From: Fusobacterium varium | Lineage (GTDB): Bacteria; Fusobacteriota; Fusobacteriia; Fusobacteriales; Fusobacteriaceae | Length of the DNA: 64,000 bases | Direction: 5' to 3' | NCBI GenBank assembly: GCA_002356455.1 | Contig: AP017968.1 | Coordinates: 1,054,001 to 1,118,000 of the forward strand | Shown here: one piece after another, positions 1-64,000 of the stretch | Layout: each line of letters opens with the position of its first letter | How positions within the stretch are numbered: the stretch's first letter is position 1 | The notes under the pieces: generated by a model | Told to the model about the DNA's origin: nothing | The model's input: only the letters and a program-made list of their open reading frames with translations | Database searches by the model: none | Position numbers and translations under genes: made by a program

Positions 1-159
1 ACCCTTAATTTTCATAATTTCTGCAATTTCTTCTTTTGAAAAATTCTGTAGCTTTTTCAGAATTTTCTGATTCTTTTCTTTGAAATATAAAGTAGAAGAG
101 GGGAGAGATAACATTTCATTATCTCTCATCTCTTTACTTGGGGAAAATATAATCTTCAT
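1..159 (-). CDS. yaaA: YaaA family peroxide-stress protein, N-terminal part (cut by window edge)
   Basis: The minus strand reads from an ATG at 159 out of the window start, giving about 53 residues beginning MKIIFSPSKEMRD. This resembles the N terminus of YaaA (UPF0246/DUF328), which in E. coli starts with a similar I-SP-K block followed by a helical stretch ending in L..IM-I. In E. coli YaaA limits intracellular iron and DNA damage during peroxide stress; its biochemistry is not settled. The ATG overlaps the stop codon of the upstream DUF1904 gene by one base (TAATG), so the two are translationally coupled in one minus-strand operon with the M16 peptidase. Only the N terminus is visible, so the family call is good but not certain. 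Confidence 0.7.
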   Translation of the reverse strand, partial: MKIIFSPSKEMRDNEMLSLPSSTLYFKEKNQKILKKLQNFSKEEIAEIMKIKG

Positions 160-488
160 TAGAAAAATATCCCATTGTCACAGTAATTTTCTCCAAGAAG
201 TGGGAAGAAGATAATACAGCAATCTTTATCTCCATTTATTTTTTTTATAACTTTTGTTAAAAATTCTCCAACTGCAGCTTTTACTTCTGGAGTTCTTTCA
301 AACCAATACAGCTCAACAAATGTATATCCATCTACAATTTTTCCATCATAGATATATTCAGTATCTATGTGTTCAATAGTAAACCAAGTTCTGTCACACT
401 TGATTATTTCAGTAAGACCGTCGATTATCTCCTTGCTGTTTTCAATTAAAGCTTTTTTGTCCATTCCTCTAACTTTTAAATGTGGCAT
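159..488 (-). CDS. DUF1904 family protein (small, tautomerase-like)
   Basis: A complete 109-residue protein starting MPHLKVRGM, which is the usual opening of the DUF1904 family. Those proteins are compared with the MIF/tautomerase fold, but no function is established. A strong AGGAGG ribosome site lies just upstream of the ATG. It sits 20 bases after the M16 peptidase gene and overlaps the following yaaA by one base, so all three are probably one transcript. There are no signal peptide or membrane segments, so it should be cytoplasmic. Tautomerases use Pro1 after Met removal, and here residue 2 is proline, which fits but does not prove tautomerase-type chemistry. Confidence 0.72.
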   Translation of the reverse strand: MPHLKVRGMDKKALIENSKEIIDGLTEIIKCDRTWFTIEHIDTEYIYDGKIVDGYTFVELYWFERTPEVKAAVGEFLTKVIKKINGDKDCCIIFFPLLGENYCDNGIFF

Positions 489-508
489 AATTTCCTCCTA
501 AAGTTTTA

Positions 509-3271
509 TTATAAAGATTCCTTTTCAGGAATCAAAGTTACATCAATATAATTATTTAAATTTATTGCTTTTTTAGCTAGTTCCATCAAATCTTTTTTCT
601 GCATTATTTTAGTATATTCTTCTGGTGTAGGAATTTTGTATTCTGGATCAACAGTAGATTTTTGATAAAAATAATTTAACCAGAATATATTTTCTTTTAA
701 TTCATTTTTATATGAAAGTTCATAATTTTTTATAATACTGTCTATCTGTTTTTGATTAATATCTTTATTCAGCATGTCAGAAACAGTTTTCAGTACAGCA
801 TTTTTCAATTCTTCAGCTCTTTTAGTATCACAGCTGAAGCTTATTATCATTTTATCTTCACCAAAGTTATTTGGAGAAAGGGAAACCTTTGATGAAATAG
901 AGTAAACTCCACCTATTTTTTCTCTTATATCTTCAATAAGAGCTATATTTAAAACTCTTGAGAAACCATTGTATAAAATTCTTTCTTTTTCTCCATATGT
1001 ACCATTATATGGAAATATTAAAGTTACAGTAGATTTTTTATCAATACCTTTTATTATTTCTTTTTTTACTATACCTTTAGGTATATTTAAATCAAGTGGT
1101 TTAGGAAAAGTTAATTTTTCATTGTCAGGAAGTGAAGCAAAATATTTTTCAAGTAATCCTGGAAGTTCCTTTTCATCAAATGAACCAACTATCAGTAAGT
1201 TGTATCCATTAAAATTATCAAATTTATTTTTAAAGGTATTTAAAGCTTCATTTTTATTAATCTTTTCTAAATCCTCAAGAGATAAAGGAAGTCTTCTTTG
1301 ATTGTTTCCACTATAAATTTTAGAAATTTCATCACTGTATACTGCTCTTGGAGAGTTCTTTCTATTAAGTATGGCTTCTTTTGTATTTTCCATCATTGTT
1401 TTAAATATTATATCATCAATTTTAGGGTCTTTTATAGTATAACTCATATATTCTAAAGCAGGTATAAGATTTTCTTTATCTGTTGTAATGGAGAATCCCT
1501 GTTCATAATCATTAATATATGGAGAAAGACTGAAGTTTTTTCCTTTCATAAAGTTTTCTAAATCATTTGGTGAAATGTTAGATGCACCAGAACTGATTAC
1601 AAGATCACTGCTGAAAAGAGAATTCAGATACTCAGAATATGTATCAACAGAACTTCCTTCTTTTTTAAATAGTTTTATATAGATTTTATCCTTATCAAAG
1701 TCTGTAGATTTAGATAATACTTTTATTCCATTAGAGAGAGTAAAACTTCCATCAGAAGATTCAATTATTTTTCCATTTGTAACTTGAATAGGAGGGAGCT
1801 CTACGTTTGATGATGAAAAATCTAATAGATTATCTTTTGACCCTCTGCTTTCAGTCATTACTTTTTCAAGTTGTTTTTCATTTGGAATATCCTTTCCATT
1901 AGAAGGAGCAGTAAGAAAATAAAGAGTATTTGTACTGTATATCTCCTCCATTCTTTTATTAAGATCAGATAATTTTATACTTTCTAATTCCTTTGAAAAT
2001 AATTCAAACTCTTTATCTATATCTAGAAAGCTATCTCCAGACATGACATATTCAACAAGAGCTTCTATATATGTTCCATGTTGTATGCTTTCTTTATTTG
2101 CAACTAAAGTTTTATAATTATTATAAATATTTTTCTTTTCTAGTTCAAGTTCAGTTTTATTTATTCCTTTTGTTACAGAAGTCTTTAAAGCTGCATTAAG
2201 GAGAGCTGCTCCTTCTTCTATTCTTCCATCTCTTACAGCAGCAACTGCACTAAAAATATCACTATGATTGTTTATAGAATATTTATATACAAGACTTTCC
2301 ATAAGAGGAGAATTATCTAATTTGCAGAGATTAGCTAATCTTGTATTGAGAATATTGAAGAGGAGCTGATCTATAATATTTGCTTTCATTCCTTCTTCAG
2401 TATTAATTATGGTTCTGTCTAAAATTTTTGTCATATAAAAAGTATTATATGTAATCTCAGGATCAGTAAAAACTATATATTTATTTTCAAGTTCAGCAAG
2501 TTTATAATCTTCAGGAACTGTAACCTTTTTATCACTTGTATAATCAAAATATTTTTTAATTATATTTTCTACCTGAATGGGATCAAAATCTCCAACAGCT
2601 ATTACAGACATATTTTCAGGAAGATACCATCTTTCGTAAAAACCTTTTAAGATTTGAGAAGTAGCTCCATTAATAGTTTCAGGAAGTCCTATTGGGAATC
2701 GGTCAAAGTATCTGGAACCACCAAATACAGCTTTTTTATGAATATCTCCAAGTCTTTGAGAAAGACCTTGTCTTAATCTCCATTCCTCTATTATTACTTT
2801 TTTTTCACTTTCTACCTGTTCAGGGGCTAAAGTTACTTCAGTAGCCCACTCTTTAAGAACCTCTACTCCTTTTTCTATATCTTCAGAAGTAGAAGAAGGT
2901 ATTTGCAATTTATATACAGTTCTATCAAAAGAAGTATAAGCATTAAGATCTCCACCAAAGCTTAAACCAAGAGATTGGAGATACTTAATCATATCATTTT
3001 TTTCATATTTTGTAGTACCATTAAAAGCCATATGCTCAAGAAAATGGGCAAGACCTTGTTCCTGTTCCTCTTCATATAAAGAACCTGCTTTTACAACAAG
3101 GTTAAGTTCAGCTTTTTCTTCTGGTTTTTTATTTTTGTATATATAATAAGTTATTCCATTTGGAAGTTTTCCAGTGACTAGATTTGAACTATTTTCCAAA
3201 GGTTTTGAAAAAATAGTTATGGAAAACATAAAAAGTAGGACAGTAAAGATGTATTTCTTAAATTTTTGCAT
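509..3271 (-). CDS. Periplasmic M16 family zinc peptidase (PqqL/pitrilysin-like)
   Basis: A 920-residue protein with an N-terminal hydrophobic signal segment (residues about 6-22) and no clear lipobox, so it is probably exported to the periplasm. The inverted zinc motif HFLEH is at residues 76-80. A glutamate in ESEKKVIIEEW near residue 156 is in the right place for the third zinc ligand. The length and two-halves architecture (a second, catalytically silent M16 unit in the C-terminal half) match the PqqL-like single-chain members of the family. The ATG is preceded by GAGGTGAT. It leads the minus-strand operon with the DUF1904 protein and yaaA. Substrates cannot be told from the sequence; related enzymes degrade small proteins or imported peptides. 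Confidence 0.9.
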   Translation of the reverse strand: MQKFKKYIFTVLLFMFSITIFSKPLENSSNLVTGKLPNGITYYIYKNKKPEEKAELNLVVKAGSLYEEEQEQGLAHFLEHMAFNGTTKYEKNDMIKYLQSLGLSFGGDLNAYTSFDRTVYKLQIPSSTSEDIEKGVEVLKEWATEVTLAPEQVESEKKVIIEEWRLRQGLSQRLGDIHKKAVFGGSRYFDRFPIGLPETINGATSQILKGFYERWYLPENMSVIAVGDFDPIQVENIIKKYFDYTSDKKVTVPEDYKLAELENKYIVFTDPEITYNTFYMTKILDRTIINTEEGMKANIIDQLLFNILNTRLANLCKLDNSPLMESLVYKYSINNHSDIFSAVAAVRDGRIEEGAALLNAALKTSVTKGINKTELELEKKNIYNNYKTLVANKESIQHGTYIEALVEYVMSGDSFLDIDKEFELFSKELESIKLSDLNKRMEEIYSTNTLYFLTAPSNGKDIPNEKQLEKVMTESRGSKDNLLDFSSSNVELPPIQVTNGKIIESSDGSFTLSNGIKVLSKSTDFDKDKIYIKLFKKEGSSVDTYSEYLNSLFSSDLVISSGASNISPNDLENFMKGKNFSLSPYINDYEQGFSITTDKENLIPALEYMSYTIKDPKIDDIIFKTMMENTKEAILNRKNSPRAVYSDEISKIYSGNNQRRLPLSLEDLEKINKNEALNTFKNKFDNFNGYNLLIVGSFDEKELPGLLEKYFASLPDNEKLTFPKPLDLNIPKGIVKKEIIKGIDKKSTVTLIFPYNGTYGEKERILYNGFSRVLNIALIEDIREKIGGVYSISSKVSLSPNNFGEDKMIISFSCDTKRAEELKNAVLKTVSDMLNKDINQKQIDSIIKNYELSYKNELKENIFWLNYFYQKSTVDPEYKIPTPEEYTKIMQKKDLMELAKKAINLNNYIDVTLIPEKESL

Positions 3272-3372
3272 TAATTATCACCTCAAAAGTTGTTTTAAAT
3301 ATATAATAACATAATTTTGCTGAAAAGAGGCTAGAAATTTTTTTCTTTTTTTCTTCAAGTTCCTCTAAAAAA

Positions 3373-3381
3373 TGTTATAAT
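3373..3381 (+). promoter_or_regulatory. Extended -10 promoter for the hydrolase-like gene
   Basis: TGtTATAAT is an extended -10 element about 50 bases before the start of the gene at 3432. The same TGnTATAAT form occurs before several other genes in this window. No convincing -35 box is visible. Confidence 0.5.
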
Positions 3382-3431
3382 AAAAAAGAAAGATGATTTT
3401 GATAAAATTTTAAAAAAAGGAAAGTGAGAAG

Positions 3432-4073
3432 ATGAGCTATAGAATTGTACTGATTCATGGATTTCATAGAGATTATAGAGATATGGAGCCATTGGAGCAA
3501 AATTTAACTTCATTAGGATATAAAGTAGAAAATTTAAATTTTCCTCTTACTTTTCCAGACATTAAATTTTCAGTAGATATGCTTAAAGGTTTTCTTTTAG
3601 ATTTAAAATATGGTGGACTTAGTGAGAAAGAAGAGATTGTTTTAATTGGATATGGACTGGGAGGACTGCTTATTGAGGAAACTTTAAAAGATAAAGAAGC
3701 AGAAGATATTGTAGATAAAATAGTATTGATAGCTGCTCCTTTGAGAGATTCTGTTGTTCATAGAAGATTAAAAAGAATATTTCCAATATTAGATACTATA
3801 TTTAAACCGTTAAAACTTTTCAAAAGAAAAAAGGAATATGAAATAGATAGAAAAATAGAAATTGGTTTGATTATAGGGACAGAAACAGAAGGAATATTTG
3901 GCAAGTGGCTGGGAGAATATAATGATGGGCTGGTAAATTCTAAAGAATGCATGCTGGATTATGCAAAAGATACTCTTTTTCTTCCTCTAGTTCATGATGA
4001 AATACATAAAAAAATGGGAACAGCAAAATATATAAATAATTTTATATCAAAAGGACAGTTTAGAGTAGATTAG
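3432..4073 (+). CDS. Alpha/beta-hydrolase (lipase-like) protein lacking the nucleophile serine
   Basis: A 213-residue protein with an alpha/beta-hydrolase opening (IVLIHGFHRDYRDME, oxyanion-type HG) and a nucleophile-elbow sequence that reads GYGLGG at residues 73-78. The canonical motif is GxSxG, and the serine position (residue 75, codon GGA at 3654) is glycine. The presumed acid and base are still there: Asp165 in NDGLV and His188 in LVHDE. The closest family style is the PGAP1/lipase-class proteins that cleave esters near membranes. With serine gone the protein may be a non-enzymatic binder or use another residue. No signal peptide is seen. The gene lies 14 bases before the aminopeptidase gene with an AGGAAG-type site, so the two form an operon. 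Confidence 0.75.
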   Translation: MSYRIVLIHGFHRDYRDMEPLEQNLTSLGYKVENLNFPLTFPDIKFSVDMLKGFLLDLKYGGLSEKEEIVLIGYGLGGLLIEETLKDKEAEDIVDKIVLIAAPLRDSVVHRRLKRIFPILDTIFKPLKLFKRKKEYEIDRKIEIGLIIGTETEGIFGKWLGEYNDGLVNSKECMLDYAKDTLFLPLVHDEIHKKMGTAKYINNFISKGQFRVD

Positions 4074-4087
4074 TTTGGAGGAAGTAA

Positions 4088-5323
4088 ATGGAAAAAAAGA
4101 TAGAAAATTATATAGAGCTTACTATAAAGATAGGTGTTAATCTTCAAAAAGGACAGATTTTAGTTATAAATTCTCCTGTGGAAGTTGCTGATTTTACAAG
4201 AAAAGTTGTAGAAACTGCATATAAAAATGGTGCCAGAGAAGTAGTGGTTCATTGGAATGATGAGTTATGTGGCAAATATAAGTATATGTATGGAACTGAG
4301 GAATTATTTGAAAATTATCCTCAATGGCAGGTAGAATCTGTTATGGAATATATGAGAAAAGGAGCAGCCTTTTTAAGTATATATGCTTCTGATCCAGAGC
4401 TGCTGAAAAATGTAGAACAAAGTAAAATAGCAAAATATCAAAGAGCCAGAAGCAGAGCATTGAAAGAACACTATGACAGAATAATGAATAACTATAATCA
4501 GTGGTGTGTAGTATCTGTGCCAACTAATGCCTGGGCTGGAAAAATATTTCCAGAATGGCCAAAAGAAGAGAGTAAGAAAAAATTATGGGAGCTTATTTTC
4601 TCAATAGTGAGAGCAGATAAAGATGATGCAATAGAAGAATGGAAAAATCATTTAAACTCATTAAAAAAGAATATGAATTATCTTAATGAAAAGAAATTTA
4701 AAAAATTGATATATAAAAATTCCCTTGGAACAAATCTGGAAATAGGTCTTCCAGAGGGGCATATCTGGACAGCAGGGGGAGAAACTTCAAAAGAAGGTGT
4801 ATATTTTGTAGCTAATATGCCTACTGAAGAAATATTTACACTTCCTAAAAAAGATGAAGTAAATGGAATAGTTTACAGCAGTAAACCTTTTAGTTATGGA
4901 GGAAATCTAATAGAAAAGTTTTCACTTACATTTAAAGAGGGGAAAGTTGTAGATTTTTCTGCTGAAAAAGGAAAGGACACTCTTGAACAACTTTTAAAAA
5001 GTGATGAGGGAGCAACTTATCTAGGAGAGGTAGCTCTTGTTCCATATGATTCACCAATTTCAAATTCAAATACTATATTTTACAATACTCTTTTTGATGA
5101 AAATGCTTCATGTCATCTTGCATTAGGACAGGCTTATCCTATTTGCCTGGAAAATGGAAGTGAAATGGATGAGAGCCAGCTTAGAGAAAAAGGAGTAAAT
5201 ATTTCAATGGTGCATGAAGATTTTATGATTGGAACTTCTGACTTAGAAATAATTGGAATAGATTATCTTGGAAATGAAACTTTGATAATGAAAAATGGAA
5301 ATTTTGCCTTTACTGAGAAGTAA
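4088..5323 (+). CDS. M29 family metallo-aminopeptidase
   Basis: A 411-residue cytoplasmic enzyme of the thermophilic aminopeptidase family M29 (AmpS/PepS type), which removes N-terminal residues using two metal ions. The family landmarks appear in order: NMPTEEIFTLP with its metal-binding glutamate, a later histidine in CHLALGQAY, and HEDFMIGTSDLEI with the histidine and aspartate ligands near the C terminus. The length is standard for the family. GGAGG lies 6 bases before the ATG. It follows the hydrolase-like gene by 14 bases and probably shares its promoter. In a peptide-fermenting organism it would release amino acids for catabolism. Confidence 0.92.
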   Translation: MEKKIENYIELTIKIGVNLQKGQILVINSPVEVADFTRKVVETAYKNGAREVVVHWNDELCGKYKYMYGTEELFENYPQWQVESVMEYMRKGAAFLSIYASDPELLKNVEQSKIAKYQRARSRALKEHYDRIMNNYNQWCVVSVPTNAWAGKIFPEWPKEESKKKLWELIFSIVRADKDDAIEEWKNHLNSLKKNMNYLNEKKFKKLIYKNSLGTNLEIGLPEGHIWTAGGETSKEGVYFVANMPTEEIFTLPKKDEVNGIVYSSKPFSYGGNLIEKFSLTFKEGKVVDFSAEKGKDTLEQLLKSDEGATYLGEVALVPYDSPISNSNTIFYNTLFDENASCHLALGQAYPICLENGSEMDESQLREKGVNISMVHEDFMIGTSDLEIIGIDYLGNETLIMKNGNFAFTEK

Positions 5324-5372
5324 TAAAATGATAAAATAGAATTCCTTGGCAGGGGAATGTATAGACCAAAAT

Positions 5373-5585
5373 AAAAATGAAGCTGATAGATTGAAAAAAA
5401 TAATGCTTCAGAAATTTTCCAGTAGAAATATTTATTATTGATTTTGCATATAAAGCTAAAAATGATAAACTCGTTTCACTCAAACAGTATCATTTTTTAA
5501 GCTTTACTTGCTTCATCAATTACATAAATCTTTCTAATTTCCAAATTTCTGAAACTTATTCAATTCTTTAATCAACTTCATTTTT
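5373..5585. repeat. Long imperfect palindrome (about 213 bp), MITE-like or convergent terminator
   Basis: The left arm (5373-5468) and right arm (5489-5585) are imperfect inverted copies over about 95 bases, starting with AAAAATGAAG and its complement. The innermost stem pairs AAAGCTAAAAATGATA with TATCATTTTTTAAGCTTT around a 20-base loop. It fills the space between the convergent aminopeptidase and mnmH genes and runs into the mnmH stop codon. The central hairpin could stop transcription from both sides. The full length and symmetry suggest a degenerate non-autonomous mobile element. Confidence 0.7.
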
Positions 5586-6616
5586 TATTTTATAAATTCT
5601 TTTTCTTTCAAAAATTCAATAACTTTTTCTACACCTTCATCAGTAGTTGAATATTGTATTTTGTGATTAAATTGGTATTTGTCTATACTTTTTTGATAAA
5701 GAGGATCATAGTATTCTTTTATTAATTCTGCAGCTAACTCTGGAAGTTTTTTATTTTCAAGCAGCTGTAAATAGCTTTCAATATTTTTTTTAGAGGTATA
5801 ACGGCTGATTTTCATTATACATTCTCTTAATGCCTCTTCAGGAGCATCAGCATAATCTTCCATAAGAATTTTTATTCTATGTTCAGGAGTGGTTTCAGCT
5901 ATCAGATGATATCCAGAAACAAGAGAACTATACACAGAATCTGGAATATAGACATTTCCTATTCTTTTGCTTTCACTTTCAGCAAGAATATATCCCTTAT
6001 CATTTGAAACGAGAAATTCATAAATTTCTGTTTCAAATCTTTTTTGACTTTGTTTTCTTTTTTCACCAATAGCACCAAAGTGAGAGCCTTTGTGGTCAGC
6101 AATTTTTTCAAGATTTAAGACAGGATATCCCATTTCGTAAAGTTTGGCAAGTATTTTAGTTTTTCCAATACCTGTTCTCCCATGAATGATGACATACTTA
6201 AACTTTTCATTGAGAATAGGTATTGATTTATATATAAATTCTCTATAGGCCTTGTATCCGCCTTCAAGTTTTATACATTTATATCCCAGAGCTTGAAAAA
6301 GTGAACACATAGTTCCACTTCTCATTCCACCTCTTGCACAAAAAAATACTATTTTTTTATTTTTAGAAGAAAGTTCTTGTACTTGTTTAAAAATCTCAGG
6401 AAGTCTTTTAGAAATAAAATTTACCCCCAATTCTTTAGCAATTTCTTTTGACTGCTGTACATAAGCTGTTCCAACTATAGCTCTTTCCTCATCCAATAAA
6501 ACAGGAATATTGACAGCATTGGGAATAGGTTCACTTTCAAATTCTTTAGGAGTTCTTACATCAACGAGAATGTAGTTATCCGATTTTAAAAGTTCACTAT
6601 AGGTAATTGTATTCAT
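5585..6616 (-). CDS. mnmH: tRNA 2-selenouridine synthase
   Basis: A 343-residue protein with the two-part MnmH (SelU/YbbB) layout. An N-terminal rhodanese domain carries the catalytic cysteine in FFCARGGMRSG (Cys93). A P-loop domain follows with GRTGIGKT at about residues 146-153. The enzyme geranylates and then selenates the 2-thiouridine at the wobble base of tRNA Lys, Glu and Gln, using selenophosphate. The ATG at 6616 is chosen because GGGAGG lies 7 bases upstream; the in-frame TTG at 6631 overlaps that ribosome site and would leave none. It is transcribed alone, away from the ribonucleotide reductase gene. No selD is visible in the window. Confidence 0.92.
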   Translation of the reverse strand: MNTITYSELLKSDNYILVDVRTPKEFESEPIPNAVNIPVLLDEERAIVGTAYVQQSKEIAKELGVNFISKRLPEIFKQVQELSSKNKKIVFFCARGGMRSGTMCSLFQALGYKCIKLEGGYKAYREFIYKSIPILNEKFKYVIIHGRTGIGKTKILAKLYEMGYPVLNLEKIADHKGSHFGAIGEKRKQSQKRFETEIYEFLVSNDKGYILAESESKRIGNVYIPDSVYSSLVSGYHLIAETTPEHRIKILMEDYADAPEEALRECIMKISRYTSKKNIESYLQLLENKKLPELAAELIKEYYDPLYQKSIDKYQFNHKIQYSTTDEGVEKVIEFLKEKEFIK

Positions 6617-6650
6617 AAAAAATCCTCCCAAAATTCATAATATATATAAT

Positions 6651-6681
6651 ATACACCTTTTATTGACTTAAAGTCAATAAA
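6651..6681 (-). promoter_or_regulatory. mnmH promoter with a perfect palindromic operator
   Basis: On the minus strand TTGACT is followed after 18 bases by TATATT, a plausible -35/-10 pair for mnmH. The -35 box lies inside a perfect inverted repeat, TATTGACTT-A-AAGTCAATA (6661-6679), which extends by one to two more pairs. This is the geometry of a repressor site. The rest of the 312-base gap between mnmH and the reductase gene is AT-rich sequence with nothing else recognisable apart from the reductase -10 element. Confidence 0.5.
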
Positions 6682-6889
6682 GAGTAGAATCTTAATAAAA
6701 AATTATTATTAAAAATATGTATATATTATAGCTAAAATATTAGAAAAAATAAATTATAAAAAAATAATAAAGGAAAAAAAGCAGAGAAAAAGTACATATA
6801 ATTGAGATAATTTGAAATTAGAAAAAAATCAAATTCATACTATATATAGTTTTATTTTAAAAAATAAACACTATATTTTGTAGAAATTG

Positions 6890-6898
6890 TGCTATAAT
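6890..6898 (+). promoter_or_regulatory. Extended -10 promoter for the ribonucleotide reductase
   Basis: TGcTATAAT ends 30 bases before the ATG at 6929. No good -35 box and no cobalamin riboswitch or NrdR-type box pair was recognised upstream. Confidence 0.5.
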
Positions 6899-6928
6899 AT
6901 TTTTGGCAGTAGAAAAGGGGAGGTAGTC

Positions 6929-9193
6929 ATGGATATTACAAGTTGGTTAGGAAAAGACAACAAATTAGGAATGGATATTTGGGAAAAAAAATATAAATAT
7001 GATGGAGAAACATTCAATGAATGGTTAGAAAGAGTTTCTGGAGGAGAACCAGAACTAAAAGAAATGATAGCTAATAAGGAGTTCATCTTTGCAGGAAGAA
7101 TTCTTTCAAATAGAGGATTGTATAAATTAGGAAGAAAAATAACCTATTCAAATTGTTATGTTATAGCACCTCCAGAAGATAATCTGGAATCTATATTTGA
7201 TACTGCTAAAAAATTAGCAAGAACTTATTCTTATGGTGGAGGCTGTGGAGTAGATATTTCTAAATTAAGACCAAAAGGATCAGAGGTAAATAACTCAGCA
7301 AAATATACTACTGGATCAATATCCTTTATGGAACTGTATAATCTGACTACAGATATAATAGGACAAAAAGGGAGAAGAGGAGCATTAATGATATCTATTG
7401 ATGTAAATCATCCAGATGTTTCAGAATTTATATCTATCAAATCTGACCTTAACAAAATACAGAAAGCAAATATATCTGTAAGAGTAGATGCTAATTTTAT
7501 GAAAGCTGTAATTGAAGGTTTGCAGTTTGTGACTGAATTTTTAGTAGAAGATACAGGTGAAGTAATTACGAAAGAAATAGATGCGAGAAAACTTTTTAAA
7601 GAACTTGCAAGACAAAACTGGAAATTTGCTGAACCAGGGGTACTTTTCTGGGATAGAATATCAAAATGGAATCTATTAAGTGAAGATGAAGAGTTTGAAT
7701 ATGCTGGAACAAATCCATGTGCAGAGGAACCACTTCCAGCAGGAGGAAGTTGTCTTTTAGGTTCTCTTATTCTCCCAACATTTGTGGAGGGAAAAGAGTT
7801 TAACTTTAACAGATTGGCATCTGCTGTACAAAAATCTGTAAAAGCTCTTAATGATGTACTTGATGAAGGACTGCCATTACATCCTCTTGAAGAACAAAGA
7901 GAATCAGTTAGAGACTGGAGACAGATTGGATTAGGAATATTAGGGGTAGGGGATCTTTTAATTAAACTTGGATTAAAATATGGCTCACCTGAATCTTTAG
8001 AATTCTGTGATAATATAGCAAAAGTAATAGTAGATAATGCATTGAAAGCAAGTGCACTTTTAGCTAAAGATTTTGGAGCATATCCTAAATATAAAGCTGA
8101 TAAAGTACTGAAATCAGAATTTCTATTGGAAAATGCAAGTATAGAAACACTTGAATTAATAGAAAAGTATGGACTTAGAAATTCCCAGCTTTTGACTATA
8201 GCTCCTACAGGTTCAATAGGAACAATGTTAGAAACAAGTACAGGAATAGAACCTAATTTTGCATTTTCTTATGTAAGAAAAACAGAAAGTCTGCATGGGG
8301 AAGATGTGTTTTATAAAGTATTTATTCCAATTGCTAAAAAGTATATGGAAGAAAATAACATTACAGATGAAGAGGACTTGCCAGAATATTTCGTGACAGC
8401 TCAAAATCTGAATCCATATGATAGAATAAAAATGCAGGGAATATGGCAAAAAAGAATAGATGCAAGCATTTCTTCAACAATTAATCTCGTAAATAAAGTT
8501 TCTGTTGAAGAAGTTGAGAAGTTGTATTTAGAAGCTTGGAAAAATGGACTTAAAGGAATGACAATATATAGAGCTGGCTGTGACAGGGAAGGAATACTTA
8601 CTGTAACACCAAAAGCAGAAAAGAAAGCAGAAGAATTAACATTACCAACTATACCTAGAGGAGAATTGAAACCAATAGCTCCAGATACAATTTATTATCC
8701 AACTACAATGAGAATAGGTTGTGGAAAATTAAAAGTAATGATAGGTTATTCACCAAGTGAAAGAGCTATTCAAGATTTGTATGTAATAAGAAGCGGAGTA
8801 GGTGGATGTGAAAAGAATATTCAGGCAGTAGCAATATATATGTCTGGAATACTTAGACTAGGTGGAAATTTATTTATGCTGGAGAAAGCAATAGCAGGGG
8901 TAAGTGGATGCACATCATTTGCTGTAGCGAGAAGTAAAAATCAAGAAATAAGCAAAGGAAATACATGTCCATCAGCTATACTTAATATACTTAAAAATTT
9001 TGAAAAGGATATGGGATTAGATGCTCATGAAAAAGCTATACAGAAAATAGATGAAGAGGAAAGAAAAGAGATAGAAGAAATCAGTGAAAGAGAAGCTGAT
9101 TATGTAAGCCGTTGTCCTGAATGTGGTGAAATAATAGATGTTACAGGAGGATGTTATACTTGCAGAAGCTGTGGTTTTTCTAAGTGTGAATAA
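6929..9193 (+). CDS. nrdJ: Vitamin B12-dependent (class II) ribonucleotide reductase
   Basis: A 754-residue class II reductase that makes deoxyribonucleotides using adenosylcobalamin to create the thiyl radical. The active-site set is visible: the early redox cysteine in YSNCYVI, the NPCAEEPLPAGGSC loop near residue 262 with the radical cysteine and glutamate, and the LTIAPTGSIG substrate loop. A TSCPB-type domain follows (MRIGCGKLKV to SGILRLGGNL). The protein ends in a cysteine-rich tail (CPEC, CYTC, CGFSKC) typical of redox or zinc-ribbon ends. The ATG at 6929 is preferred over the in-frame ATG at 6887 because GGGGAGG stands just before it and the promoter covers the upstream one. Cobalamin assembly genes occur at 45-48 kb. 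Confidence 0.94.
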   Translation: MDITSWLGKDNKLGMDIWEKKYKYDGETFNEWLERVSGGEPELKEMIANKEFIFAGRILSNRGLYKLGRKITYSNCYVIAPPEDNLESIFDTAKKLARTYSYGGGCGVDISKLRPKGSEVNNSAKYTTGSISFMELYNLTTDIIGQKGRRGALMISIDVNHPDVSEFISIKSDLNKIQKANISVRVDANFMKAVIEGLQFVTEFLVEDTGEVITKEIDARKLFKELARQNWKFAEPGVLFWDRISKWNLLSEDEEFEYAGTNPCAEEPLPAGGSCLLGSLILPTFVEGKEFNFNRLASAVQKSVKALNDVLDEGLPLHPLEEQRESVRDWRQIGLGILGVGDLLIKLGLKYGSPESLEFCDNIAKVIVDNALKASALLAKDFGAYPKYKADKVLKSEFLLENASIETLELIEKYGLRNSQLLTIAPTGSIGTMLETSTGIEPNFAFSYVRKTESLHGEDVFYKVFIPIAKKYMEENNITDEEDLPEYFVTAQNLNPYDRIKMQGIWQKRIDASISSTINLVNKVSVEEVEKLYLEAWKNGLKGMTIYRAGCDREGILTVTPKAEKKAEELTLPTIPRGELKPIAPDTIYYPTTMRIGCGKLKVMIGYSPSERAIQDLYVIRSGVGGCEKNIQAVAIYMSGILRLGGNLFMLEKAIAGVSGCTSFAVARSKNQEISKGNTCPSAILNILKNFEKDMGLDAHEKAIQKIDEEERKEIEEISEREADYVSRCPECGEIIDVTGGCYTCRSCGFSKCE

Positions 9194-9198
9194 TATAA

Positions 9199-9241
9199 TA
9201 AAAATGGTTCAGAATTTAATTTTGAATCATTTTTATTTTTA
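9199..9241 (+). terminator. Terminator after the ribonucleotide reductase
   Basis: An A-rich stem arm containing ATGGTTCA pairs with TGAATCAT, and is followed by a T-rich run. It begins within 10 bases of the nrdJ stop codon. Confidence 0.75.
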
Positions 9242-9644
9242 CTGAATTTAGAAATTTAATTTTTTTATGTAAAGATTAATATTTTAAAACCTGATTGTAG
9301 TTTTGGTAAAATTTTATTGAAAAAATTGAATTATAGCAAAAATAAATCTAGTCATTTTAAACAACTTCCCAATAAAACTGATATATGATGTTAGCAAGAG
9401 AGCCCCCAAAGGGTTCTTTTATTTTTATAAGCTGACAATTTTATTTCCTATGCAACCATAGGTAGACAAAAAGTATCAGATAGTTGGTAGTATGGAAAGA
9501 TGGAAAATGATAAAATAAAATACCTTCTGGAAAGAGGAATCCATGAAGTCTGGCAGAATAAAAAATAATTAGAATATTTTACATCTTTAAAATTGATAAT
9601 ATGATTACAGCGTTTTTTCATACCTTACTTTTTAATAATTTCAA
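9242..9644. other. Gene-free stretch with a GC-rich hairpin and possible gene debris
   Basis: There is no convincing gene between nrdJ and recQ. A compact hairpin with a T tail, AGAGCCC-CCAAA-GGGTTCT, lies at 9399-9417 and looks like a terminator for something upstream that is no longer recognisable. A 22-codon open frame at 9500-9568 (MENDKIKYLLERGIHEVW...) has protein-like composition and continues upstream beyond one stop codon (YATIGRQKVSDSW). This suggests the last scrap of a decayed gene. I do not recognise its family. Confidence 0.35.
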
Positions 9645-9653
9645 TGGTATAAT
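9645..9653 (+). promoter_or_regulatory. Extended -10 promoter for recQ
   Basis: TGgTATAAT lies about 38 bases before the preferred recQ start. A weak -35 candidate, TTACTT, stands 17 bases upstream. Confidence 0.5.
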
Positions 9654-9690
9654 AATAGCAAATAATGAATAGATGTTGGTGGAAAAATTA

Positions 9691-11607
9691 ATGAAAAAAG
9701 AAGCTAGAAAACTGCTTAAGGAAATATATGGATATGATGATTTCAGAGATGGACAAAAGGTAATAGTATCTTCAGTTCTTCAGAGAAGAGATACTCTTGG
9801 AGTGATGAGTACTGGAGGGGGAAAATCTATATGTTATCAGATACCAGCTCTTCTTTTTAAAGGAATAACAATAGTCATTTCGCCATTAATTTCTTTAATG
9901 AAAGATCAGGTGGATACTTTAAAACTTCTAGGGGTAAAAAGTGTATATATAAATTCGACTCTCTCTAGAGAAGAATACTCTGATGTAATGTATAAGATAA
10001 GAAGCGGCAATGCAAAGATAATATACATAGCACCTGAACGGCTTGCTAATGAAAAATTTGTATCCTTTATAAAAAAGCTGGATATAGCTATGATAGCTGT
10101 AGATGAGGCACATTGTATTTCGCAATGGGGTCATGATTTTAGAAAAAGTTATTTAGAAATACCTAATTTTGTAAAAAAAATAGGAAAACCAATACAGATG
10201 CTGGCTCTTACAGCAACAGCAACTTCTGAAGTAAGACAAGATATAGAAGAAAAACTTGAAATGAAAAATCCATTCAGTTATGTTGCAGGTTTTGATAGAG
10301 AAAACATCTTTTTTAAAGTAGTAAAAAATGTAGTTGCTGAAGCATACATAGTAGATTATTTAAAAAAAGCTCCTAAAAAATCTGGAATAATTTATGCTTC
10401 TACCAGAAAAGAAGTTGACAGTCTGTATGCTTATCTTGAACTTAGAGAATTCAGTGTTGGAAAATATCATGCAGGACTTACTGAAAAAGAAAGAAAAGAT
10501 TTTCAAGAAAAGTTTATTAGAGATGAGATAAAAATAATGATAGCTACAAATGCATTTGGTATGGGAATAGATAAATCCAATGTAAGATTTGTACTTCACA
10601 GGAATATTCCAAAAGATATGGAAAGTTACTATCAAGAGGCTGGCCGTGCAGGAAGAGATGGAGCTCCTGCTGAAGCAGTTTTAATGTATTTTGAAGAAGA
10701 TGTGGGTACACAGGAATACCTTATAGAAATGAATGAGGAAACTGAAAATAATTTAAAAAAAGAGAAGAGGGAAAAGCTTGATAAGATGGTGGAATATGCT
10801 TATCTTGAAAGTTGCTATAGAGAATATATATTGAAATATTTTGGGGATAAGAGGATAAAAAATTATTGTGGAAAATGTGGGAACTGTAAGTCTTTTAAGA
10901 ATGTTGAAGATCTTACTGTAGAAGCTCAAAAAATACTTTCTTGTATAGGAAGAGCAAAGGAAAGTATAGGAATATCTACTTTAACAAATATACTTGTAGG
11001 GAAATCAGATACCAAAATGGATAAAAAGGAATATCATAAATTATCTACTTTTGGAATAATGCAGGAAAGAGAAAGGAATTGGATTGAAGAATTTATAAAT
11101 TTTTTAATATCAGATGGATATTTAGAACAAAGTGCAGGGAGTTTTCCGGTTCTCAGGCTCAATGAGAGGGCAAGAAGAGTTTTAAAAAACGAAATTGCTG
11201 TTTTCAGAAGAGTAGATGAAAAAGTGACATTTGATTATTATGAAGATCCATTATTTGAAAATTTGAATCAACTAAGAAACAAAATAGCTGAAAAAGAAAA
11301 AGTAGCCCCATATATAGTATTTTCAGATTTGACATTAATGGAGCTAGCAGAGAAAAAACCTAAAAATAGATGGGATATGTTGAAAATAAGAGGAATAGGA
11401 AATCAAAAATTTAAAAACTATGGAGAAGAATTTTTAAAAGTTATAAATAGTTTTTCAGATGAAGACATGGAGGTTATCAGACTGGAGAGTATGGTTGAAG
11501 ATAAATATCTGGAGGAATCTAAACTGGAAGACTTAAAAAATAAATTACAAATAAATATAAATACAGAAAGATTAAGAGAAATTTTAATTAAGTCATTATT
11601 TAGTTAG
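9691..11607 (+). CDS. recQ: ATP-dependent DNA helicase RecQ
   Basis: A 638-residue superfamily 2 helicase, unwinding DNA 3' to 5' for recombination and repair. Visible in order: the RecQ motif 0 region (GYDDFRDGQ), Walker A STGGGKS, the DEAH box in VDEAHCISQWGHDF, motif VI QEAGRAGRDG, and the four-cysteine zinc site (C in LESCYREY, then CGKCGNC). A C-terminal HRDC domain (about LRNKIAEKEKVAPY to RGIGNQKFKNYG) is also present. GGTGG stands 8 bases before the ATG at 9691. An in-frame ATG at 9673 has no ribosome site, so the shorter start is preferred. It ends 18 bases before the macroglobulin gene and is probably its upstream operon partner. Confidence 0.95.
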   Translation: MKKEARKLLKEIYGYDDFRDGQKVIVSSVLQRRDTLGVMSTGGGKSICYQIPALLFKGITIVISPLISLMKDQVDTLKLLGVKSVYINSTLSREEYSDVMYKIRSGNAKIIYIAPERLANEKFVSFIKKLDIAMIAVDEAHCISQWGHDFRKSYLEIPNFVKKIGKPIQMLALTATATSEVRQDIEEKLEMKNPFSYVAGFDRENIFFKVVKNVVAEAYIVDYLKKAPKKSGIIYASTRKEVDSLYAYLELREFSVGKYHAGLTEKERKDFQEKFIRDEIKIMIATNAFGMGIDKSNVRFVLHRNIPKDMESYYQEAGRAGRDGAPAEAVLMYFEEDVGTQEYLIEMNEETENNLKKEKREKLDKMVEYAYLESCYREYILKYFGDKRIKNYCGKCGNCKSFKNVEDLTVEAQKILSCIGRAKESIGISTLTNILVGKSDTKMDKKEYHKLSTFGIMQERERNWIEEFINFLISDGYLEQSAGSFPVLRLNERARRVLKNEIAVFRRVDEKVTFDYYEDPLFENLNQLRNKIAEKEKVAPYIVFSDLTLMELAEKKPKNRWDMLKIRGIGNQKFKNYGEEFLKVINSFSDEDMEVIRLESMVEDKYLEESKLEDLKNKLQININTERLREILIKSLFS

Positions 11608-11625
11608 AACATTAAGGAGGTTACA

Positions 11626-14600
11626 ATGAAAAAAATATTGGCATTTCTTGTTTTATTGACTATGCTTGGATGCAATGGGGGAGATAAGACAACAGGACAA
11701 ACGACTGAAGCAGAAAAGACAACTGAGGCAGTAAAAACAGAAAGTGTGGTGGTGTCTCCACCATCAAAAGAGACAGAGTTGAAAATCTTGGAAGTATCAA
11801 CTTCGTCGGGGGAAAAACCTAATATTGAAATAACTCTTTCTGACGAAATAGGACTTAATAGTGATATAGATGCATATATAAAAGTTGATGGTGAAACAGG
11901 TTATGACATCATCAAAATGAAAAATAAAATAGTTATAAAAGGGGATTTTTATACTGGCGAAACTTATCAGATAGAAATTTTGAAAGGGTTAAAATCTAAA
12001 AATGGAATTGTATTAAAAGAAAATTTTAGTACAACTGTAGTTTTTAAAGAAATAGAACCTAAAATAGCTTTTTCAAATGAAGGAATAATTCTTCCAGCTG
12101 TGAATGATAAGAGAATAAGTTTTAAATCTCTTAATGTAAAAAAAGTAAATGTAAAAGTTAAGAAAGTTTATGAAAATAATACAACTCAATTTTTACAGAA
12201 TCTTGTATTTAAGGGAAATGGAAATGTATTTAATTATTCACTTCAAGGAGATTTTTATAGAATAGGAGATGTTCTTTTTGAAAAAGAATATGAATTAAAT
12301 AATCTTAAAAATAAATGGATTCAAACTGAAATTGAATTGGGTAATCTTGTAGATTATAAAGGATTTTTTATAGTGGAATTATCATTTAATAAAGATGGAA
12401 TAGATTATACTTTTCCTGAAGGAGTAGAAAGCTGGCAGCAATATAGTTTCTTTGAAAATAATGGTAAAATAGGAAAAGTAATTTTACTTTCAGATATGGG
12501 AATTTTAGCACAGAAGACTAAAGATCAATATTTGGTGACTGTGACTAATGTTGCAAAAAACAGTGTTGTAAAAGGTGCCAAAGTAAAGGCAGTAACTCTG
12601 AATAATCAGCTGATAGAAGAAAAAACTACCAATGAAAATGGGGAAGTAACTTTTGATGGAAAAGATCAGATTTTTTATATTATCAGTGAATTAGGAGAAG
12701 AAAAATCTATATTAAAATTAAATGATTCTCGTTTATCATATGATGGTTTTGCTGTAGACGGTATATATGCAACTGAAGGTGTAAAAAGTTTTATGTACAC
12801 AGACAGAGGAATATACAGACCTGGAGATGATATATATCTTTCTATAATTGCCAGAAATGCAGATAATAATTTTCCTGAAAATCATCCAGTTAAATTAAAT
12901 ATTTACACTCCAACAGGGAAAAAATTTGTAGAAAATCATATTTTAAATGATGGGAAAAATGGATTCTATACATATTCTTTCAAGACTAATTTAGATTCTG
13001 AAACTGGTATCTGGAGAGTAGATGCTCAAGTGGGAAGTACTACATTCAGAAAGGATATTCCTGTAGAAACTATAGTTCCATATAAAATAAAAGTTGATGT
13101 TGATGCACCTAAAGTGGTGGATATAAATGAAAATGGCAATTTTGAAGTAAAAGTTGCTTCTGATTATCTCTTTGGTGCACCTGGAAGTGACCTTAGATTT
13201 AATAGTGAATTACAGATAAGAGAAGAAAATGTAAGATTTGAAAAATTCAAAAATTATACTTTTACAAATCCTACATCGTATAATTTTTATCATAGAGATT
13301 ATAAAGAAGGAACATTAAATAGTGAAGGAAAAGGAACTATCAATTTTGATATTGCTAAAGTTACTCCTAAAAATATAAATTTAACAGGAATTATCACTAC
13401 TAAAGTATTGGAAACAAGTGGAAGACCTGTTTTAGACAGAAGTGTTGTAACATTGAAAAAATTTGATACATATATAGGAATGGAAATTCCATCTGACAGA
13501 TATATGAAGAGTGGAGATAAAGTAAATCTTCAAGTCATAGCAGTATCAAGTGATGGAGATAAACTTGTTCCAGGAAGAAAAATGAAATATAGAATATACA
13601 AGAATGAATATTCTTGGTGGTGGGATTATAATGATTATGGAAGTTTCCTAAAATCAATAAAAACAGATACTAATACTACTTTTGTTCATGAACAGGAGTT
13701 CGTATCAGGGGATAAACCATATATTATAGACTATCCAATAGATGGAACAGGAGAAATATTTGTAGAAGTTGAAGACTTAGAAACTGAACAAAGTACTGGA
13801 GTAAATCTTTATGTAAGTACTTGGATGGATCCTAGTGTAAGTAAAAAAGTGGATAAACTTAAAATGGAAACTGATAAAAAATCTTACAATATAGGAGAAA
13901 AAGCTAAGATTATATATGAAGGAGAAAAGGGAGCTAAAGCTCTTATAACTATAGAAAAATCTGGTCAAATAGTAAAAAGATATTGGAAAGATGTTAATGA
14001 CATCAAAAATGAAGAAGAAATAGAAGTTACTGAAGGAATGTTCCCTAATGCTTATGTAAGTATTTCTTTATTCCAAGATTATAATAATTTTACAAATGAC
14101 AGACCATTAAGACTATATGGTGCAGTGCCTTTAATGGTAAAAAATGAAGCAACTAAACTTAATTTAGAATTGAATACACCAAAAGAATTAAGACCAAATG
14201 AAAAATTTAGTGTAAAAGTTAAAAATAAAGCTGGTACACAAATGGAATATACAGTAGCAGTAGTAGATGAAGGACTTTTAGATATAACAGCATTCAAAAC
14301 TCCAGACCCTTGGAATTATTTTTATCAAAAAGAAGCTCTTCAAATAATGGCTTATGATAACTATAACGAGATTATAGGAAAAACTTTTGGAGAAGTGCAT
14401 CAGGTATTGAAGACTGGAGGAGGAGAGTTCCTAGCTGAAATGTCAGCAATGGATAAATCCAGAAATAAACAGATGGGACTTGAAGAGGCTCAAAGATTTA
14501 AACCAGTGGCAATGTTTAAAGGTGTTCTTACTACTAATGATAAAGGAGAAGGAGAAGTAGAATTTACAATGCCTAATTATATGGGGTCTGTAAGAGTCAT

Positions 14601-16482
14601 GGTAATTGGAGCAGATAAGGGAATGTATGGAAAAGCTGAATCTACAATTACTGTAAAAGCTCCAATAGTTATGAATGCTTCACTTCCAAGAACATTAAAG
14701 GTTGGAGATGAATTTAAAGTTCCAGTAGAAATTTTTGCTTTGGAAGATGGACTTGGTGAAATAACTGTAAGTATTAATTTCAATGGAGAAACAAAAACTG
14801 AGAAATTTACTTTGAAAAACAAAGAAAAGAAGATAGTATATTTTACAGAAAAAGTTCCAAATAAAATAGGAGCAGATAAAATAACTATAAATGCAAAATC
14901 TAATAAATATAGTTATGAAGAAGTTACTGATATAGATATAAATTCAAATAATCCATATATTTATTTGAATGACATAAAAACTGTGCCAGGTGGAAAAAAA
15001 GTTACATTCAATGCACCAAAAGATTCAATAGAAGGAAGTGTAGAAAGTACATTGACTATATCAAGTTCACCTATACTGGCTATAGATCAAAGACTTAAAT
15101 GGCTTATCAGATATCCATATGGATGTGCAGAGCAGACTACATCAAGTGTACTTCCTCAATTATTTATAAAAGAATTATCTTCTGAAAATGCTTTTGATAA
15201 AAAGAGAATAACTGCAAATATTAATTCAGGTATCTCTAGATTATCAAAATTCCAGCTTTATGATGGTTCGTTTACATACTGGCCAGGAAATAGAGATGCA
15301 GATTTATGGGTAACTAATTATATCGGACAATTTTTAATAAGTGCTAAAGAAAATGGATACTATGTACCTGAAGATATGTACAGCAGATGGCTTGATTTCA
15401 GTAAGAAACAAAGTAAAATAGTAGGAGGAGATTTAGATAGAAAAGCATATACTTTATATCTGCTGGCATCAGCTGGTTCTCCTGAAATAAGTGAAATGAA
15501 TCTTATATATGAAAATTACATGGGAAGCCTTTCTATAACAAGTAAATGGTATATGGCAGCAGCATATAAACTGATTGGTGAGGATAAGATGGCAGTAAAT
15601 ATTGCTGGTTCACTTCCAATAACTGTACCTGAATATGATTATGATTACTATAGATATTCTTATGGTTCTAATTTAAGAGATAAAGCTATTGTACTTGGTG
15701 CATATTATAAAGTATATGGAAAAATAGAAGAAAAATTATACAATGATATACTTCAGGCACTTCAATCTCAAAGCTGGCTGTCTACTCAAAGTACAGGATA
15801 TTCTTTGATGACTATAGCTGAAATGGTAAAATCAGGAGCTAAAGAAGAAGTATCTGGAACCATAGAAATAGATGGACAGTTAAAAAGATTTACAACTAAA
15901 AATGGAACTTACACAGAATCAGTTTCTGATAAAGTGAAAGATATTAAAATAGTTTCTGGCAATTCAAAAGATATGTTTGTTAATTTCTATTGGGAAGGAG
16001 TTCCTGTAAATTATGAGGGAGAAAATATTGCTAAAAATATCAAGATAGAAAGAAAATTCTATGATATAAATGGAGTAGAAATAGATCCTAAATCTTTAAC
16101 TTCAGGAACAACATTCTGGTTAGAGGTAAAAGTACTGCCTGCTGATAATGTAAGAGGATATTTTTATATCAATGAAGTAGCATTGACACAGGTTCTTCCT
16201 ACAGGTTGGGAAATAGAAAATGTAAGAGCATTGAAACAGCAGTATCCAGAATGGATAAAAACTAAAATGGCAAATACTAATATAGATTATGAAGATATCA
16301 GAGATGACAGAGTAATGTGGTTCTTTGACTTCAATAATTACAGCAGAACAGGAAACAGCTTCTTTATCAAAGTGAATACTGTAACAGTAGGAAAATATAA
16401 ATTTCCAGGAACTATGGCAGAAGCTATGTATGATAAAAATTATGAAGCTTACTTAAAAGGATTTGAAGTAGAGGTTAAATAA
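11626..16482 (+). CDS. Bacterial alpha-2-macroglobulin, thioester-containing lipoprotein
   Basis: A 1618-residue exported lipoprotein. The N-terminal signal ends in the lipobox LTMLGC with Cys16 as the lipidation site, and a Thr/Glu-rich linker follows. The body has repeated beta-rich macroglobulin domains, the TDRGIYRPGD block typical of the family, and the thioester motif GCAEQ (Cys1167, Gln1170), in turn followed by the alpha-helical thioester domain. In E. coli YfhM-type proteins the thioester covalently traps attacking proteases after bait-region cleavage. The stop codon overlaps the pbpC start by one base (TAATG), reproducing the widespread pairing with PBP1C, which is thought to repair peptidoglycan where the envelope is breached. 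It has an AAGGAGG ribosome site. Confidence 0.94.
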   Translation: MKKILAFLVLLTMLGCNGGDKTTGQTTEAEKTTEAVKTESVVVSPPSKETELKILEVSTSSGEKPNIEITLSDEIGLNSDIDAYIKVDGETGYDIIKMKNKIVIKGDFYTGETYQIEILKGLKSKNGIVLKENFSTTVVFKEIEPKIAFSNEGIILPAVNDKRISFKSLNVKKVNVKVKKVYENNTTQFLQNLVFKGNGNVFNYSLQGDFYRIGDVLFEKEYELNNLKNKWIQTEIELGNLVDYKGFFIVELSFNKDGIDYTFPEGVESWQQYSFFENNGKIGKVILLSDMGILAQKTKDQYLVTVTNVAKNSVVKGAKVKAVTLNNQLIEEKTTNENGEVTFDGKDQIFYIISELGEEKSILKLNDSRLSYDGFAVDGIYATEGVKSFMYTDRGIYRPGDDIYLSIIARNADNNFPENHPVKLNIYTPTGKKFVENHILNDGKNGFYTYSFKTNLDSETGIWRVDAQVGSTTFRKDIPVETIVPYKIKVDVDAPKVVDINENGNFEVKVASDYLFGAPGSDLRFNSELQIREENVRFEKFKNYTFTNPTSYNFYHRDYKEGTLNSEGKGTINFDIAKVTPKNINLTGIITTKVLETSGRPVLDRSVVTLKKFDTYIGMEIPSDRYMKSGDKVNLQVIAVSSDGDKLVPGRKMKYRIYKNEYSWWWDYNDYGSFLKSIKTDTNTTFVHEQEFVSGDKPYIIDYPIDGTGEIFVEVEDLETEQSTGVNLYVSTWMDPSVSKKVDKLKMETDKKSYNIGEKAKIIYEGEKGAKALITIEKSGQIVKRYWKDVNDIKNEEEIEVTEGMFPNAYVSISLFQDYNNFTNDRPLRLYGAVPLMVKNEATKLNLELNTPKELRPNEKFSVKVKNKAGTQMEYTVAVVDEGLLDITAFKTPDPWNYFYQKEALQIMAYDNYNEIIGKTFGEVHQVLKTGGGEFLAEMSAMDKSRNKQMGLEEAQRFKPVAMFKGVLTTNDKGEGEVEFTMPNYMGSVRVMVIGADKGMYGKAESTITVKAPIVMNASLPRTLKVGDEFKVPVEIFALEDGLGEITVSINFNGETKTEKFTLKNKEKKIVYFTEKVPNKIGADKITINAKSNKYSYEEVTDIDINSNNPYIYLNDIKTVPGGKKVTFNAPKDSIEGSVESTLTISSSPILAIDQRLKWLIRYPYGCAEQTTSSVLPQLFIKELSSENAFDKKRITANINSGISRLSKFQLYDGSFTYWPGNRDADLWVTNYIGQFLISAKENGYYVPEDMYSRWLDFSKKQSKIVGGDLDRKAYTLYLLASAGSPEISEMNLIYENYMGSLSITSKWYMAAAYKLIGEDKMAVNIAGSLPITVPEYDYDYYRYSYGSNLRDKAIVLGAYYKVYGKIEEKLYNDILQALQSQSWLSTQSTGYSLMTIAEMVKSGAKEEVSGTIEIDGQLKRFTTKNGTYTESVSDKVKDIKIVSGNSKDMFVNFYWEGVPVNYEGENIAKNIKIERKFYDINGVEIDPKSLTSGTTFWLEVKVLPADNVRGYFYINEVALTQVLPTGWEIENVRALKQQYPEWIKTKMANTNIDYEDIRDDRVMWFFDFNNYSRTGNSFFIKVNTVTVGKYKFPGTMAEAMYDKNYEAYLKGFEVEVK

Positions 16483-18758
16483 TGAAAAAAAGATATCTGA
16501 TATTTTCAGGGATTGTCCTAAGTGGAATTTTATTTACTTCATGGACATATTTGAAATATGATACTAAAAAGATACAGAGTGCATTTGAAGATAGATATAG
16601 TCAGGTAGTATTAGATGATAAAGATGATATTCTAGGAGTCTATCTCAATAAAAATGAACAATGGCATTTGAAAAGTACAGATAAAATACCTGAAAAATTA
16701 AGAGAAGCAGTTTTGAATTATGAAGATAAAAATTTCTATTCTCATAGGGGAGTAGATATGAAAGCAATAGTCAGAGCTGTGAGAGACAATGTACTTCAGA
16801 GGAGAAGAACAGGGGCAAGTACTGTAACTATGCAGGTGGCAAAAGTTCTTGAACCGAAACAAAGGAGCTATTTTAATAAATACAGAGAGATGATTCATGC
16901 AGTGAAAATAGAAAGAGAATTCACTAAAGATGAAATTCTATCAATGTATTTGAATAACGCTCCTTATGGTGGAAATATTGTAGGCTATAAAACAGCATCA
17001 CTTCTATACTTTCAAAAAAATCCAAATGAACTTACTTGGGCAGAGGGAGCACTGTTAGCAGTGCTCCCTAATTCGCCTGGGCTTATGCATGTGGAAAGAA
17101 ACAGAGATAGGCTTATAAATAAAAGAAATGCTCTTTTGAAAAAATTACTTGAAAGAGGAGTTATTGATGAAAGACAGTATACTTTATCAAAAATGGAACC
17201 TATTCCAGAAAAAAGATATAGATTTAAATCACTTGCTCCTCATCTTACAAGAAGATTAACACAGGAGAGCAGTGAAAAAATAATCAGCAGTACCATTAAT
17301 AGCCAGCTACAAGAAAAAATAGAAAAGGTTGTAAAAGATTATTCTGAATATTTAAGAAGTGAAGGAATAGGAAATGCAGCTGTATTAGTAGTAGATAACA
17401 AAACTTATGAAGTAAAAGTATATATAGGCTCACAAAATTTTTATGATTTTTCTACCAATGGACAGGTTGATGGAATAGTAGCTAAAAGATCGCCAGGTTC
17501 TGTTTTAAAGCCATTCCTTTATGCTCTGGCAATAGATGAAGGGATAGCTACTCCAGAATCAAAAATACCTGATATTCCATTATATTTTTCAAATTTCAGT
17601 CCTCAAAATGCCAGCAAAAAATATTATGGTTTGATCGAAATGAGGGAGGCACTTATAAAATCATTAAATATTCCATTTGTATCATTATTGAAGGAATATA
17701 AAGATGAGAAATTTTTTTATTTTTTGAAAGAAGTTTTAGATTTTAAAGATAGTGATCCTTCAAGATATGGACTTTCACTTATACTTGGAACTAAGGAACT
17801 CAGTGTGGAAAATATAGCAAAACTATATACAGGACTGGGAAATTATGGTAATTTTAAAGATCTTAAATATATAAGAGATGGACATGAAGAAAAAGGAAAC
17901 CAGTTGATATCAAGAGGGTCAGCTTATCTTACATTAGATACAATAAGGCAGTTGGAAAGACCAGGGCTTGAAAGTATGTATAGAGAAAAAAATCCTGTTT
18001 CATGGAAAACAGGAACAAGTTATGGAAGAAGGGATGGATGGGCAGCTGGAGTTACTCCAGACTGGACAGTAGTAGTCTGGGTAGGAAATTTTACAGGTGA
18101 AAGCAACAGTAATTTGTCAGGAGTAGTCAGTGCAGGAAAACTTTTATTTAATGTATTCAATACTTTGCCAAAGAAAACAGCTTTATTCAAGCTGTCAGAA
18201 GAAGATTTTGAAATCATAGAAATAGATAGAGAAACTGGGTATAGAATGAAATTTGATGTGCCATCAAAAGAAATAATTTATCCTAAAGGAGCGAAACCTT
18301 TAAAACATTCACCATATTATAAGAAAGTTTTTTTAAACAAGTATGGAGAAGAAATAGATTCAAGAAGTGAAGACTTTACTGAAAGACAAGAAAAAGTAGT
18401 GCTTAACTATCCTATTGAAATAATAAACTATTTCATAAGGCAGAATATGGATGTATCAAATATTTTTAGTAGCAAAATCAAAGAAAAAAGTGTAAAATTC
18501 ATATATCCAATTAATAAATTAAAAATAGTTATACCAAAAGATTTTGATGGAGAAAAAAGTGTTATAGTAAAAGTGGCAAATGTAAAAAAACAGAATCTTT
18601 ATTGGTATATAAATAAAGAATACATAGGAAGAGACAGAGATAGAGAAAAGAGCCTCTCTTTAAAAGAGGGAGAATATGAATTAACAGTAGTTGCTGAAAA
18701 TGGTGAAACAGAAAAAGTAAAGTTTGAAATAGTGAAAAACAGAGCAGGAAGGAAGTAA
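16482..18758 (+). CDS. pbpC: Penicillin-binding protein 1C
   Basis: A 758-residue bifunctional peptidoglycan synthase with one N-terminal membrane anchor (residues about 5-22). The transglycosylase domain shows EDKNFYSHRGVD with the catalytic glutamate and the TGASTVTMQVAK block. The transpeptidase domain has the three signature boxes: SVLK near residue 340, SLN, and KTGTS near residue 509. A C-terminal BiPBP_C-type beta domain ends the protein. It overlaps the macroglobulin gene by one base, so the two products are made together. The gene is followed within two bases by a Lol-type permease, which could sort the macroglobulin lipoprotein. Confidence 0.94.
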   Translation: MKKRYLIFSGIVLSGILFTSWTYLKYDTKKIQSAFEDRYSQVVLDDKDDILGVYLNKNEQWHLKSTDKIPEKLREAVLNYEDKNFYSHRGVDMKAIVRAVRDNVLQRRRTGASTVTMQVAKVLEPKQRSYFNKYREMIHAVKIEREFTKDEILSMYLNNAPYGGNIVGYKTASLLYFQKNPNELTWAEGALLAVLPNSPGLMHVERNRDRLINKRNALLKKLLERGVIDERQYTLSKMEPIPEKRYRFKSLAPHLTRRLTQESSEKIISSTINSQLQEKIEKVVKDYSEYLRSEGIGNAAVLVVDNKTYEVKVYIGSQNFYDFSTNGQVDGIVAKRSPGSVLKPFLYALAIDEGIATPESKIPDIPLYFSNFSPQNASKKYYGLIEMREALIKSLNIPFVSLLKEYKDEKFFYFLKEVLDFKDSDPSRYGLSLILGTKELSVENIAKLYTGLGNYGNFKDLKYIRDGHEEKGNQLISRGSAYLTLDTIRQLERPGLESMYREKNPVSWKTGTSYGRRDGWAAGVTPDWTVVVWVGNFTGESNSNLSGVVSAGKLLFNVFNTLPKKTALFKLSEEDFEIIEIDRETGYRMKFDVPSKEIIYPKGAKPLKHSPYYKKVFLNKYGEEIDSRSEDFTERQEKVVLNYPIEIINYFIRQNMDVSNIFSSKIKEKSVKFIYPINKLKIVIPKDFDGEKSVIVKVANVKKQNLYWYINKEYIGRDRDREKSLSLKEGEYELTVVAENGETEKVKFEIVKNRAGRK

Positions 18759-18759
18759 A

Positions 18760-19923
18760 ATGGTAGAGTTTTTTATAGCAAAGAAACATATATTTGAGAG
18801 AAAAAGGCAAAGTCTTATCTCAACTTTAGGAATAGCAATTGGAATAATAGTTTTAATAGTTTCTATTGGAATAGCCAATGGATTAGATAAGAATATGATA
18901 AGCAGTATTCTCTCTATGACAAGCCATGTATTAGTAGAAAATGGAGATAAATTATCAGATTATAATGACTTGAAAGAAAGAATAGAAAAGATTTCTGGAG
19001 TAAAGGGAGCCGTTCCCAGCATAGAAACACAGGGTATCTTCAAATATAATGGAATATATGGAGGATACATATCAGGAGTAAAGATAGAAGGCTTTGATTT
19101 AGAAAGTGCTAAAAAAGCTATGGATTTGGATAAAAAAATTGTAGAAGGAAGCATTTCTCCTGATAAAATGGATGGAGTCCTTATAGGAAAAGAGCTATTT
19201 AAAAATATTGGAGCTTCTCTTGGAGATGAAGTAACAATAATATCATCAGAAAATAAAGAGATAAAATTTAAGATAGAGGGAGTATTTCAAAGTGGATATT
19301 ATGATTATGATATAAATATGATAATACTTCCATTGAAAGCTGCTCAATATCTTGTATATAGTGGTGATACTGTAAATAAGATAGATGTAACATTAAATGA
19401 TCCATACAAAGCCCCAGAAGTTGCAGATAAAATAATGGCTGAAACCAAAATATTTTCAAGAACATGGGGAGATCTCAACAGAAATCTTCTTTCTGCCTTA
19501 TCATTGGAAAAAACTGTTATGATAATGGTATTTTCTTTAATAGTAATAATAGCAGGGTTTGTAGTGTGGGTAACATTGAATATGCTTGTAAGGGAAAAAA
19601 TAAAAGATATAGGAATAATGAGATCAATGGGATTTTCAAGAAAAAGTATAATGAAGATTTTTCTTATCCAAGGAATGCTTTTGGGAATAGCAGGAATAAT
19701 AATAGGAACAATCATTGCTCTATGCTTCTTATGGTATATAAAAAATTATACATTAGCTTTTATAACTTCTATATATTATCTGACGAAGATACCTGTTGAA
19801 ATATCAGTTAAAGAAATAGGAGCAATAATCGGAGCTAACATAGGAATAATTTTTGTATCAAGTGTGTTTCCAGCATACAGAGCAGCTAGGATGGAGACTG
19901 TGGAGGCATTGAGACATGAGTAG
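18760..19923 (+). CDS. Lipoprotein-releasing ABC transporter permease (LolC/LolE type)
   Basis: A 387-residue permease with the MacB/FtsX/LolE layout: one N-terminal membrane helix (about 20-42), a large periplasmic domain (about 45-250), and three C-terminal helices ending in the [18 protein letters not shown] tail. With LolD it would extract lipoproteins from the inner membrane and hand them on for outer-membrane delivery. A single permease gene is present, so the complex is probably a homodimer (LolF-like) or pairs with another subunit elsewhere. It begins two bases after pbpC and overlaps lolD by eight bases. Its position behind a lipoprotein gene supports a sorting role. Confidence 0.88.
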
Positions 19924-20605
19924 AGAGATATTGAAATTAGAAAATATAGAAAAATATTATAGTGGTAATATAGATAAACTTCATATTATAAGAAACCTGA
20001 GTTTAACAGTAGAAGAGGGAGAGTTTATATCAATACTTGGGAGATCAGGTTCTGGAAAATCTACTCTCTTGAATATAATTGGCTTATTAGATAAAATAGA
20101 TAATGGAAAAATATATATTGGCGGACAGGAAGTAGAGAAACTCTCTGATGAAAAAAAAGATATATTGAAAAACAGCATGCTTGGGTTTGTGTTTCAATTT
20201 CATTATCTTTTACCAGAATTTACTGCTTTAGAAAATGTAATGCTTCCAGCTCTGGTGAACGAATTTAAAAACAGGAAAGAAGTAGAAAAAAGGGCTATGG
20301 AAATATTAGAAGCAGTAGGATTAAAAGACAGGGTAAAGCATAAGCCATCACAACTGTCTGGTGGAGAAAAGCAAAGAGTGGCAATAGCCAGAGCTCTTAT
20401 TAATTCTCCTAAAATACTACTTGCTGATGAACCTACAGGGAATCTGGATGAAGAAACAAGTGAAACTATTTTTGATATATTGAGAGATATTAATAAAAAT
20501 AGAAAGCAGACTATAATAGTAGTTACACATTCAAAAGATTTAGCAAAAATTTCAGATAAAAAACTATATCTTAAAAAAGGTATTCTGCATTTAACAGATG
20601 ATTAG
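19916..20605 (+). CDS. lolD: Lipoprotein-releasing ABC transporter ATPase
   Basis: A 229-residue ABC ATPase of the LolD/MacB group. It shows Walker [10 protein letters not shown], the Q-loop region [16 protein letters not shown] (the FHYLLPEF segment is typical of LolD), the signature [15 protein letters not shown], Walker [12 protein letters not shown], and the H-loop VTHS. It powers release of lipoproteins by the permease encoded just upstream. The ATG lies inside the end of the permease gene, an eight-base overlap that implies coupled translation. It closes the recQ-macroglobulin-pbpC-lol transcription unit; only a weak AT hairpin follows. Confidence 0.92.
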
Positions 20606-20711
20606 AAAATTTTTTAAAAATTTTTTATATAAAAAAAGGAAATTCATTAAAAAGGAAGTATAATATTATACAAAGCAAAGAGAACTTGCGGACTTAAAAG
20701 GAAGTGGTATT

Positions 20712-21263
20712 ATGAAAATGTCTATCCATGGAAAACAATTAGTTGTAACTGATGCAATCAAAAAGTATGCGGAAACTAAACTAGGGAGGGTTGAAAAGTA
20801 TCACGATAGTATCATAGAATTAGATGTTAGCTTATCAGCAGTGAGAACTAAAACTGGAAGTAGCCATACAGCTGAAGTATTGGCATATCTGAGTGGAAGT
20901 ACTTTAAAAGCTTCTTGTACAGATACTGATCTATATGCAGCTATTGACCAAGTTTCTGATATTATAGAGGCACAGCTTAAAAAACACAAAGAAAAAAGAG
21001 CAATAAACTATGGACAGGTTCCAGGAGTTAAAAAAATAAAATATGACCCTGAAACTAATACAGTTGAAAAAGAAGCAGCAGTAAATGTAGTTAAAGTTTA
21101 TCTTCCTCCAAAACCAATGGATATAGAAGAAGCTATACTTCAACTTGAATTATTAAACAGAGCATTTTATCCATTTACTAACTGTGAAACTGGAGAAATG
21201 AATATAGTCTATAAGAGAAAAGATGGAGATTATGCTCATGTAGAACCAGCAACTAAAAAATAG
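20712..21263 (+). CDS. hpf: Ribosome hibernation-promoting factor, long form
   Basis: A 183-residue long HPF/RaiA protein. The N-terminal S30AE domain (MKMSIHGKQLVVTDAIKKYAE to about residue 100) binds the 30S decoding region. A linker follows, then the C-terminal dimerisation domain (EEAILQLELLNRAFYPFTN to DGDYAHVEP). This long form pairs ribosomes into 100S dimers on its own and silences translation in stationary phase. A TATAAT box lies near 20660. The gene is monocistronic with a strong terminator directly after it. Confidence 0.93.
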   Translation: MKMSIHGKQLVVTDAIKKYAETKLGRVEKYHDSIIELDVSLSAVRTKTGSSHTAEVLAYLSGSTLKASCTDTDLYAAIDQVSDIIEAQLKKHKEKRAINYGQVPGVKKIKYDPETNTVEKEAAVNVVKVYLPPKPMDIEEAILQLELLNRAFYPFTNCETGEMNIVYKRKDGDYAHVEPATKK

Positions 21264-21282
21264 TTAAATAATTGTTATTATT

Positions 21283-21310
21283 ACCCCTTTCATATCTGAA
21301 AGGGGTTTTT
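21283..21310 (+). terminator. Terminator after hpf
   Basis: ACCCCTTT and AAAGGGGT form a perfect 8-bp stem with an 8-base loop, followed by five T residues. Confidence 0.88.
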
Positions 21311-21329
21311 AAATTTTTAGAAAAAATAC

Positions 21330-21358
21330 TTGAATTTTTACATTAATAGGTATATACT
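21330..21358 (+). promoter_or_regulatory. Promoter of tRNA-Leu
   Basis: TTGAAT and TATACT are separated by 17 bases. The expected transcription start is about 21365, six bases before the mature tRNA. Confidence 0.6.
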
Positions 21359-21370
21359 ACCAGTAGTTAT

Positions 21371-21456
21371 GCAGAAGTGGCGGAATGGTAGACGCGCTGT
21401 CTTCAGACGGCAGTGGGGGTGCCCCCGTGAGAGTTCAAATCTCTTCTTCTGCACCA
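21371..21456 (+). tRNA. tRNA-Leu (anticodon CAG)
   Basis: An 86-base tRNA with acceptor stem GCAGAAG/CTTCTGC and an encoded CCA end. The D arm is GCG...CGC. The anticodon stem CTGTC/GGCAG holds loop TTCAGAC, giving anticodon CAG, which reads CUG. A long class II variable arm (GGGGG/CCCCC stem) and a T arm with TTCAAAT follow. The long variable arm and the anticodon agree on leucine. CUG is a rare codon in such an AT-rich genome, so this is a minor isoacceptor. Confidence 0.95.
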
Positions 21457-21472
21457 TTGTTTTTCATAATAT

Positions 21473-21502
21473 GCAGTACCTTTTGGTATTGCTTTTTTTA
21501 TT
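21473..21502 (+). terminator. Terminator after tRNA-Leu
   Basis: GCAGTACC and GGTATTGC pair (one G-T) around a TTTT loop, followed by a run of seven T. Confidence 0.8.
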
Positions 21503-21624
21503 TTTTGAATTTTAAAAAATATTTTATCATTTTAGGAGAAAAATAAAAATAAATGTGCAAAATTTGTAAATATTTAGTATAATAGTATCATTAAATGAAA
21601 TGTTAAAGAGGGGTGACAGCTGAA

Positions 21625-22428
21625 ATGAATAAAGATATAAAAGAAAGAGTAAAAAATGCTAAAAGGATAGTGATTAAAGTAGGAACATCTACATTGACTT
21701 ATGCAAATGGTAATCTTAACCTAAGCCTTTTAAATAAGCTTGTATGGGGACTTAGTGATTTAAGAAATCAAGGAAGAGATGTAGTGCTTGTAACATCAGG
21801 AGCCATTGGGGTAGGCTCTAAAAAACTTGATTTTAAAACAAGACCTAAAGAAACTAGAGAAAAGCAGGCAGCAGCAGCAGTAGGGCAGGCTGAGCTTATG
21901 CATATATATCAAAACTTTTTTAGTGAATACAGCCAGAAAACAGCTCAAATACTTTTGACAAAAGATGATTTTAAAGAAGGAGAAAGAAAAACTAATACTA
22001 ATAATACATTTGAAACACTATTAGAATATGGAGTTATTCCAATAGTTAATGCAAATGATACCATATCTACATTTGAAATAGAATTTAGTGATAATGACAG
22101 ACTTTCGGCAAGTGTAGCCTCTTTATTAAAGGCTGATCTTTTGATTATACTTACAGATATAGATGCACTTTATGATTCTAATCCTAAAACTAATCCTAAT
22201 GCTCAAAGAATACCATATGTAGAAAAAGTTACTGATGAAATAATGGAAATGGGCGGAGAAAAGGGAAGTGAATTCAGTGTTGGAGGAATGGAAACAAAAC
22301 TTCTGGCAGCAAGAGAGTGTTGTGATAATGAAGTGGTAATGGCTATATTAGATGGCTCTAATCCTTTGTTGATAGAAAGATTGATATCAGGAGAAGATGT
22401 AGGAACAATTTTTGATTGTATAGCTTAG
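21625..22428 (+). CDS. proB: Glutamate 5-kinase
   Basis: A 267-residue amino-acid kinase that phosphorylates glutamate, the first step of proline synthesis. It shows IVIKVGTSTLT at the N terminus, the VTSGAIGVG glycine loop, NANDTIST, and the FSVGGMETKLLAA segment. It lacks the C-terminal PUA domain of E. coli ProB, so this is the short form. The ATG at 21625 is chosen because GGGGTGA stands 8 bases upstream; the in-frame GTG at 21613 overlaps that ribosome site. A TATAAT box lies near 21578. proA follows after 11 bases. Confidence 0.95.
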   Translation: MNKDIKERVKNAKRIVIKVGTSTLTYANGNLNLSLLNKLVWGLSDLRNQGRDVVLVTSGAIGVGSKKLDFKTRPKETREKQAAAAVGQAELMHIYQNFFSEYSQKTAQILLTKDDFKEGERKTNTNNTFETLLEYGVIPIVNANDTISTFEIEFSDNDRLSASVASLLKADLLIILTDIDALYDSNPKTNPNAQRIPYVEKVTDEIMEMGGEKGSEFSVGGMETKLLAARECCDNEVVMAILDGSNPLLIERLISGEDVGTIFDCIA

Positions 22429-22439
22429 GAGGAGATATA

Positions 22440-23684
22440 ATGGAAATATCAAAAATAGGAGAAGCTGCTAAAAAAGCTTCTATAAAAACAGCTCAGCTTT
22501 CTACTGGAGTAAAAAATGATATACTTCAAAAATCAGCTGATGCTTTAATAAGAAATAAAGAAAGAATAATTGAAATAAATAAAGAAGATGTAAAAAATGC
22601 TGTAAAGAATGGGGTAAAACAATCCTTTATAGACAGACTTACATTAACAGAAAAAAGAATAGAGGATATGGCAGCAGGATTGAGAGATATAGCTATGTTT
22701 AATGATCCTGTTGGAGAATATATTTATGGAAAAACTCTTCCAAATGGTTTGATAATTCAGCAGAAAAGAGTTCCTTTAGGAGTGGTGGCTATAATATTTG
22801 AATCACGTCCTAATGTAACAGCAGATGCTTTTGGACTTTGCTTAAAAAGTGGAAATGCTGTTATTTTAAGAGGAGGAAAAGAAGCAATAAAAACAAATAT
22901 AGCTATTGTAAGTGTATTTAAAGAAGTATTGAGAGAAGCTGGAATTTCAGAAGATACAGTACAGATATTGGAAGATACAAGTCATGAAAAAGCTGCAGAG
23001 CTTATGAAAGCTAATGAATATATAGATGTACTTATCCCTAGAGGAAGTGCAAGATTGATTAATACAGTCATTAATAACAGTACTATACCATGTATTCAGA
23101 CTGGAATAGGGAATTGTCATATATATGTAGATAAAACTGGAGATTTGAAAAAAGCTGTAGATATAATAATCAATGCTAAAACTCAAAGACCTGGAGTATG
23201 TAATGCAGTAGAAACTATACTTGTACATGAAGATATAGCAGCTGAATTACTTCCAGTAATGGGAAAAGAGCTGATTGATAGAAATGTAGAAATAAGAGGA
23301 GATGAAACTGTAAATAAATATATTGCTGAATCTAAAAAAGCAACTGAAGAAGATTGGGCTACAGAGTATGAAGATTATATACTTGCTGTAAAAACTGTAA
23401 AAACTTTAGACGAAGTAATAGAACATATAGGAAAATATGGAACTAAACATTCTGAGTCTATAATAACAGAAGATTATTCAAATGCTCAAAGATTCTTAAA
23501 TGAAATAGATGCAGCAGCTGTATATGTTAATGCTTCTACAAGATTTACAGATGGAGGACAATTTGGATTTGGTGCTGAAATAGGTATCAGTACTCAAAAA
23601 CTTCATGCAAGAGGGCCTATGGGGCTTAAGGAATTAACTACTACTAAATATGTAATATTTGGTAATGGACAGATTAGAAAATAG
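22440..23684 (+). CDS. proA: Glutamate-5-semialdehyde dehydrogenase (gamma-glutamyl phosphate reductase)
   Basis: A 414-residue NADPH-dependent aldehyde-dehydrogenase-family enzyme that reduces glutamyl phosphate to the semialdehyde for proline synthesis. Typical ProA blocks are visible: RVPLGVVAIIFESRPNVT, LRGGKEA, a cysteine in RPGVCNAVET at the catalytic position, and the C-terminal FGFGAEIGISTQKLHARGPMG. AGGAGG lies just before the ATG at 22440; an in-frame ATG at 22416 lies inside proB without a ribosome site. It is co-transcribed with proB and ends at a clear terminator. Confidence 0.96.
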   Translation: MEISKIGEAAKKASIKTAQLSTGVKNDILQKSADALIRNKERIIEINKEDVKNAVKNGVKQSFIDRLTLTEKRIEDMAAGLRDIAMFNDPVGEYIYGKTLPNGLIIQQKRVPLGVVAIIFESRPNVTADAFGLCLKSGNAVILRGGKEAIKTNIAIVSVFKEVLREAGISEDTVQILEDTSHEKAAELMKANEYIDVLIPRGSARLINTVINNSTIPCIQTGIGNCHIYVDKTGDLKKAVDIIINAKTQRPGVCNAVETILVHEDIAAELLPVMGKELIDRNVEIRGDETVNKYIAESKKATEEDWATEYEDYILAVKTVKTLDEVIEHIGKYGTKHSESIITEDYSNAQRFLNEIDAAAVYVNASTRFTDGGQFGFGAEIGISTQKLHARGPMGLKELTTTKYVIFGNGQIRK

Positions 23685-23700
23685 AATAATATAAATTAAG

Positions 23701-23735
23701 AAAAGGAATCCTAAATAATTAGGGTTCCTTTTTTT
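23701..23735 (+). terminator. Terminator after proBA
   Basis: AAAAGGAATCCTAA pairs with TTAGGGTTCCTTTT (one mismatch), followed by a T run. It lies 16 bases after the proA stop. Confidence 0.85.
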
Positions 23736-24126
23736 GTACATGAAAATAAATTTTAATAGTATATAAATATTGAAGTATTGTCATATTTTTTATAATTTTT
23801 TAAATTTTTATACAAAATATAAAGACTTCTTATTAATAAAAAATTATTGAATAATAAATATTCTATAAATCATATATTTTAATTTAGATAATAAAATATA
23901 ATAAAAAGAAAAAGAACGATAACTATATAAAAAATTACTATATTTATTCAAAAGTTAATAAGATGTATAAAAATAAAAAATATTAAAAAAATATAATAAA
24001 TATAAAAATAAAAATACAAATAAAGTAAATTAAATTGTATAAAAAAGTAGTAATTAAATTATAAAGAAATGAAAAATCAGTGAAGAGGAAAAAATAAAAA
24101 AAATTATCAAATAAAAGGAACTAAAA

Positions 24127-24156
24127 ATGACTTCTTAAAAAATAGACAGTTATAAT
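24127..24156 (+). promoter_or_regulatory. Candidate promoter for the polysaccharide operon
   Basis: ATGACT and TATAAT are separated by 18 bases. The predicted start, near 24163, coincides with the left end of the palindromic element, so the element would sit at the 5' end of a leader of about 510 bases. Confidence 0.4.
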
Positions 24157-24165
24157 CTATAAGTA

Positions 24166-24379
24166 TTCGCATTATTACAATAAGGCGCCCTGTAAAAATA
24201 TTTTTTTAAATTTTCTTAATTAAACTTTCTTAAAGATGTCAAATATAGTGACATGATACTACTAAAATAGAATATTGTCAATACCAAAAAAAGTCATAAT
24301 TTGACATCTTTAAGAAATGTTAGAACGAATTTAGTGAAGTTTGAATGTAAAAAAGTTCTCTTTATTGTAATAATGCGAA
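24166..24379. repeat. 214-bp palindromic element with perfect 18-bp terminal inverted repeats
   Basis: The outer ends are exact 18-base inverted repeats: TTCGCATTATTACAATAA at 24166-24183 and its complement at 24362-24379. A second, inner pair of exact 19-base inverted repeats lies at 24226-24244 and 24299-24317 (containing CTTAAAGATGTCAAAT). Between them the arms are loosely complementary, so the whole element can fold as one long hairpin. It has no coding capacity, which fits a MITE or a regulatory leader hairpin. Its right end is related to that of the element at 42383-42552. Confidence 0.85.
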
Positions 24380-24675
24380 CCTTTTTAAATTTTATGAAAA
24401 TACTATTTTTACAAAATTTGAAAATTGATATTTAATTTTAAAAAATAGAAAAAATATAAGAGATAAATTTTAAAAAATATTGAGAATAAAAAGAATATTT
24501 ACTAAGAAATATTAGTTAAATTCTAATAATTTTATATAACACTATTAAATGTGTATTTTAGATAAAAAATATTACAAAAATATAAAAATATATATATTTT
24601 AAAATATAAAATTAATAATTTGAATAAAAATAAAAAAGAAACATCTTAAAATAAAAATCAAGGAGCAAGGGGAAA

Positions 24676-26037
24676 GTGAAAAGACAAAGTTCAAAAATTT
24701 TAATGATAGTATTACAGTTTTTATTCTACTTTTTAATAAATAAAATATTTAAAGTTCCAGACAGAATTATGTATAACACTTTCTTTATCTATCTTGCATT
24801 AAATCTTACTAAAAATATGTATTCCTTTAAAACTATACTCATATGGGAAGAACTAAAAAAACAACTTTTTGTACATACAGAGTATCTCATAATTATGCTG
24901 ATAAATGATGCAGCATTCTGGGGAAGTAAGTATATACCAGTTCATTTGATAGTAGGAATAACATTTACCTTCTTTAACTTAATTATAATAAAAATCATAA
25001 GAAATATATTTAGAAAATCATTAGAAAAAAGGCTTCTTATCATAGGAGTTGGAAATACAGCCAGAGAACTAACTCATGTAATAAAAGAAAATAATTTTAC
25101 AATGTACAACTTGTTAGGGTATATATCAGCTAATTCTTTAGAAGGAATTAATCAAAGTATAAGAGTAGAAGAAGAAAAGATACTTGGAAACTGCTGTGAT
25201 ATAGAAAGAGTAATAGAAGAAAATCAAATAAATGAAGTAATAATAGCTCTCCCACTAGCAGATAATAAACAGATGTCAGAGATAATAAATAGATTGGATG
25301 GAAAAGTGAATAAGATAAAATTTACACCAGAATTAAATGGGACATATACATTTAACTCAACTATAGAAGATTATGATGGAATAATGCTTGTGTCTTCATA
25401 CAATGGAATGAATAGAAGAACTAATAAGTTTTTAAAAAGAAGCTTTGATATAGTTACAGGAATAGCTGGATGTATAGTACTAGGAATACTTTATCTGATA
25501 TATGCCCCAAAGATAAAAAAGGATGGTGGAAAAGCAATGTTTCTCCATACAAGGATAGGACAGTATCTAAAAACTTTTAAGATGTATAAGTTCAGAACCA
25601 TGTATGCTGATGCAGAGAAAAGGCTGGAAGAGATGTTGACTAAAGATGAAAAACTTAAAGAAGAATATTATAAGAACTTTAAACTTAAAAATGATCCAAG
25701 AATAACAGAAGTAGGAAAATTTTTAAGAAAAACATCATTAGATGAGTTTCCACAATTTATAAATGTGATAAAAGGAGAAATGTCATTTGTTGGACCAAGA
25801 CCTGTAGTGCAAAAAGAAGTGGATATGTACTATGGAGAAGAAAACAGTAGAAAGATATTTATGGTAAAGCCAGGAATAACAGGAATGTGGCAGGCAAATG
25901 GAAGGTCAGATGTTGAGAACTATGATGAAAGAATAGCGCTGGATCTTTACTATATAAGGAATTGGTCATTATGGCTAGATGTAATAATAACTGTGAAAAC
26001 AATAAAGAATGTTGTTGGAAAAAAGGGGGCATATTAA
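24676..26037 (+). CDS. Undecaprenyl-phosphate sugar-phosphate transferase (WbaP/WcaJ type), initiating enzyme
   Basis: A 453-residue polyprenyl glycosylphosphotransferase. The N-terminal half has several membrane helices and a nucleotide-fold domain (LLIIGVGNTARELTHVI). The C-terminal catalytic half has a membrane helix (about 255-275) followed by the family blocks TFKMYKFRTMYADAE, TSLDEFPQFINV, SFVGPRPV and KPGITGMWQANGRSD. It moves a sugar-1-phosphate, usually glucose or galactose, onto undecaprenyl phosphate at the inner membrane, which starts each repeat unit. It starts with GTG behind AAGGAGCAAGGGG. As first gene of the locus it fits a Wzx/Wzy-dependent polysaccharide. Confidence 0.93.
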   Translation: MKRQSSKILMIVLQFLFYFLINKIFKVPDRIMYNTFFIYLALNLTKNMYSFKTILIWEELKKQLFVHTEYLIIMLINDAAFWGSKYIPVHLIVGITFTFFNLIIIKIIRNIFRKSLEKRLLIIGVGNTARELTHVIKENNFTMYNLLGYISANSLEGINQSIRVEEEKILGNCCDIERVIEENQINEVIIALPLADNKQMSEIINRLDGKVNKIKFTPELNGTYTFNSTIEDYDGIMLVSSYNGMNRRTNKFLKRSFDIVTGIAGCIVLGILYLIYAPKIKKDGGKAMFLHTRIGQYLKTFKMYKFRTMYADAEKRLEEMLTKDEKLKEEYYKNFKLKNDPRITEVGKFLRKTSLDEFPQFINVIKGEMSFVGPRPVVQKEVDMYYGEENSRKIFMVKPGITGMWQANGRSDVENYDERIALDLYYIRNWSLWLDVIITVKTIKNVVGKKGAY

Positions 26038-26038
26038 T

Positions 26039-26794
26039 ATGGAACCTTTAGTAAGTGTAATTACCCCAGTATATAATGCAGAAGAATTTTTAGAAGAAAC
26101 CATATTATCAGTTTTGAATCAAACATATGAAAATTGGGAGTTAATATTAATAGATGATTGTTCAAAAGATGATAGCTATAAAATTATAGAAAGATATTTA
26201 GGAATAGATAAAAGAATAAAATATCTAAAAAATAAGAGAAATAGTGGTCCAGCTGTTACAAGAAATAATGGAATAAATATTTCTAAAGGAAAATATATAG
26301 CTTTTTTAGATAGTGATGACCTTTGGTATAAAGATAAGTTAAGAAATCAAATTAATTTCATGGTGGAAGAAGGATTAAAAATCAGCCATGGAAATTATTA
26401 CTTTTGTAACTTAGAAGGGAAAATTTTAAAAAAAGTAATTGTAGATAAAGAAATTGATTATAAAAAATTATTATTAGGAAATCAATTTAAAACAATGACT
26501 ATGATTATAGAAAAAAAAATTCTGAATAAAAAATTATTTCCTAATATAAAACATGAAGATTATGCTTTTTTTCTTGATATTTTAAATCGAGGAAATATTT
26601 CTATTAGAAACGAAAAGTATGATTCACTTTGTAGAATAGGAAAAGTAAGTGTATCTTCAAATAAGCTGAAAAGTGCAATGTGGACATGGAGAATATATAG
26701 AGAGCATGAAAAATTAAATTTAATAAAAAGTTGTTATTGTTTTATTAATTATACTTTGAGAGGAATAAATAAGTATAAAGGGCTAGGTGGTTAA
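26039..26794 (+). CDS. Family 2 glycosyltransferase
   Basis: A 251-residue GT-A enzyme. It opens PLVSVITPVYNAEEFLEETILSV, has the LIDDCSKDDS block, and carries FLDSDDLWY with the DxD-type metal and nucleotide-sugar site. The C-terminal region (WTWRIYREHEKLNLIKS) resembles small O-antigen and capsule transferases. The ATG at 26039 is chosen because an in-frame upstream ATG at 26009 would place the conserved start 10 residues inside the protein and overlap the previous gene. It begins one base after the initiating transferase, so it probably adds the second sugar of the repeat unit. Donor and linkage cannot be read from sequence. Confidence 0.9.
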   Translation: MEPLVSVITPVYNAEEFLEETILSVLNQTYENWELILIDDCSKDDSYKIIERYLGIDKRIKYLKNKRNSGPAVTRNNGINISKGKYIAFLDSDDLWYKDKLRNQINFMVEEGLKISHGNYYFCNLEGKILKKVIVDKEIDYKKLLLGNQFKTMTMIIEKKILNKKLFPNIKHEDYAFFLDILNRGNISIRNEKYDSLCRIGKVSVSSNKLKSAMWTWRIYREHEKLNLIKSCYCFINYTLRGINKYKGLGG

Positions 26795-27186
26795 AAGAGT
26801 GATATTAAAATGATTGTATATAAACAATATTTATTTGTAATATTTTTTTCTATTATGAAATTTTATTACTTAAAGTGTTTGAATGAAATGCGAATTAGAA
26901 AGTTTATTTATGGTAATGTTTTAGAATAAAAAGATTAAATAGAGTTTCATAGCTAATTTTAGAATTATTTTAATTTATTATAGAGGTTTAAAGTTTAGAA
27001 TTAGTACTTATTTTATATTTTTTAGATGCTAATAAAAGAACAATAAAAAAATAAATTGAAAAGTATATTTTTACTTTAATTTTATATATAGATAAAAATC
27101 ATCTAATTCAATGTCAATGAGTTTCCTATGAAATATTTTTTTGAGTAAAGATAAAACATTTCACAAATTATAAAGCAAGGAGAATA
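26795..27186. other. Gene-free gap between glycosyltransferases
   Basis: A 392-base, strongly AT-rich stretch. The longest open frame (MIVYKQYLFVIFFSIMKF..., 39 codons near 26811) has no ribosome site and looks like chance. No terminator or palindrome stands out. Given the decayed gene nearby, it may hold eroded coding sequence that is no longer recognisable. Confidence 0.4.
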
Positions 27187-28293
27187 ATGATAAAAATGAA
27201 TGTTTTATATGTAGGATATGATTTTTCTGATGATAAGATTGGTGGTAATATAGGACGAAAATTTAAATATAAATTATTTAAAGAAATATTAAGAGATAGT
27301 CTATATGAGGTCATAATACCAATGAATAAAAGAAAGATAGAAATCTTAAAGAATTATTTAATATTATCTTTTAATGGACAGAATAAAGAAATAGAAAAAA
27401 GAATTTTTGAGATAATTAAAGAAAAAAAGATAGATAAAATATTTTTTGATGGATCATTATACGGAAATATTCAAAAGAAAATAAAAAAATTATATCCTAA
27501 AATTGAACTTATAACATTTTTTCATAATATAGAAAAAAATTATTATTTAGAAAGAATAAAAGTAGAAGGAAAATTAAGGTTAATACTACTTCCAAGTGTA
27601 ATCTACAATGAAAATCTTTCAATTAAATGTAGTGAAAAATTAATTGTATTAAATAAGCGAGATTTAGATGAGTTAAAAAGAATATATAAGAAAAAAATAA
27701 ATAATAAACTAATATACCAAACACCTCTTTTTTTAGAGGATTCATACATAGAAACTAAAGGGCTTTATAAGTGTAATTATGATTATTTATTTATAGGATC
27801 TGCTTTTTATGCAAATATTTATGGAATAACTTGGTTTATTGAAGAAGTATTACCATATATAGAAGGAAGACTGGTTTTGATTGGTAAAGGAATGGAAATA
27901 TTAAAAGAAAAATTTTTAAATGATGAAAAACTTGAGATTATAGGAACTGTAGAAAATATTGAAAAATATTACTATGAAGATAATATTATAATTTCTCCAA
28001 TATTTCATGGATCTGGGATAAAAACCAAAACTATAGAAGCATTAATGTACAATAAAACAATTATAGGAACTGAGGAAGCTTTTGTAGGGATAGATAAAAA
28101 AGATATAGAGAAAATTGGAGTTTGTTGTGAAACTAAAGAAGAATTCATTAAAACTTTAACAAATAAAAATAATTTACAAGATAAAAGTAAATCTAGAGAA
28201 ATATATTTAAAAAATTTCTCAAAAAATATAATAAAAAGAAAATTTTTAGAGATATTTGATTTAATAGGAGAAAAAAATGATAATACGATCTAA
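27187..28293 (+). CDS. GT4/GT1-type glycosyltransferase
   Basis: A 368-residue GT-B fold candidate. It starts [23 protein letters not shown]. Its C-terminal domain has the nucleotide-sugar region [27 protein letters not shown], where the conserved glutamate (in KTIEAL) and the preceding G-G/S-I-K resemble group 1 family enzymes. AAGGAG stands before the ATG. The end overlaps hddA by 17 bases, so the heptose genes are in the same operon and this enzyme could transfer heptose, though that is inference. Overall similarity signals are weak beyond the C-terminal motif. Confidence 0.8.
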
Positions 28294-29308
28294 AGCACCT
28301 TTAAGACTTGGGTTAGCTGGAGGAGGGACTGATGTATCACCATATTGTGATGAATATGGCGGAGTTGTACTTAATGTGACAGTAGATATGTATGCCTATT
28401 GTACTATTGAGCCTACTGCTGATAATAGGATAATTTTTAATTCAACTGATAGACATGAAATATTTGAAGGAGAGAGTAAGGATTATTTAGAAATAGATAA
28501 TAATCTTTTGCTTCATAAAGGAGTCTACAATAAAATCGTTAAAAGGTACAATGATGGGAAACCATTATCTTTTAAAATGACAACTTATTCAGATGCTCCA
28601 GCAGGTTCAGGATTAGGTTCTTCTTCAACAATGGTAGTAGCTATAATAAAAGCATATATGGAATGGTTAAATTTACCATTAGGTGAATATGATATAGCTA
28701 ATTTGGCATATGAGATAGAAAGAATAGATTTGAATTTAAGTGGAGGAAAGCAAGATCAATTTTCTGCTACATTTGGTGGATTTAACTTTATGGAGTTTTA
28801 TTCAGAAAATAGAGTGATAGTAAATCCATTAAGGTTAAAAAAATGGATAAAAAATGAAATAGAAAGTTCACTTATTTTATATTATACAGGAACTTCAAGA
28901 GAATCTTCAAAAATAATTGATGAGCAAATCAAAAATGTAAAAGAAAAGTCTGAAAAAAGTTTAGAAGGAATGCATGAATTAAAAGAATCAGCTATTGAAA
29001 TGAAAAATGCAATTCTAAGAGGAGATTTTAAAAAGTTTGCCAAGTGTCTAAAAGAGGGATGGATATCTAAAAAGAAAATGTCAAATGCAATTTCTAATGA
29101 GTTTATAAATGAAACTTATGATTTTATAATGAATAATGGAGGAAAAGCAGCTAAAGTATCAGGCGCTGGTGGCGGAGGTTTTATGATGATACTTTGTGAC
29201 CCAAAAGAAAGATATAGCCTTATAGAAAAATTAAGAAAAAAAGAAGGGAAAGTTATGTTAGCACAATTTTCAGAAAAAGGAGCACAGGCTTGGACTTTAT
29301 ATGAATAA
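28277..29308 (+). CDS. hddA: D-glycero-alpha-D-manno-heptose-7-phosphate kinase
   Basis: A 343-residue GHMP kinase of the HddA type, which phosphorylates heptose 7-phosphate at C1 to give the alpha-1,7-bisphosphate. Diagnostic features are the N terminus [22 protein letters not shown], the GHMP ATP loop [12 protein letters not shown], the [11 protein letters not shown] block and the C-terminal [11 protein letters not shown] glycine loop. It overlaps the upstream glycosyltransferase by 17 bases and is followed by gmhA and hddC, the order known from heptose-containing capsule loci such as that of Campylobacter jejuni. Together they lead toward GDP-D-glycero-alpha-D-manno-heptose. Confidence 0.93.
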
Positions 29309-29321
29309 GAGGTGTATAAAA

Positions 29322-29972
29322 TTGAAAAAATCTACAAATTTATTAATAGAAAATTTAATTATAAGATTTCCTAAATTAACTAATTGTAAGCAAGAAATAG
29401 AAAATTCAATATTAGAAATAGTAAATTGTTATAAAAATAAAGGGAAATTGCTAATTTGTGGCAATGGTGGAAGTGCTTCAGATTCTTTACATATAGTAGG
29501 AGAACTCATGAAAAGCTTTATTCTTCCAAGAAAATTAGAAAATAAATATATAGATAAAATTAAAAATACATTTCCACAAGAAGCAGAATATTTTATAAAT
29601 AACTTACAGAGCTCATTACCTGCAATAGCTTTGGTAAGTGAAATTTCATTGATAACAGCTTACAGTAATGATAATAATTCTGAACTTGTTTTTGCTCAAC
29701 AGGTATTAGGATATGGGAATGAAGGAGATATATTAATAGCTATAAGTACATCAGGAAATTCAAAAAATGTTATTTATGCTTCGCAAATATCTAAAATTAA
29801 AGGGATGAAAGTAATTTCGTTGACAGGAAAGTTTGGTGGAAAATTAAAAAATATATCAGATATAAATATAAATGTTGAAGAAAAAGAAACATATATTATT
29901 CAAGAATATCATTTACCAATTTACCATACTCTATGTTTAGGAGTAGAAAAAGAAATGTTTGGGGAGGAATAA
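29322..29972 (+). CDS. gmhA: Phosphoheptose isomerase (SIS domain)
   Basis: A 216-residue sedoheptulose-7-phosphate isomerase making D-glycero-D-manno-heptose 7-phosphate. The SIS-fold landmarks are LLICGNGGSASDSLHIVGEL, a serine/threonine run in IAISTSGNSKNVI, and the active-site glutamate and histidine in QEYHLPIYHTLC. It starts with TTG at 29322 behind AGAGGTG at a spacing of 7. The in-frame ATG at 29301 lies inside hddA without a ribosome site but cannot be excluded. It lies between hddA and hddC in the GDP-heptose set. Confidence 0.93.
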   Translation: MKKSTNLLIENLIIRFPKLTNCKQEIENSILEIVNCYKNKGKLLICGNGGSASDSLHIVGELMKSFILPRKLENKYIDKIKNTFPQEAEYFINNLQSSLPAIALVSEISLITAYSNDNNSELVFAQQVLGYGNEGDILIAISTSGNSKNVIYASQISKIKGMKVISLTGKFGGKLKNISDININVEEKETYIIQEYHLPIYHTLCLGVEKEMFGEE

Positions 29973-29974
29973 AA

Positions 29975-30646
29975 TTGGAAGCAATAGTACTAGCTGGAGG
30001 TTTTGGAACAAGATTAAAAGAAGTGGTATCAGATGTTCCTAAACCAATGGCTCCAGTAAATGGAAAACCTTTCTTAGAATATTTATTAAAAGATTTAAGT
30101 AAAAAAGGAATAAAGCATGCTATTTTAGCTGTTGGTTATAAAAAAGAAATAATAAAAGAATATTTTAAAAATAGATATGAAAATATTGAAATAACATATT
30201 CAGAAGAATTAACTCCTCTAGGAACAGGAGGAGCTATAAAAAAAGCTTTAAAGTTAGCTAAAGAAGAAGATGTTTTTATAGTTAATGGAGATACTTTCTT
30301 TGATATTGATTTAAAAGGAATGAAAGAATTTTACACTGAAAAAAAAAGCACCTTAACAGTTGCAGTAAAAGAAATGGAAAATTTTGATAGATATGGTTCT
30401 TTAGTAATAAAAGAAAATAGAATAATAGAATTTGAAGAAAAAAAGAAAAAAGATAGCGGAAAAATAAATGGAGGGATATATTTAATAAAAAAAGATTTAT
30501 TGGATAGAATAGAGAAAGAAAATTTTTCATTTGAAAAAGAAATATTAGAAGCTAAAAAAGTAGAAAAGTATTCGTATGAAAGTAAGGGATACTTTATAGA
30601 TATAGGAATACCTGAAGATTACTATTTATTTAAAGAAAAGAAATAA
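29975..30646 (+). CDS. hddC: D-glycero-alpha-D-manno-heptose-1-phosphate guanylyltransferase
   Basis: A 223-residue nucleotidyltransferase with the signature LAGGFGTRLKEVVSDVPKPMAPVNGKPF at residues about 5-32, GTGGAIKKAL, and VNGDTFFDID with the metal-binding aspartate. The family activates heptose 1-phosphate with GTP to give GDP-heptose. The TTG start at 29975 follows GGGGAGG at the right distance; the longer reading frame would begin inside gmhA. The C-terminal GIPEDYYLFKEK is typical of HddC. No gmhB phosphatase, needed before this step, is recognised next to it. Confidence 0.92.
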   Translation: MEAIVLAGGFGTRLKEVVSDVPKPMAPVNGKPFLEYLLKDLSKKGIKHAILAVGYKKEIIKEYFKNRYENIEITYSEELTPLGTGGAIKKALKLAKEEDVFIVNGDTFFDIDLKGMKEFYTEKKSTLTVAVKEMENFDRYGSLVIKENRIIEFEEKKKKDSGKINGGIYLIKKDLLDRIEKENFSFEKEILEAKKVEKYSYESKGYFIDIGIPEDYYLFKEKK

Positions 30647-30725
30647 GAATAAAAAATAATATATGTATATGTAAAACACACTATCAAAAAATTTAAAAAG
30701 ATACTTATTGAAAGGACAAGATAAA

Positions 30726-31856
30726 GTGCAAAAGATTATAGAAAGAGTTTTTATTTTTTTTGTTTTTTTTATAGTATATCTTCCAATGAGTGAGATAAGA
30801 AATATTTCATTTCATCAAATAATTTTATGGATTTTTATATTTTATTTTTACGTAAGAAATAAAACTAAAATAAAAAAAAAAGAATTTTTAATTTTTATAT
30901 TTATAATCTTAGAAGCTATTTTAATATTTTTTTATTATGACTATAAATATGTTAATTTTTTAAATGATAATATTCCAGATATTTGGTTTGAAATGGGAAG
31001 TTGGGGAAGGTTTAGCTATTTTAAAGGTCAGTATGAATCAATTGCCCAATTAGTACATATTTTAGAAAATTTTTTAATTTATTTTATATTTGAATTTAAG
31101 GTAAGTGTTACAGAAGAACAATTGAAAAAAGTAGTGCTATTAAATTTTATTTTTCAATTTATTGTCATATTATATCAAAAGTTTATATTAAATACATTTT
31201 GGCAATCAGGGACATTAGGTCATTCCCAAGCAATTGGAACCTTTTGTGTAATGATTTTGATTTTATTTGGATTTTCAAATAAAAAAAACAAAATAATTTC
31301 AATACTATCTATAATTCTTGTTTTTATATCTAAAAAAAATAGTAGCATAGCTGTAATGATATTTATAATGATATTTTATAAATATAGCTTATTAGCATTA
31401 TATCTAAGTGCTTTAGGAAATATAGTTTTGACAATTTTATTTTCTTGGATAGAGAAATTGAAAATAATATTTTTTTCTTTGATAAAATTTTTATTTAGTG
31501 AAGAAAGTTTATATACTTTAAAAATGAGATACATTATATGGGAAAATATATTTCTTTTAGTAATAAAAAAGAATTTTTTATTAGGCACAAATGGTATTAT
31601 AGTATCATTTCCAGAGAATGTAATATGGTATTTTTTACAACCTTATGGAATAGTTGGAATAATTATTATTTTATATTTCTTTTTTTATAAATGTAAAGAT
31701 AAAGCTCAAAAACATAATTTATTATTAAGTGCTTTTTTTCTTCAAGGAATAAGTTATTATGGTTTTTTAGTTCCACCTATGTCATATATGTTTTTTGCAT
31801 TATTAGGATTATATTCAAAAGAAAAAATAGAAAATAAAAAGGAGAAAATTAAATGA
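30726..31856 (+). CDS. O-antigen polymerase candidate (Wzy-like membrane protein)
   Basis: A 376-residue, very hydrophobic protein with about ten membrane segments and a larger periplasmic-type loop in the middle-to-late part (LKMRYIIWENI...NFLLGTNG). This is the usual look of Wzy and WaaL-type proteins, which are too variable for a firm sequence match. Its place in a locus with an initiating transferase and a Wzx flippase favours Wzy, which joins repeat units on the outer face of the inner membrane. GTG at 30726 follows AAAGGA at 9 bases; a TTG at 30708 is the alternative. The stop overlaps the start of the decayed transferase by four bases (ATGA). Confidence 0.68.
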   Translation: MQKIIERVFIFFVFFIVYLPMSEIRNISFHQIILWIFIFYFYVRNKTKIKKKEFLIFIFIILEAILIFFYYDYKYVNFLNDNIPDIWFEMGSWGRFSYFKGQYESIAQLVHILENFLIYFIFEFKVSVTEEQLKKVVLLNFIFQFIVILYQKFILNTFWQSGTLGHSQAIGTFCVMILILFGFSNKKNKIISILSIILVFISKKNSSIAVMIFIMIFYKYSLLALYLSALGNIVLTILFSWIEKLKIIFFSLIKFLFSEESLYTLKMRYIIWENIFLLVIKKNFLLGTNGIIVSFPENVIWYFLQPYGIVGIIIILYFFFYKCKDKAQKHNLLLSAFFLQGISYYGFLVPPMSYMFFALLGLYSKEKIENKKEKIK

Positions 31857-32250
31857 AAGTTTCAGTAATTATTCCAAATTATCATAGATAGCACATTTTA
31901 AAAGAAATAATACCTACCTATTTTCAGGCTGAGGTAAAAGAAGTAATAGAAAAGTTAATGAAAGAATTTTTAAAATTGAAATATTATAAATTGAAAAAAA
32001 TTCAAAACAAACAATGGCTAAAAATATAGGAATAGGAATGACTAATAAAGAAAATGAATATATTTATTTTTAAAATGATGATTTATATTGAAAGAAAATT
32101 CTATAAAGTATTTAATAAAAATATGATGCAGATTTAGTTAGAGTCAAAGCTTTATATTTATAAAATCAAAAAGAATTACAAAATTTAACTATAGAAAATT
32201 TAAATTTATTAAATTAATTTATAAAAAATTAGAATATGAAAATATTATAT
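31853..32250 (+). pseudogene. Decayed family 2 glycosyltransferase
   Basis: The reading begins MKVSVIIPNYHR, then a TAG stop, then HILKEIIPTYFQAEVKEVIEK. After an internal deletion and a frame change it continues TMAKNIGIGMTNKENEYIYF, stop, NDDLY, several stops, then ADLVRVKALYL. This matches, block by block, the intact transferase at 35417 (IIPTYNRAHLLMETIPTYIQ, QTAKNKGIELLNKECDYVYFGDDD, AMVGARALYA). The ATG overlaps the end of the Wzy candidate, so it was once part of the operon. Five or more stop codons and the shortening leave no functional product. Confidence 0.85.
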
Positions 32251-32291
32251 AAATATTATTTAAAAGATTGATAAACAAGGAGGGAAAAACT

Positions 32292-32927
32292 ATGGAAATA
32301 GTAGCTCATAGAGGTTGTTGGTATTCAGAGGAAGAAAAAAATACAAAAGAAGCTTTAATAAGAGCATTTGAAAAAAGATTTGGAATTGAAACTGATATCA
32401 GAGATAGAAATGGACAATTGGTGATAAGTCATAATATTTCAAATACTTCTTCTATATTATTAGAAGAAATTCTTCAAAAATATAAAGAAATAAATTCAAA
32501 TGTAGTTTTAGAATTAAATATAAAAGCAGATGGAATACAAGAAATGCTACAAGAAATAATGCATAAATATGAAATAAATAATTATTTTGTTTTTGATATG
32601 TCTATTCCAGAAATGGTAATAAGTAAAGCCATAGGAATTAATTTTTTCACAAGAAATAGTGACATTGAAGAACAATGCATTTTATATGAAGATGCAGAAG
32701 GAGTGTGGTTAGATAGTTTTTATATAGAAAATTGGTTAACTCCAGAAATTATACAAAATCATTTGAATAAGGGGAAAAAAATTAGTATTATATCTCCTGA
32801 AATACATGGTTTTAGTAATTTTTCTGTTTGGGAAATGTTAAAAAAGTATAAGTTTCATAAAAATAATAGAGTATATCTTTGTACAGATTTACCAATAAAA
32901 GCAAAGGAGTATTTTGAAAATGATTAA
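32292..32927 (+). CDS. Glycerophosphodiester phosphodiesterase-like protein
   Basis: A 211-residue protein with the GDPD active-site pattern: AHRGCW near the N terminus, FGIETDIRDRNGQLVISHN with the ETD metal ligands and second histidine, and a C-terminal IISPE/YLCTD part of the barrel. The family hydrolyses glycerophosphodiesters or related phosphodiesters. There is no signal peptide, so it is cytoplasmic. AAGGAGGG stands before the ATG at 32292; an in-frame ATG at 32268 lacks a ribosome site. It is shorter than typical GDPDs (about 240 residues) and heads a compact module with HAD, nucleotidyltransferase and cupin genes, suggesting a role in making or trimming a phosphate-linked substituent. 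That role is inference. Confidence 0.75.
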   Translation: MEIVAHRGCWYSEEEKNTKEALIRAFEKRFGIETDIRDRNGQLVISHNISNTSSILLEEILQKYKEINSNVVLELNIKADGIQEMLQEIMHKYEINNYFVFDMSIPEMVISKAIGINFFTRNSDIEEQCILYEDAEGVWLDSFYIENWLTPEIIQNHLNKGKKISIISPEIHGFSNFSVWEMLKKYKFHKNNRVYLCTDLPIKAKEYFEND

Positions 32928-33543
32928 AGCAATATTATTTGATATGGATGGAGTTTTGATTGATGCAAAAGATTGGCATTATGAAGCTTTAAATAAAGCT
33001 TTAGGATTATTTGGTTTAGAAATTAGTAGATATGACCATTTGCACACTTTTGATGGAATACCAACGAAAGTAAAATTAAAAATGTTAGGAGAACAATATT
33101 ATTTGCCAGAGGAGCTTCATCCATTTATAAATCAAATTAAACAAAAATACACTCAAGAATTAATAGAATTAAAATGTAAACCAATGTTTCATCATGAGTA
33201 TGCTTTATCAAAGCTAAAACAACAAGGATATAAAATAGCAGTTTGTTCCAATTCTATAAAAGCAACAATTGAAATGATGATGAAAAAGGCAGAATTAATA
33301 GAATATATTGATTTAATTATAAGTAATGAAGATGTAAAAAAAGCTAAACCAGATCCTGAAATGTATAATATGGCAATAAAAAAATTTGCTTTAAATCCAA
33401 TTGAATGTTTAGTAGTGGAAGACAATCCAAATGGAATAGCAGCAGCGAAAGCAAGTGGAGCTTTTGTATTACCTGTGGGAACTGTGTATGATGTTAATTA
33501 TGCAAATATAATGAAAGCAATAAAAAGGAGTGAAGAAAGATAA
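32920..33543 (+). CDS. HAD-superfamily phosphatase or phosphomutase (beta-PGM-like)
   Basis: A 207-residue HAD enzyme with the nucleophile motif FDMDGVLID (two aspartates), a helical cap, motif II CSNS, the motif III lysine (KKAKPDPEMY), and motif IV VVEDNPNG. This is subgroup I, like beta-phosphoglucomutase or sugar-phosphate phosphatases, not the GmhB heptose bisphosphatase type. The ATG at 32920 overlaps the end of the GDPD-like gene by eight bases; a TTG at 32914 is an alternative start. It is followed after two bases by the first of two nucleotidyltransferases, so it probably prepares or removes a phosphate on the same metabolite. Confidence 0.85.
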   Translation: MIKAILFDMDGVLIDAKDWHYEALNKALGLFGLEISRYDHLHTFDGIPTKVKLKMLGEQYYLPEELHPFINQIKQKYTQELIELKCKPMFHHEYALSKLKQQGYKIAVCSNSIKATIEMMMKKAELIEYIDLIISNEDVKKAKPDPEMYNMAIKKFALNPIECLVVEDNPNGIAAAKASGAFVLPVGTVYDVNYANIMKAIKRSEER

Positions 33544-33545
33544 TT

Positions 33546-34274
33546 ATGGTTAATATTTTAATCCCCTCTTTGGGAAATTCATTATTTTTTAAAGATAGTT
33601 ATTTTCCAAAACCAGTAATAGAAATTTTAGGAAAAACAATGTTAGAAAAAGTAATTGAAAATTATAAAGAAATACAAGAAAAACATTATATTTTTATTTT
33701 TGATGAAAAAAATTGCAATGAATTCCATTTAGATGATTCTGTTAAAAATTTAATTCAGTCAGAAATAGATATATTAATTTTAAAAAATATTACTAAAGGA
33801 GCATTATGTAGTTGTTTAATGGCAATAGAGAAAATAAATAATGATACTCCATTGATCATTGCTAATTGTGATCAAGTAATAGATATTGATTATAAAGAAG
33901 TTATTAATAAATTTAAAAGAGAGAATATAGAAGTAGGAATGATAACTTTTGATAGCATTCATCCTCGTTGGAGTTATATAAGGATTGAAGAAAATCAAGT
34001 AATAGAAGCAGCAGAAAAAAGACCTTTAAGTAAACATGCAATAGCTGGTTTTTATTATTATGAAAAAGGAAGTATTTTTGTAGAAACTGCAAAGAAATCA
34101 ATATTGAAAAATGAGAAATATAATGAAAACTTCTATATTTCTTCAACTATAAATCAAGCTATTTTATTAAGAAAAAAAGTTGGATATTATTCTATTCTAA
34201 GAGAAAAATATCACTCTTTCTATTCGCCAGAGAAAATTAAAGAATATGAAAAATGTATTAAGATAATAGATTGA
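33546..34274 (+). CDS. Diverged sugar-nucleotidyltransferase-like protein, signature loop degenerate
   Basis: A 242-residue protein with the same fold blocks as the neighbour at 34655: PKPVIEILGKTMLEKVIENY, ITKGALCSCLMAIEKI, LIIANCDQVIDID, and HPRWSYIRI. However, the N-terminal nucleotide-binding loop reads ILIPSLGNSLFF where the neighbour has IVIPMAGRGNRF. The glycine-rich G-x-G-x-R pattern with its catalytic arginine is missing. The metal-binding aspartate region (NCDQ) is kept. It may have changed substrate, become a regulatory partner of the second copy, or lost activity. It follows the HAD gene by two bases. Confidence 0.75.
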   Translation: MVNILIPSLGNSLFFKDSYFPKPVIEILGKTMLEKVIENYKEIQEKHYIFIFDEKNCNEFHLDDSVKNLIQSEIDILILKNITKGALCSCLMAIEKINNDTPLIIANCDQVIDIDYKEVINKFKRENIEVGMITFDSIHPRWSYIRIEENQVIEAAEKRPLSKHAIAGFYYYEKGSIFVETAKKSILKNEKYNENFYISSTINQAILLRKKVGYYSILREKYHSFYSPEKIKEYEKCIKIID

Positions 34275-34311
34275 GAAATTTACTATAAACAAATATTATA
34301 TGGAGAAATGT

Positions 34312-34638
34312 ATGAAAATAAATAGATTAGAAAATATGACTAGGGGATGGTTTATTGGAAATTTTGAACCAACTGTATTTAAAACAACTAATTGTGAAGT
34401 AGCTATAAAAAAATATAAAAATGGAAGTTATGAAGAAGAACATTTTCATAAAGTGGCAACTGAAATAACTGTTATTACAAAAGGAAAAGTAAAAATGTTT
34501 GGAGAAATTTTTAATGAAGGAACAATTATAGAAGTAGAACCTGGAGATATAACAGATTTTATGGCTATAGAAGATGCAGAAACTGTGGTAATTAAAATAC
34601 CTGGAATAAATAATGATAAATATTTAGTAAAAGAATAA
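34312..34638 (+). CDS. Small cupin-domain protein
   Basis: A 108-residue single-domain cupin. The first cupin motif is around YEEEHFHKVATEITVITKGKVKMFG, with histidines and a glutamate placed to bind a metal. The second is around VEPGDITDFMAIEDAETVVIK, where the usual histidine is not obvious. Cupins of this size in glycan loci are often sugar epimerases, isomerases or binding proteins. GGAG stands 6-7 bases before the ATG at 34312; an in-frame ATG at 34300 overlaps that ribosome site. Lying between the two nucleotidyltransferases, it probably acts on, or senses, the same activated intermediate. Function is not established. Confidence 0.72.
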   Translation: MKINRLENMTRGWFIGNFEPTVFKTTNCEVAIKKYKNGSYEEEHFHKVATEITVITKGKVKMFGEIFNEGTIIEVEPGDITDFMAIEDAETVVIKIPGINNDKYLVKE

Positions 34639-34654
34639 AGGAGAAAGGAAAATT

Positions 34655-35386
34655 ATGTTAAATATAGTAATCCCTATGGCAGGAAGGGGAAATCGTTTTA
34701 TACAAGCTGGATATGTAAACCCTAAGCCTCTAATAGATATATATGGTCATTTTATGATAGAGTATGTTATTAAAAATCTTAAACCAAATTGTGAACATAG
34801 ATTTATTTATATTTGTCAAAAAGAACATGCAGAAAAATTTAATTTAAAAACAATATTAAAAAAAATATCTTCTAATTGTGAAATTGTAACAGTGGATTAT
34901 ATTACAGAAGGAGCTGCATGTACTGTGCTTTTAGCTCAAAAATATATAGATAATGAAAATCCTTTAATGATAGCTAATAGTGATCAGTTTGTAAATATAA
35001 ATATAAATGATTATTTAGAAGCTCAAAAAGATTTGGATGGATTAATTATGACAATGCCAGCTAATCATCCTAAATGGAGTTATATTAAATATAATAAAGA
35101 AAAATATGTAAGTCTTGTAAGAGAAAAAGAAGTTATTTCTAATGAGGCAACAGTTGGAATATATAATTATAAACATGGGTCAGATTTTGTAAAATATGCA
35201 TATAAAATGATAGAGAAAAATATAAGGGTAAATAATGAGTTTTATGTAGCGCCTGTTTATAATGAAATGATTGAAAATAGGAAAAAAATAGGATTTTATA
35301 ATATTGGAGATAATATGTATGGAATAGGAGTGCCAGAAGATTTAGAAAAATTTATGGACTTGGATCTATGTAAAAAATTTTTTTAA
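34655..35386 (+). CDS. Nucleotidyltransferase (sugar or polyol phosphate type)
   Basis: A 243-residue protein of the nucleotide-diphospho-sugar transferase fold with an intact loop, IPMAGRGNRFIQAGY, followed by NPKPLIDIYG. It also has TEGAACTVLLA, the metal site IANSDQFVNI, and the HPKWSYIKY block shared with its diverged paralogue at 33546. Such enzymes activate a phosphorylated sugar or polyol with an NTP. GGAGAAAGGA lies before the ATG. It closes the GDPD-HAD-nucleotidyltransferase-cupin module and precedes a transferase gene. The substrate is unknown; the family includes CTP- and TTP-using enzymes of capsule loci. Confidence 0.85.
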   Translation: MLNIVIPMAGRGNRFIQAGYVNPKPLIDIYGHFMIEYVIKNLKPNCEHRFIYICQKEHAEKFNLKTILKKISSNCEIVTVDYITEGAACTVLLAQKYIDNENPLMIANSDQFVNININDYLEAQKDLDGLIMTMPANHPKWSYIKYNKEKYVSLVREKEVISNEATVGIYNYKHGSDFVKYAYKMIEKNIRVNNEFYVAPVYNEMIENRKKIGFYNIGDNMYGIGVPEDLEKFMDLDLCKKFF

Positions 35387-35416
35387 AATTAAATTTTTTG
35401 GAAAATGGAGAAAGAT

Positions 35417-36343
35417 ATGGAAGAGAATAGAGAAAAAAAAATAAGTATAATAATACCAACATATAATAGGGCACATTTACTAATGGAAACTATTCCAACT
35501 TATATTCAAAGAAATGTAAATATTATAGAAATAATCATTGTAGATGATTGTTCAAAAGATAATACTAAAGAGGTTATAGAAAAATTACAAAAAAAATACT
35601 CTATAATTAGATATTATAGATTAGAAACAAATAATAGGCAACAAACTGCTAAAAATAAAGGAATAGAATTATTAAACAAAGAGTGTGATTATGTATATTT
35701 TGGGGATGATGATTCTATATTACTTCCTAATTCATTAACTTATCTTATAGATACTTTAAGTAAGAGTGATGTAGCTATGGTAGGGGCCAGAGCCCTTTAT
35801 GCTAGAAGCTTAGATGATATTAAAAATTATTCAGAATTTATAAAAAAAAGTAAAAAATCTAAAAATAAAAAAATTGTTAATTTTGATAAAGATATTTTTG
35901 ATTTTGATTGTGAATATGAAAAACCTTTAGAAGTACCTGTAACAAATGCATTTTTTATGATAAAAAAAGAAATAATAGGAGAAACAAGATTTGATGTAAG
36001 ATATAAAGGCAATGCTTATAGAGAAGAAACTGATTTTACTCTAAGTATAAAGAAAAAAGTGAAAAAAATTATGTATGATTGTAGAGCTATTGGAATAAAT
36101 TATCCAAGAAATATAGCTACAGGTGGGGCACATAAAAAAGGAATTGTTGGAAAAATAATTTGGAATTATTGGGCTATAAAAAATAATAATATCTTTTTAG
36201 ATAAAAATTATAATTATTTGAAAAAAATAAATGAAGTAACTATTTCAAAAAATATTTTAAAAATTAAATTTATTTTTATTCAAATAAAAAGAATATTAAA
36301 AAATATAGTACAGAAGTTATTACTTAAAATAAAAATAGGATAA
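35417..36343 (+). CDS. Family 2 glycosyltransferase (intact paralogue of the decayed copy)
   Basis: A 308-residue GT-A transferase: KISIIIPTYNRAHLLMETIPTY, IIVDDCSKDNT, QQTAKNKGIELLN, and the metal site YVYFGDDDS, with a long basic C terminus. It is the intact relative of the pseudogene at 31853. The two flank the GDPD-HAD-nucleotidyltransferase-cupin module. GGAG stands before the ATG at 35417, with an in-frame ATG at 35405 as a less likely start. It may transfer the residue activated by the preceding nucleotidyltransferase. Donor and acceptor are unknown. Confidence 0.88.
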   Translation: MEENREKKISIIIPTYNRAHLLMETIPTYIQRNVNIIEIIIVDDCSKDNTKEVIEKLQKKYSIIRYYRLETNNRQQTAKNKGIELLNKECDYVYFGDDDSILLPNSLTYLIDTLSKSDVAMVGARALYARSLDDIKNYSEFIKKSKKSKNKKIVNFDKDIFDFDCEYEKPLEVPVTNAFFMIKKEIIGETRFDVRYKGNAYREETDFTLSIKKKVKKIMYDCRAIGINYPRNIATGGAHKKGIVGKIIWNYWAIKNNNIFLDKNYNYLKKINEVTISKNILKIKFIFIQIKRILKNIVQKLLLKIKIG

Positions 36344-36431
36344 ATAAAATTTTATTTATTTTATAATTATAACTATGAAAAAATAATTAATTTTTATATA
36401 AAAATTTGAATGAAGTAATATAGGAGAAATT

Positions 36432-37454
36432 ATGCAAAGAATAAAGAGAATAATAGCATTTTTTATTCCAGAATTATTAATAGTATTAATATCTAAATTA
36501 GACCCTCAAAACTTATGTTTTAAAAATTTTTTTTGGAATTTTACTTTTTATTTAAAAAAAAATAGTTATGAAGAGAAAATAAAATTTAAATCAAAAATAA
36601 AATTTGGAATTGTTGTTCAAGGACCTGTGATAGAAAAAGATGATTTTACTTATGAAGCATTAAAAGATTTACAAGACAGTTATCCAAATAATGAAATAGT
36701 ATTATCAACATGGAATGATCAAAATAAAGAAAAAATAAATAAAATTAAAGAATTAGGAATATATGTAATAGAAAATAATTATCCTAAAAGTGGAATGGAA
36801 AATATAAATTATCAAATTTATTCAACTTTATCTGGTATAAGATATTTAAAAAAATTAAAAGTAAATTATGTAATGAAACTTAGAACAGATCAAAAAATTT
36901 GTAAAAAAAATGTAGATATATTTTTATTTAATTTAATAAAAACTTTTACAGTAATAGATAGTGAAAATATACAAAAAGAAAGAATTATTGGAATAAATAT
37001 GAACACAATAAAATATAAACCATTTTCTTTTTCTGATTTATTTCAATTTGGAAATATAGAAGATATGGAAAAAATGTGGGATATTCCTTTAACTACAGAA
37101 TTATTTACTTTTAATGATAGAAAAAAATTAAATTGTTCTGTAGAGGAAATGGAAAAATTTCCTAATAGTGAAATGTATATTTATATGAATTTTTTAAAAA
37201 AAATAGGTTTTAAATTTGAATATAATTTGAAATCATATTATAAAAGTTTAAAAGAAAGAACAATTATAATAGATAAAAATACAATAGATCTTTATTGGTT
37301 TAAATATCATATTTTAGATTATGAAAAATATAGAATTTTAGAAGAAAAAATAGATTTTTTAGATTGGTTAAATATTTATACTGATTTTGAAAATTTAGAT
37401 TTTAAAGAATTGAATAAAATAGAAAAGAAAGTATTTAAAATGAAATTATATTAA
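36432..37454 (+). CDS. WavE-family lipopolysaccharide synthesis protein (probable glycosyltransferase)
   Basis: A 340-residue protein with the WavE core: FGIVVQGPVIEKDDFTYE, EIVLSTW, a NYQIYSTLSGI segment, and VMKLRTDQKI, which has the place of a metal-binding acidic site. WavE was named from Vibrio cholerae LPS core synthesis and is treated as a putative glycosyltransferase. A short hydrophobic stretch near the N terminus may bind the membrane. The sequence is extremely AT-rich, with lysine, isoleucine and asparagine in excess, more so than the housekeeping genes around the locus. AGGAGAA precedes the ATG. Confidence 0.82.
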   Translation: MQRIKRIIAFFIPELLIVLISKLDPQNLCFKNFFWNFTFYLKKNSYEEKIKFKSKIKFGIVVQGPVIEKDDFTYEALKDLQDSYPNNEIVLSTWNDQNKEKINKIKELGIYVIENNYPKSGMENINYQIYSTLSGIRYLKKLKVNYVMKLRTDQKICKKNVDIFLFNLIKTFTVIDSENIQKERIIGINMNTIKYKPFSFSDLFQFGNIEDMEKMWDIPLTTELFTFNDRKKLNCSVEEMEKFPNSEMYIYMNFLKKIGFKFEYNLKSYYKSLKERTIIIDKNTIDLYWFKYHILDYEKYRILEEKIDFLDWLNIYTDFENLDFKELNKIEKKVFKMKLY

Positions 37455-37776
37455 TTTTAATAGTCCTAAATACTAAAATAGTTAATTTTGAATTATAGTC
37501 AAGATATGAAAATTAATATTATTTTGAATAAGAAACTTATAGATGTTAAGTTATTTCTTAAAAATTTATAAAAAACATGGGAAATTTAGAGGGTCTGTAT
37601 TTAACTATAAAAAATAATGATTAGCTAGATTTTTGGTATTTTGATAATTATTTTTCTGGCAAGCATGTAGTAAAAATAAGATGTTTTATTTATATTGTGA
37701 TAAATAAAAAAATGTTTATATATTGAGGACATTTGAAAATTAAAAAAAATTAATTAAGGAGATAACAATATATAAT
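37455..37776. other. Gap with a possible decayed gene
   Basis: A 322-base stretch without an intact gene. Between about 37577 and 37725 one frame reads MGNLEGLYLTIKNND, stop, LDFWYFDNYFSGKHVVKIRC.... This looks more protein-like than the surrounding sequence and is interrupted by a single stop before it ends. I do not recognise the family, so it may be eroded glycosyltransferase or acyltransferase sequence. Nothing else is visible apart from the ribosome site of the next gene. Confidence 0.35.
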
Positions 37777-38757
37777 ATGGAAAAAAGAAAAATATTAATG
37801 ATAGGTTATAATTTTTTTGGTTATGAATTAGAAATTATAGAAGAATTAAAAAAAAATTATGAAGTAGAGTTTATAGATATAAGTATGAATTTTATAGAAA
37901 AGGGGCTTTTGCGTGTAGTCAATTTATTCTTAAAAAAATATTTTTTTGATGTAGAAAAAAAACTGATAGAAAAAAAGACAAAATTATTAAAAAATATAAA
38001 TAAAGAAGAAAAAATATATATATTATTTGTATTAGGATGTTGGTATAATCCATCTCCTACATTTTTTTCTTATATTGATAAAAATTTGAAAATAGAAAAG
38101 AAAATTTTATATATTTGGGATACTGTAAGAGGAATAAGAGATTTTAATAATTATAGAAAAAACTTTGATGAAGTATTTTCCTTTGATAAAGAAGAAAGTG
38201 AAAAATATAATTTAGTTTTTAGACCAACTTTTTATTCAAAACGACTAAGAAAATTAAAAAAAATAAAAGTAGAAGAAATTTATGAAATTTCTTTTATAGG
38301 TGGTTTTACAGAAGAAAGATACACATTAATAAAAAAATATATAAGCATTTTTTCAAAAAAATATATTTATATTTTTGTTCCTTCCATTAAAGAATATTCA
38401 AAAATGTTATTTAATTGTAAATATGATTTAAAAATGATATTTCCTTTTATAGTAAAAAAAGAAAAATACAATAAAATATTATATAAATCTAAAATTATTT
38501 TAGACTTAGTTAGATTTAATCAAACAGGATTAACCCAAAGAATATTTGATGCTTTATATTTACAAAAAAAAATAATAACAACAAGTACTTCTGTAAAGAA
38601 TTATGATTTTTATAATTCCAATAATATATTAGTTATAAATGAAAATACTACAAGCAAAGAAATAGAAGATTTCAAAAGAAAAGAATACATAGAAATAGAT
38701 AAAAAAATAATAGATTACTATTCAATAGAAAGATGGGGAGAAGATATTTTTAAATAA
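37777..38757 (+). CDS. Putative glycosyltransferase (GT-B-like)
   Basis: A 326-residue protein starting KRKILMIGYNFFGYELEIIEEL, a Rossmann-like opening. It has the C-terminal blocks ISFIGGFTEERYTLI and KIILDLVRFNQTGLTQRIFDALYLQKKIITT, resembling the donor-binding region of CgeB-like or GT4-like enzymes (conserved R-x-F-D/E-A-L). No signal peptide or membrane helix is apparent. AAGGAGA lies about 12 bases before the ATG. The stop codon directly abuts the ribosome site of rfbA. The sequence has very high AT content. The transferase role is an inference from fold-like motifs and context. Confidence 0.7.
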   Translation: MEKRKILMIGYNFFGYELEIIEELKKNYEVEFIDISMNFIEKGLLRVVNLFLKKYFFDVEKKLIEKKTKLLKNINKEEKIYILFVLGCWYNPSPTFFSYIDKNLKIEKKILYIWDTVRGIRDFNNYRKNFDEVFSFDKEESEKYNLVFRPTFYSKRLRKLKKIKVEEIYEISFIGGFTEERYTLIKKYISIFSKKYIYIFVPSIKEYSKMLFNCKYDLKMIFPFIVKKEKYNKILYKSKIILDLVRFNQTGLTQRIFDALYLQKKIITTSTSVKNYDFYNSNNILVINENTTSKEIEDFKRKEYIEIDKKIIDYYSIERWGEDIFK

Positions 38758-38769
38758 TTGGAGGTTTTT

Positions 38770-39633
38770 ATGAAGGGGATAATATTAGCAGGTGGAAGTG
38801 GAACAAGACTTTATCCAATAACAAAATCAATATCTAAACAAATAACACCAATATATGATAAACCAATGATATATTATCCTTTATCAGTTTTAATGTTGGC
38901 AGGAATAAAGGATATCTTGGTTATTTCTACACCAAGGGATCTTCCAATGTTTGAAGAATTATTGAAAAGTGGTTCAGATTTTGGTATATCTCTAAGTTAT
39001 GCAGTACAGGAACAGCCTAATGGCTTAGCAGAAGCATTCTTGATAGGAGAAAATTTTATTGGAAATGATTCATGTGCTTTAGTCCTTGGAGACAATATAT
39101 TCTATGGGCATGGATTTACAGGGATGTTAAAAGAAGCTGAAGCAAGGAAAAAAGGAGCAACAATATTTGGATATTATGTACAAAATCCTAGAGATTTTGG
39201 AGTAGTAGAATTTGATGAAAATAATAGAGCGATATCATTAGAGGAAAAGCCAGAGAATCCAAAATCTAATTATGCAGTACCTGGATTATATTTTTATGAT
39301 AATACAGTAGTAGAAAAAGCTAAGAAAGTAAAACCTTCAAAAAGAGGGGAACTTGAAATAACAACACTAAATGAAATGTATCTTAATGAAGGAACTCTAA
39401 ATGTAACAAGTCTAGGAAGAGGAATGGCATGGCTTGATACAGGAACACATGAAGCACTTTTAGAAGCAGCAAACTATGTAAAAACAATTCAAAGCAGACA
39501 GGGAGTAATGGTAGCCTGTCTTGAAGAAATTGCATATAGAAATGGGTGGATAACAAAAGAAAAAGTATGTGAATTAGCAAAACCATTGCTTAAATCTAAA
39601 TATGGAGAATACTTGATGGATCTTATCAGATAA
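38770..39633 (+). CDS. rfbA: Glucose-1-phosphate thymidylyltransferase
   Basis: A 287-residue RmlA-type enzyme making dTDP-glucose. It shows [30 protein letters not shown] at the N terminus (shown here only as family landmarks GGSGTRLYP and [14 protein letters not shown]), LGDNIFYG with the metal aspartate, FGVVEFD, and the [11 protein letters not shown] and [13 protein letters not shown] blocks. The ATG at 38770 sits behind TTGGAGG; the upstream in-frame TTG at 38758 overlaps that ribosome site. rfbC follows after 14 bases. The remaining rhamnose genes rfbB and rfbD are not in this window. This gene and rfbC look less AT-rich than the transferases before them. Confidence 0.95.
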
Positions 39634-39647
39634 ATAAAGGGGAAGAT

Positions 39648-40244
39648 ATGAGTAAATTTAAAAAGATAGAAACAGAAATAGAAGGTTTATACATATTAGA
39701 GCCAACTGTATTTGGTGATGAAAGAGGATTTTTTCTGGAAACATACAACAAAAAAGAATTTGAAGAAATAGGGATATTTGAAGAGTTTGTGCAAGATAAT
39801 CATTCTAAATCTAAAAAAGGTGTACTAAGAGGGCTTCATTTTCAAACTAAACATTCTCAGGGAAAACTTGTAAGAGTGATAAAAGGTTCTGTATATGATG
39901 TAGCTGTAGATATTAGAAAAGGCAGCAGTACATATGGAAAATGGTATGGAATAGAATTAAGCGCAGAGAATAAGAAAATATTTTTCATACCAAAAGGATT
40001 TGCTCATGGATTCTTGACTTTAGAAGATGATACGGAATTTCAATATAAGTGTACAGATTTTTATGCACCTCAATATGATTCAGGAATAATGTGGAATGAT
40101 AAAGATATAAATATCAATTGGAATTTTGAAAAATATGGTTTAAAAGAAGAGAATATAGTTCTATCTGAAAAAGATAAGAAACATCAATCTTTTAAAGAAT
40201 ATATAGATATCAATAAAGAAAACAAAATAGTCCAAACTAGATGA
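39648..40244 (+). CDS. rfbC: dTDP-4-dehydrorhamnose 3,5-epimerase (or related dTDP-sugar epimerase)
   Basis: A 198-residue RmlC-fold epimerase. The double-stranded beta helix carries LRGLHFQTKHSQGKLVRVIKG, with the catalytic histidine region, DVAVDIRKGS, and FFIPKGFAHGFLTLEDDTEFQYKCTDFY. Together with rfbA it points to a dTDP-deoxysugar, most simply dTDP-L-rhamnose. Without rfbB and rfbD here, the pathway must be completed elsewhere or the product may differ. GGGGAAG precedes the ATG. The C-terminal extension after residue about 175 is variable in the family. Confidence 0.92.
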   Translation: MSKFKKIETEIEGLYILEPTVFGDERGFFLETYNKKEFEEIGIFEEFVQDNHSKSKKGVLRGLHFQTKHSQGKLVRVIKGSVYDVAVDIRKGSSTYGKWYGIELSAENKKIFFIPKGFAHGFLTLEDDTEFQYKCTDFYAPQYDSGIMWNDKDININWNFEKYGLKEENIVLSEKDKKHQSFKEYIDINKENKIVQTR

Positions 40245-40331
40245 CGGTAAATTGGAAAAAGTGATTAATAAAAAAATATCACATTGAAAAAGTAAGATAG
40301 ATAGATTTATGAATGAATTAAAGGAAAATAA

Positions 40332-41795
40332 ATGAAAGTTAAAAGTATAAAAGTAAATTTTATTTTAAATGTTTTAAGATTATTTTTAGGAGCTTTTTTT
40401 TTACTGATAACGATTCCATATACCACTAGAACCTTAGGAAGTGAAGCTTTAGGAAAAGTTGAATATATAAATTCAATTATTACTTATTTTACTTTATTTA
40501 CTGCTTTGGGAATACCAAGTTATGGAATAAGAGAAACAGCAAGAATTAGAGCTGATGAAAAAGAAAGAACTAAACTTGTTGTAGAATTAGGAACCATTCT
40601 CATAATAACTACAGTAGTAGGATATATTATTTTATATTTTTTTATAATTTATTTTAAAAATATTCAAAACCTAAGAATATTAATATTGATAATGAGTACA
40701 AGAATAATATTTAATAATATAGGTTTTGAATGGTTTTATCAAGGCATAGAAAATCAAGTTTATATAACTATTAGATTTATTATAGTAAAAATACTAACAT
40801 TGATTTTATTATTTTTATTAATTAAAAATCCTAATGATTATCTTAAATACGGAGCTATTTTAGTTTTAATGACAAGTGGAGCTAATATTCTAAATTTATT
40901 TAATATAAAGAATTATATAAGCTTAAAAACTATGAAATTAAAAAATTTAGAAATTAAAAAGCATTTAAAACCAATATTTACAATTTTTGCAGCAACTTTA
41001 TCTGTTAGTATTTATTTACAATTAGATATAATAATGTTAGGAAATATAGATGATAAATTTGTTGCTTATTATTCTATACCGAATAAATTGATAGGATTAA
41101 TTTTGATTGTTGTAACAGCATTGGGAAGTGTATTACTTCCTAGAATAACCAATTGTTTAAGAAATAATGATATTGAAAATTATAAAAAATATATTGATTA
41201 TTCATTAAAATATATTTTATTGATATCAATTCCGTCAGTTATAGGAATAGTTATTTTAAGTAATAATATAATACTAGTGATGGCAGGTAATGAATTTATA
41301 GAATCAATAATGACAATGAAAATATTATCAGTAATTATATTTATTGTAGGAATTGCTTATTTTTTAGGATTTCAAATTCTTTATCCTCATGGATTAGAAA
41401 AATATTATACTTATTCAGTAACAATAGCAGCAGCTATAAATTTTGTTTTTAATTATTTAATGATTCCCAAATATTACCAAAATGGAGCAGCAATTGGGAC
41501 TATCATTGCAGAATTAACTGGAGTTATTATAATGTTATATTTTTCTAAAAAATATTTAAAAGAAATAGAGTTTTATAGTTTAAAAAATTTTAAATATTTA
41601 TTTTCAGGAATTATAATGGGAATAGTAGTTTATATTATAAAAACATTAAAATTGGATAATTTAATAACTTTATTACTTTCTGTTTCTATTGGAAGTATTA
41701 TATATTTTATAATATTAATTATATTAAAAGAAGAAATTACAATTAATGGGTTAGTAATTATAAAAAATAGAATATATAAAAAGGAGAGAAAATGA
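40332..41795 (+). CDS. Polysaccharide flippase (Wzx, MOP superfamily)
   Basis: A 487-residue protein with about twelve to fourteen membrane segments and the Wzx opening (LNVLRLFLGAFFLLITIPYTTRTLGSEALGKVEY, i.e. P-Y-TR-LG-E-LG near residues 20-40). It flips undecaprenyl-linked repeat units across the inner membrane. With the Wzy candidate at 30726 it marks the locus as Wzx/Wzy-dependent rather than ABC-exporter type. AAGGAAAAT precedes the ATG. Its stop codon overlaps the start of the first HU-like gene (ATGA), so that DNA-binding-type protein is made from the polysaccharide transcript. Confidence 0.9.
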   Translation: MKVKSIKVNFILNVLRLFLGAFFLLITIPYTTRTLGSEALGKVEYINSIITYFTLFTALGIPSYGIRETARIRADEKERTKLVVELGTILIITTVVGYIILYFFIIYFKNIQNLRILILIMSTRIIFNNIGFEWFYQGIENQVYITIRFIIVKILTLILLFLLIKNPNDYLKYGAILVLMTSGANILNLFNIKNYISLKTMKLKNLEIKKHLKPIFTIFAATLSVSIYLQLDIIMLGNIDDKFVAYYSIPNKLIGLILIVVTALGSVLLPRITNCLRNNDIENYKKYIDYSLKYILLISIPSVIGIVILSNNIILVMAGNEFIESIMTMKILSVIIFIVGIAYFLGFQILYPHGLEKYYTYSVTIAAAINFVFNYLMIPKYYQNGAAIGTIIAELTGVIIMLYFSKKYLKEIEFYSLKNFKYLFSGIIMGIVVYIIKTLKLDNLITLLLSVSIGSIIYFIILIILKEEITINGLVIIKNRIYKKERK

Positions 41796-42103
41796 CAGAA
41801 AAAGAGTTTTTAACCTTATACAAAGAAAGAAGGAATCTAAAAAGCATAAGAGAAGCAAAAGAAAGATTAGATTCTTTCTGGAAAGCTCTTTTTGATGTTT
41901 TAGAAGAAGATGAAAAAGTAATAATAAAAGATTGGGGAATATTTGAAAAAAAAGAAGTAAAACCAAGAAAGATACTAAATTTAGCTACTAGAGAAATGAT
42001 GATAACAGAAGAAAAGAAAGTTATTAAATTTAAACCTAGAATGAAAATGATAGATAAAGTAAATGAACTCAATACTCTCATAGAGGAGGAATATGAACAC
42101 TAG
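41792..42103 (+). CDS. HU-family DNA-binding protein, first of a tandem pair
   Basis: A 103-residue protein that aligns in outline with HU/IHF. A helical N terminus (AKERLDSFWKALFDVLEEDEKVIIKD) is followed by WGIFEKKEVKPRKILNL, matching the GFGTFEVRERAARKGRNP block of HU. A beta-arm region and a C-terminal KFKPRMKMIDKVN tail, like HU's FKAGKALKDAVN, complete it. The canonical RNP arm tip is replaced by LAT, so DNA bending may be altered. It overlaps the flippase gene by four bases and the second HU-like gene by eleven, so all three are translationally coupled. HU-like genes within a glycan operon are unusual. Confidence 0.75.
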   Translation: MTEKEFLTLYKERRNLKSIREAKERLDSFWKALFDVLEEDEKVIIKDWGIFEKKEVKPRKILNLATREMMITEEKKVIKFKPRMKMIDKVNELNTLIEEEYEH

Positions 42104-42374
42104 AGAATTTATATCATATTACAGAGAATTGAGAAAAGAACAAGATGAAATGGTAGGATATGAAGAAGCAAGAGAGGAAATAGAAGAGATATTTAATCTT
42201 ATAGCAGAAGTAATAGCTATGGATGAGGAAGTAAAATTTAAAAATAAGGGAACATTTTCACTTTTAAAAAGAAAAAAAAGAAGAATAGGCAGTCCAACCT
42301 CAAAAGAAGTAAGAGAAATAGTTCCTAAAAAGACAATAAAGTTTGTACAGTCAAAAGTTTTGGAAATAAACTGA
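42093..42374 (+). CDS. HU-family DNA-binding protein, second of a tandem pair
   Basis: A 93-residue HU-like protein: a helical part (AREEIEEIFNLIAEVIAMDEEVKF), then KNKGTFSLLKRKKRRIGSP with the GTF turn and basic strand of HU. It ends in a short arm and the C-terminal KKTIKFVQSKVLEIN. It is diverged from its upstream neighbour, which suggests an old duplication or a heterodimer in the manner of IHF alpha and beta. GAGGAGG lies before the ATG and the start overlaps the first copy by eleven bases. Its stop codon is nine bases from the palindromic element at 42383, so that element is a natural candidate target. That link is inference. Confidence 0.72.
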   Translation: MNTREFISYYRELRKEQDEMVGYEEAREEIEEIFNLIAEVIAMDEEVKFKNKGTFSLLKRKKRRIGSPTSKEVREIVPKKTIKFVQSKVLEIN

Positions 42375-42382
42375 GAAAAAAG

Positions 42383-42552
42383 AGTTCGCTTTTATGTATA
42401 AAGAAGTAGTTTTAGAGTTGCTTAATCCAAATAAATAAAAACTTGAAAAAATAAAGTTATAAAAATACAAAACAGTTATATCTGATTTAAATATTGAAAT
42501 AAAGATTATTTATAAAAAATAAAGAGTTCATCTTTATACATAAAGGCGAACT
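42383..42552. repeat. 170-bp element with 24-bp terminal inverted repeats, related to the 24166 element
   Basis: The left end (42383-42406, AGTTCGCTTTTATGTATAAA...) and right end (42529-42552) are inverted repeats with two mismatches over 24 bases. The right end, AGTTCATCTTTATACATAA then AGGCGAAC, lines up with the right end of the 24166 element, AGTTCTCTTTATTGTAATAATGCGAAC. The interior is AT-rich and non-coding. It occupies the gap between the second HU-like gene and the MBOAT gene and ends 20 bases before the latter's start codon, inside its leader. Confidence 0.78.
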
Positions 42553-42571
42553 GTTAAGTCTTGGAGGAGTA

Positions 42572-44038
42572 ATGTTATTTAATTCATATGAGTTTATTTT
42601 TCTATTTTTACCAATTACAATAATAATATATTTTACATTAAATAGATATGGTAAAAATAATATAGCTAAAGGGTGGCTGGTAATAGCTTCCCTATATTTT
42701 TATTCATACTTTCACCTTTCATATTTATATTTAATTTCAACTTCAATAATAATAAATTATTTTATTGGAAATAAATTAAATCATAAGAGTTTAAATGTAA
42801 AAGAAAGAAAAATATGGATGATAATAGGAGCAATATTTAATTTAGGGTTATTAGGTTATTTTAAATATTATGATTTTTTTGTAGAAAATATAAATACAGT
42901 ATTTAAAACAAACTTTACCTTACTACATATACTGTTGCCATTAGGAATATCATTTTTTACGTTTCAACAGCTTTCATTTATAATAGACAGTTATAATGAA
43001 AAAAGTATGAAATATGATTTTTTAAGTTATTGTTTATTTGTAACATTTTTTCCACAGTTAATAGCAGGACCAATAGTACTGCCAAATGAAATGCTTCCAC
43101 AATTTGAAGATAAAAAAAATAAGCTAATAAACTATGAAAATATGAATAGAGGACTTTATATGTTTTCTATTGGTTTGGCTAAGAAAGTAATAATAGCAGA
43201 TACAATAGCAAATTTTGCAAATGTAGGATTTGACCAAATGGAAACATTAAATATTATAGAAGCATGGATAACTTCAATATCTTATACATTACAATTATAT
43301 TTTGATTTTAGTGGATATTGTGATATGGCAATGGGAATAGCGCTTATGTTTAATATAGTATTACCATTAAATTTCAATTCACCATATAAATCAACGAATA
43401 TACAGGAATTCTGGAAAAGATGGCATATGACACTAGGAAGATTTATGACAAATTACTTATACATCCCACTTGGAGGAAATAGACTAGGAGAAAGAAAAAC
43501 ATTAAGAAATCTATTTATAGTATTCATGGCAAGTGGAATATGGCATGGAGCAGGATGGAATTTTATTATATGGGGAACTTTACACGGAATATGTATTCTA
43601 GTACATAGAGTATGGAAAAATAGTGGCAAAAAAATGAATAAACTATTAGGTTGGTTTATAACAATAAATCTAGTAAATATATTCTGGGTATTTTTTAGAG
43701 CAGAAACATTAAATGGAGCAGTAAAAGTATTAAAAGGAATGTTTGATATAAAAGGACTAATATATATGGGAACTCATCTAGGACAGATAGGAGAAATAAC
43801 AGAATTATATAGAAACTTAAGTCAGGGGATATTAGGAAATAAATTTAATTTGATACTATTAGTATTATCTTTAATAATAGTATTTTTGTTAAAAAATACT
43901 ATTGATTTAAATAAAAATTTAAAATTTAAAAATTTTAATATATTTAGAATAGTTAATTATTTTGATTTTGTTCTAGCATATATGTTTATACAAAAGTTAT
44001 CTAACATAGATCCAACATTTTTATATTTTAATTTTTAG
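42572..44038 (+). CDS. MBOAT family O-acyltransferase (AlgI/DltB-like)
   Basis: A 488-residue membrane protein with about ten helices and MBOAT landmarks: LLPLGISFFTFQQLSFIIDSY, FPQLIAGPIVLPNEMLPQ, FDFSGYCDMAMGIALMF, EFWKRWHMTLGRFMTNYLYIPLGGN, and ASGIWHGAGWNFIIWG with the presumed catalytic histidine. These proteins carry an acyl group, usually acetyl, across the membrane for transfer to an extracellular glycan. TTGGAGGAG precedes the ATG. It is followed directly by an SGNH-type protein, the common two-component arrangement for polysaccharide O-acetylation. Confidence 0.93.
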   Translation: MLFNSYEFIFLFLPITIIIYFTLNRYGKNNIAKGWLVIASLYFYSYFHLSYLYLISTSIIINYFIGNKLNHKSLNVKERKIWMIIGAIFNLGLLGYFKYYDFFVENINTVFKTNFTLLHILLPLGISFFTFQQLSFIIDSYNEKSMKYDFLSYCLFVTFFPQLIAGPIVLPNEMLPQFEDKKNKLINYENMNRGLYMFSIGLAKKVIIADTIANFANVGFDQMETLNIIEAWITSISYTLQLYFDFSGYCDMAMGIALMFNIVLPLNFNSPYKSTNIQEFWKRWHMTLGRFMTNYLYIPLGGNRLGERKTLRNLFIVFMASGIWHGAGWNFIIWGTLHGICILVHRVWKNSGKKMNKLLGWFITINLVNIFWVFFRAETLNGAVKVLKGMFDIKGLIYMGTHLGQIGEITELYRNLSQGILGNKFNLILLVLSLIIVFLLKNTIDLNKNLKFKNFNIFRIVNYFDFVLAYMFIQKLSNIDPTFLYFNF

Positions 44039-44049
44039 TGGAGGAGAAA

Positions 44050-44907
44050 TTGAATAATAGTTATAAAGTTTATTTTTATAAAACAATAAAATGTATATTG
44101 CTATATTTTATTGTTATTATTCCTGTAATATATATAATAACAGGAATATTAAAACCAAATGGAGATGTTTATGAAGCAATTACAGCATCTCAAAAACAAA
44201 CTACATACTCTTCAGTATTATTGGGAGATAGTGTTAGTAGGCAATTATTTAATATTGGAAATCAGGAAAATAGTCAATATTATCATTTGAATTCAAATCA
44301 AGCAATAGGAGTGATAGGTAATTATATATTATTAAATAATTATTTAGCGAATAATCCTCAAACTAAAAAAGTATATTTGATTATGAGACCAACTAGTTTT
44401 AATAATAATCTTAACCAAAAATGGACCTATACTTATTTTATACTTCCTTTTTTAAAAAAAGAAAATAAGAAATATTTTTCAGAAACATCATTAAAAAAAA
44501 TAAATATAAAAAGAAAATTTTTAAATAAGTATTTATTAAATATATTTGAACCAAATCCAAAACTTTCATTATTATTAAAAATAGATTATTCAGATGAAAT
44601 GACAGATATAAAAGAAGCTTATTTATCAGATGTTTCAATTGAATATTTAAAAAAAATTAAAAAATTACTCCAAGAAAAAAATATAGAATTTTATATTTTA
44701 GCTTCGCCATTATCAATTAAAGAAAAGAATGAATATATTTTATTGAAAAGAAATATTAAAGAGAATTATTTTGAAGATATTTTTGTGTATTATTTTGATA
44801 GCATTCAATATTATTCAGAGAATAATTTTAGTGATGGAGTACATTTTTCTAAGAAATTTTTAGAAAATAATAGAGAAAAAATTATAGATAACCTATTTAG
44901 ATACTAA
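44050..44907 (+). CDS. Membrane-anchored SGNH-like acyltransferase partner of the MBOAT protein
   Basis: A 285-residue protein with one N-terminal membrane helix (about residues 12-35) and the rest on the outer face. The GDS serine motif reads SVLLGDSVSRQLF (near residue 70) and the C-terminal Asp-His pair is in FSDGVHFS, so the SGNH catalytic triad appears complete. In AlgI/AlgJ/AlgX-type systems the MBOAT protein exports the acyl group and the SGNH protein places it on the glycan. GGAGGAG precedes a TTG at 44050; a GTG at 44038 overlapping the previous stop is the alternative start. A strong terminator follows and ends the polysaccharide locus. Confidence 0.82.
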   Translation: MNNSYKVYFYKTIKCILLYFIVIIPVIYIITGILKPNGDVYEAITASQKQTTYSSVLLGDSVSRQLFNIGNQENSQYYHLNSNQAIGVIGNYILLNNYLANNPQTKKVYLIMRPTSFNNNLNQKWTYTYFILPFLKKENKKYFSETSLKKINIKRKFLNKYLLNIFEPNPKLSLLLKIDYSDEMTDIKEAYLSDVSIEYLKKIKKLLQEKNIEFYILASPLSIKEKNEYILLKRNIKENYFEDIFVYYFDSIQYYSENNFSDGVHFSKKFLENNREKIIDNLFRY

Positions 44908-44926
44908 AAATAAAATAACTAAACCC

Positions 44927-44966
44927 AAAGTCTTTCAATTAAAAATAATTGAGAGGCTTTTTTCTT
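44927..44966 (+). terminator. Terminator closing the polysaccharide locus
   Basis: A 14-bp stem, AAAGTCTTTCAATT with AATTGAGAGGCTTT, has a six-base loop and a T-rich tail. It marks the right edge of the accessory locus. Confidence 0.85.
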
Positions 44967-45013
44967 TAACATAGTGTATAAGCAGAAAATCAAGTGTAAA
45001 ATATAGAAAAATA

Positions 45014-45022
45014 TGATATAAT
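45014..45022 (+). promoter_or_regulatory. Extended -10 promoter of the cob operon
   Basis: TGaTATAAT lies 35 bases before the cobU start. The 90 bases between the previous terminator and the start leave no room for a full cobalamin riboswitch, and none is seen. Confidence 0.5.
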
Positions 45023-45056
45023 TAATTCATTGAAATAAAGTAGAGGAGATGGCAAA

Positions 45057-45620
45057 TTGGGAAGAATCATTTACTTCACTGGAGGCTCTCGGAGTGGAAA
45101 AAGCAGACATGCAGAGCAGTATATAATTGATAAAAATTATAAAGACAGAATATATCTGGCAACTGCAATCATATTTGATGATGAAATGAGAGCTCGTGTA
45201 GCTAAGCATAGAGAGCAACGAGGAGAGAACTGGACTACTGTAGAGGGATACAAAAATACAGTGGAGCTTATAAAACCTCACATTAAAAAGGGAGGAGTTA
45301 TCCTGCTGGATTGTCTGACAAATATGGTAACCAATCTTATGATAATGGAGAAGGAATATGACTGGGATCATATGCCTGATGAAGAACTTACATCAATAGA
45401 AAATAATATAAAAAAAGAAGTGGAAGAACTTCTGGAATATATAAAATCATCAGATCAGGATATTGTTATAGTTTCCAATGAAATAGGTATGGGAATAGTT
45501 CCTGCTTATGCACTGGGAAGGCACTTTAGAGATGTATGCGGAAGAATGAATCAGATAGCAGCAGCTAAGGCTGATGAGGCATATTTTGTAGTTTCTGGAA
45601 TAAAGATGAAATTAAAATAG
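45057..45620 (+). CDS. cobU: Bifunctional adenosylcobinamide kinase / guanylyltransferase
   Basis: A 187-residue enzyme that phosphorylates adenosylcobinamide and then adds GMP to give adenosylcobinamide-GDP. The P-loop GGSRSGKS is at residues about 9-16. ARVAKHREQRGENWTTVE supplies the conserved histidine region for GMP transfer, and DCLTNMVTNL and VVSNEIGMGIVP-type blocks follow. It starts with TTG at 45057 behind GAGGAGA. It is first of the cobU-cobS-cobC-cobT operon, which completes the lower nucleotide loop of B12 from cobinamide and dimethylbenzimidazole, made or salvaged. Confidence 0.95.
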   Translation: MGRIIYFTGGSRSGKSRHAEQYIIDKNYKDRIYLATAIIFDDEMRARVAKHREQRGENWTTVEGYKNTVELIKPHIKKGGVILLDCLTNMVTNLMIMEKEYDWDHMPDEELTSIENNIKKEVEELLEYIKSSDQDIVIVSNEIGMGIVPAYALGRHFRDVCGRMNQIAAAKADEAYFVVSGIKMKLK

Positions 45621-45637
45621 TTTTAGGAGGATATTTA

Positions 45638-46405
45638 ATGAAAGGAATATTGTTACTTTTTAGATTTATGACTAGACTTCCTATTGGATTTGATCCAAAA
45701 TTTGATTCTGATGAATTAGGGAAAAGCATGAAATTTTTTCCAGTAATTGGAATGATAATAGGGCTTATACTTTTTGGAGCATTCTGGCTGCTGTATACTG
45801 TTGTATATTCACCAATGGTCATGGCAGTACTGTTGGTAACTATAGAAGTAGTACTGACAGGTGGACTTCATCTAGATGGTCTGGCAGATACATTTGATGG
45901 AATATTCAGTTACAGAAGTAAGCAGAAGATGCTTGATATAATGAAAGATTCAAGATTAGGTACTAATGGAGGACTTGTCCTTATACTATATTTTATGCTG
46001 AAAGTAGTTCTTTTAGTAGAGATATCAGAATTTGCTGGACTTAATATGGGAATACTTCTTCTTATAGTTCCAGTTATAGCAAGATTAAATAGTGTAGTGA
46101 ACTGTGCTTCGGCTCCATATGCAAGATCCACTGGAATGGGAAAAACTTTTGTAGACCATACTGATGCTGGAGGAGTAGCAGTTGCTGCAATATTGACAGC
46201 AGCATTTGTTGGAGGAGCAGCTTATTTATTTGGACTTCCTTATACAATTTTGATTGTTATACCAATAATAATGCTGTTAGGATTTTTTTATGCTAAACTT
46301 ATGACTAGAAAAATTGGTGGTATTACAGGAGATACTTTAGGTGCAGTAGTAGAACTTTCAGAGATAATAGCTATGTTTGTTATATATATATTAGCAGCTG
46401 TATAG
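45638..46405 (+). CDS. cobS: Adenosylcobinamide-GDP ribazoletransferase (cobalamin synthase)
   Basis: A 255-residue integral membrane enzyme joining adenosylcobinamide-GDP with alpha-ribazole (phosphate). The family signature LHLDGLADTFDG with its acidic residues is at about residues 75-86, followed by KDSRLGTNGGL. Several membrane helices make up the rest. AGGAGG lies before the ATG, 17 bases after cobU. The C-terminal KIGGITGDTLGAVVELSE is the second conserved block. It acts at the inner membrane. Confidence 0.96.
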   Translation: MKGILLLFRFMTRLPIGFDPKFDSDELGKSMKFFPVIGMIIGLILFGAFWLLYTVVYSPMVMAVLLVTIEVVLTGGLHLDGLADTFDGIFSYRSKQKMLDIMKDSRLGTNGGLVLILYFMLKVVLLVEISEFAGLNMGILLLIVPVIARLNSVVNCASAPYARSTGMGKTFVDHTDAGGVAVAAILTAAFVGGAAYLFGLPYTILIVIPIIMLLGFFYAKLMTRKIGGITGDTLGAVVELSEIIAMFVIYILAAV

Positions 46406-46414
46406 GTGGTATAA

Positions 46415-46996
46415 GTGGGGAAATTGATAATTGTCAGACATGGGCAGACTCAAATGAATGTTGAAGGAATATTCTTTGGAAAACTTAATCCAGGGCTGAA
46501 TGAAATAGGAAAAGTACAGTGTAAAAAAGCTGGAGATATATTGAAAAAACATGGTTATGATGCAGTTTATTCAAGTGATCTCTTGAGAGCAGCAGAAACA
46601 GCAGAGCTGGTAAATTATCTGAAGCTTCCTGTTAAATTAGATAAAAGACTTCAGGAAATAGATTTTGGAATATTTGAAGGTCTGAGCTATAAAGAGATAA
46701 AAGAAAAATATCCAGAAGAATGTGAGAAAAGCAAAAATGAATGGAAAACATTTGATTTTGTTACTGGAGAAAGTTTGGAAAGACTTCAAAGTAGGGCTAT
46801 AGAGTTTGTAGAAAGTCTTGATAAAACAAAAAATAATCTGGTGGTGACTCACTGGGGTGTGATCAACTGTATATTGAGTTGGTATTTTTCAGATAAACTG
46901 GAAAGTTACTGGAAATATAGTGTAGAAAATGGAGGTATCTGTATAATAGAATTTGCAGATGATTTTCCAATACTGAAAGGACTAAACATAGGGTGA
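46415..46996 (+). CDS. cobC: Alpha-ribazole phosphatase (histidine phosphatase family)
   Basis: A 193-residue histidine phosphatase. The nucleophile is in VRHGQT at residues 7-12, with [13 protein letters not shown], the [13 protein letters not shown] block, [10 protein letters not shown], and the second histidine in VVTHWGVIN. In this operon the substrate is most likely alpha-ribazole 5'-phosphate, or the cobalamin 5'-phosphate product of CobS. It starts with GTG at 46415 behind TAGGTGG, nine bases after cobS. Without the context it would be called only a phosphoglycerate-mutase-like phosphatase. Confidence 0.88.
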
Positions 46997-47000
46997 TGAG

Positions 47001-48056
47001 ATGAAAGAGTTGAAAAAAATTATTGGAGAAATAGAAGGGGCAGATAAAGAAGCTGTAAGAGAAGCACAGGAAGAACTTGACAGAAAAATGAAGCCTAATG
47101 GAAGTCTTGGAACTCTTGAAGATATAGCTGTTAAACTTGCAGGAATAAGTGGGTTTCCTGTGAAAAAAATAAATAAAAGATGTCATATAGTAGCATCAGC
47201 AGATAATGGAGTGATAGAAGAGGGAGTTTCTTCATGTCCTTTGGAATATACACGTATAGTATCTGAAGCTATGCTTAATAGAATAGCAGCAATAGGTCTT
47301 TTGACAAAAACAATAGGAGTAGATTTTAATCTTGTAGACATAGGAATAAAAGATTCAATTCCTAGAGATTATCCTAATTTATATAGAAAAAATATAAAAA
47401 AAGGAACTAATAATTTTTGTAAAGAACCAGCAATGACACAGGAAGAATGTGTAAAAGCAATAATGGTTGGAGTAGAATTGATAAAGGAAAAAGCAGAAGC
47501 AGGTTATGATATTTTTTCAAATGGAGAAATGGGAATAGGAAATACTTCTACAAGTTCAGCAGTTCTATATTCTTTTACAAAAGGAGATATAGATAAGATA
47601 GTTGGCAGAGGAGGAGGACTTTCTGACAGCGGTCTTATAAAAAAGAAAAAAATAATAGTTGAATCTTGCGAAAAATATGATACATTTAATATGGAACCAA
47701 TAGATATACTGGCTCATGTAGGTGGATTAGATATAGCTTGTATGGTAGGAATGTATATTGGAGCAGCCAGATACAAAAAACCTATGCTTGTAGATGGTTT
47801 TATATCTAGTGTAGCAGCTTTGGCAGCTTGTAAAATAGAACCAAAGATAAAAGATTATATAATTGCAACTCACATGAGTGAAGAACCAGGAATGGAATTA
47901 GTATTAAAAGAGCTGGGAGAAGAGGCATTTTTTAATATGAAAATGAGACTGGGAGAAGGAACAGGAGCAGTTCTTGCTTATCCGATAATTGATTGTGCAA
48001 TAGAAGTAATAAATGGAATGAAAACCCCAACAGCAGTATATGAACTTTTTCTATAG
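47001..48056 (+). CDS. cobT: Nicotinate-nucleotide:dimethylbenzimidazole phosphoribosyltransferase
   Basis: A 351-residue enzyme that makes alpha-ribazole phosphate from nicotinate mononucleotide and the lower-ligand base. The family blocks are [18 protein letters not shown] at the N terminus, the [13 protein letters not shown] loop, [24 protein letters not shown], and the C-terminal catalytic glutamate in [14 protein letters not shown]. It begins four bases after cobC behind GGGTGATGAG and ends eight bases before radC. It completes the set needed to assemble the lower loop of cobalamin. Confidence 0.96.
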
Positions 48057-48064
48057 GTGGAGGC

Positions 48065-48754
48065 ATGGAAAAGTATTCTTCAGAAGGACATAGAAAAAGA
48101 CTTAAAGAAAAATATATAAAAAGTGGCTATGATGCTTTTCATGAGTATGAGATATTAGAAATACTTCTCACATATTCTATTCCTAGAAAAGATGTTAAAC
48201 CTATAGCAAAAAAACTTTTAGAAGTATTTGGTTCAACAGGAAAAATATTTGGTACAGATATAAAGGAATTAATAAAAATAGATGGAATAGGAGAAGGTAG
48301 TGCTGTTTTTCTTAAATTAATAGGAGATATAGCTAAGAATAGTTACAAAGAAAAATTGAAAGATAATGATATTTTAAATATAAAGAGCAAAAATGACTTA
48401 ATATCTTATTTGAGAGGAGATATTGGTTTTTCTAAAAGAGAAGAATTTAAAGTGTTATTTTTAAATTCTGCAAATAATTTAATAGCAAGTGAAACACTTT
48501 TTTATGGTACAATAGATAAAAGTGCAGTTTATCCGAGAGAGATAGTTGAGAGAATAATAAAAAATGGAGCTAAATCAGTAGTTTTTGCCCATAATCATCC
48601 CTCTGGAAATATAAGTCCATCCAAGCAGGATATAGAACTGACACAACATATGTATGACAGTCTTAAAAATTTGGATATAAGATTGATTGACCATATAATA
48701 ATTACAAAAAATTCCTACTTTAGTTTTTTAGAAGAAGGATTGATAGAATATTAG
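48065..48754 (+). CDS. radC: RadC family JAB-domain protein
   Basis: A 229-residue RadC protein. An N-terminal helix-hairpin-helix part (LIKIDGIGEGSAVFLKLI) precedes the MPN/JAMM metalloprotease-like domain with the metal motif HNHPSGNISPSKQD. A downstream DH in LIDHIIITKNSYFSF is also typical. Despite its name, a role in DNA repair is not established; it has been linked to competence and recombination in some bacteria. The chromosomal setting, between cobT and ricT, is that of a housekeeping copy rather than the mobile-element version. GGTGGAGG precedes the ATG. Confidence 0.93.
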   Translation: MEKYSSEGHRKRLKEKYIKSGYDAFHEYEILEILLTYSIPRKDVKPIAKKLLEVFGSTGKIFGTDIKELIKIDGIGEGSAVFLKLIGDIAKNSYKEKLKDNDILNIKSKNDLISYLRGDIGFSKREEFKVLFLNSANNLIASETLFYGTIDKSAVYPREIVERIIKNGAKSVVFAHNHPSGNISPSKQDIELTQHMYDSLKNLDIRLIDHIIITKNSYFSFLEEGLIEY

Positions 48755-48763
48755 GAGGAATTA

Positions 48764-49705
48764 ATGGAAGAAAACAGAGTAGAGCAGGAAATTGTTTCAA
48801 ATGAAACTGTAGCTGCTCCAGCAGAAAAAAAGCTATATAAAGTACTGGGAGTAATGTTTGAGATAACTAAGAAAAGATATTACTTTGAAGTTGTAGATGA
48901 TATTGAGTATAAAAAAGGTGACAAAGTAATTGTTGATACAGTTAGAGGAAAAGAGATAGGTGTTGTTTATGGAGAACCTATGATGATGAAAGAAGAACAG
49001 CTTGTACTTCCTCTGAAACCTGTTATTAAGAAAGCTGATGAGCAGGAAATAGAAAGGTATAATGAATTAAAAGAAGAATCAGCTAAAGCCAATGCCCAAT
49101 GTAAAGAAAGAATAATACATCATAAACTTCCTATGAAACTTGTAGGAACTGAATATACTTTTGATAAAACTAAACTTATCTTCTATTTTACTGCTGAAGG
49201 GAGAATAGATTTTAGAGAATTAGTAAAAGATCTGGCTAATATTTTTAAATTGAGAATAGAACTTAGACAGATTGGTGTAAGAGATGAAGCAAGAATATTA
49301 GGAACTATTGGTATTTGTGGAAAAGAATTATGCTGCAGAACTTTTATAAATAAATTTGATTCAGTATCTATCAAAATGGCAAGAGATCAGGGACTTGTAA
49401 TAAACCCAGCCAAGATATCAGGAGTATGCGGAAGACTTCTTTGCTGTATAAACTATGAATACAGCCAGTATGAACAAGTATTGAAAAGTTACCCAGCTGT
49501 AAATCAACAAGTAAGAACAATAAAAGGAGATGGAAAGGTAATAAGTATAAGTCCATTAAATGGTTTTCTTTTTGTTGATGTGGAAAATATAGGTATTATG
49601 AAATTTGAGATTGATGAAGTAAAGTTCAATAAAAAAGAGGCAAGTAAACTGAAAAGTGAAAAAACTCGAGAAGAACTTGAACATAAAGAACTCGAAAAGG
49701 AGTAG
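48764..49705 (+). CDS. ricT: PSP1-domain protein RicT (YaaT-like)
   Basis: A 313-residue PSP1 protein. The central domain holds paired cysteine motifs CGKELCC and CGRLLCC, which in Bacillus RicT (YaaT) bind an iron-sulfur cluster shared with RicA and RicF. That Y-complex speeds RNase Y-dependent mRNA maturation. In other bacteria the genes RicA and RicF may be absent, and they are not recognised here. A charged, helical C terminus (KKEASKLKSEKTREELEHKEL) ends the protein. GGAGGAATT precedes the ATG, and the methyltransferase gene follows after two bases. Confidence 0.92.
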   Translation: MEENRVEQEIVSNETVAAPAEKKLYKVLGVMFEITKKRYYFEVVDDIEYKKGDKVIVDTVRGKEIGVVYGEPMMMKEEQLVLPLKPVIKKADEQEIERYNELKEESAKANAQCKERIIHHKLPMKLVGTEYTFDKTKLIFYFTAEGRIDFRELVKDLANIFKLRIELRQIGVRDEARILGTIGICGKELCCRTFINKFDSVSIKMARDQGLVINPAKISGVCGRLLCCINYEYSQYEQVLKSYPAVNQQVRTIKGDGKVISISPLNGFLFVDVENIGIMKFEIDEVKFNKKEASKLKSEKTREELEHKELEKE

Positions 49706-49707
49706 AA

Positions 49708-50385
49708 ATGTTAGCAAATGAAGATATTACATTGCTGACTGGAGAATATAAGCTCATTCAAAAGAAAGATGGCTTTAGATTTTCTGTAGATGCAGTAATC
49801 TTATCAGATTTTTTTGCTTATCCTAAAAAAGGAAAAATACTGGATATAGGAACTGGAAATGGAATTATTCCTATACTTCTTTTTTCAAAAGAAAAAGGAG
49901 AAAATATAACTGGTATAGATATACAAAAAGAGAATGTTGAGTTGGCTGAAAAGAATGTAAAACTTAATAGACTTGATGAAAATATAAAAATAGTACATGG
50001 TGATGTCAAAGAATATTCTATGGGAAATTCTTTTGATTATATAGTTTCAAATCCTCCATATATGAAAGTGGATGGAAAGAAACAAAATATCCTTAGCTGC
50101 AAATCTATTGCAAGACATGAAGTAAAATTAGACCTTCTTCAATTGGTTCAAAATGCAAAAAGACTTTTAAAACCAATTGGAAGTTTTTCTTTAATTCATA
50201 GAAGTTATAGATTCACAGATATATCAAGAATTCTTGAAGATAGTGGGTTCTCTCTTAAAAGAGTGAGATTTGTTTATTTTTCTAAAGAGAAAAATTCTAA
50301 TCTTGTTCTGGTTGAAGCATGGAAAGGAAAGAAGTGCAAATTAGAGATTGAACCGCCGCTTTGCTTAGAGGAGAGTGGTTACTGA
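49708..50385 (+). CDS. trmN6: tRNA1(Val) adenine-N6 methyltransferase family protein
   Basis: A 225-residue SAM-dependent methyltransferase. It opens with the TrmN6-type GEYKLIQKKDGFRFSVDAVILSDFF, followed by SAM-binding motif I LDIGTGNGIIPILL, motif GIDIQKEN, and the catalytic SNPPY for N6-methylation of adenine. E. coli YfiC/TrmN6 methylates A37 of tRNA-Val. AAAGGAG precedes the ATG, two bases after ricT. The ricT-methyltransferase pairing is common in low-GC bacteria. The exact tRNA target is inferred from the family. Confidence 0.88.
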   Translation: MLANEDITLLTGEYKLIQKKDGFRFSVDAVILSDFFAYPKKGKILDIGTGNGIIPILLFSKEKGENITGIDIQKENVELAEKNVKLNRLDENIKIVHGDVKEYSMGNSFDYIVSNPPYMKVDGKKQNILSCKSIARHEVKLDLLQLVQNAKRLLKPIGSFSLIHRSYRFTDISRILEDSGFSLKRVRFVYFSKEKNSNLVLVEAWKGKKCKLEIEPPLCLEESGY

Positions 50386-50473
50386 AGACAGGAAGCTATA
50401 AGATAGAGTTTTGAGGATTTTTAAAAATATGTAATTAAAAAAATTAGAAGGAGAATATTTTTAGAGGTGGCAA

Positions 50474-50902
50474 ATGGAACTTTTGAAATTTTTAGAAGAA
50501 AATGATTTAAGAGCATTTAAAGAAAATTTAGATATGGACAGCGTTGAAGAAACTGATGAAAATGGAAATACTATTCTGCATTATTGTGTTGAAGATGGAG
50601 CATATGATTTTATAGATGCTTTAGTATATTGTGGAGCTGATCCTAATGCTAAAAACAAAGATGGAGATACACCAGTGCATATAGCAGCAATAAAAGATTT
50701 AGGAAAGATAATGGAACTTCTTTTAGAATTTGGAGGAGAAGTTAATATCAAGAATAATCACCAAAGAACTGCTTTAAATCTTGCTACTGCTTCAAAGGCA
50801 AAGAGTGTTCTAAAAGTTATAGAAAATAGTGGAATGGACTATTCAGATATGACAGGAAGAGAAAAAATATCTCATCATAGAAGGTTAGAAGAAGAATATT
50901 AA
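50474..50902 (+). CDS. Ankyrin-repeat protein
   Basis: A 142-residue protein with about three ankyrin repeats: DENGNTILHYCVEDGAYDFIDAL, GADPNAKNKDGDTPVHIAAIKD, and GGEVNIKNNHQRTALNLATASKAKSVLKVI. There is no signal peptide or membrane segment, so it is a small cytoplasmic protein-binding module. Its partner is unknown. AGAGGTGG precedes the ATG. It follows the methyltransferase after 88 bases and ends at a perfect terminator, closing the cob-radC-ricT-trmN6 unit. Confidence 0.88.
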   Translation: MELLKFLEENDLRAFKENLDMDSVEETDENGNTILHYCVEDGAYDFIDALVYCGADPNAKNKDGDTPVHIAAIKDLGKIMELLLEFGGEVNIKNNHQRTALNLATASKAKSVLKVIENSGMDYSDMTGREKISHHRRLEEEY

Positions 50903-50910
50903 AATTTATA

Positions 50911-50938
50911 AAAGCTGGCTAATTAAAGCCAGCTTTTT
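50911..50938 (+). terminator. Terminator after the ankyrin gene
   Basis: A perfect 10-bp stem, AAAGCTGGCT with AGCCAGCTTT, encloses a six-base loop and is followed by T residues. Confidence 0.9.
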
Positions 50939-50957
50939 TGTATATGAAATTAGAATA

Positions 50958-51015
50958 TAATAAAAAAAGTTTTAGAAATTTTTAATAGAAAAATCTATTG
51001 ATTTCTAAAACTTTT
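50958..51015 (-). terminator. Terminator of the purine operon
   Basis: A perfect 15-bp inverted repeat, AAAAGTTTTAGAAAT with its complement, lies at 50965-50979 and 51001-51015. Read on the minus strand it is followed by a T run, as expected after the permease gene. Confidence 0.75.
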
Positions 51016-51044
51016 ACTTATTTTATAATGTAAAGCAAGATAAT

Positions 51045-52352
51045 TTATTTTATAAAATAAAATACCATGATAGCAGCAAGAACATATAGTCCTATACTTA
51101 CTTCTTTTGCTTTTCCAGCACCAATTTTAACTATAGCATAAGAGATTATTCCAGCACCAACACCATTAGAAATACTGTTAGTGAATGCTGTACAGATAAC
51201 CATAAAAAATACAGGAAATGATTCAGTGAAGTTGTCATATTCAATATTTCTCATTCCACCAAGCATAAGAATTCCCATTATAATAAGAGCTGGAGCAGTT
51301 GCAGCAGCAGGTACCATAAGAGCTAATGGACTTAAGAATAAACTGAAGAAGAATAAAACTCCAGTAGAAACAGCAGTAAGTCCTGTTCTTCCACCAGCAC
51401 CAACACCAGCAGCAGACTCAACAAATGTAGTGATAGTTGTAGTTCCCATAGCAGCTCCAACTACTGTACCAAGTGCATCTACGAGAAAAGGTTTCTGAAT
51501 ATCAGGAAGATCGCCATTTTCATCTAGAAGTCCAGCTTTTTCAGATACTCCCAGTAATGTTCCCAATGTTGAGAAAAAATCTCCAACAAAGAATACAAAC
51601 AGTATAGGAAGTACTTTTATACTTAGTATATTTGAAAAATCTAATTTGAAAGCAATGTCACTTATATTACTGGGCATAGCTATGAAAGTGGCAGGTATTT
51701 TTGTAACTCCTAAAGGGATTCCTATAAGAGTTGCAGATACTATTCCTAGAAGCATATCACATTTTATTTTTCTGGCAGCCAGTATAGCAGTAATAAAAAT
51801 ACCAAAAAGTGCAGTCATAGCTGCTGGGCTGTTTAAGTCACCTATTGATACAGAACCATTTACAGCTTTCATAAGTCCGCCGTTTTTAAATCCTAGTTCA
51901 ATAAGGAAAATTCCAACTGCTGCCCCTATACCAAGTTTTAGACTTTTAGGAAGAAATTTTACAATAACTTCTCTAAAACCAAATATAGACATAAGAAGAA
52001 ATATTATACCAGATACAAAGTTCATAGCAAGACCCTGCTGCCATGTTACAGCTCCACTTCCAACTAATGTCATAGCAAGAAAAGCATTACTTCCCATAGC
52101 TGGTGCAAGAGCAAAAGGAAGTTTAGCATAAACCCCCATAAGAAGTGTGAATATACAAGATGTAATAGCAGTTACTGTAAAGACTTGATTAGCAGGCATT
52201 CCTGCCCCTTTCATAATCAAAGGATGAACTATTAAGATATATGACATAGTCATAAAAGTAGCCAGTCCAGCTCCCATTTCAACTTTGATGTTGCTTCCTC
52301 TTTCTGTTATCTTGAAGAAACTATCCAAGAAACCTTGATTTTTGTTGTTCAT
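51045..52352 (-). CDS. NCS2 family purine permease (AzgA-like)
   Basis: A 435-residue permease with about twelve to fourteen membrane segments. It shows the AzgA-type opening (ERGSNIKVEMGAGLATFMTMSYILIVHPLIM), the PFALAPAMGSNAFLA block in the first half, and TTTITTFVESAAGVGAGGRTGL in the second half, where the conserved glutamate of the substrate site lies. Members import adenine, guanine or hypoxanthine with protons. It lies 34 bases after adenine deaminase on the same strand, so imported adenine would be its partner's substrate. A GGGGG-type ribosome site stands upstream at a rather long distance. Confidence 0.9.
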   Translation of the reverse strand: MNNKNQGFLDSFFKITERGSNIKVEMGAGLATFMTMSYILIVHPLIMKGAGMPANQVFTVTAITSCIFTLLMGVYAKLPFALAPAMGSNAFLAMTLVGSGAVTWQQGLAMNFVSGIIFLLMSIFGFREVIVKFLPKSLKLGIGAAVGIFLIELGFKNGGLMKAVNGSVSIGDLNSPAAMTALFGIFITAILAARKIKCDMLLGIVSATLIGIPLGVTKIPATFIAMPSNISDIAFKLDFSNILSIKVLPILFVFFVGDFFSTLGTLLGVSEKAGLLDENGDLPDIQKPFLVDALGTVVGAAMGTTTITTFVESAAGVGAGGRTGLTAVSTGVLFFFSLFLSPLALMVPAAATAPALIIMGILMLGGMRNIEYDNFTESFPVFFMVICTAFTNSISNGVGAGIISYAIVKIGAGKAKEVSIGLYVLAAIMVFYFIK

Positions 52353-52386
52353 TTTTTTGTTTTTCCCCCTCGTTAAAAAATATTAT

Positions 52387-54141
52387 TTAAAATTGTTTAA
52401 TAACCTTTTGATTGACTACATCTATAAGTCCAAGATCACTCATTTTTACTTCTGGAATAACAATAAGAGCCAAAGTACTAGGTCTAGTTATTGGACTGTC
52501 AGTTTCTATACCATAAGTTCTAAGGAGAGTATTCATTCTTTGAATATCTAAACTGACATCTTTAGCAGGTTTTTGAGAAAGCATACCAGCTATTGGAAAT
52601 GGAAGCTCATCCACTATTTTTCCATTTTCGGCTACAACAACTCCTCCACCTATTTCAGCTATTCTTTTAGAGATGATAACAGCATCCTGAGGATCATTGT
52701 ATATAATAGTAATATTATGAGAGTCATGAGAGTAAGTAGTTCCTACAGCTCCTTTTGCCATGTAGAAATTTTCAACTACAGCTAAAGCAATATTATCATT
52801 GTGATATCTATTAGCAATAGCAACAAAATTTAGTTCAGTTTCACTAAGATCAATATATCCATCTTTTACAGGAACTTCAAATACTTTTTTTCTAGTAATA
52901 CTTCTTACTCTGTCAGTATATTCCATACCAATAATTTTTATTTTTCCATTTTCTGTTGGAACTTTTATTTTAAAATCCTCCACTGAAAAGTCTTTTATAG
53001 TCACAGTATTTCTGTGTTCTATTTCAATAACAGGTTTTTTAATTTCAACAGTCATCTGGTTATTTTCAGCAACTAATTTACCTTTGTAATATACAGACTT
53101 TACATTGATATCTTTAAGATTATCAAAAACTACCATGTCAGCAAAATATCCAGGTGCTATAGCTCCTAGTTTTTCTAAATGATAGGCCTGAGCAGTATTT
53201 AAAGTGACTGCTCTTATTGCTTCTATTGGATCAAGTCCAGCTTTTACAGCAATTCTTACACAATCATTTATATGTCCTTTCTCAAGAATGTCTTTAGGTT
53301 CTCTGTCATCTGTACATAAAGTTAAGTTTCTAGGAGATTTAAGATCTTTTATATTTTCAACAATGGAAGTAATATTTTTAGACATAGAACTTTCTCTTGC
53401 ATCTACAATCATTCCTTTTCTTATTTTTTCTTTTGCATGGATTCCATTTCTTACTTCATGACATGATACAGGACCACCACATAGATAAGCGGAAAGATCT
53501 TCACCAGTCACTTCAGGAGCATGTCCTTGAAGAAATTTATTTTTTTGATATGCAGCATCTATTATATCTTCCATTCTTTTGTCAGAATTAATAACACCAA
53601 CATAATCCATTACTTCTCCTAATCCTAAAATTCTATCTTTGTCCAGCATTCTATCTATCATATCAGCTGTGAGTTCAGCTCCAGTAGTTTCAAGACCTAC
53701 TACTGATGGAACACATGAAGGAATAAGAAAATATTGATTCATAGGAAGATTTTCAGAAGCTTCAAGCATATAGTCAATTCCCTCTTCCCCTAAAGCATTT
53801 CCAATTTCATGAGGATCTGCTATTATAGTAGTAGTTCCTTTTGGAATGACAGCTTCAGCAAAGTGGTATGGAGTTAAATGACTACTTTCTATATGAAGAT
53901 GTGAATCAATAAATCCGGGAGCGAGAAACTGCCCTTTTAAATCTATAACTTTTTCAGCTTTCTTATTTTTATCATTTTCAATTTCTACCACATCTGCAAT
54001 ATATTCATTGTATAGATATACATTAGCCATATAGACTTCTCCAGAAAATACATTTACAAGATTGGCATTCTCTAATTTTAGAGTAGCTTCTCTCTTTCCA
54101 AGAGCAGTTTCTATAAGTTTTCTTCTATCTATTTTATTCAT
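52387..54141 (-). CDS. ade: Adenine deaminase
   Basis: A 584-residue amidohydrolase converting adenine to hypoxanthine and ammonia. Metal-binding motifs are visible: DSHLHIESSHLTP, GTTTIIADPHEIGN, and the later HAPEVTG and CTDDREP with the catalytic aspartate. The C-terminal Ade-specific domain contains YSHDSHNITI and IAEIGGGVVVAENGK. GAGGAGGAA precedes the ATG. It is transcribed with the downstream purine permease. No purine riboswitch is seen in the 255-base gap upstream. The activity links purine salvage with release of ammonia. Confidence 0.95.
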   Translation of the reverse strand: MNKIDRRKLIETALGKREATLKLENANLVNVFSGEVYMANVYLYNEYIADVVEIENDKNKKAEKVIDLKGQFLAPGFIDSHLHIESSHLTPYHFAEAVIPKGTTTIIADPHEIGNALGEEGIDYMLEASENLPMNQYFLIPSCVPSVVGLETTGAELTADMIDRMLDKDRILGLGEVMDYVGVINSDKRMEDIIDAAYQKNKFLQGHAPEVTGEDLSAYLCGGPVSCHEVRNGIHAKEKIRKGMIVDARESSMSKNITSIVENIKDLKSPRNLTLCTDDREPKDILEKGHINDCVRIAVKAGLDPIEAIRAVTLNTAQAYHLEKLGAIAPGYFADMVVFDNLKDINVKSVYYKGKLVAENNQMTVEIKKPVIEIEHRNTVTIKDFSVEDFKIKVPTENGKIKIIGMEYTDRVRSITRKKVFEVPVKDGYIDLSETELNFVAIANRYHNDNIALAVVENFYMAKGAVGTTYSHDSHNITIIYNDPQDAVIISKRIAEIGGGVVVAENGKIVDELPFPIAGMLSQKPAKDVSLDIQRMNTLLRTYGIETDSPITRPSTLALIVIPEVKMSDLGLIDVVNQKVIKQF

Positions 54142-54340
54142 TTATTCCTCCTCTAATGAAATTATATCATTTTTAAAAATATATTATATTATATACTATA
54201 ATTTGGAAAACGTAAATAAATACATTTTAGACTTAATTAAATAAAGAAGTTTAATTTTTAAATTTAAAAATCTATACTATTAATATAATAAAAATTATGT
54301 CTGTTATCATGCTAAATTGTTTTAAAAATATTGTAAAATA

Positions 54341-54349
54341 TGCTATTAT
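54341..54349 (+). promoter_or_regulatory. Extended -10 promoter for the sigma-54 activator gene
   Basis: TGcTATTAT lies about 48 bases before the ATG at 54397. A perfect but purely AT 18-bp palindrome at 54254-54271 lies between this promoter and the divergent ade gene; it may be chance. Confidence 0.4.
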
Positions 54350-54396
54350 AGTAATAAGCAATAATAAAATAACTGGGGGAAAATTAAGGAGCAGCC

Positions 54397-55791
54397 ATGG
54401 AACTTATAAAAAATCTTTTTGGGGAAAAAGGTTATATCGATGGAATTACAATTATAGATACAAAAGGGGAAATACTATTTACTGTTAAGTTCAATAGTAA
54501 ACTTAATAGTAACAGCGAAGGTTATGAAGTAATAGGAAAGAATTTTTATGAGATATATGAAAATCTTTCTGGAAATAAAAGCAGCATGTATAAAGCTATG
54601 GAATTAGAAATGCCTATATATGTTAAAAATCAAAAATTAAAACCAAAGAACCATAAAGAGATATTAATATCATCGCTATCAATACCAATAAAATCTGGAG
54701 GTAGGGTAGTAGGAGCTATTGATTTATCTTCAGAAGAGATAAGTGATTCTAAAAAGTTTGAAAAAGATACTGAGATAAGTTTGGATGAATTAAAAAAAAT
54801 AAATTTAAAAAATCTTTCTTTAAATAAAAATGGTGCTAAATATACTCTTAATGATATTATTACTAATAATTTTGAAATGAAGCAATTGAAAGAATTCATA
54901 AAAACAATATCTGATTCATACCTTCCAGTAATGATTTATGGAGAAACAGGAACTGGAAAAGAACTTTTTGCTCAGGCTATACATAATGAAAGTAAAAGAA
55001 AAGATAAACCTTTTATAGCACAAAACTGTGCAGCCATACCTGAAAATCTTCTTGAAAGTATATTCTTTGGTACATCTAAAGGTGCTTTTACAGGAGCTGT
55101 AGATAGTCCAGGGTTGTTAGAAACAGCAGATGGAGGAACTATATTTTTAGATGAAATCAATTCTATGCCAATGAATCTGCAATCTAAATTATTGAGAGCA
55201 CTGCAGGAGAATAAAATCAGAAGAATAGGAGCAAAGGATGTAATAGATATAAATGTAAAAATAATTGCTGCATTGAATAAAGATCCTATGAAAGCTATAG
55301 AAGATAATGAGCTAAGAATGGACCTTTATTATAGACTTAGTGTTTTAAACATAACTATTCCTCCACTAAGAGAAAGAAAAGATGATATATCTGTTCTTGT
55401 AAATTATTTTGTTGCTAAATACAATGAACTTCTTGAAAAGAATGTAAGATATATTTCAAGTGATATATGCCAGACATTTCAGACATATGATTGGCCAGGT
55501 AATATAAGAGAAATAGAACATATAGTGGCTTTCGGTATGAGTGTTATAAGAGCAGATGAAGAAAAGCTTGAATTTTCAGATTTAGAAAGAAAGTGGATAG
55601 AGATAACTGGAAAGAAAAAACAAAAAGCAGAACTTCCAGTTAAGGATTTAAAAACAATGGTGGAAGAATATGAGAAAAGTGTAATAGAAAAAGTTTTAGA
55701 AATGTCTAGGCATAATATAACAAAAGCTTCATTGATACTGAAAATACCAAGACAAACTTTACAAAGAAAAATTAAACAATATGAATTATAA
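54397..55791 (+). CDS. Sigma-54-dependent transcriptional activator (NtrC family)
   Basis: A 464-residue enhancer-binding protein. The N-terminal part (about 1-135) is a sensor domain of PAS-like style (GITIIDTKGEILFT, then IPIKSGGRVVGAIDLSS). The AAA+ domain has Walker A GETGTGKE, the GAFTGA loop that contacts sigma-54, Walker B GTIFLDEIN and the LRERKDDI block. The C terminus is a Fis-type helix-turn-helix (MSRHNITKASLILKIPRQTLQRKI). AAGGAGC precedes the ATG. It resembles RocR/PrdR-like regulators of amino-acid use. A -24/-12 promoter with upstream dyad sites lies 600 bases downstream, ahead of the alanine dehydrogenase gene, and is the obvious target. Confidence 0.93.
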   Translation: MELIKNLFGEKGYIDGITIIDTKGEILFTVKFNSKLNSNSEGYEVIGKNFYEIYENLSGNKSSMYKAMELEMPIYVKNQKLKPKNHKEILISSLSIPIKSGGRVVGAIDLSSEEISDSKKFEKDTEISLDELKKINLKNLSLNKNGAKYTLNDIITNNFEMKQLKEFIKTISDSYLPVMIYGETGTGKELFAQAIHNESKRKDKPFIAQNCAAIPENLLESIFFGTSKGAFTGAVDSPGLLETADGGTIFLDEINSMPMNLQSKLLRALQENKIRRIGAKDVIDINVKIIAALNKDPMKAIEDNELRMDLYYRLSVLNITIPPLRERKDDISVLVNYFVAKYNELLEKNVRYISSDICQTFQTYDWPGNIREIEHIVAFGMSVIRADEEKLEFSDLERKWIEITGKKKQKAELPVKDLKTMVEEYEKSVIEKVLEMSRHNITKASLILKIPRQTLQRKIKQYEL

Positions 55792-55803
55792 GGAGTGAGA
55801 ATA

Positions 55804-56103
55804 TTGAAAAAGAAATTTGCGTTTATACTTATGGGAAATCATTATACTCCAGAGGTACATAAGGCTGTATTTGAAACTGAAAATCAAGTTACTTATATAT
55901 GTACTATAAAGAATTTTGATGAAATGGAAGATAAAATAAAATATCTTGTGGAAGAGGGAGTTGGAGCAATAGAACTATGTGGTGCTTTTGGAAAGGAAAA
56001 AGCAGATGAAGTAGTTAAAATGACAGGTAATAAAGTAGCAGTAGGTTATATTATACATGACCCATCTTTAGACCCTTTATTTAAGAAATTTTTTGGCAAT
56101 TAA
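55804..56103 (+). CDS. DUF6506 family protein
   Basis: A 99-residue protein, KKKFAFILMGNHYTPEVHKAVFET... with the motif GVGAIELCGAFGKEKADEVV and a C-terminal VGYIIHDPSLDPLF. I match it to the DUF6506 family, small cytoplasmic proteins of unknown function. AAGGAG lies 8 bases before the TTG at 55804; a GTG at 55795 overlaps that ribosome site. It starts 12 bases after the sigma-54 activator and must share its transcript, so it may be a signal-binding partner or an enzyme acting on the inducer. A terminator follows. Confidence 0.72.
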   Translation: MKKKFAFILMGNHYTPEVHKAVFETENQVTYICTIKNFDEMEDKIKYLVEEGVGAIELCGAFGKEKADEVVKMTGNKVAVGYIIHDPSLDPLFKKFFGN

Positions 56104-56130
56104 AATAAAAATGCAAATAAAAGCTTATTC

Positions 56131-56168
56131 AGCCTGGAAATTTTATAATTAAATTTCTGGGCTTTTCT
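56131..56168 (+). terminator. Terminator after the regulator and DUF6506 genes
   Basis: AGCCTGGAAATTT pairs with AAATTTCTGGGCT (two imperfect positions) around a 7-base loop, followed by a T-rich run. Confidence 0.8.
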
Positions 56169-56171
56169 TTT

Positions 56172-56230
56172 TCTGCTCAAATATGATTAAAAAATCAAAA
56201 ACTGGCATTAAATTGCTCAAATGTGAGCAA
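56172..56230 (+). promoter_or_regulatory. Upstream activator sites (dyads) for the sigma-54 activator
   Basis: TTGCTCAAATGTGAGCAA at 56213-56230 is an inverted repeat with 7-base half sites. A weaker copy of the same pattern, CTGCTCAAATATGATTA, starts about 41 bases upstream, roughly four helical turns. They lie about 160-210 bases before the predicted start of the -24/-12 promoter, the usual enhancer distance for NtrC-family activators. Confidence 0.65.
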
Positions 56231-56362
56231 TATATATAATTTATAATGAATTGAATCAGAATTTTTATTGTAAAAATAATACAAAAAATGAAAAAATGAA
56301 AAATAAGTTTTAAATTAATGACATATTTTATCTTTTTTGGGACACAAAAAAAATATTATTTG

Positions 56363-56380
56363 TTGGCATGGATATTGCTT
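56363..56380 (+). promoter_or_regulatory. Sigma-54 (-24/-12) promoter of the alanine dehydrogenase gene
   Basis: TTGGCATGGATATTGCTT matches the TGGCAC-N5-TTGCT consensus, with GG at 56365-56366 and GC at 56377-56378 at the correct 12-base offset. Transcription should begin near 56390, giving a leader of about 34 bases. Confidence 0.85.
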
Positions 56381-56423
56381 TATACTAAGGCATAAACAAA
56401 GCAACAAACCAAGGAGGATAAAA

Positions 56424-57590
56424 ATGAAAGTAGGATTATTAAAAGATATTAAGGATGGGGAATTCAGAACAATAATGACACCTAATGAGGCAGCAGAATT
56501 AGTTTCTCTGGGGGCTGAAGTATTCATAGAAACTGGAGCAGGAGCAGGAGCAAGTTTTGAGGATGAAGATTATGTAAAAGCAGGAGCAAAAATAGCAAAG
56601 GATATGAAAGAAATTTATGCAACTTGTGACTTTGTTACAAAAGTAAAAGAGCTGGAAGAATGTGAATTTGATCTTTTAAGAGAAGGGCAGATAATATTTA
56701 CTTGCCTTCATCCAGCAGCTTCAAAAGACGAAGTAGATGTTTTACTAAAATCAAAAGTTATAGCTTTTACTGCAGAGGATACTCACAGATATGGATCACC
56801 TAACTGTGAAATAGCTGGGAAATTAGGGCTTTTAAAAGGTGCTGAACATCTATTAAGAACTAATGGTGGATCTGGACAATTAATCTGTGGAGCAGGAGGA
56901 GCACCAGCAGCAAATATTCTTATTATTGGAGCTGGACTTGCAGGAACAGGTGCATTACAATTAGCTTACGGACTAGGAGCTAACATAACAGTTATGGATA
57001 TAAATGTAAAAATATTGAGAGATTTAATAGAGAAATATCCTGGAATCAATACAATGATATCTAACTCAGCAAATATAAAAGCTTTAATGCCTAATCTTGA
57101 TATGATAGTAAACTGTGTGAAATGGCCTAAACATAGAAAAGACCACCTGGTAACTAGAGAAATGCTTTCTATGATGAAAAAAGGTTCAGTAATAGTAGAT
57201 GTAAGTGCTGATGTTGGAGGAGCTATAGAAACTTATCATCATACTACTCATGAAAATCCAACATTTGTTGTAGATGGAATAGTACATTATGGAGTAGATA
57301 ATATACCAGGAGCAGCTTCAAAAACTACATCTATAGCTTATGCAGCAAGTGTTATAGAACATTTCAAATCAATAGTTCAAAATGGAGTAAAAGAAGCATG
57401 CAGACTTAATGGATATCTTAGAAGAAGTATGACTTCATATATGGGAGTACTTACACATGAAGAAACATCAGCTATCCAAGGAAGAGAATGGGTAACTCCA
57501 GAAGAGATGTTAGGATTAGAAGAAGGAACTTACAGCATAGCACCTAAAGCTACAAGTACTTCATCAAAACCTACAACTTGTAAAAAATAG
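56424..57590 (+). CDS. Alanine dehydrogenase family protein
   Basis: A 388-residue enzyme of the alanine dehydrogenase / transhydrogenase alpha family. Catalytic residues known from the family are kept: the arginine in GEFRTIMTP, the lysine in FVTKVKELE, the histidine in TCLHPAA and the aspartate in VSADVGG. The NAD-binding loop is IIGAGLAGTGAL. Several linking segments differ from Bacillus Ald, so another small amino acid could be the substrate. AAGGAGG precedes the ATG at 56424. A longer frame to 56337 would include the sigma-54 promoter and is rejected. Control by sigma-54 implies induction by an amino-acid or nitrogen signal. A terminator separates it from the GltS gene. Confidence 0.85.
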   Translation: MKVGLLKDIKDGEFRTIMTPNEAAELVSLGAEVFIETGAGAGASFEDEDYVKAGAKIAKDMKEIYATCDFVTKVKELEECEFDLLREGQIIFTCLHPAASKDEVDVLLKSKVIAFTAEDTHRYGSPNCEIAGKLGLLKGAEHLLRTNGGSGQLICGAGGAPAANILIIGAGLAGTGALQLAYGLGANITVMDINVKILRDLIEKYPGINTMISNSANIKALMPNLDMIVNCVKWPKHRKDHLVTREMLSMMKKGSVIVDVSADVGGAIETYHHTTHENPTFVVDGIVHYGVDNIPGAASKTTSIAYAASVIEHFKSIVQNGVKEACRLNGYLRRSMTSYMGVLTHEETSAIQGREWVTPEEMLGLEEGTYSIAPKATSTSSKPTTCKK

Positions 57591-57628
57591 CCAATCATAT
57601 ACTCAAACATAGATTGTACTTTAGAAGG

Positions 57629-57685
57629 ATGGATAAAGTAAGAAAAAAGCTAAGACCAGAGCATTTCACTTTATCCATTTTTTTC
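57629..57685 (+). terminator. Terminator after the alanine dehydrogenase gene
   Basis: ATGGATAAAGT (57629-57639) pairs perfectly with ACTTTATCCAT (57668-57678) across a 28-base loop and is followed by seven T residues. Confidence 0.72.
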
Positions 57686-57729
57686 TAAAAAGAAAGTAAA
57701 AGGGGAAAATTTTATTATAGGAGGTAATC

Positions 57730-59127
57730 ATGGATTTTAGCATTGAAGTGTTGTTTTTGGATTTAATGAAGGCAGCGGTACTTATTTTTTTAGGACATAT
57801 GTTGAGAAGTAAGGTTAAATTTTTACAAAACTTATATATACCATCAAGTTTAATAGCAGGGTTTATAGGGTTAGCATTAGGACCATATGGAATAAATATT
57901 CTTCGTTTTTCCAGTCATATGGGAAATTATACATCAGCATTTATGGTTATTGTTTTCTCAGCGATTGCTTATGGAAGTTTCTCTGTAGTCAAAGAAGAAA
58001 AAAGACTTGGAGAATTGAAAGAATCAAAGGGAGAAAGCTTAAAAAGAATACTTGCTTTATATGTTTATCGTTCTATTGCCTCAATATTGGTGTATATAGT
58101 GCCAATAGGGGTAGGTGTATATATTATTGATAAATTTATAATGAAACTTCCAGAAGGATTTACAATCCTTGTTGGAGGAGGATTTGTTGGAGGACATGGA
58201 ACTAATGCAGCATTTGGATCAGCTGTAACAGAAGCGACTGGTTGGACAGGAGCTACTGATGTTGGAATGACATTTGCTACTGTAGGTGTTCTTGTGGGCC
58301 TTATTGGTGGAATAATATTAATAAAAAATGCTACTAATAATAAATATACAAGTTTTGTAAATAGATTTGATGCTTTACCAGAGCAATTTAAAACTGGATG
58401 GATGCCAGAAAATAATGAACCAGAAATGGGAAAAGAAATGGTAAGTCCAATAGCTTTGGATCCACTGGCTTGGAGTTTTTTAATGATAATAATTCCAACT
58501 GGATTAGCTTATGCAACTATAAAATATATTAGAATATATCTTTCTACAATGCCTACATATTTATGGGCTTTTCTTATAGCAGTAGCTATGACACAGTTAT
58601 TAAAATATTCTGGAATTGGAAAACATGTAGATAAACGTTCTATTTCAAGAATAAGTGGAAGTGCAACTGATTTTCTTGTATTCTTTGGAGTAGCAGGAAT
58701 TAAAATAGAAATAGTTATGCAGTATGCAATGCCAATTATAGTTTTATCAGCTTTAGCTTTAGGAAGTTTATTGCTTTGTATGTACATAGTTGGACCTCGT
58801 TTGAATAATAAGTACTGGTTTGAGCGTTGTATATTTGTATATGGATATTGTACAGGAGTGTATGCAATAGGCCTGACTCTTTTAAGAATATGTGATCCAG
58901 AAGGAAAATCAAAAACTTTGGAAGATGCAGCAGTAACTTCTCCAATAGACTTTGTTGAATATTATACTTTGCTGTTAGGACCAATTTTATTAAGTACAGG
59001 AAGAGTAAATACTTTTATGACAGTTATGGTTATAACATTAGTAGTAAGTTTTGCAGCAGCATTTATATTAAAACTTTGGAATCCAGTACATAAGGAAAGA
59101 CTTAGTGATGCAGAATTAGAAATATAG
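57730..59127 (+). CDS. Sodium/glutamate symporter (GltS family)
   Basis: A 465-residue transporter with about eleven to thirteen membrane segments. It has the internal repeat typical of ESS/GltS proteins: ...IPSSLIAGFIGLALGPYG near the N terminus and the glycine-rich re-entrant loop GGGFVGGHGTNAAFGSAV in the first half, with a matching region in the second half. Members import glutamate with sodium. TAGGAGGTAAT precedes the ATG. It lies between the alanine dehydrogenase and glutamate dehydrogenase genes, which fits glutamate uptake for fermentation or for nitrogen supply. It is longer than E. coli GltS (about 400), with an inserted hydrophilic loop around residue 220-240. Confidence 0.88.
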   Translation: MDFSIEVLFLDLMKAAVLIFLGHMLRSKVKFLQNLYIPSSLIAGFIGLALGPYGINILRFSSHMGNYTSAFMVIVFSAIAYGSFSVVKEEKRLGELKESKGESLKRILALYVYRSIASILVYIVPIGVGVYIIDKFIMKLPEGFTILVGGGFVGGHGTNAAFGSAVTEATGWTGATDVGMTFATVGVLVGLIGGIILIKNATNNKYTSFVNRFDALPEQFKTGWMPENNEPEMGKEMVSPIALDPLAWSFLMIIIPTGLAYATIKYIRIYLSTMPTYLWAFLIAVAMTQLLKYSGIGKHVDKRSISRISGSATDFLVFFGVAGIKIEIVMQYAMPIIVLSALALGSLLLCMYIVGPRLNNKYWFERCIFVYGYCTGVYAIGLTLLRICDPEGKSKTLEDAAVTSPIDFVEYYTLLLGPILLSTGRVNTFMTVMVITLVVSFAAAFILKLWNPVHKERLSDAELEI

Positions 59128-59138
59128 ATGCAATTTTG

Positions 59139-59167
59139 AAGCATAGAATTTTTAAAATTCTATGCTT
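59139..59167 (+). terminator. Perfect hairpin after the GltS gene
   Basis: A 14-bp perfect inverted repeat, AAGCATAGAATTTT with its complement, starts 11 bases after the stop codon. The bases after it are A-rich rather than T-rich, so it may stabilise the mRNA end as much as terminate. Confidence 0.55.
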
Positions 59168-59187
59168 TAAAAAAATATTTTCATTTT

Positions 59188-59222
59188 TAAGAAATATGTA
59201 CTATAATATGATATATTTCTTA
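59188..59222 (+). promoter_or_regulatory. gdhA promoter region with symmetric operator-like repeat
   Basis: TATAAT at 59202-59207 is flanked by a 10-base inverted repeat, TAAGAAATAT (59188-59197) and ATATTTCTTA (59213-59222). A repressor bound here would cover the -10 box. The ribosome site AGGAGG follows at once. Confidence 0.45.
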
Positions 59223-59239
59223 ACACAAGGAGGAAACAT

Positions 59240-60589
59240 ATGGGAGTGTCAGCAAAAGAATATGTAGAAAAAGTAATTGAAAAAGTAAAAGCAAAAAATC
59301 AAGGGGAAAAGGAATTTGTACAAGCAGTAGAAGAAGTTCTAACTAGTTTGACTCCATTTATTGCAGAAAATCCTCAATATATTGAAAATAATATTTTAGA
59401 AAGAATAGTCGAACCGGAAAGACAGATAATATTTAGAGTTCCTTGGGAAGATGATAATGGGAAGATTCAAGTTAATAGAGGATTTAGAGTAGAATTTAAT
59501 GGTGTTATAGGACCATATAAAGGGGGACTTAGATTTCATCCTTCAGTAGCATTAGATTCTATGAAGTTTTTGGCTTTTGAGCAAACATTTAAAAACTCGT
59601 TAACTGGACTTCCAATAGGTGGAGGAAAGGGAGGAAGTGACTTTAATTCTACTGATAAATCAGATAGAGAAATAAAAAGATTCTGTGAAAGCTTTATGAC
59701 AGAACTTTATCGTCATATAGGACCAGATAAAGATGTTCCAGCTGGAGATATAGGTGTAAGTGGAAGAGAAATTGGATATCTTTTTGGACATTACAGAAGA
59801 ATAAAAGGTGCTTATGAGAATGGAGTGCTTACTGGAAAAAATCCAAATTATGGTGGAAGTAAGATAAGACCAGAAGCAACTGGATATGGAGTAACTTATT
59901 TTATTCAGGAAATGTTGAAAGACATGGGAGAATCTATCGAAGGAAAAACAGTTGCTATATCTGGATATGGAAATGTTGCATGGGGAGCTGCTAAAAAAAT
60001 GGCAGAACTTGGAGCAAAAGTTGTTACTATTTCTGGCTCTAAAGGATATGTATATGATCCTGATGGAATAAAAGGAGAAAAAGTAGAATACATGCTTGAA
60101 GTAAGAAGAAATAAAAATGTAACTTTAAAAGATTTTGCTGATAAATTTAATCTTGAATATTTTGAAGGTAAAAAACCTTGGGAAAGAAAAGTTGATATAG
60201 CTGTTCCATGTGCTATTCAAAATGAAATACTTCTTGAAGATGCTCAAAAAATAGTTGAAAATGGAGTAAAAATAGTTTGTGAAGGAGCTAATATGCCATG
60301 CAGTGCTGAAGCCATTGAACTGTTTGAAGAAAATGGAATTGGGTTTGGAGCTGCAAAAGCTGCCAATGCTGGAGGTGTTGCAGTATCTGCTTTAGAAATG
60401 TCTCAAAATAGTTTGAGATATCAATGGTCTGAGGAAGAAGTAGATAGCAAACTTCATGAAATAATGAAAGATATTTATAGAAAATCTAAAGAAATGAGCA
60501 TTTTATATAATGTAAGTTTAGCTAAAGGAGCAAATATAGCTGGATTTAAAAAAGTTGCAGATACTATGTTAATGCAAGGAAATTATTAA
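59240..60589 (+). CDS. gdhA: NADP-type glutamate dehydrogenase
   Basis: A 449-residue hexameric glutamate dehydrogenase of the 450-residue subfamily, which interconverts glutamate with 2-oxoglutarate and ammonia. Substrate-binding blocks are visible: GPYKGGLRFHPSV, and LPIGGGKGGSDFN with the catalytic lysine. PAGDIGVSGREIGYL supplies the catalytic aspartate, and the NAD(P) loop is VAISGYGNVAWGA. AAGGAGG precedes the ATG. Its own promoter lies just upstream. The neighbouring Nfn-like fusion enzyme could regenerate or consume the NADPH it uses. Coenzyme preference cannot be proven by eye; the length favours the NADP-type group. Confidence 0.93.
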   Translation: MGVSAKEYVEKVIEKVKAKNQGEKEFVQAVEEVLTSLTPFIAENPQYIENNILERIVEPERQIIFRVPWEDDNGKIQVNRGFRVEFNGVIGPYKGGLRFHPSVALDSMKFLAFEQTFKNSLTGLPIGGGKGGSDFNSTDKSDREIKRFCESFMTELYRHIGPDKDVPAGDIGVSGREIGYLFGHYRRIKGAYENGVLTGKNPNYGGSKIRPEATGYGVTYFIQEMLKDMGESIEGKTVAISGYGNVAWGAAKKMAELGAKVVTISGSKGYVYDPDGIKGEKVEYMLEVRRNKNVTLKDFADKFNLEYFEGKKPWERKVDIAVPCAIQNEILLEDAQKIVENGVKIVCEGANMPCSAEAIELFEENGIGFGAAKAANAGGVAVSALEMSQNSLRYQWSEEEVDSKLHEIMKDIYRKSKEMSILYNVSLAKGANIAGFKKVADTMLMQGNY

Positions 60590-60614
60590 TTAAAAATAGA
60601 ACAGAACTATGATG

Positions 60615-60643
60615 GAGAGCAGTTCATATGGATTGCTCTCTTA
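60615..60643 (+). terminator. Hairpin after gdhA
   Basis: GAGAGCAGT pairs with ATTGCTCTC (one G-T) around a short loop and is followed by TTATTG. It could limit read-through into the Nfn gene, 28 bases further on. Confidence 0.55.
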
Positions 60644-60670
60644 TTGTATAGATAAAATGGTGGTGAAATT

Positions 60671-62938
60671 ATGTATAAAATAGTAGAAAAGAAATGGCTT
60701 ACTCCAATAATCTGTTATATGGATATAGAGGCTCCTGATTTAGCTACAGCAGCTCTGCCAGGTCAGTTTCTTATCATTAAGACAGATGATAAAGGGGAAC
60801 GTATCCCTTTAACTATATGTGATTATGACAGAAAAAAAGGAACTGTGACTATTGTTTTTCAAGTACTGGGAGAGAGTACAAGAAAAATGGGAGAATTTGA
60901 AAAAGGAGAATATTTTGCTGATGTAGTAGGACCTCTTGGACAGCCAAGTGAACTTATTCACACAGATATAGAAGAATTGAAAAAGAAAAAATATCTTTTT
61001 GTAGCTGGAGGGGTTGGAACAGCTCCAGTATATCCACAAGTAAAGTGGATGAAGGAAAATGGAATAGATACAGATGTGGTAATTGGTACAAGGAGTAAGG
61101 ATACTTTAATATTTGAAGATGAAATGAAAGCTGTATCAGGAAATCTCTATATATGTACAGATGATGGGACATATGGGAGAAAGGGAATGGTTACAGATGT
61201 AATAGATGATCTTTTAAAAGAAGGCAGACATTATGATCATGCGATTATAATTGGTCCTATGATAATGATGAAATTTGCTTCTAAAAAATGCAGAGAAAAC
61301 AATATTTCAAATACTGTAAGTCTGAATCCTCTCATGGTTGATGGAACTGGAATGTGTGGCGCATGCAGAGTGACGATAGATGGAAAAGTAAAATTTGCCT
61401 GTGTAGATGGACCAGAATTTGATGGAGATAAGGTAAATTTTGATGAAGCTATGAGAAGACAGAATATGTATAAGACAGAAGAAGGAAGAAATATACTTTT
61501 GATAGAAGATGGAGAAACACATCATAATCCATCTTGTCCTAATCATGAGATAATAGTAGATAAAAAGAAAAGAGTACCTGTAAGAGAGCAGGAGCCTGAT
61601 ATAAGAAATAAAAATTTTGATGAAGTATGTTATGGATATAATATGGAAGAAGCTCAAGCAGAAGCTTCAAGATGCATTAACTGTAAAAATCCATTATGTG
61701 TACAAGGCTGTCCTGTCTCAATAGATATACCAGCTTTTATTCAAAAAATAAAAGAGGGAGACATGAAGGAAGCAGGAAAAATAATAGCAAAATATTCAAA
61801 TCTTCCAGCAGTATGTGGAAGAGTATGCCCTCAGGAAACTCAATGTGAAGGGAAATGTATATTGGGAATAAAAGGAGAACCAGTATCTATTGGAAAATTA
61901 GAAAGATTTGTAGGAGACTGGGTAATAGCCAATGGAATAGAATATGAGATAAAAGAAAAGAATAATAAAAAAGTTGCAGTTATAGGAGGAGGACCAGCAG
62001 GACTTACAGCAGCTGGAGATTTAGCTAAAATGGGGTATGATGTAACTATATATGAAGCACTTCATAAACTTGGAGGAGTGCTCAGCTATGGAATACCAGA
62101 GTTTAGACTGCCAAAAGAAAAAGTAGTTGATAAAGAGATAGAAAATCTATATAAACTTGGAGTAAAAGTAGTAACTAATGCAATAGTAGGACGAACTTTT
62201 ACAATAGATGAACTTTTAGATAGAAAAGGGTTTTCTGCTGTGTTTATAGGAAGTGGCGCAGGGCTTCCAAGATTTATGAATATACCAGGAGAAAACTATA
62301 ATGGAGTAATATCAGCAAATGAATTTTTAACAAGAGTAAACCTTATGGGAGCCAATAAATCTGATTATGCAACACCTATAAAAATAGGGAAGAGAGTAAT
62401 AGTAGTAGGCGGAGGAAATGTTGCTATGGATGCAGCGAGAACTGCTAAGAGACTTGGGGCAGATACAACTGTTGTATACAGAAGAGGAGAGGCAGAACTT
62501 CCAGCCAGAAGGGAAGAAGTAGAGCACGCAAAGGAAGAAGGAATTAAATTTCATTTCTTGGTATCGCCAATAGAAGTAATAGGAGATGAAAAAGGCTGGG
62601 TAAAAGAGATAAGATGTATAAGAATGGAATTGGGAGAACCAGATGAAAGCGGAAGAGCAAAATTTTCGCCAATAGAAAACAGTGAGTTCATAATAGAAGG
62701 GGAAACAGTGATAATGTCCCTAGGAACATCACCAAATCCTCTGATAGCCTCAACAACAGAGAATCTAAAAATAAACAGATGGAAGGGGATAGAAGCAGAT
62801 GAAGAGACAGGAAGAACATCAAGAGAAGGAGTATTTGCAGGAGGAGATGCAGTAACAGGAGCAGCAACAGTAATACTTGCAATGGAAGCAGGAAAAAAAG
62901 CAGCAGCTGAGATAGACAGATATTTAAAAATTAAATAA
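60671..62938 (+). CDS. Fused NfnA-NfnB: NADH-dependent ferredoxin:NADP oxidoreductase type flavoprotein
   Basis: A 755-residue fusion. Residues 1 to about 280 form a ferredoxin-NADP reductase-like subunit (FAD/NAD fold) ending with a [2Fe-2S] site in DGTGMCGACRVTIDGKVKFAC. Residues about 325-755 are the glutamate-synthase-small-subunit-like part, with two [4Fe-4S] cysteine groups (CINCKNPLCVQGCP and CGRVCPQETQCEGKC) and two nucleotide loops (VAVIGGGPAGLTAAGDLA and VIVVGGGNVAMDAARTAKRLG). In Nfn/Sud enzymes these two chains bifurcate electrons between NADH, ferredoxin and NADPH. Its place behind gdhA suggests supply or removal of NADPH for glutamate metabolism. Databases often label such proteins as dihydroorotate dehydrogenase/glutamate synthase fusions. 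GGTGG precedes the ATG; a terminator follows. Confidence 0.9.
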   Translation: MYKIVEKKWLTPIICYMDIEAPDLATAALPGQFLIIKTDDKGERIPLTICDYDRKKGTVTIVFQVLGESTRKMGEFEKGEYFADVVGPLGQPSELIHTDIEELKKKKYLFVAGGVGTAPVYPQVKWMKENGIDTDVVIGTRSKDTLIFEDEMKAVSGNLYICTDDGTYGRKGMVTDVIDDLLKEGRHYDHAIIIGPMIMMKFASKKCRENNISNTVSLNPLMVDGTGMCGACRVTIDGKVKFACVDGPEFDGDKVNFDEAMRRQNMYKTEEGRNILLIEDGETHHNPSCPNHEIIVDKKKRVPVREQEPDIRNKNFDEVCYGYNMEEAQAEASRCINCKNPLCVQGCPVSIDIPAFIQKIKEGDMKEAGKIIAKYSNLPAVCGRVCPQETQCEGKCILGIKGEPVSIGKLERFVGDWVIANGIEYEIKEKNNKKVAVIGGGPAGLTAAGDLAKMGYDVTIYEALHKLGGVLSYGIPEFRLPKEKVVDKEIENLYKLGVKVVTNAIVGRTFTIDELLDRKGFSAVFIGSGAGLPRFMNIPGENYNGVISANEFLTRVNLMGANKSDYATPIKIGKRVIVVGGGNVAMDAARTAKRLGADTTVVYRRGEAELPARREEVEHAKEEGIKFHFLVSPIEVIGDEKGWVKEIRCIRMELGEPDESGRAKFSPIENSEFIIEGETVIMSLGTSPNPLIASTTENLKINRWKGIEADEETGRTSREGVFAGGDAVTGAATVILAMEAGKKAAAEIDRYLKIK

Positions 62939-62949
62939 AAAAAAGAAAG

Positions 62950-63005
62950 AAGGATGACTAAAAACTAGAATTGTATTTCTACTTAAAAGTCATCCTTTTT
63001 TTATT
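62950..63005 (+). terminator. Terminator after the Nfn fusion gene
   Basis: AAGGATGACT (62950-62959) pairs perfectly with AGTCATCCTT (62988 onward... TTTTTTT tail) across a loop of about 28 bases. Confidence 0.72.
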
Positions 63006-63116
63006 TCTTAGGAAATTATAATTTGATAAATTTGTTGAAAAAATAAAAAATGTTAATTATTTTGTATTCATATTAGATATATTAATTGAATAAGATTAAA
63101 ATTGACAGCACAAAAA

Positions 63117-63135
63117 AGCTGAGTGTTAATCAGCT
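63117..63135. other. Short hairpin at the end of the IS91-like transposase gene
   Basis: AGCTGA-GTGTTAA-TCAGCT lies three bases beyond the transposase stop codon. It may be a terminator or part of the element's end; IS91-type elements have hairpins near their ori and ter ends rather than terminal inverted repeats. Confidence 0.4.
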
Positions 63136-63137
63136 AT

Positions 63138-64000
63138 TTAGCGATATTCTTTCCAGCAAATGGAGCCTGTATGTATATTAAAATATGATATTTTTTTAAC
63201 TTTCATTCTGGCATTACATTTAAAACAATAAAAAGGATTTACTCCAAAAGCTTTCCATATTTCAAGTTGATAAAAAGTAGAATTGGAATATTTAGAGACA
63301 TATTTTCTCATGAATTTCATGATATTTTTAAGTTCTGATTTAATATTTCTAGAATAGATTCCAAAGCGCCTAATCATTTTGAAATGTTTAGGGGGAATGT
63401 GAATAATTAATTTAGAAAGAAATGTTTCTGCATCTAAAGTAAGCTCAATTCTTTGTTTATCATCAGCAAGACTTTCATAATAGAAAGTAACCTTATTATC
63501 ATAGAAATCAATAATTTTATATTCTGCGATAGGAGCTCTTGACAGGTATCTGCCAATATATTTAATTGCATAAATATTATTATTTAAATCATTTTTTGCA
63601 ACATTGAAAAAGAATCTTGTATTTTTGCGATAAAGGTAGTTAGCAGCAGCATAAGCTTTAGCTTTAATTTCAGGCTTGTCATAATTTCCAGATTTAACAA
63701 TATCAATAACCATTTTTTTCCATTGTCCAGCAATGGAATTGACATGAAAATATTTTTTTTCAAGAAATTGGTAGTTTTTATTGAATCCACCTAAAGTAAC
63801 AATAGCATGAATATGAGGATTCCATTTAAGATCGCGTCCAAAGGTATGAATAACAGTAATCAATCCATAATGAATGATATCTGAGTTAGTAAAGTATTTA
63901 GAGGAATATTTTGAAATTTTATGAATTCTTTGATTTTTTGCTTTAATGTTATGAAATTGATATTTAAAAACATCATTAACAGCATAAGCAAGCTTAGTTA
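63138..64000 (-). mobile_element. IS91-family (Y2, HUH-type) transposase, C-terminal part cut by window edge
   Basis: The minus-strand frame is open from the window end to a stop at 63138, about 286 residues. It contains HTFGRDLKWNPHIHAIVTLGG with the HxH metal motif of HUH transposases, and KYIGRYLSRAPIA, where the tyrosines correspond to the catalytic pair of the IS91 YLGRYTHR block. A C-terminal CFKCNARMKV zinc-type motif follows. IS91-type enzymes move by single-strand, rolling-circle-like transfer. The reading frame continues upstream of the TTG at 63863 (KLAYAVNDVFKYQF...HYGL), so that TTG is not the real start. No internal stop is seen, so the copy may be intact beyond the window. Confidence 0.9.

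Follow-up and report, generated by a model that had tools for sequence, protein, structure and literature searches.

The closest described counterpart of the locus analysed here is the CJSA_1357-1362 block in the capsule region of Campylobacter jejuni IA3902 (HS1/8), which also occurs in HS65 and for which no function is given (PMC7901785). The products of this block measure 212 (GDPD), 219 (HAD), 241 (a first nucleotidyltransferase, NT1), 111 (ketosteroid-isomerase-like), 109 (cupin) and 619 aa (a second nucleotidyltransferase, NT2, with an extra domain) (PMC7901785), and by order, size and annotation they match the present cassette gene by gene. Judged by its gene sizes IA3902 has the set; in its capsule only the HS1-type structure with extra MeOPN has been observed, and the strain possesses mpnA-D and tagD in addition to the block (PMC7901785). 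In the open-licence literature no paper was found that assigns a product to the cassette, and only PMC7901785 lists such a block.

Two further C. jejuni systems share parts of this machinery. The CDP-6-D-glucitol pathway of HS:5 likewise employs a capsule-locus nucleotidyltransferase to provide an unusual CDP-activated unit, but it comprises just two enzymes, one of them a reductase, and is devoid of GDPD, HAD and cupin components (PMC10918830). In the PRPP-based addition of D-ribose in HS:2, a HAD phosphatase clears the phosphate left by sugar-phosphate chemistry, as one might envisage here, whereas the donor is PRPP and neither a nucleotidyltransferase nor a GDPD takes part (PMC12096443).

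The five-gene cassette and its distribution

Within the window, i.e. the whole 64,000-nucleotide stretch of Fusobacterium varium DNA that was analysed, the cassette occupies positions 32292-35386 of the + strand and encodes, in this order, a GDPD-like enzyme, a HAD hydrolase, NT1, a cupin and NT2. The five tightly packed genes described in the initial annotation were confirmed from the window ORFs, family matches and coordinates, all five being present and co-directional. Unlike CJSA_1357-1362, the window cassette has no NTF2-like gene and no NT2 fusion; the NTF2-like protein is limited to a minority of cassette loci, and NT2 is elsewhere fused either to an NTF2-like domain or to a methyltransferase. 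A Campylobacter genome examined here has the same layout as CJSA_1357-1362, with a 615-aa NT2-methyltransferase fusion.

The co-occurrence that had been proposed as a check was indeed found, as all five genes recur together in 61 of the 73 homologous GDPD loci whose sequence extends far enough downstream, in 46 of the 73 with an order identical to that of the window cassette, and complete sets are present in 12 named phyla besides the window's own. A single-sequence scan of genome contigs returned no relatives, and an alignment-based scan returned 322, of which 80 were kept. Among 200 genomes of one Bacillota family, the GDPD and cupin orthologues are found in the identical three, a coincidence with odds of about 1 in 1.3 million when independence is assumed. 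The cassettes sit in surface-polysaccharide loci across phyla, in hosts which include gut commensals, cyanobacteria, plant associates and Campylobacter; in E. coli genomes there was no DNA match either to the window or to the cassette copy of Scandinavium.

The most constant part of the set is formed by GDPD, HAD (71/73 loci) and NT1 (70/73), and in some loci the two sub-blocks GDPD-HAD-NT1 and cupin-NT2 stand apart. No cupin was found in 10 of the 73 loci, e.g. in Rhizobium and Azospirillum; the set thus has no strict need of one. The five gene trees are only moderately congruent (mirror-tree Spearman correlations of 0.16-0.62), which suggests that parts of the cassette have been exchanged. 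At the same locus in three congeners hddA-gmhA-hddC are present, as is rmlA-rmlC in two of them, both at ~90-93% DNA identity, and between these flanking genes all three carry another block, without the cassette. Just upstream of the window cassette lies a degenerate GT2-like gene remnant (31857..32100, + strand), 160 bp of which have 74% DNA identity to 35567-35721 with the frame broken; this remnant belongs to the swapped block and not to the pathway.

The behaviour of the genes as a unit, their placement in polysaccharide loci and the presence of one intact sugar-nucleotidyltransferase make a pathway to a nucleotide-activated precursor the natural reading, and to this extent the initial annotation is supported. 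In the model favoured here, to which as a whole we give about an even chance, the cassette is a self-contained, horizontally moving and transferable pathway for a single nucleotide-activated precursor of sugar type, which is made in the cytoplasm and destined for a surface polysaccharide. The observations counted against this reading are the IA3902 capsule, in which nothing beyond HS1-type and extra MeOPN was seen, the loci lacking a cupin or a visible WavE-like gene (see below), and the moderate congruence of the gene trees. Solving one member would allow hundreds of surface-polysaccharide loci to be annotated and would explain the CJSA block in C. jejuni capsule types.

The GDPD-like enzyme and the transferase partner

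The first gene of the cassette (32292..32927, + strand; ATG at 32292 with AGGAGG upstream) encodes a protein that begins at the first barrel strand; inspection by eye showed no signal peptide. At E 0.01 it matches no Pfam family, and thus does not pass the PF03009 family model, which 5 of 26 homologues do match. Its AlphaFold model (pLDDT 96) is nevertheless a PLC-like TIM barrel of the GDPD type, aligning best in VIA with GDPDs (Z 20.7-18 over 190-200 residues) as compared with Z 13 for the Loxosceles-type enzymes (VIA); two rows from plasmid records were left out of the alignments behind the structure predictions. The enzyme is probably cytoplasmic, and by fold it is phosphodiesterase-like. 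With the cytoplasmic GDPD enzymes of the UgpQ type it shares, besides the fold, the HR, ExD, H and K residues, and H6, R7, E33, D35, H47, N76 and K78 are invariant in 92-93 of 93 homologues. It differs from them in its polysaccharide-locus context and in two features of the active site. The canonical metal site of Glu, Asp and Glu plus two His is incomplete, as H6, E33, D35 and H47 are kept and the third Glu, a metal ligand, is replaced by the invariant Asn76. The GDPD insertion, which follows the second strand and plays a role in glycerol recognition, is missing, leaving ~24 residues of the canonical enzymes unmatched in the cassette family. The ordinary glycerophosphodiester chemistry that had been suggested for this protein is not borne out by these differences. 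In the favoured model, the enzyme may instead open the route by hydrolysing a different phosphodiester, or alternatively by acting on a sugar phosphate via a cyclic phosphate. It is in any case unusual for a route to an activated precursor to have a protein of GDPD fold at what seems to be its entry.

The same differences bear on the rival model in which the cassette yields a nucleotide-activated alcohol or polyol phosphate, in a teichoic-acid-like manner, with the GDPD freeing the alcohol from a glycerophosphodiester and the transferase adding the alcohol phosphate to the glycan. This model draws on the GDPD fold, on the LicD-like genes which, as seen by eye, adjoin the cassette in Butyrivibrio loci, and on the C. 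jejuni HS:5 enzyme that yields CDP-6-fructose and then CDP-6-glucitol from a non-anomeric phosphate (PMC10918830). We consider it unlikely, given the lost insertion and the Asn at the metal ligand, and also that kinases, reductases and TagD-type cytidylyltransferases are not among the regular members of the set and that the commonest partner is a WavE-family gene. Of the “sugar or polyol phosphate” put forward initially, a polyol phosphate is possible as a product, but no reductase or kinase accompanies the set.

That partner gene (36432..37454, + strand; PF07507, E 2.7e-22) has WavE-like counterparts in 36 of 54 long cassette loci, none being seen in the other 18, against a background of 2 of 98 genomes of the window's phylum and 3 of 200 Lachnospiraceae genomes. 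A GT2 glycosyltransferase gene (35405..36343, + strand; Pfam Glycos_transf_2, E 9e-28) lies between it and the cassette, and transfer had initially been ascribed to this GT2, placed at 35417. The recurrence of the WavE gene does not favour that assignment, nor does the finding that no non-WavE glycosyltransferase cluster occurs in more than 10 cassette loci. The WavE-family protein is likely the dedicated transferase for the cassette product, which it would attach to the chain.

The nucleotidyltransferases, the HAD hydrolase and the cupin

NT1 (33546..34274) and NT2 (34655..35386), both on the + strand, pass the PF00483 (NTP_transferase) cut-off of 21.2 bits with 34.9 and 43.3 bits, respectively, form two separate clades (SH-aLRT 83 for that of NT1), and have the same best PDB profile match, 4evw, which is named only as a nucleoside-diphosphate-sugar pyrophosphorylase. 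NT2 is a canonical sugar-phosphate nucleotidyltransferase, its GxGxR...PK signature being intact here and in every homologue that is resolved at these positions (77 and 78 of 79, with gaps in the others). In NT1 the NTP-binding loop is degenerate, the Arg and the second Gly of GxGxR having been lost in essentially all of 85 homologues. The two nucleotidyltransferases of the initial annotation are therefore correct as to fold, but NT1 is without the nucleotide-binding signature, and two working enzymes are not supported.

A comparable arrangement is known from the GDP-mannose pyrophosphorylase pair, in which GMPPA is a non-catalytic paralogue of GMPPB (PMC11228364), so that one canonical and one degenerate protein share a fold; both are among the PDB profile matches of the cassette nucleotidyltransferases. 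NT1 and NT2 differ from this pair in being short, bacterial and without a C-terminal extension, and their pairing is deduced from linkage and from their fusion into one protein in Rhizobium and Azospirillum. NT1 probably serves as a partner to NT2, either non-catalytic or repurposed, and a degenerate nucleotidyltransferase in such a role is unusual in bacteria. In an alternative, NT1 would not be a regulatory partner but would have acquired a second catalytic function acting on the same sugar substrate, for instance transfer or the handling of a phosphate, resulting in two successive reactions on the nucleotidyltransferase fold. What speaks for it is that the metal-site D110 (77/85) and the sugar-side E157/K158 (82-83/85) are kept despite the loss of the nucleotide loop; since the NT2 fusion and the GMPPA/GMPPB precedent suit a partner role equally well, this alternative appears distinctly unlikely.

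The HAD gene (32914..33543, + strand), which overlaps the GDPD gene by 14 nt, encodes a protein of the beta-PGM-like subfamily (HAD_2, 131 bits) with invariant D10, D12, S112, K145, E169 and D170. Its identification as a beta-phosphoglucomutase was rejected, as the curated cut-offs are not reached (100.9 vs 189.4 for TIGR01990; 120.1 vs 153.35 for TIGR02009) and, by hand alignment, an invariant Thr51 replaces Arg49 of beta-PGM, which contacts the distal phosphate. By its sequence features it is probably a phosphatase, and in the favoured model it would take off one phosphate. The small, single-domain cupin (34300..34638, + strand), which may isomerise the sugar or the product, has an invariant H48-x-H50 and E55. 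It falls below the Pfam cut-off, Cupin_2 being matched by 15 of 24 homologues, and the PDB profile search gave no relative. Its model (pLDDT 89) aligns in VIA slightly best with the nucleotide-sugar 3,4-ketoisomerases FdtA/QdtA/WlaR (Z 11.5), with which other cupins are tied within 1.

Alternative routes and the Campylobacter switch

It has also to be considered that GDPD and HAD merely perform a housekeeping clearance of toxic or dead-end phosphates, the product stemming from the NT2-cupin part alone. This is compatible with the separation of the sub-blocks in some loci, yet it is precisely GDPD, HAD and NT1 that are the most constant, and the Campylobacter loci provide a second argument against it. 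In 6 of 11 of these, a G9-G14 tract lies at nt 115-125 of the GDPD gene, which is out of frame in 3 of the 6. Judging from its contingency type, the tract looks like a built-in on/off switch, which would be expected if the product needs GDPD, and the housekeeping model is improbable.

The idea that the set is a known pathway relabelled (MeOPN, CDP-glycerol, CDP-choline or heptose activation) is hardly credible, for although each of these uses a nucleotidyltransferase in polysaccharide loci and hddA-, gmhA- and hddC-like heptose-activation genes adjoin the cassette, heptose activation is served by its own genes within the window, the mpnA-D and tagD of IA3902 exist besides the CJSA block (PMC7901785), and none of the five proteins reaches an equivalog cut-off. 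These routes, together with that to CDP-glucitol, were set aside on the above evidence; for MeOPN, moreover, no mpnA-D neighbour set recurs with the cassette. The one-to-one match with an assigned pathway raised in the initial annotation was looked for, and none of the assigned pathways encountered matches in this way.

A more specific and quite speculative reading, improbable in its detail, is that an activated pentofuranose or ketose is made in a new way: the GDPD-fold enzyme would act on a 1,2-cyclic sugar phosphate, either forming or opening it, such that the phosphate ends on the anomeric carbon; once the HAD had taken off the other phosphate, an NT1-NT2 complex would convert the anomeric phosphate to the nucleotide donor. 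The missing GDPD insertion is one pointer in this direction. The others come from phage and plasmid variants. A search of the cassette loci for the RpiB, PfkB, class II aldolase and phosphoribulokinase-like genes of these variants gave none, which makes them pointers rather than parts: in cyanophages a related nucleotidyltransferase is fused to an RpiB/LacAB pentose/hexose-phosphate isomerase near a PfkB-type kinase, and a variant set includes a class II aldolase together with an enzyme of the phosphoribulokinase/uridine-kinase type.

Conservation of the five-gene unit

The five genes at 32292-35386, encoding a GDPD-like protein, a HAD protein, a cupin and two nucleotidyltransferase-fold proteins (NT1 and NT2) that flank the cupin, had been proposed in the initial annotation to form one module, and comparison shows that module to be real and stronger than was stated. 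A profile search for the GDPD in 84,980 species genomes gave 322 relatives, of which the best 80 were retained, and six-frame profile searches were run on their loci and on some plasmid and phylum loci, with the 73 loci having at least 4 kb of sequence 3' of the GDPD gene as the denominator. HAD was present in 71 of these, NT1 in 70, NT2 in 71 and the cupin in 63; the complete set was found in 61/73, in an order identical to that of the window in 46/73, and complete-set loci came from 12 named phyla or candidate phyla as well as the window's own. A second, independent test was provided by 200 genomes of one Bacillota family: three had a full-length GDPD orthologue (E < 1e-80), and cupin orthologues (E < 1e-50) were confined to exactly those three, with a GDPD-cupin spacing of about 1.7 kb. 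All seven plasmid cupin records also carried the GDPD, in one of them far from the cupin.

The sub-blocks GDPD-HAD-NT1 and cupin-NT2 are at times separated, and in Rhizobium and Azospirillum there is no cupin and an NT1-NT2 fusion is joined by a third NT-like gene; such a third protein, its loop again degenerate, is encoded in two cupin-less loci (L013:10915-11634 and L009:10946-11668). We read the module as a widespread, modular precursor cassette, probably switchable. That it is transferable and makes one nucleotide-activated, sugar-type precursor for surface polysaccharide is a model to which we give about even weight, and any specific sugar would be a less probable assignment.

Predicted activities of the cassette proteins

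The structure model of the GDPD-like protein is confident and aligns best with GDPDs. In the profile alignment to canonical GDPDs, Asn76 occupies the position of the usual Glu and Lys78 that of the usual Lys, the canonical insertion is missing, and H6, R7, E33, D35, H47, N76 and K78 are invariant among homologues, which together lead us to read the protein as a predicted active phosphodiesterase with a substrate other than that of canonical GDPDs. Its best viral structural match (BFVD A0A2H4UUJ1, Bodo saltans virus, 30% identity) is a 716-aa protein named glycosyltransferase/phospholipase, which suggests that a giant virus encodes a fusion of GT and GDPD. The HAD protein retains the catalytic motif residues, lacks the beta-phosphoglucomutase Arg and scores under the beta-phosphoglucomutase cut-offs, so that, judged by sequence, a phosphatase is more likely than a mutase. 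The cupin retains H48-x-H50 and E55, and its fold is marginally nearest to nucleotide-sugar 3,4-ketoisomerases, tied with other cupins.

NT2 retains the GxGxR and PK signature in all homologues that are resolved at those positions. NT1 has F, L, A, Y or S at the position of the signature Arg and S, D or N at that of the second Gly, with the metal-site Asp kept in 77/85 and the Glu-Lys pair in 82-83/85. This is the pattern of a putative degenerate partner or a repurposed enzyme, the former resembling the GDP-mannose pyrophosphorylase pair, in which degenerate GMPPA stands beside canonical GMPPB (PMC11228364). In a tree the two proteins form separate groups, with an SH-aLRT of 83 for the NT1 group and only 43 for the NT2 group and with three label changes versus a shuffled mean of 28, and the duplication therefore probably predates the spread of the cassette.

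The locus in the window and its partners

In the 4.12 Mb host genome, probably that of a Fusobacteriota member (window at G000:C1:1054001-1118000), the GDPD and HAD reading frames overlap by 14 nt, and ribosome-binding sites precede GDPD, HAD, NT1 and NT2. On the 5' side lie a membrane protein gene and hddA-, gmhA- and hddC-like heptose-activation genes, these calls being best matches under the equivalog cut-offs; on the 3' side follow a GT2 glycosyltransferase gene (35405-36343), a WavE-family gene (36432-37454), a gene for a 326-aa protein without assignment, rmlA and rmlC. The cassette locus is a swap site: hddA-gmhA-hddC is retained in three congeners at about 90-92% DNA identity, and rmlA-rmlC in two of these at 92-93%, whereas the intervening 8 kb, home of the cassette in the window, has given way to other genes with no cassette among them. 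A broken GT2-like remnant immediately upstream of the cassette (31857-32100), whose DNA is 74% identical across 160 bp to the initial portion of the intact downstream GT2 gene, is possibly a footprint of the swap.

WavE-like genes occur in 36/54 long cassette loci, in only 2/98 genomes from the phylum of the window (its own genome and that of one congener) and, over the cut-off, in 3/200 Lachnospiraceae genomes, two of which have the cassette. Since the other four genomes in this phylum that have the cassette gave no WavE match, WavE is a favoured partner and not an obligatory one. Extra parts in some loci are a methyltransferase with a C-methyltransferase C-terminal domain and an NTF2/SnoaL-like protein (Campylobacter, Flavobacteriia), the latter occurring as an NT2 fusion in one genome of the Akkermansiaceae. 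A FlaG-like protein, recognized by eye, lies near the cassette in locus L017 and a flagellin gene in L014; in some hosts the cassette may have a role in flagellar glycosylation.

Campylobacter, plasmid and phage loci

The GDPD orthologue is found in 12/49 Campylobacter genomes, and the set was seen in eleven Campylobacter loci, each examined in full or in part. Six of these (L148, L150, L152, L153, L154, L156) have 9-14 consecutive G residues in the GDPD gene (nt 115-125), directly 3' of the ETDxRD motif; the frame of the sequenced copy is broken in three of the six. In surface genes of Campylobacter, tracts of this type are the classical switch; this one looks like a putative phase-variation switch, which suggests that the cassette product depends on the GDPD and is exposed. 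One Campylobacter genome has a 615-aa NT2-methyltransferase fusion, and its layout is matched, by size and annotation only, by CJSA_1357-1362 of C. jejuni IA3902, a capsule block largely common to HS65 for which neither a function nor an extra sugar was reported (PMC7901785). A second module beside the Campylobacter cassette (L149:6270-8775, L153:4083-6720, L154:4418-7064) encodes a small HAD of about 131 aa, a 507-aa NT-like and kinase-like protein and another nucleotidyltransferase; CJSA_1353-1355 agree with it in size.

Variants outside the main cassette hint at sugar-phosphate, perhaps pentose, chemistry. In two cyanophages a cupin of the cassette family (32-34% identity) adjoins a nucleotidyltransferase-RpiB/LacAB isomerase fusion, a PfkB-like kinase and a phosphatase; in one of the two, the neighbourhood also contains a class II aldolase, an NT fusion of two domains and a short GDPD-like protein. 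A distant GDPD is accompanied by a GtrA protein, a GT2, an aldolase and an enzyme of the phosphoribulokinase/uridine-kinase type on plasmids from E. coli, Azospirillum brasilense and Hirschia.

Large cyanophage polysaccharide clusters (L132:2350-15868, from phage Bellamy, and L133) combine the related cupin, the nucleotidyltransferase-RpiB fusion and the short GDPD-like protein with heptose-activation genes, and Bellamy has an NT-NT fusion. A variant set at L012:6022-14984, L100:6157-13541 and L101 comprises an NT-NT fusion, GtrA, GT2, distant GDPD, HAD and class II aldolase, together with a fusion of a membrane protein and a phosphoribulokinase/uridine-kinase domain. Plasmid-borne cassettes of P. 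aeruginosa PA83 (L010) and Scandinavium (L011) adjoin ABC transporter genes and apparently share a protein of about 570-590 aa without assignment.
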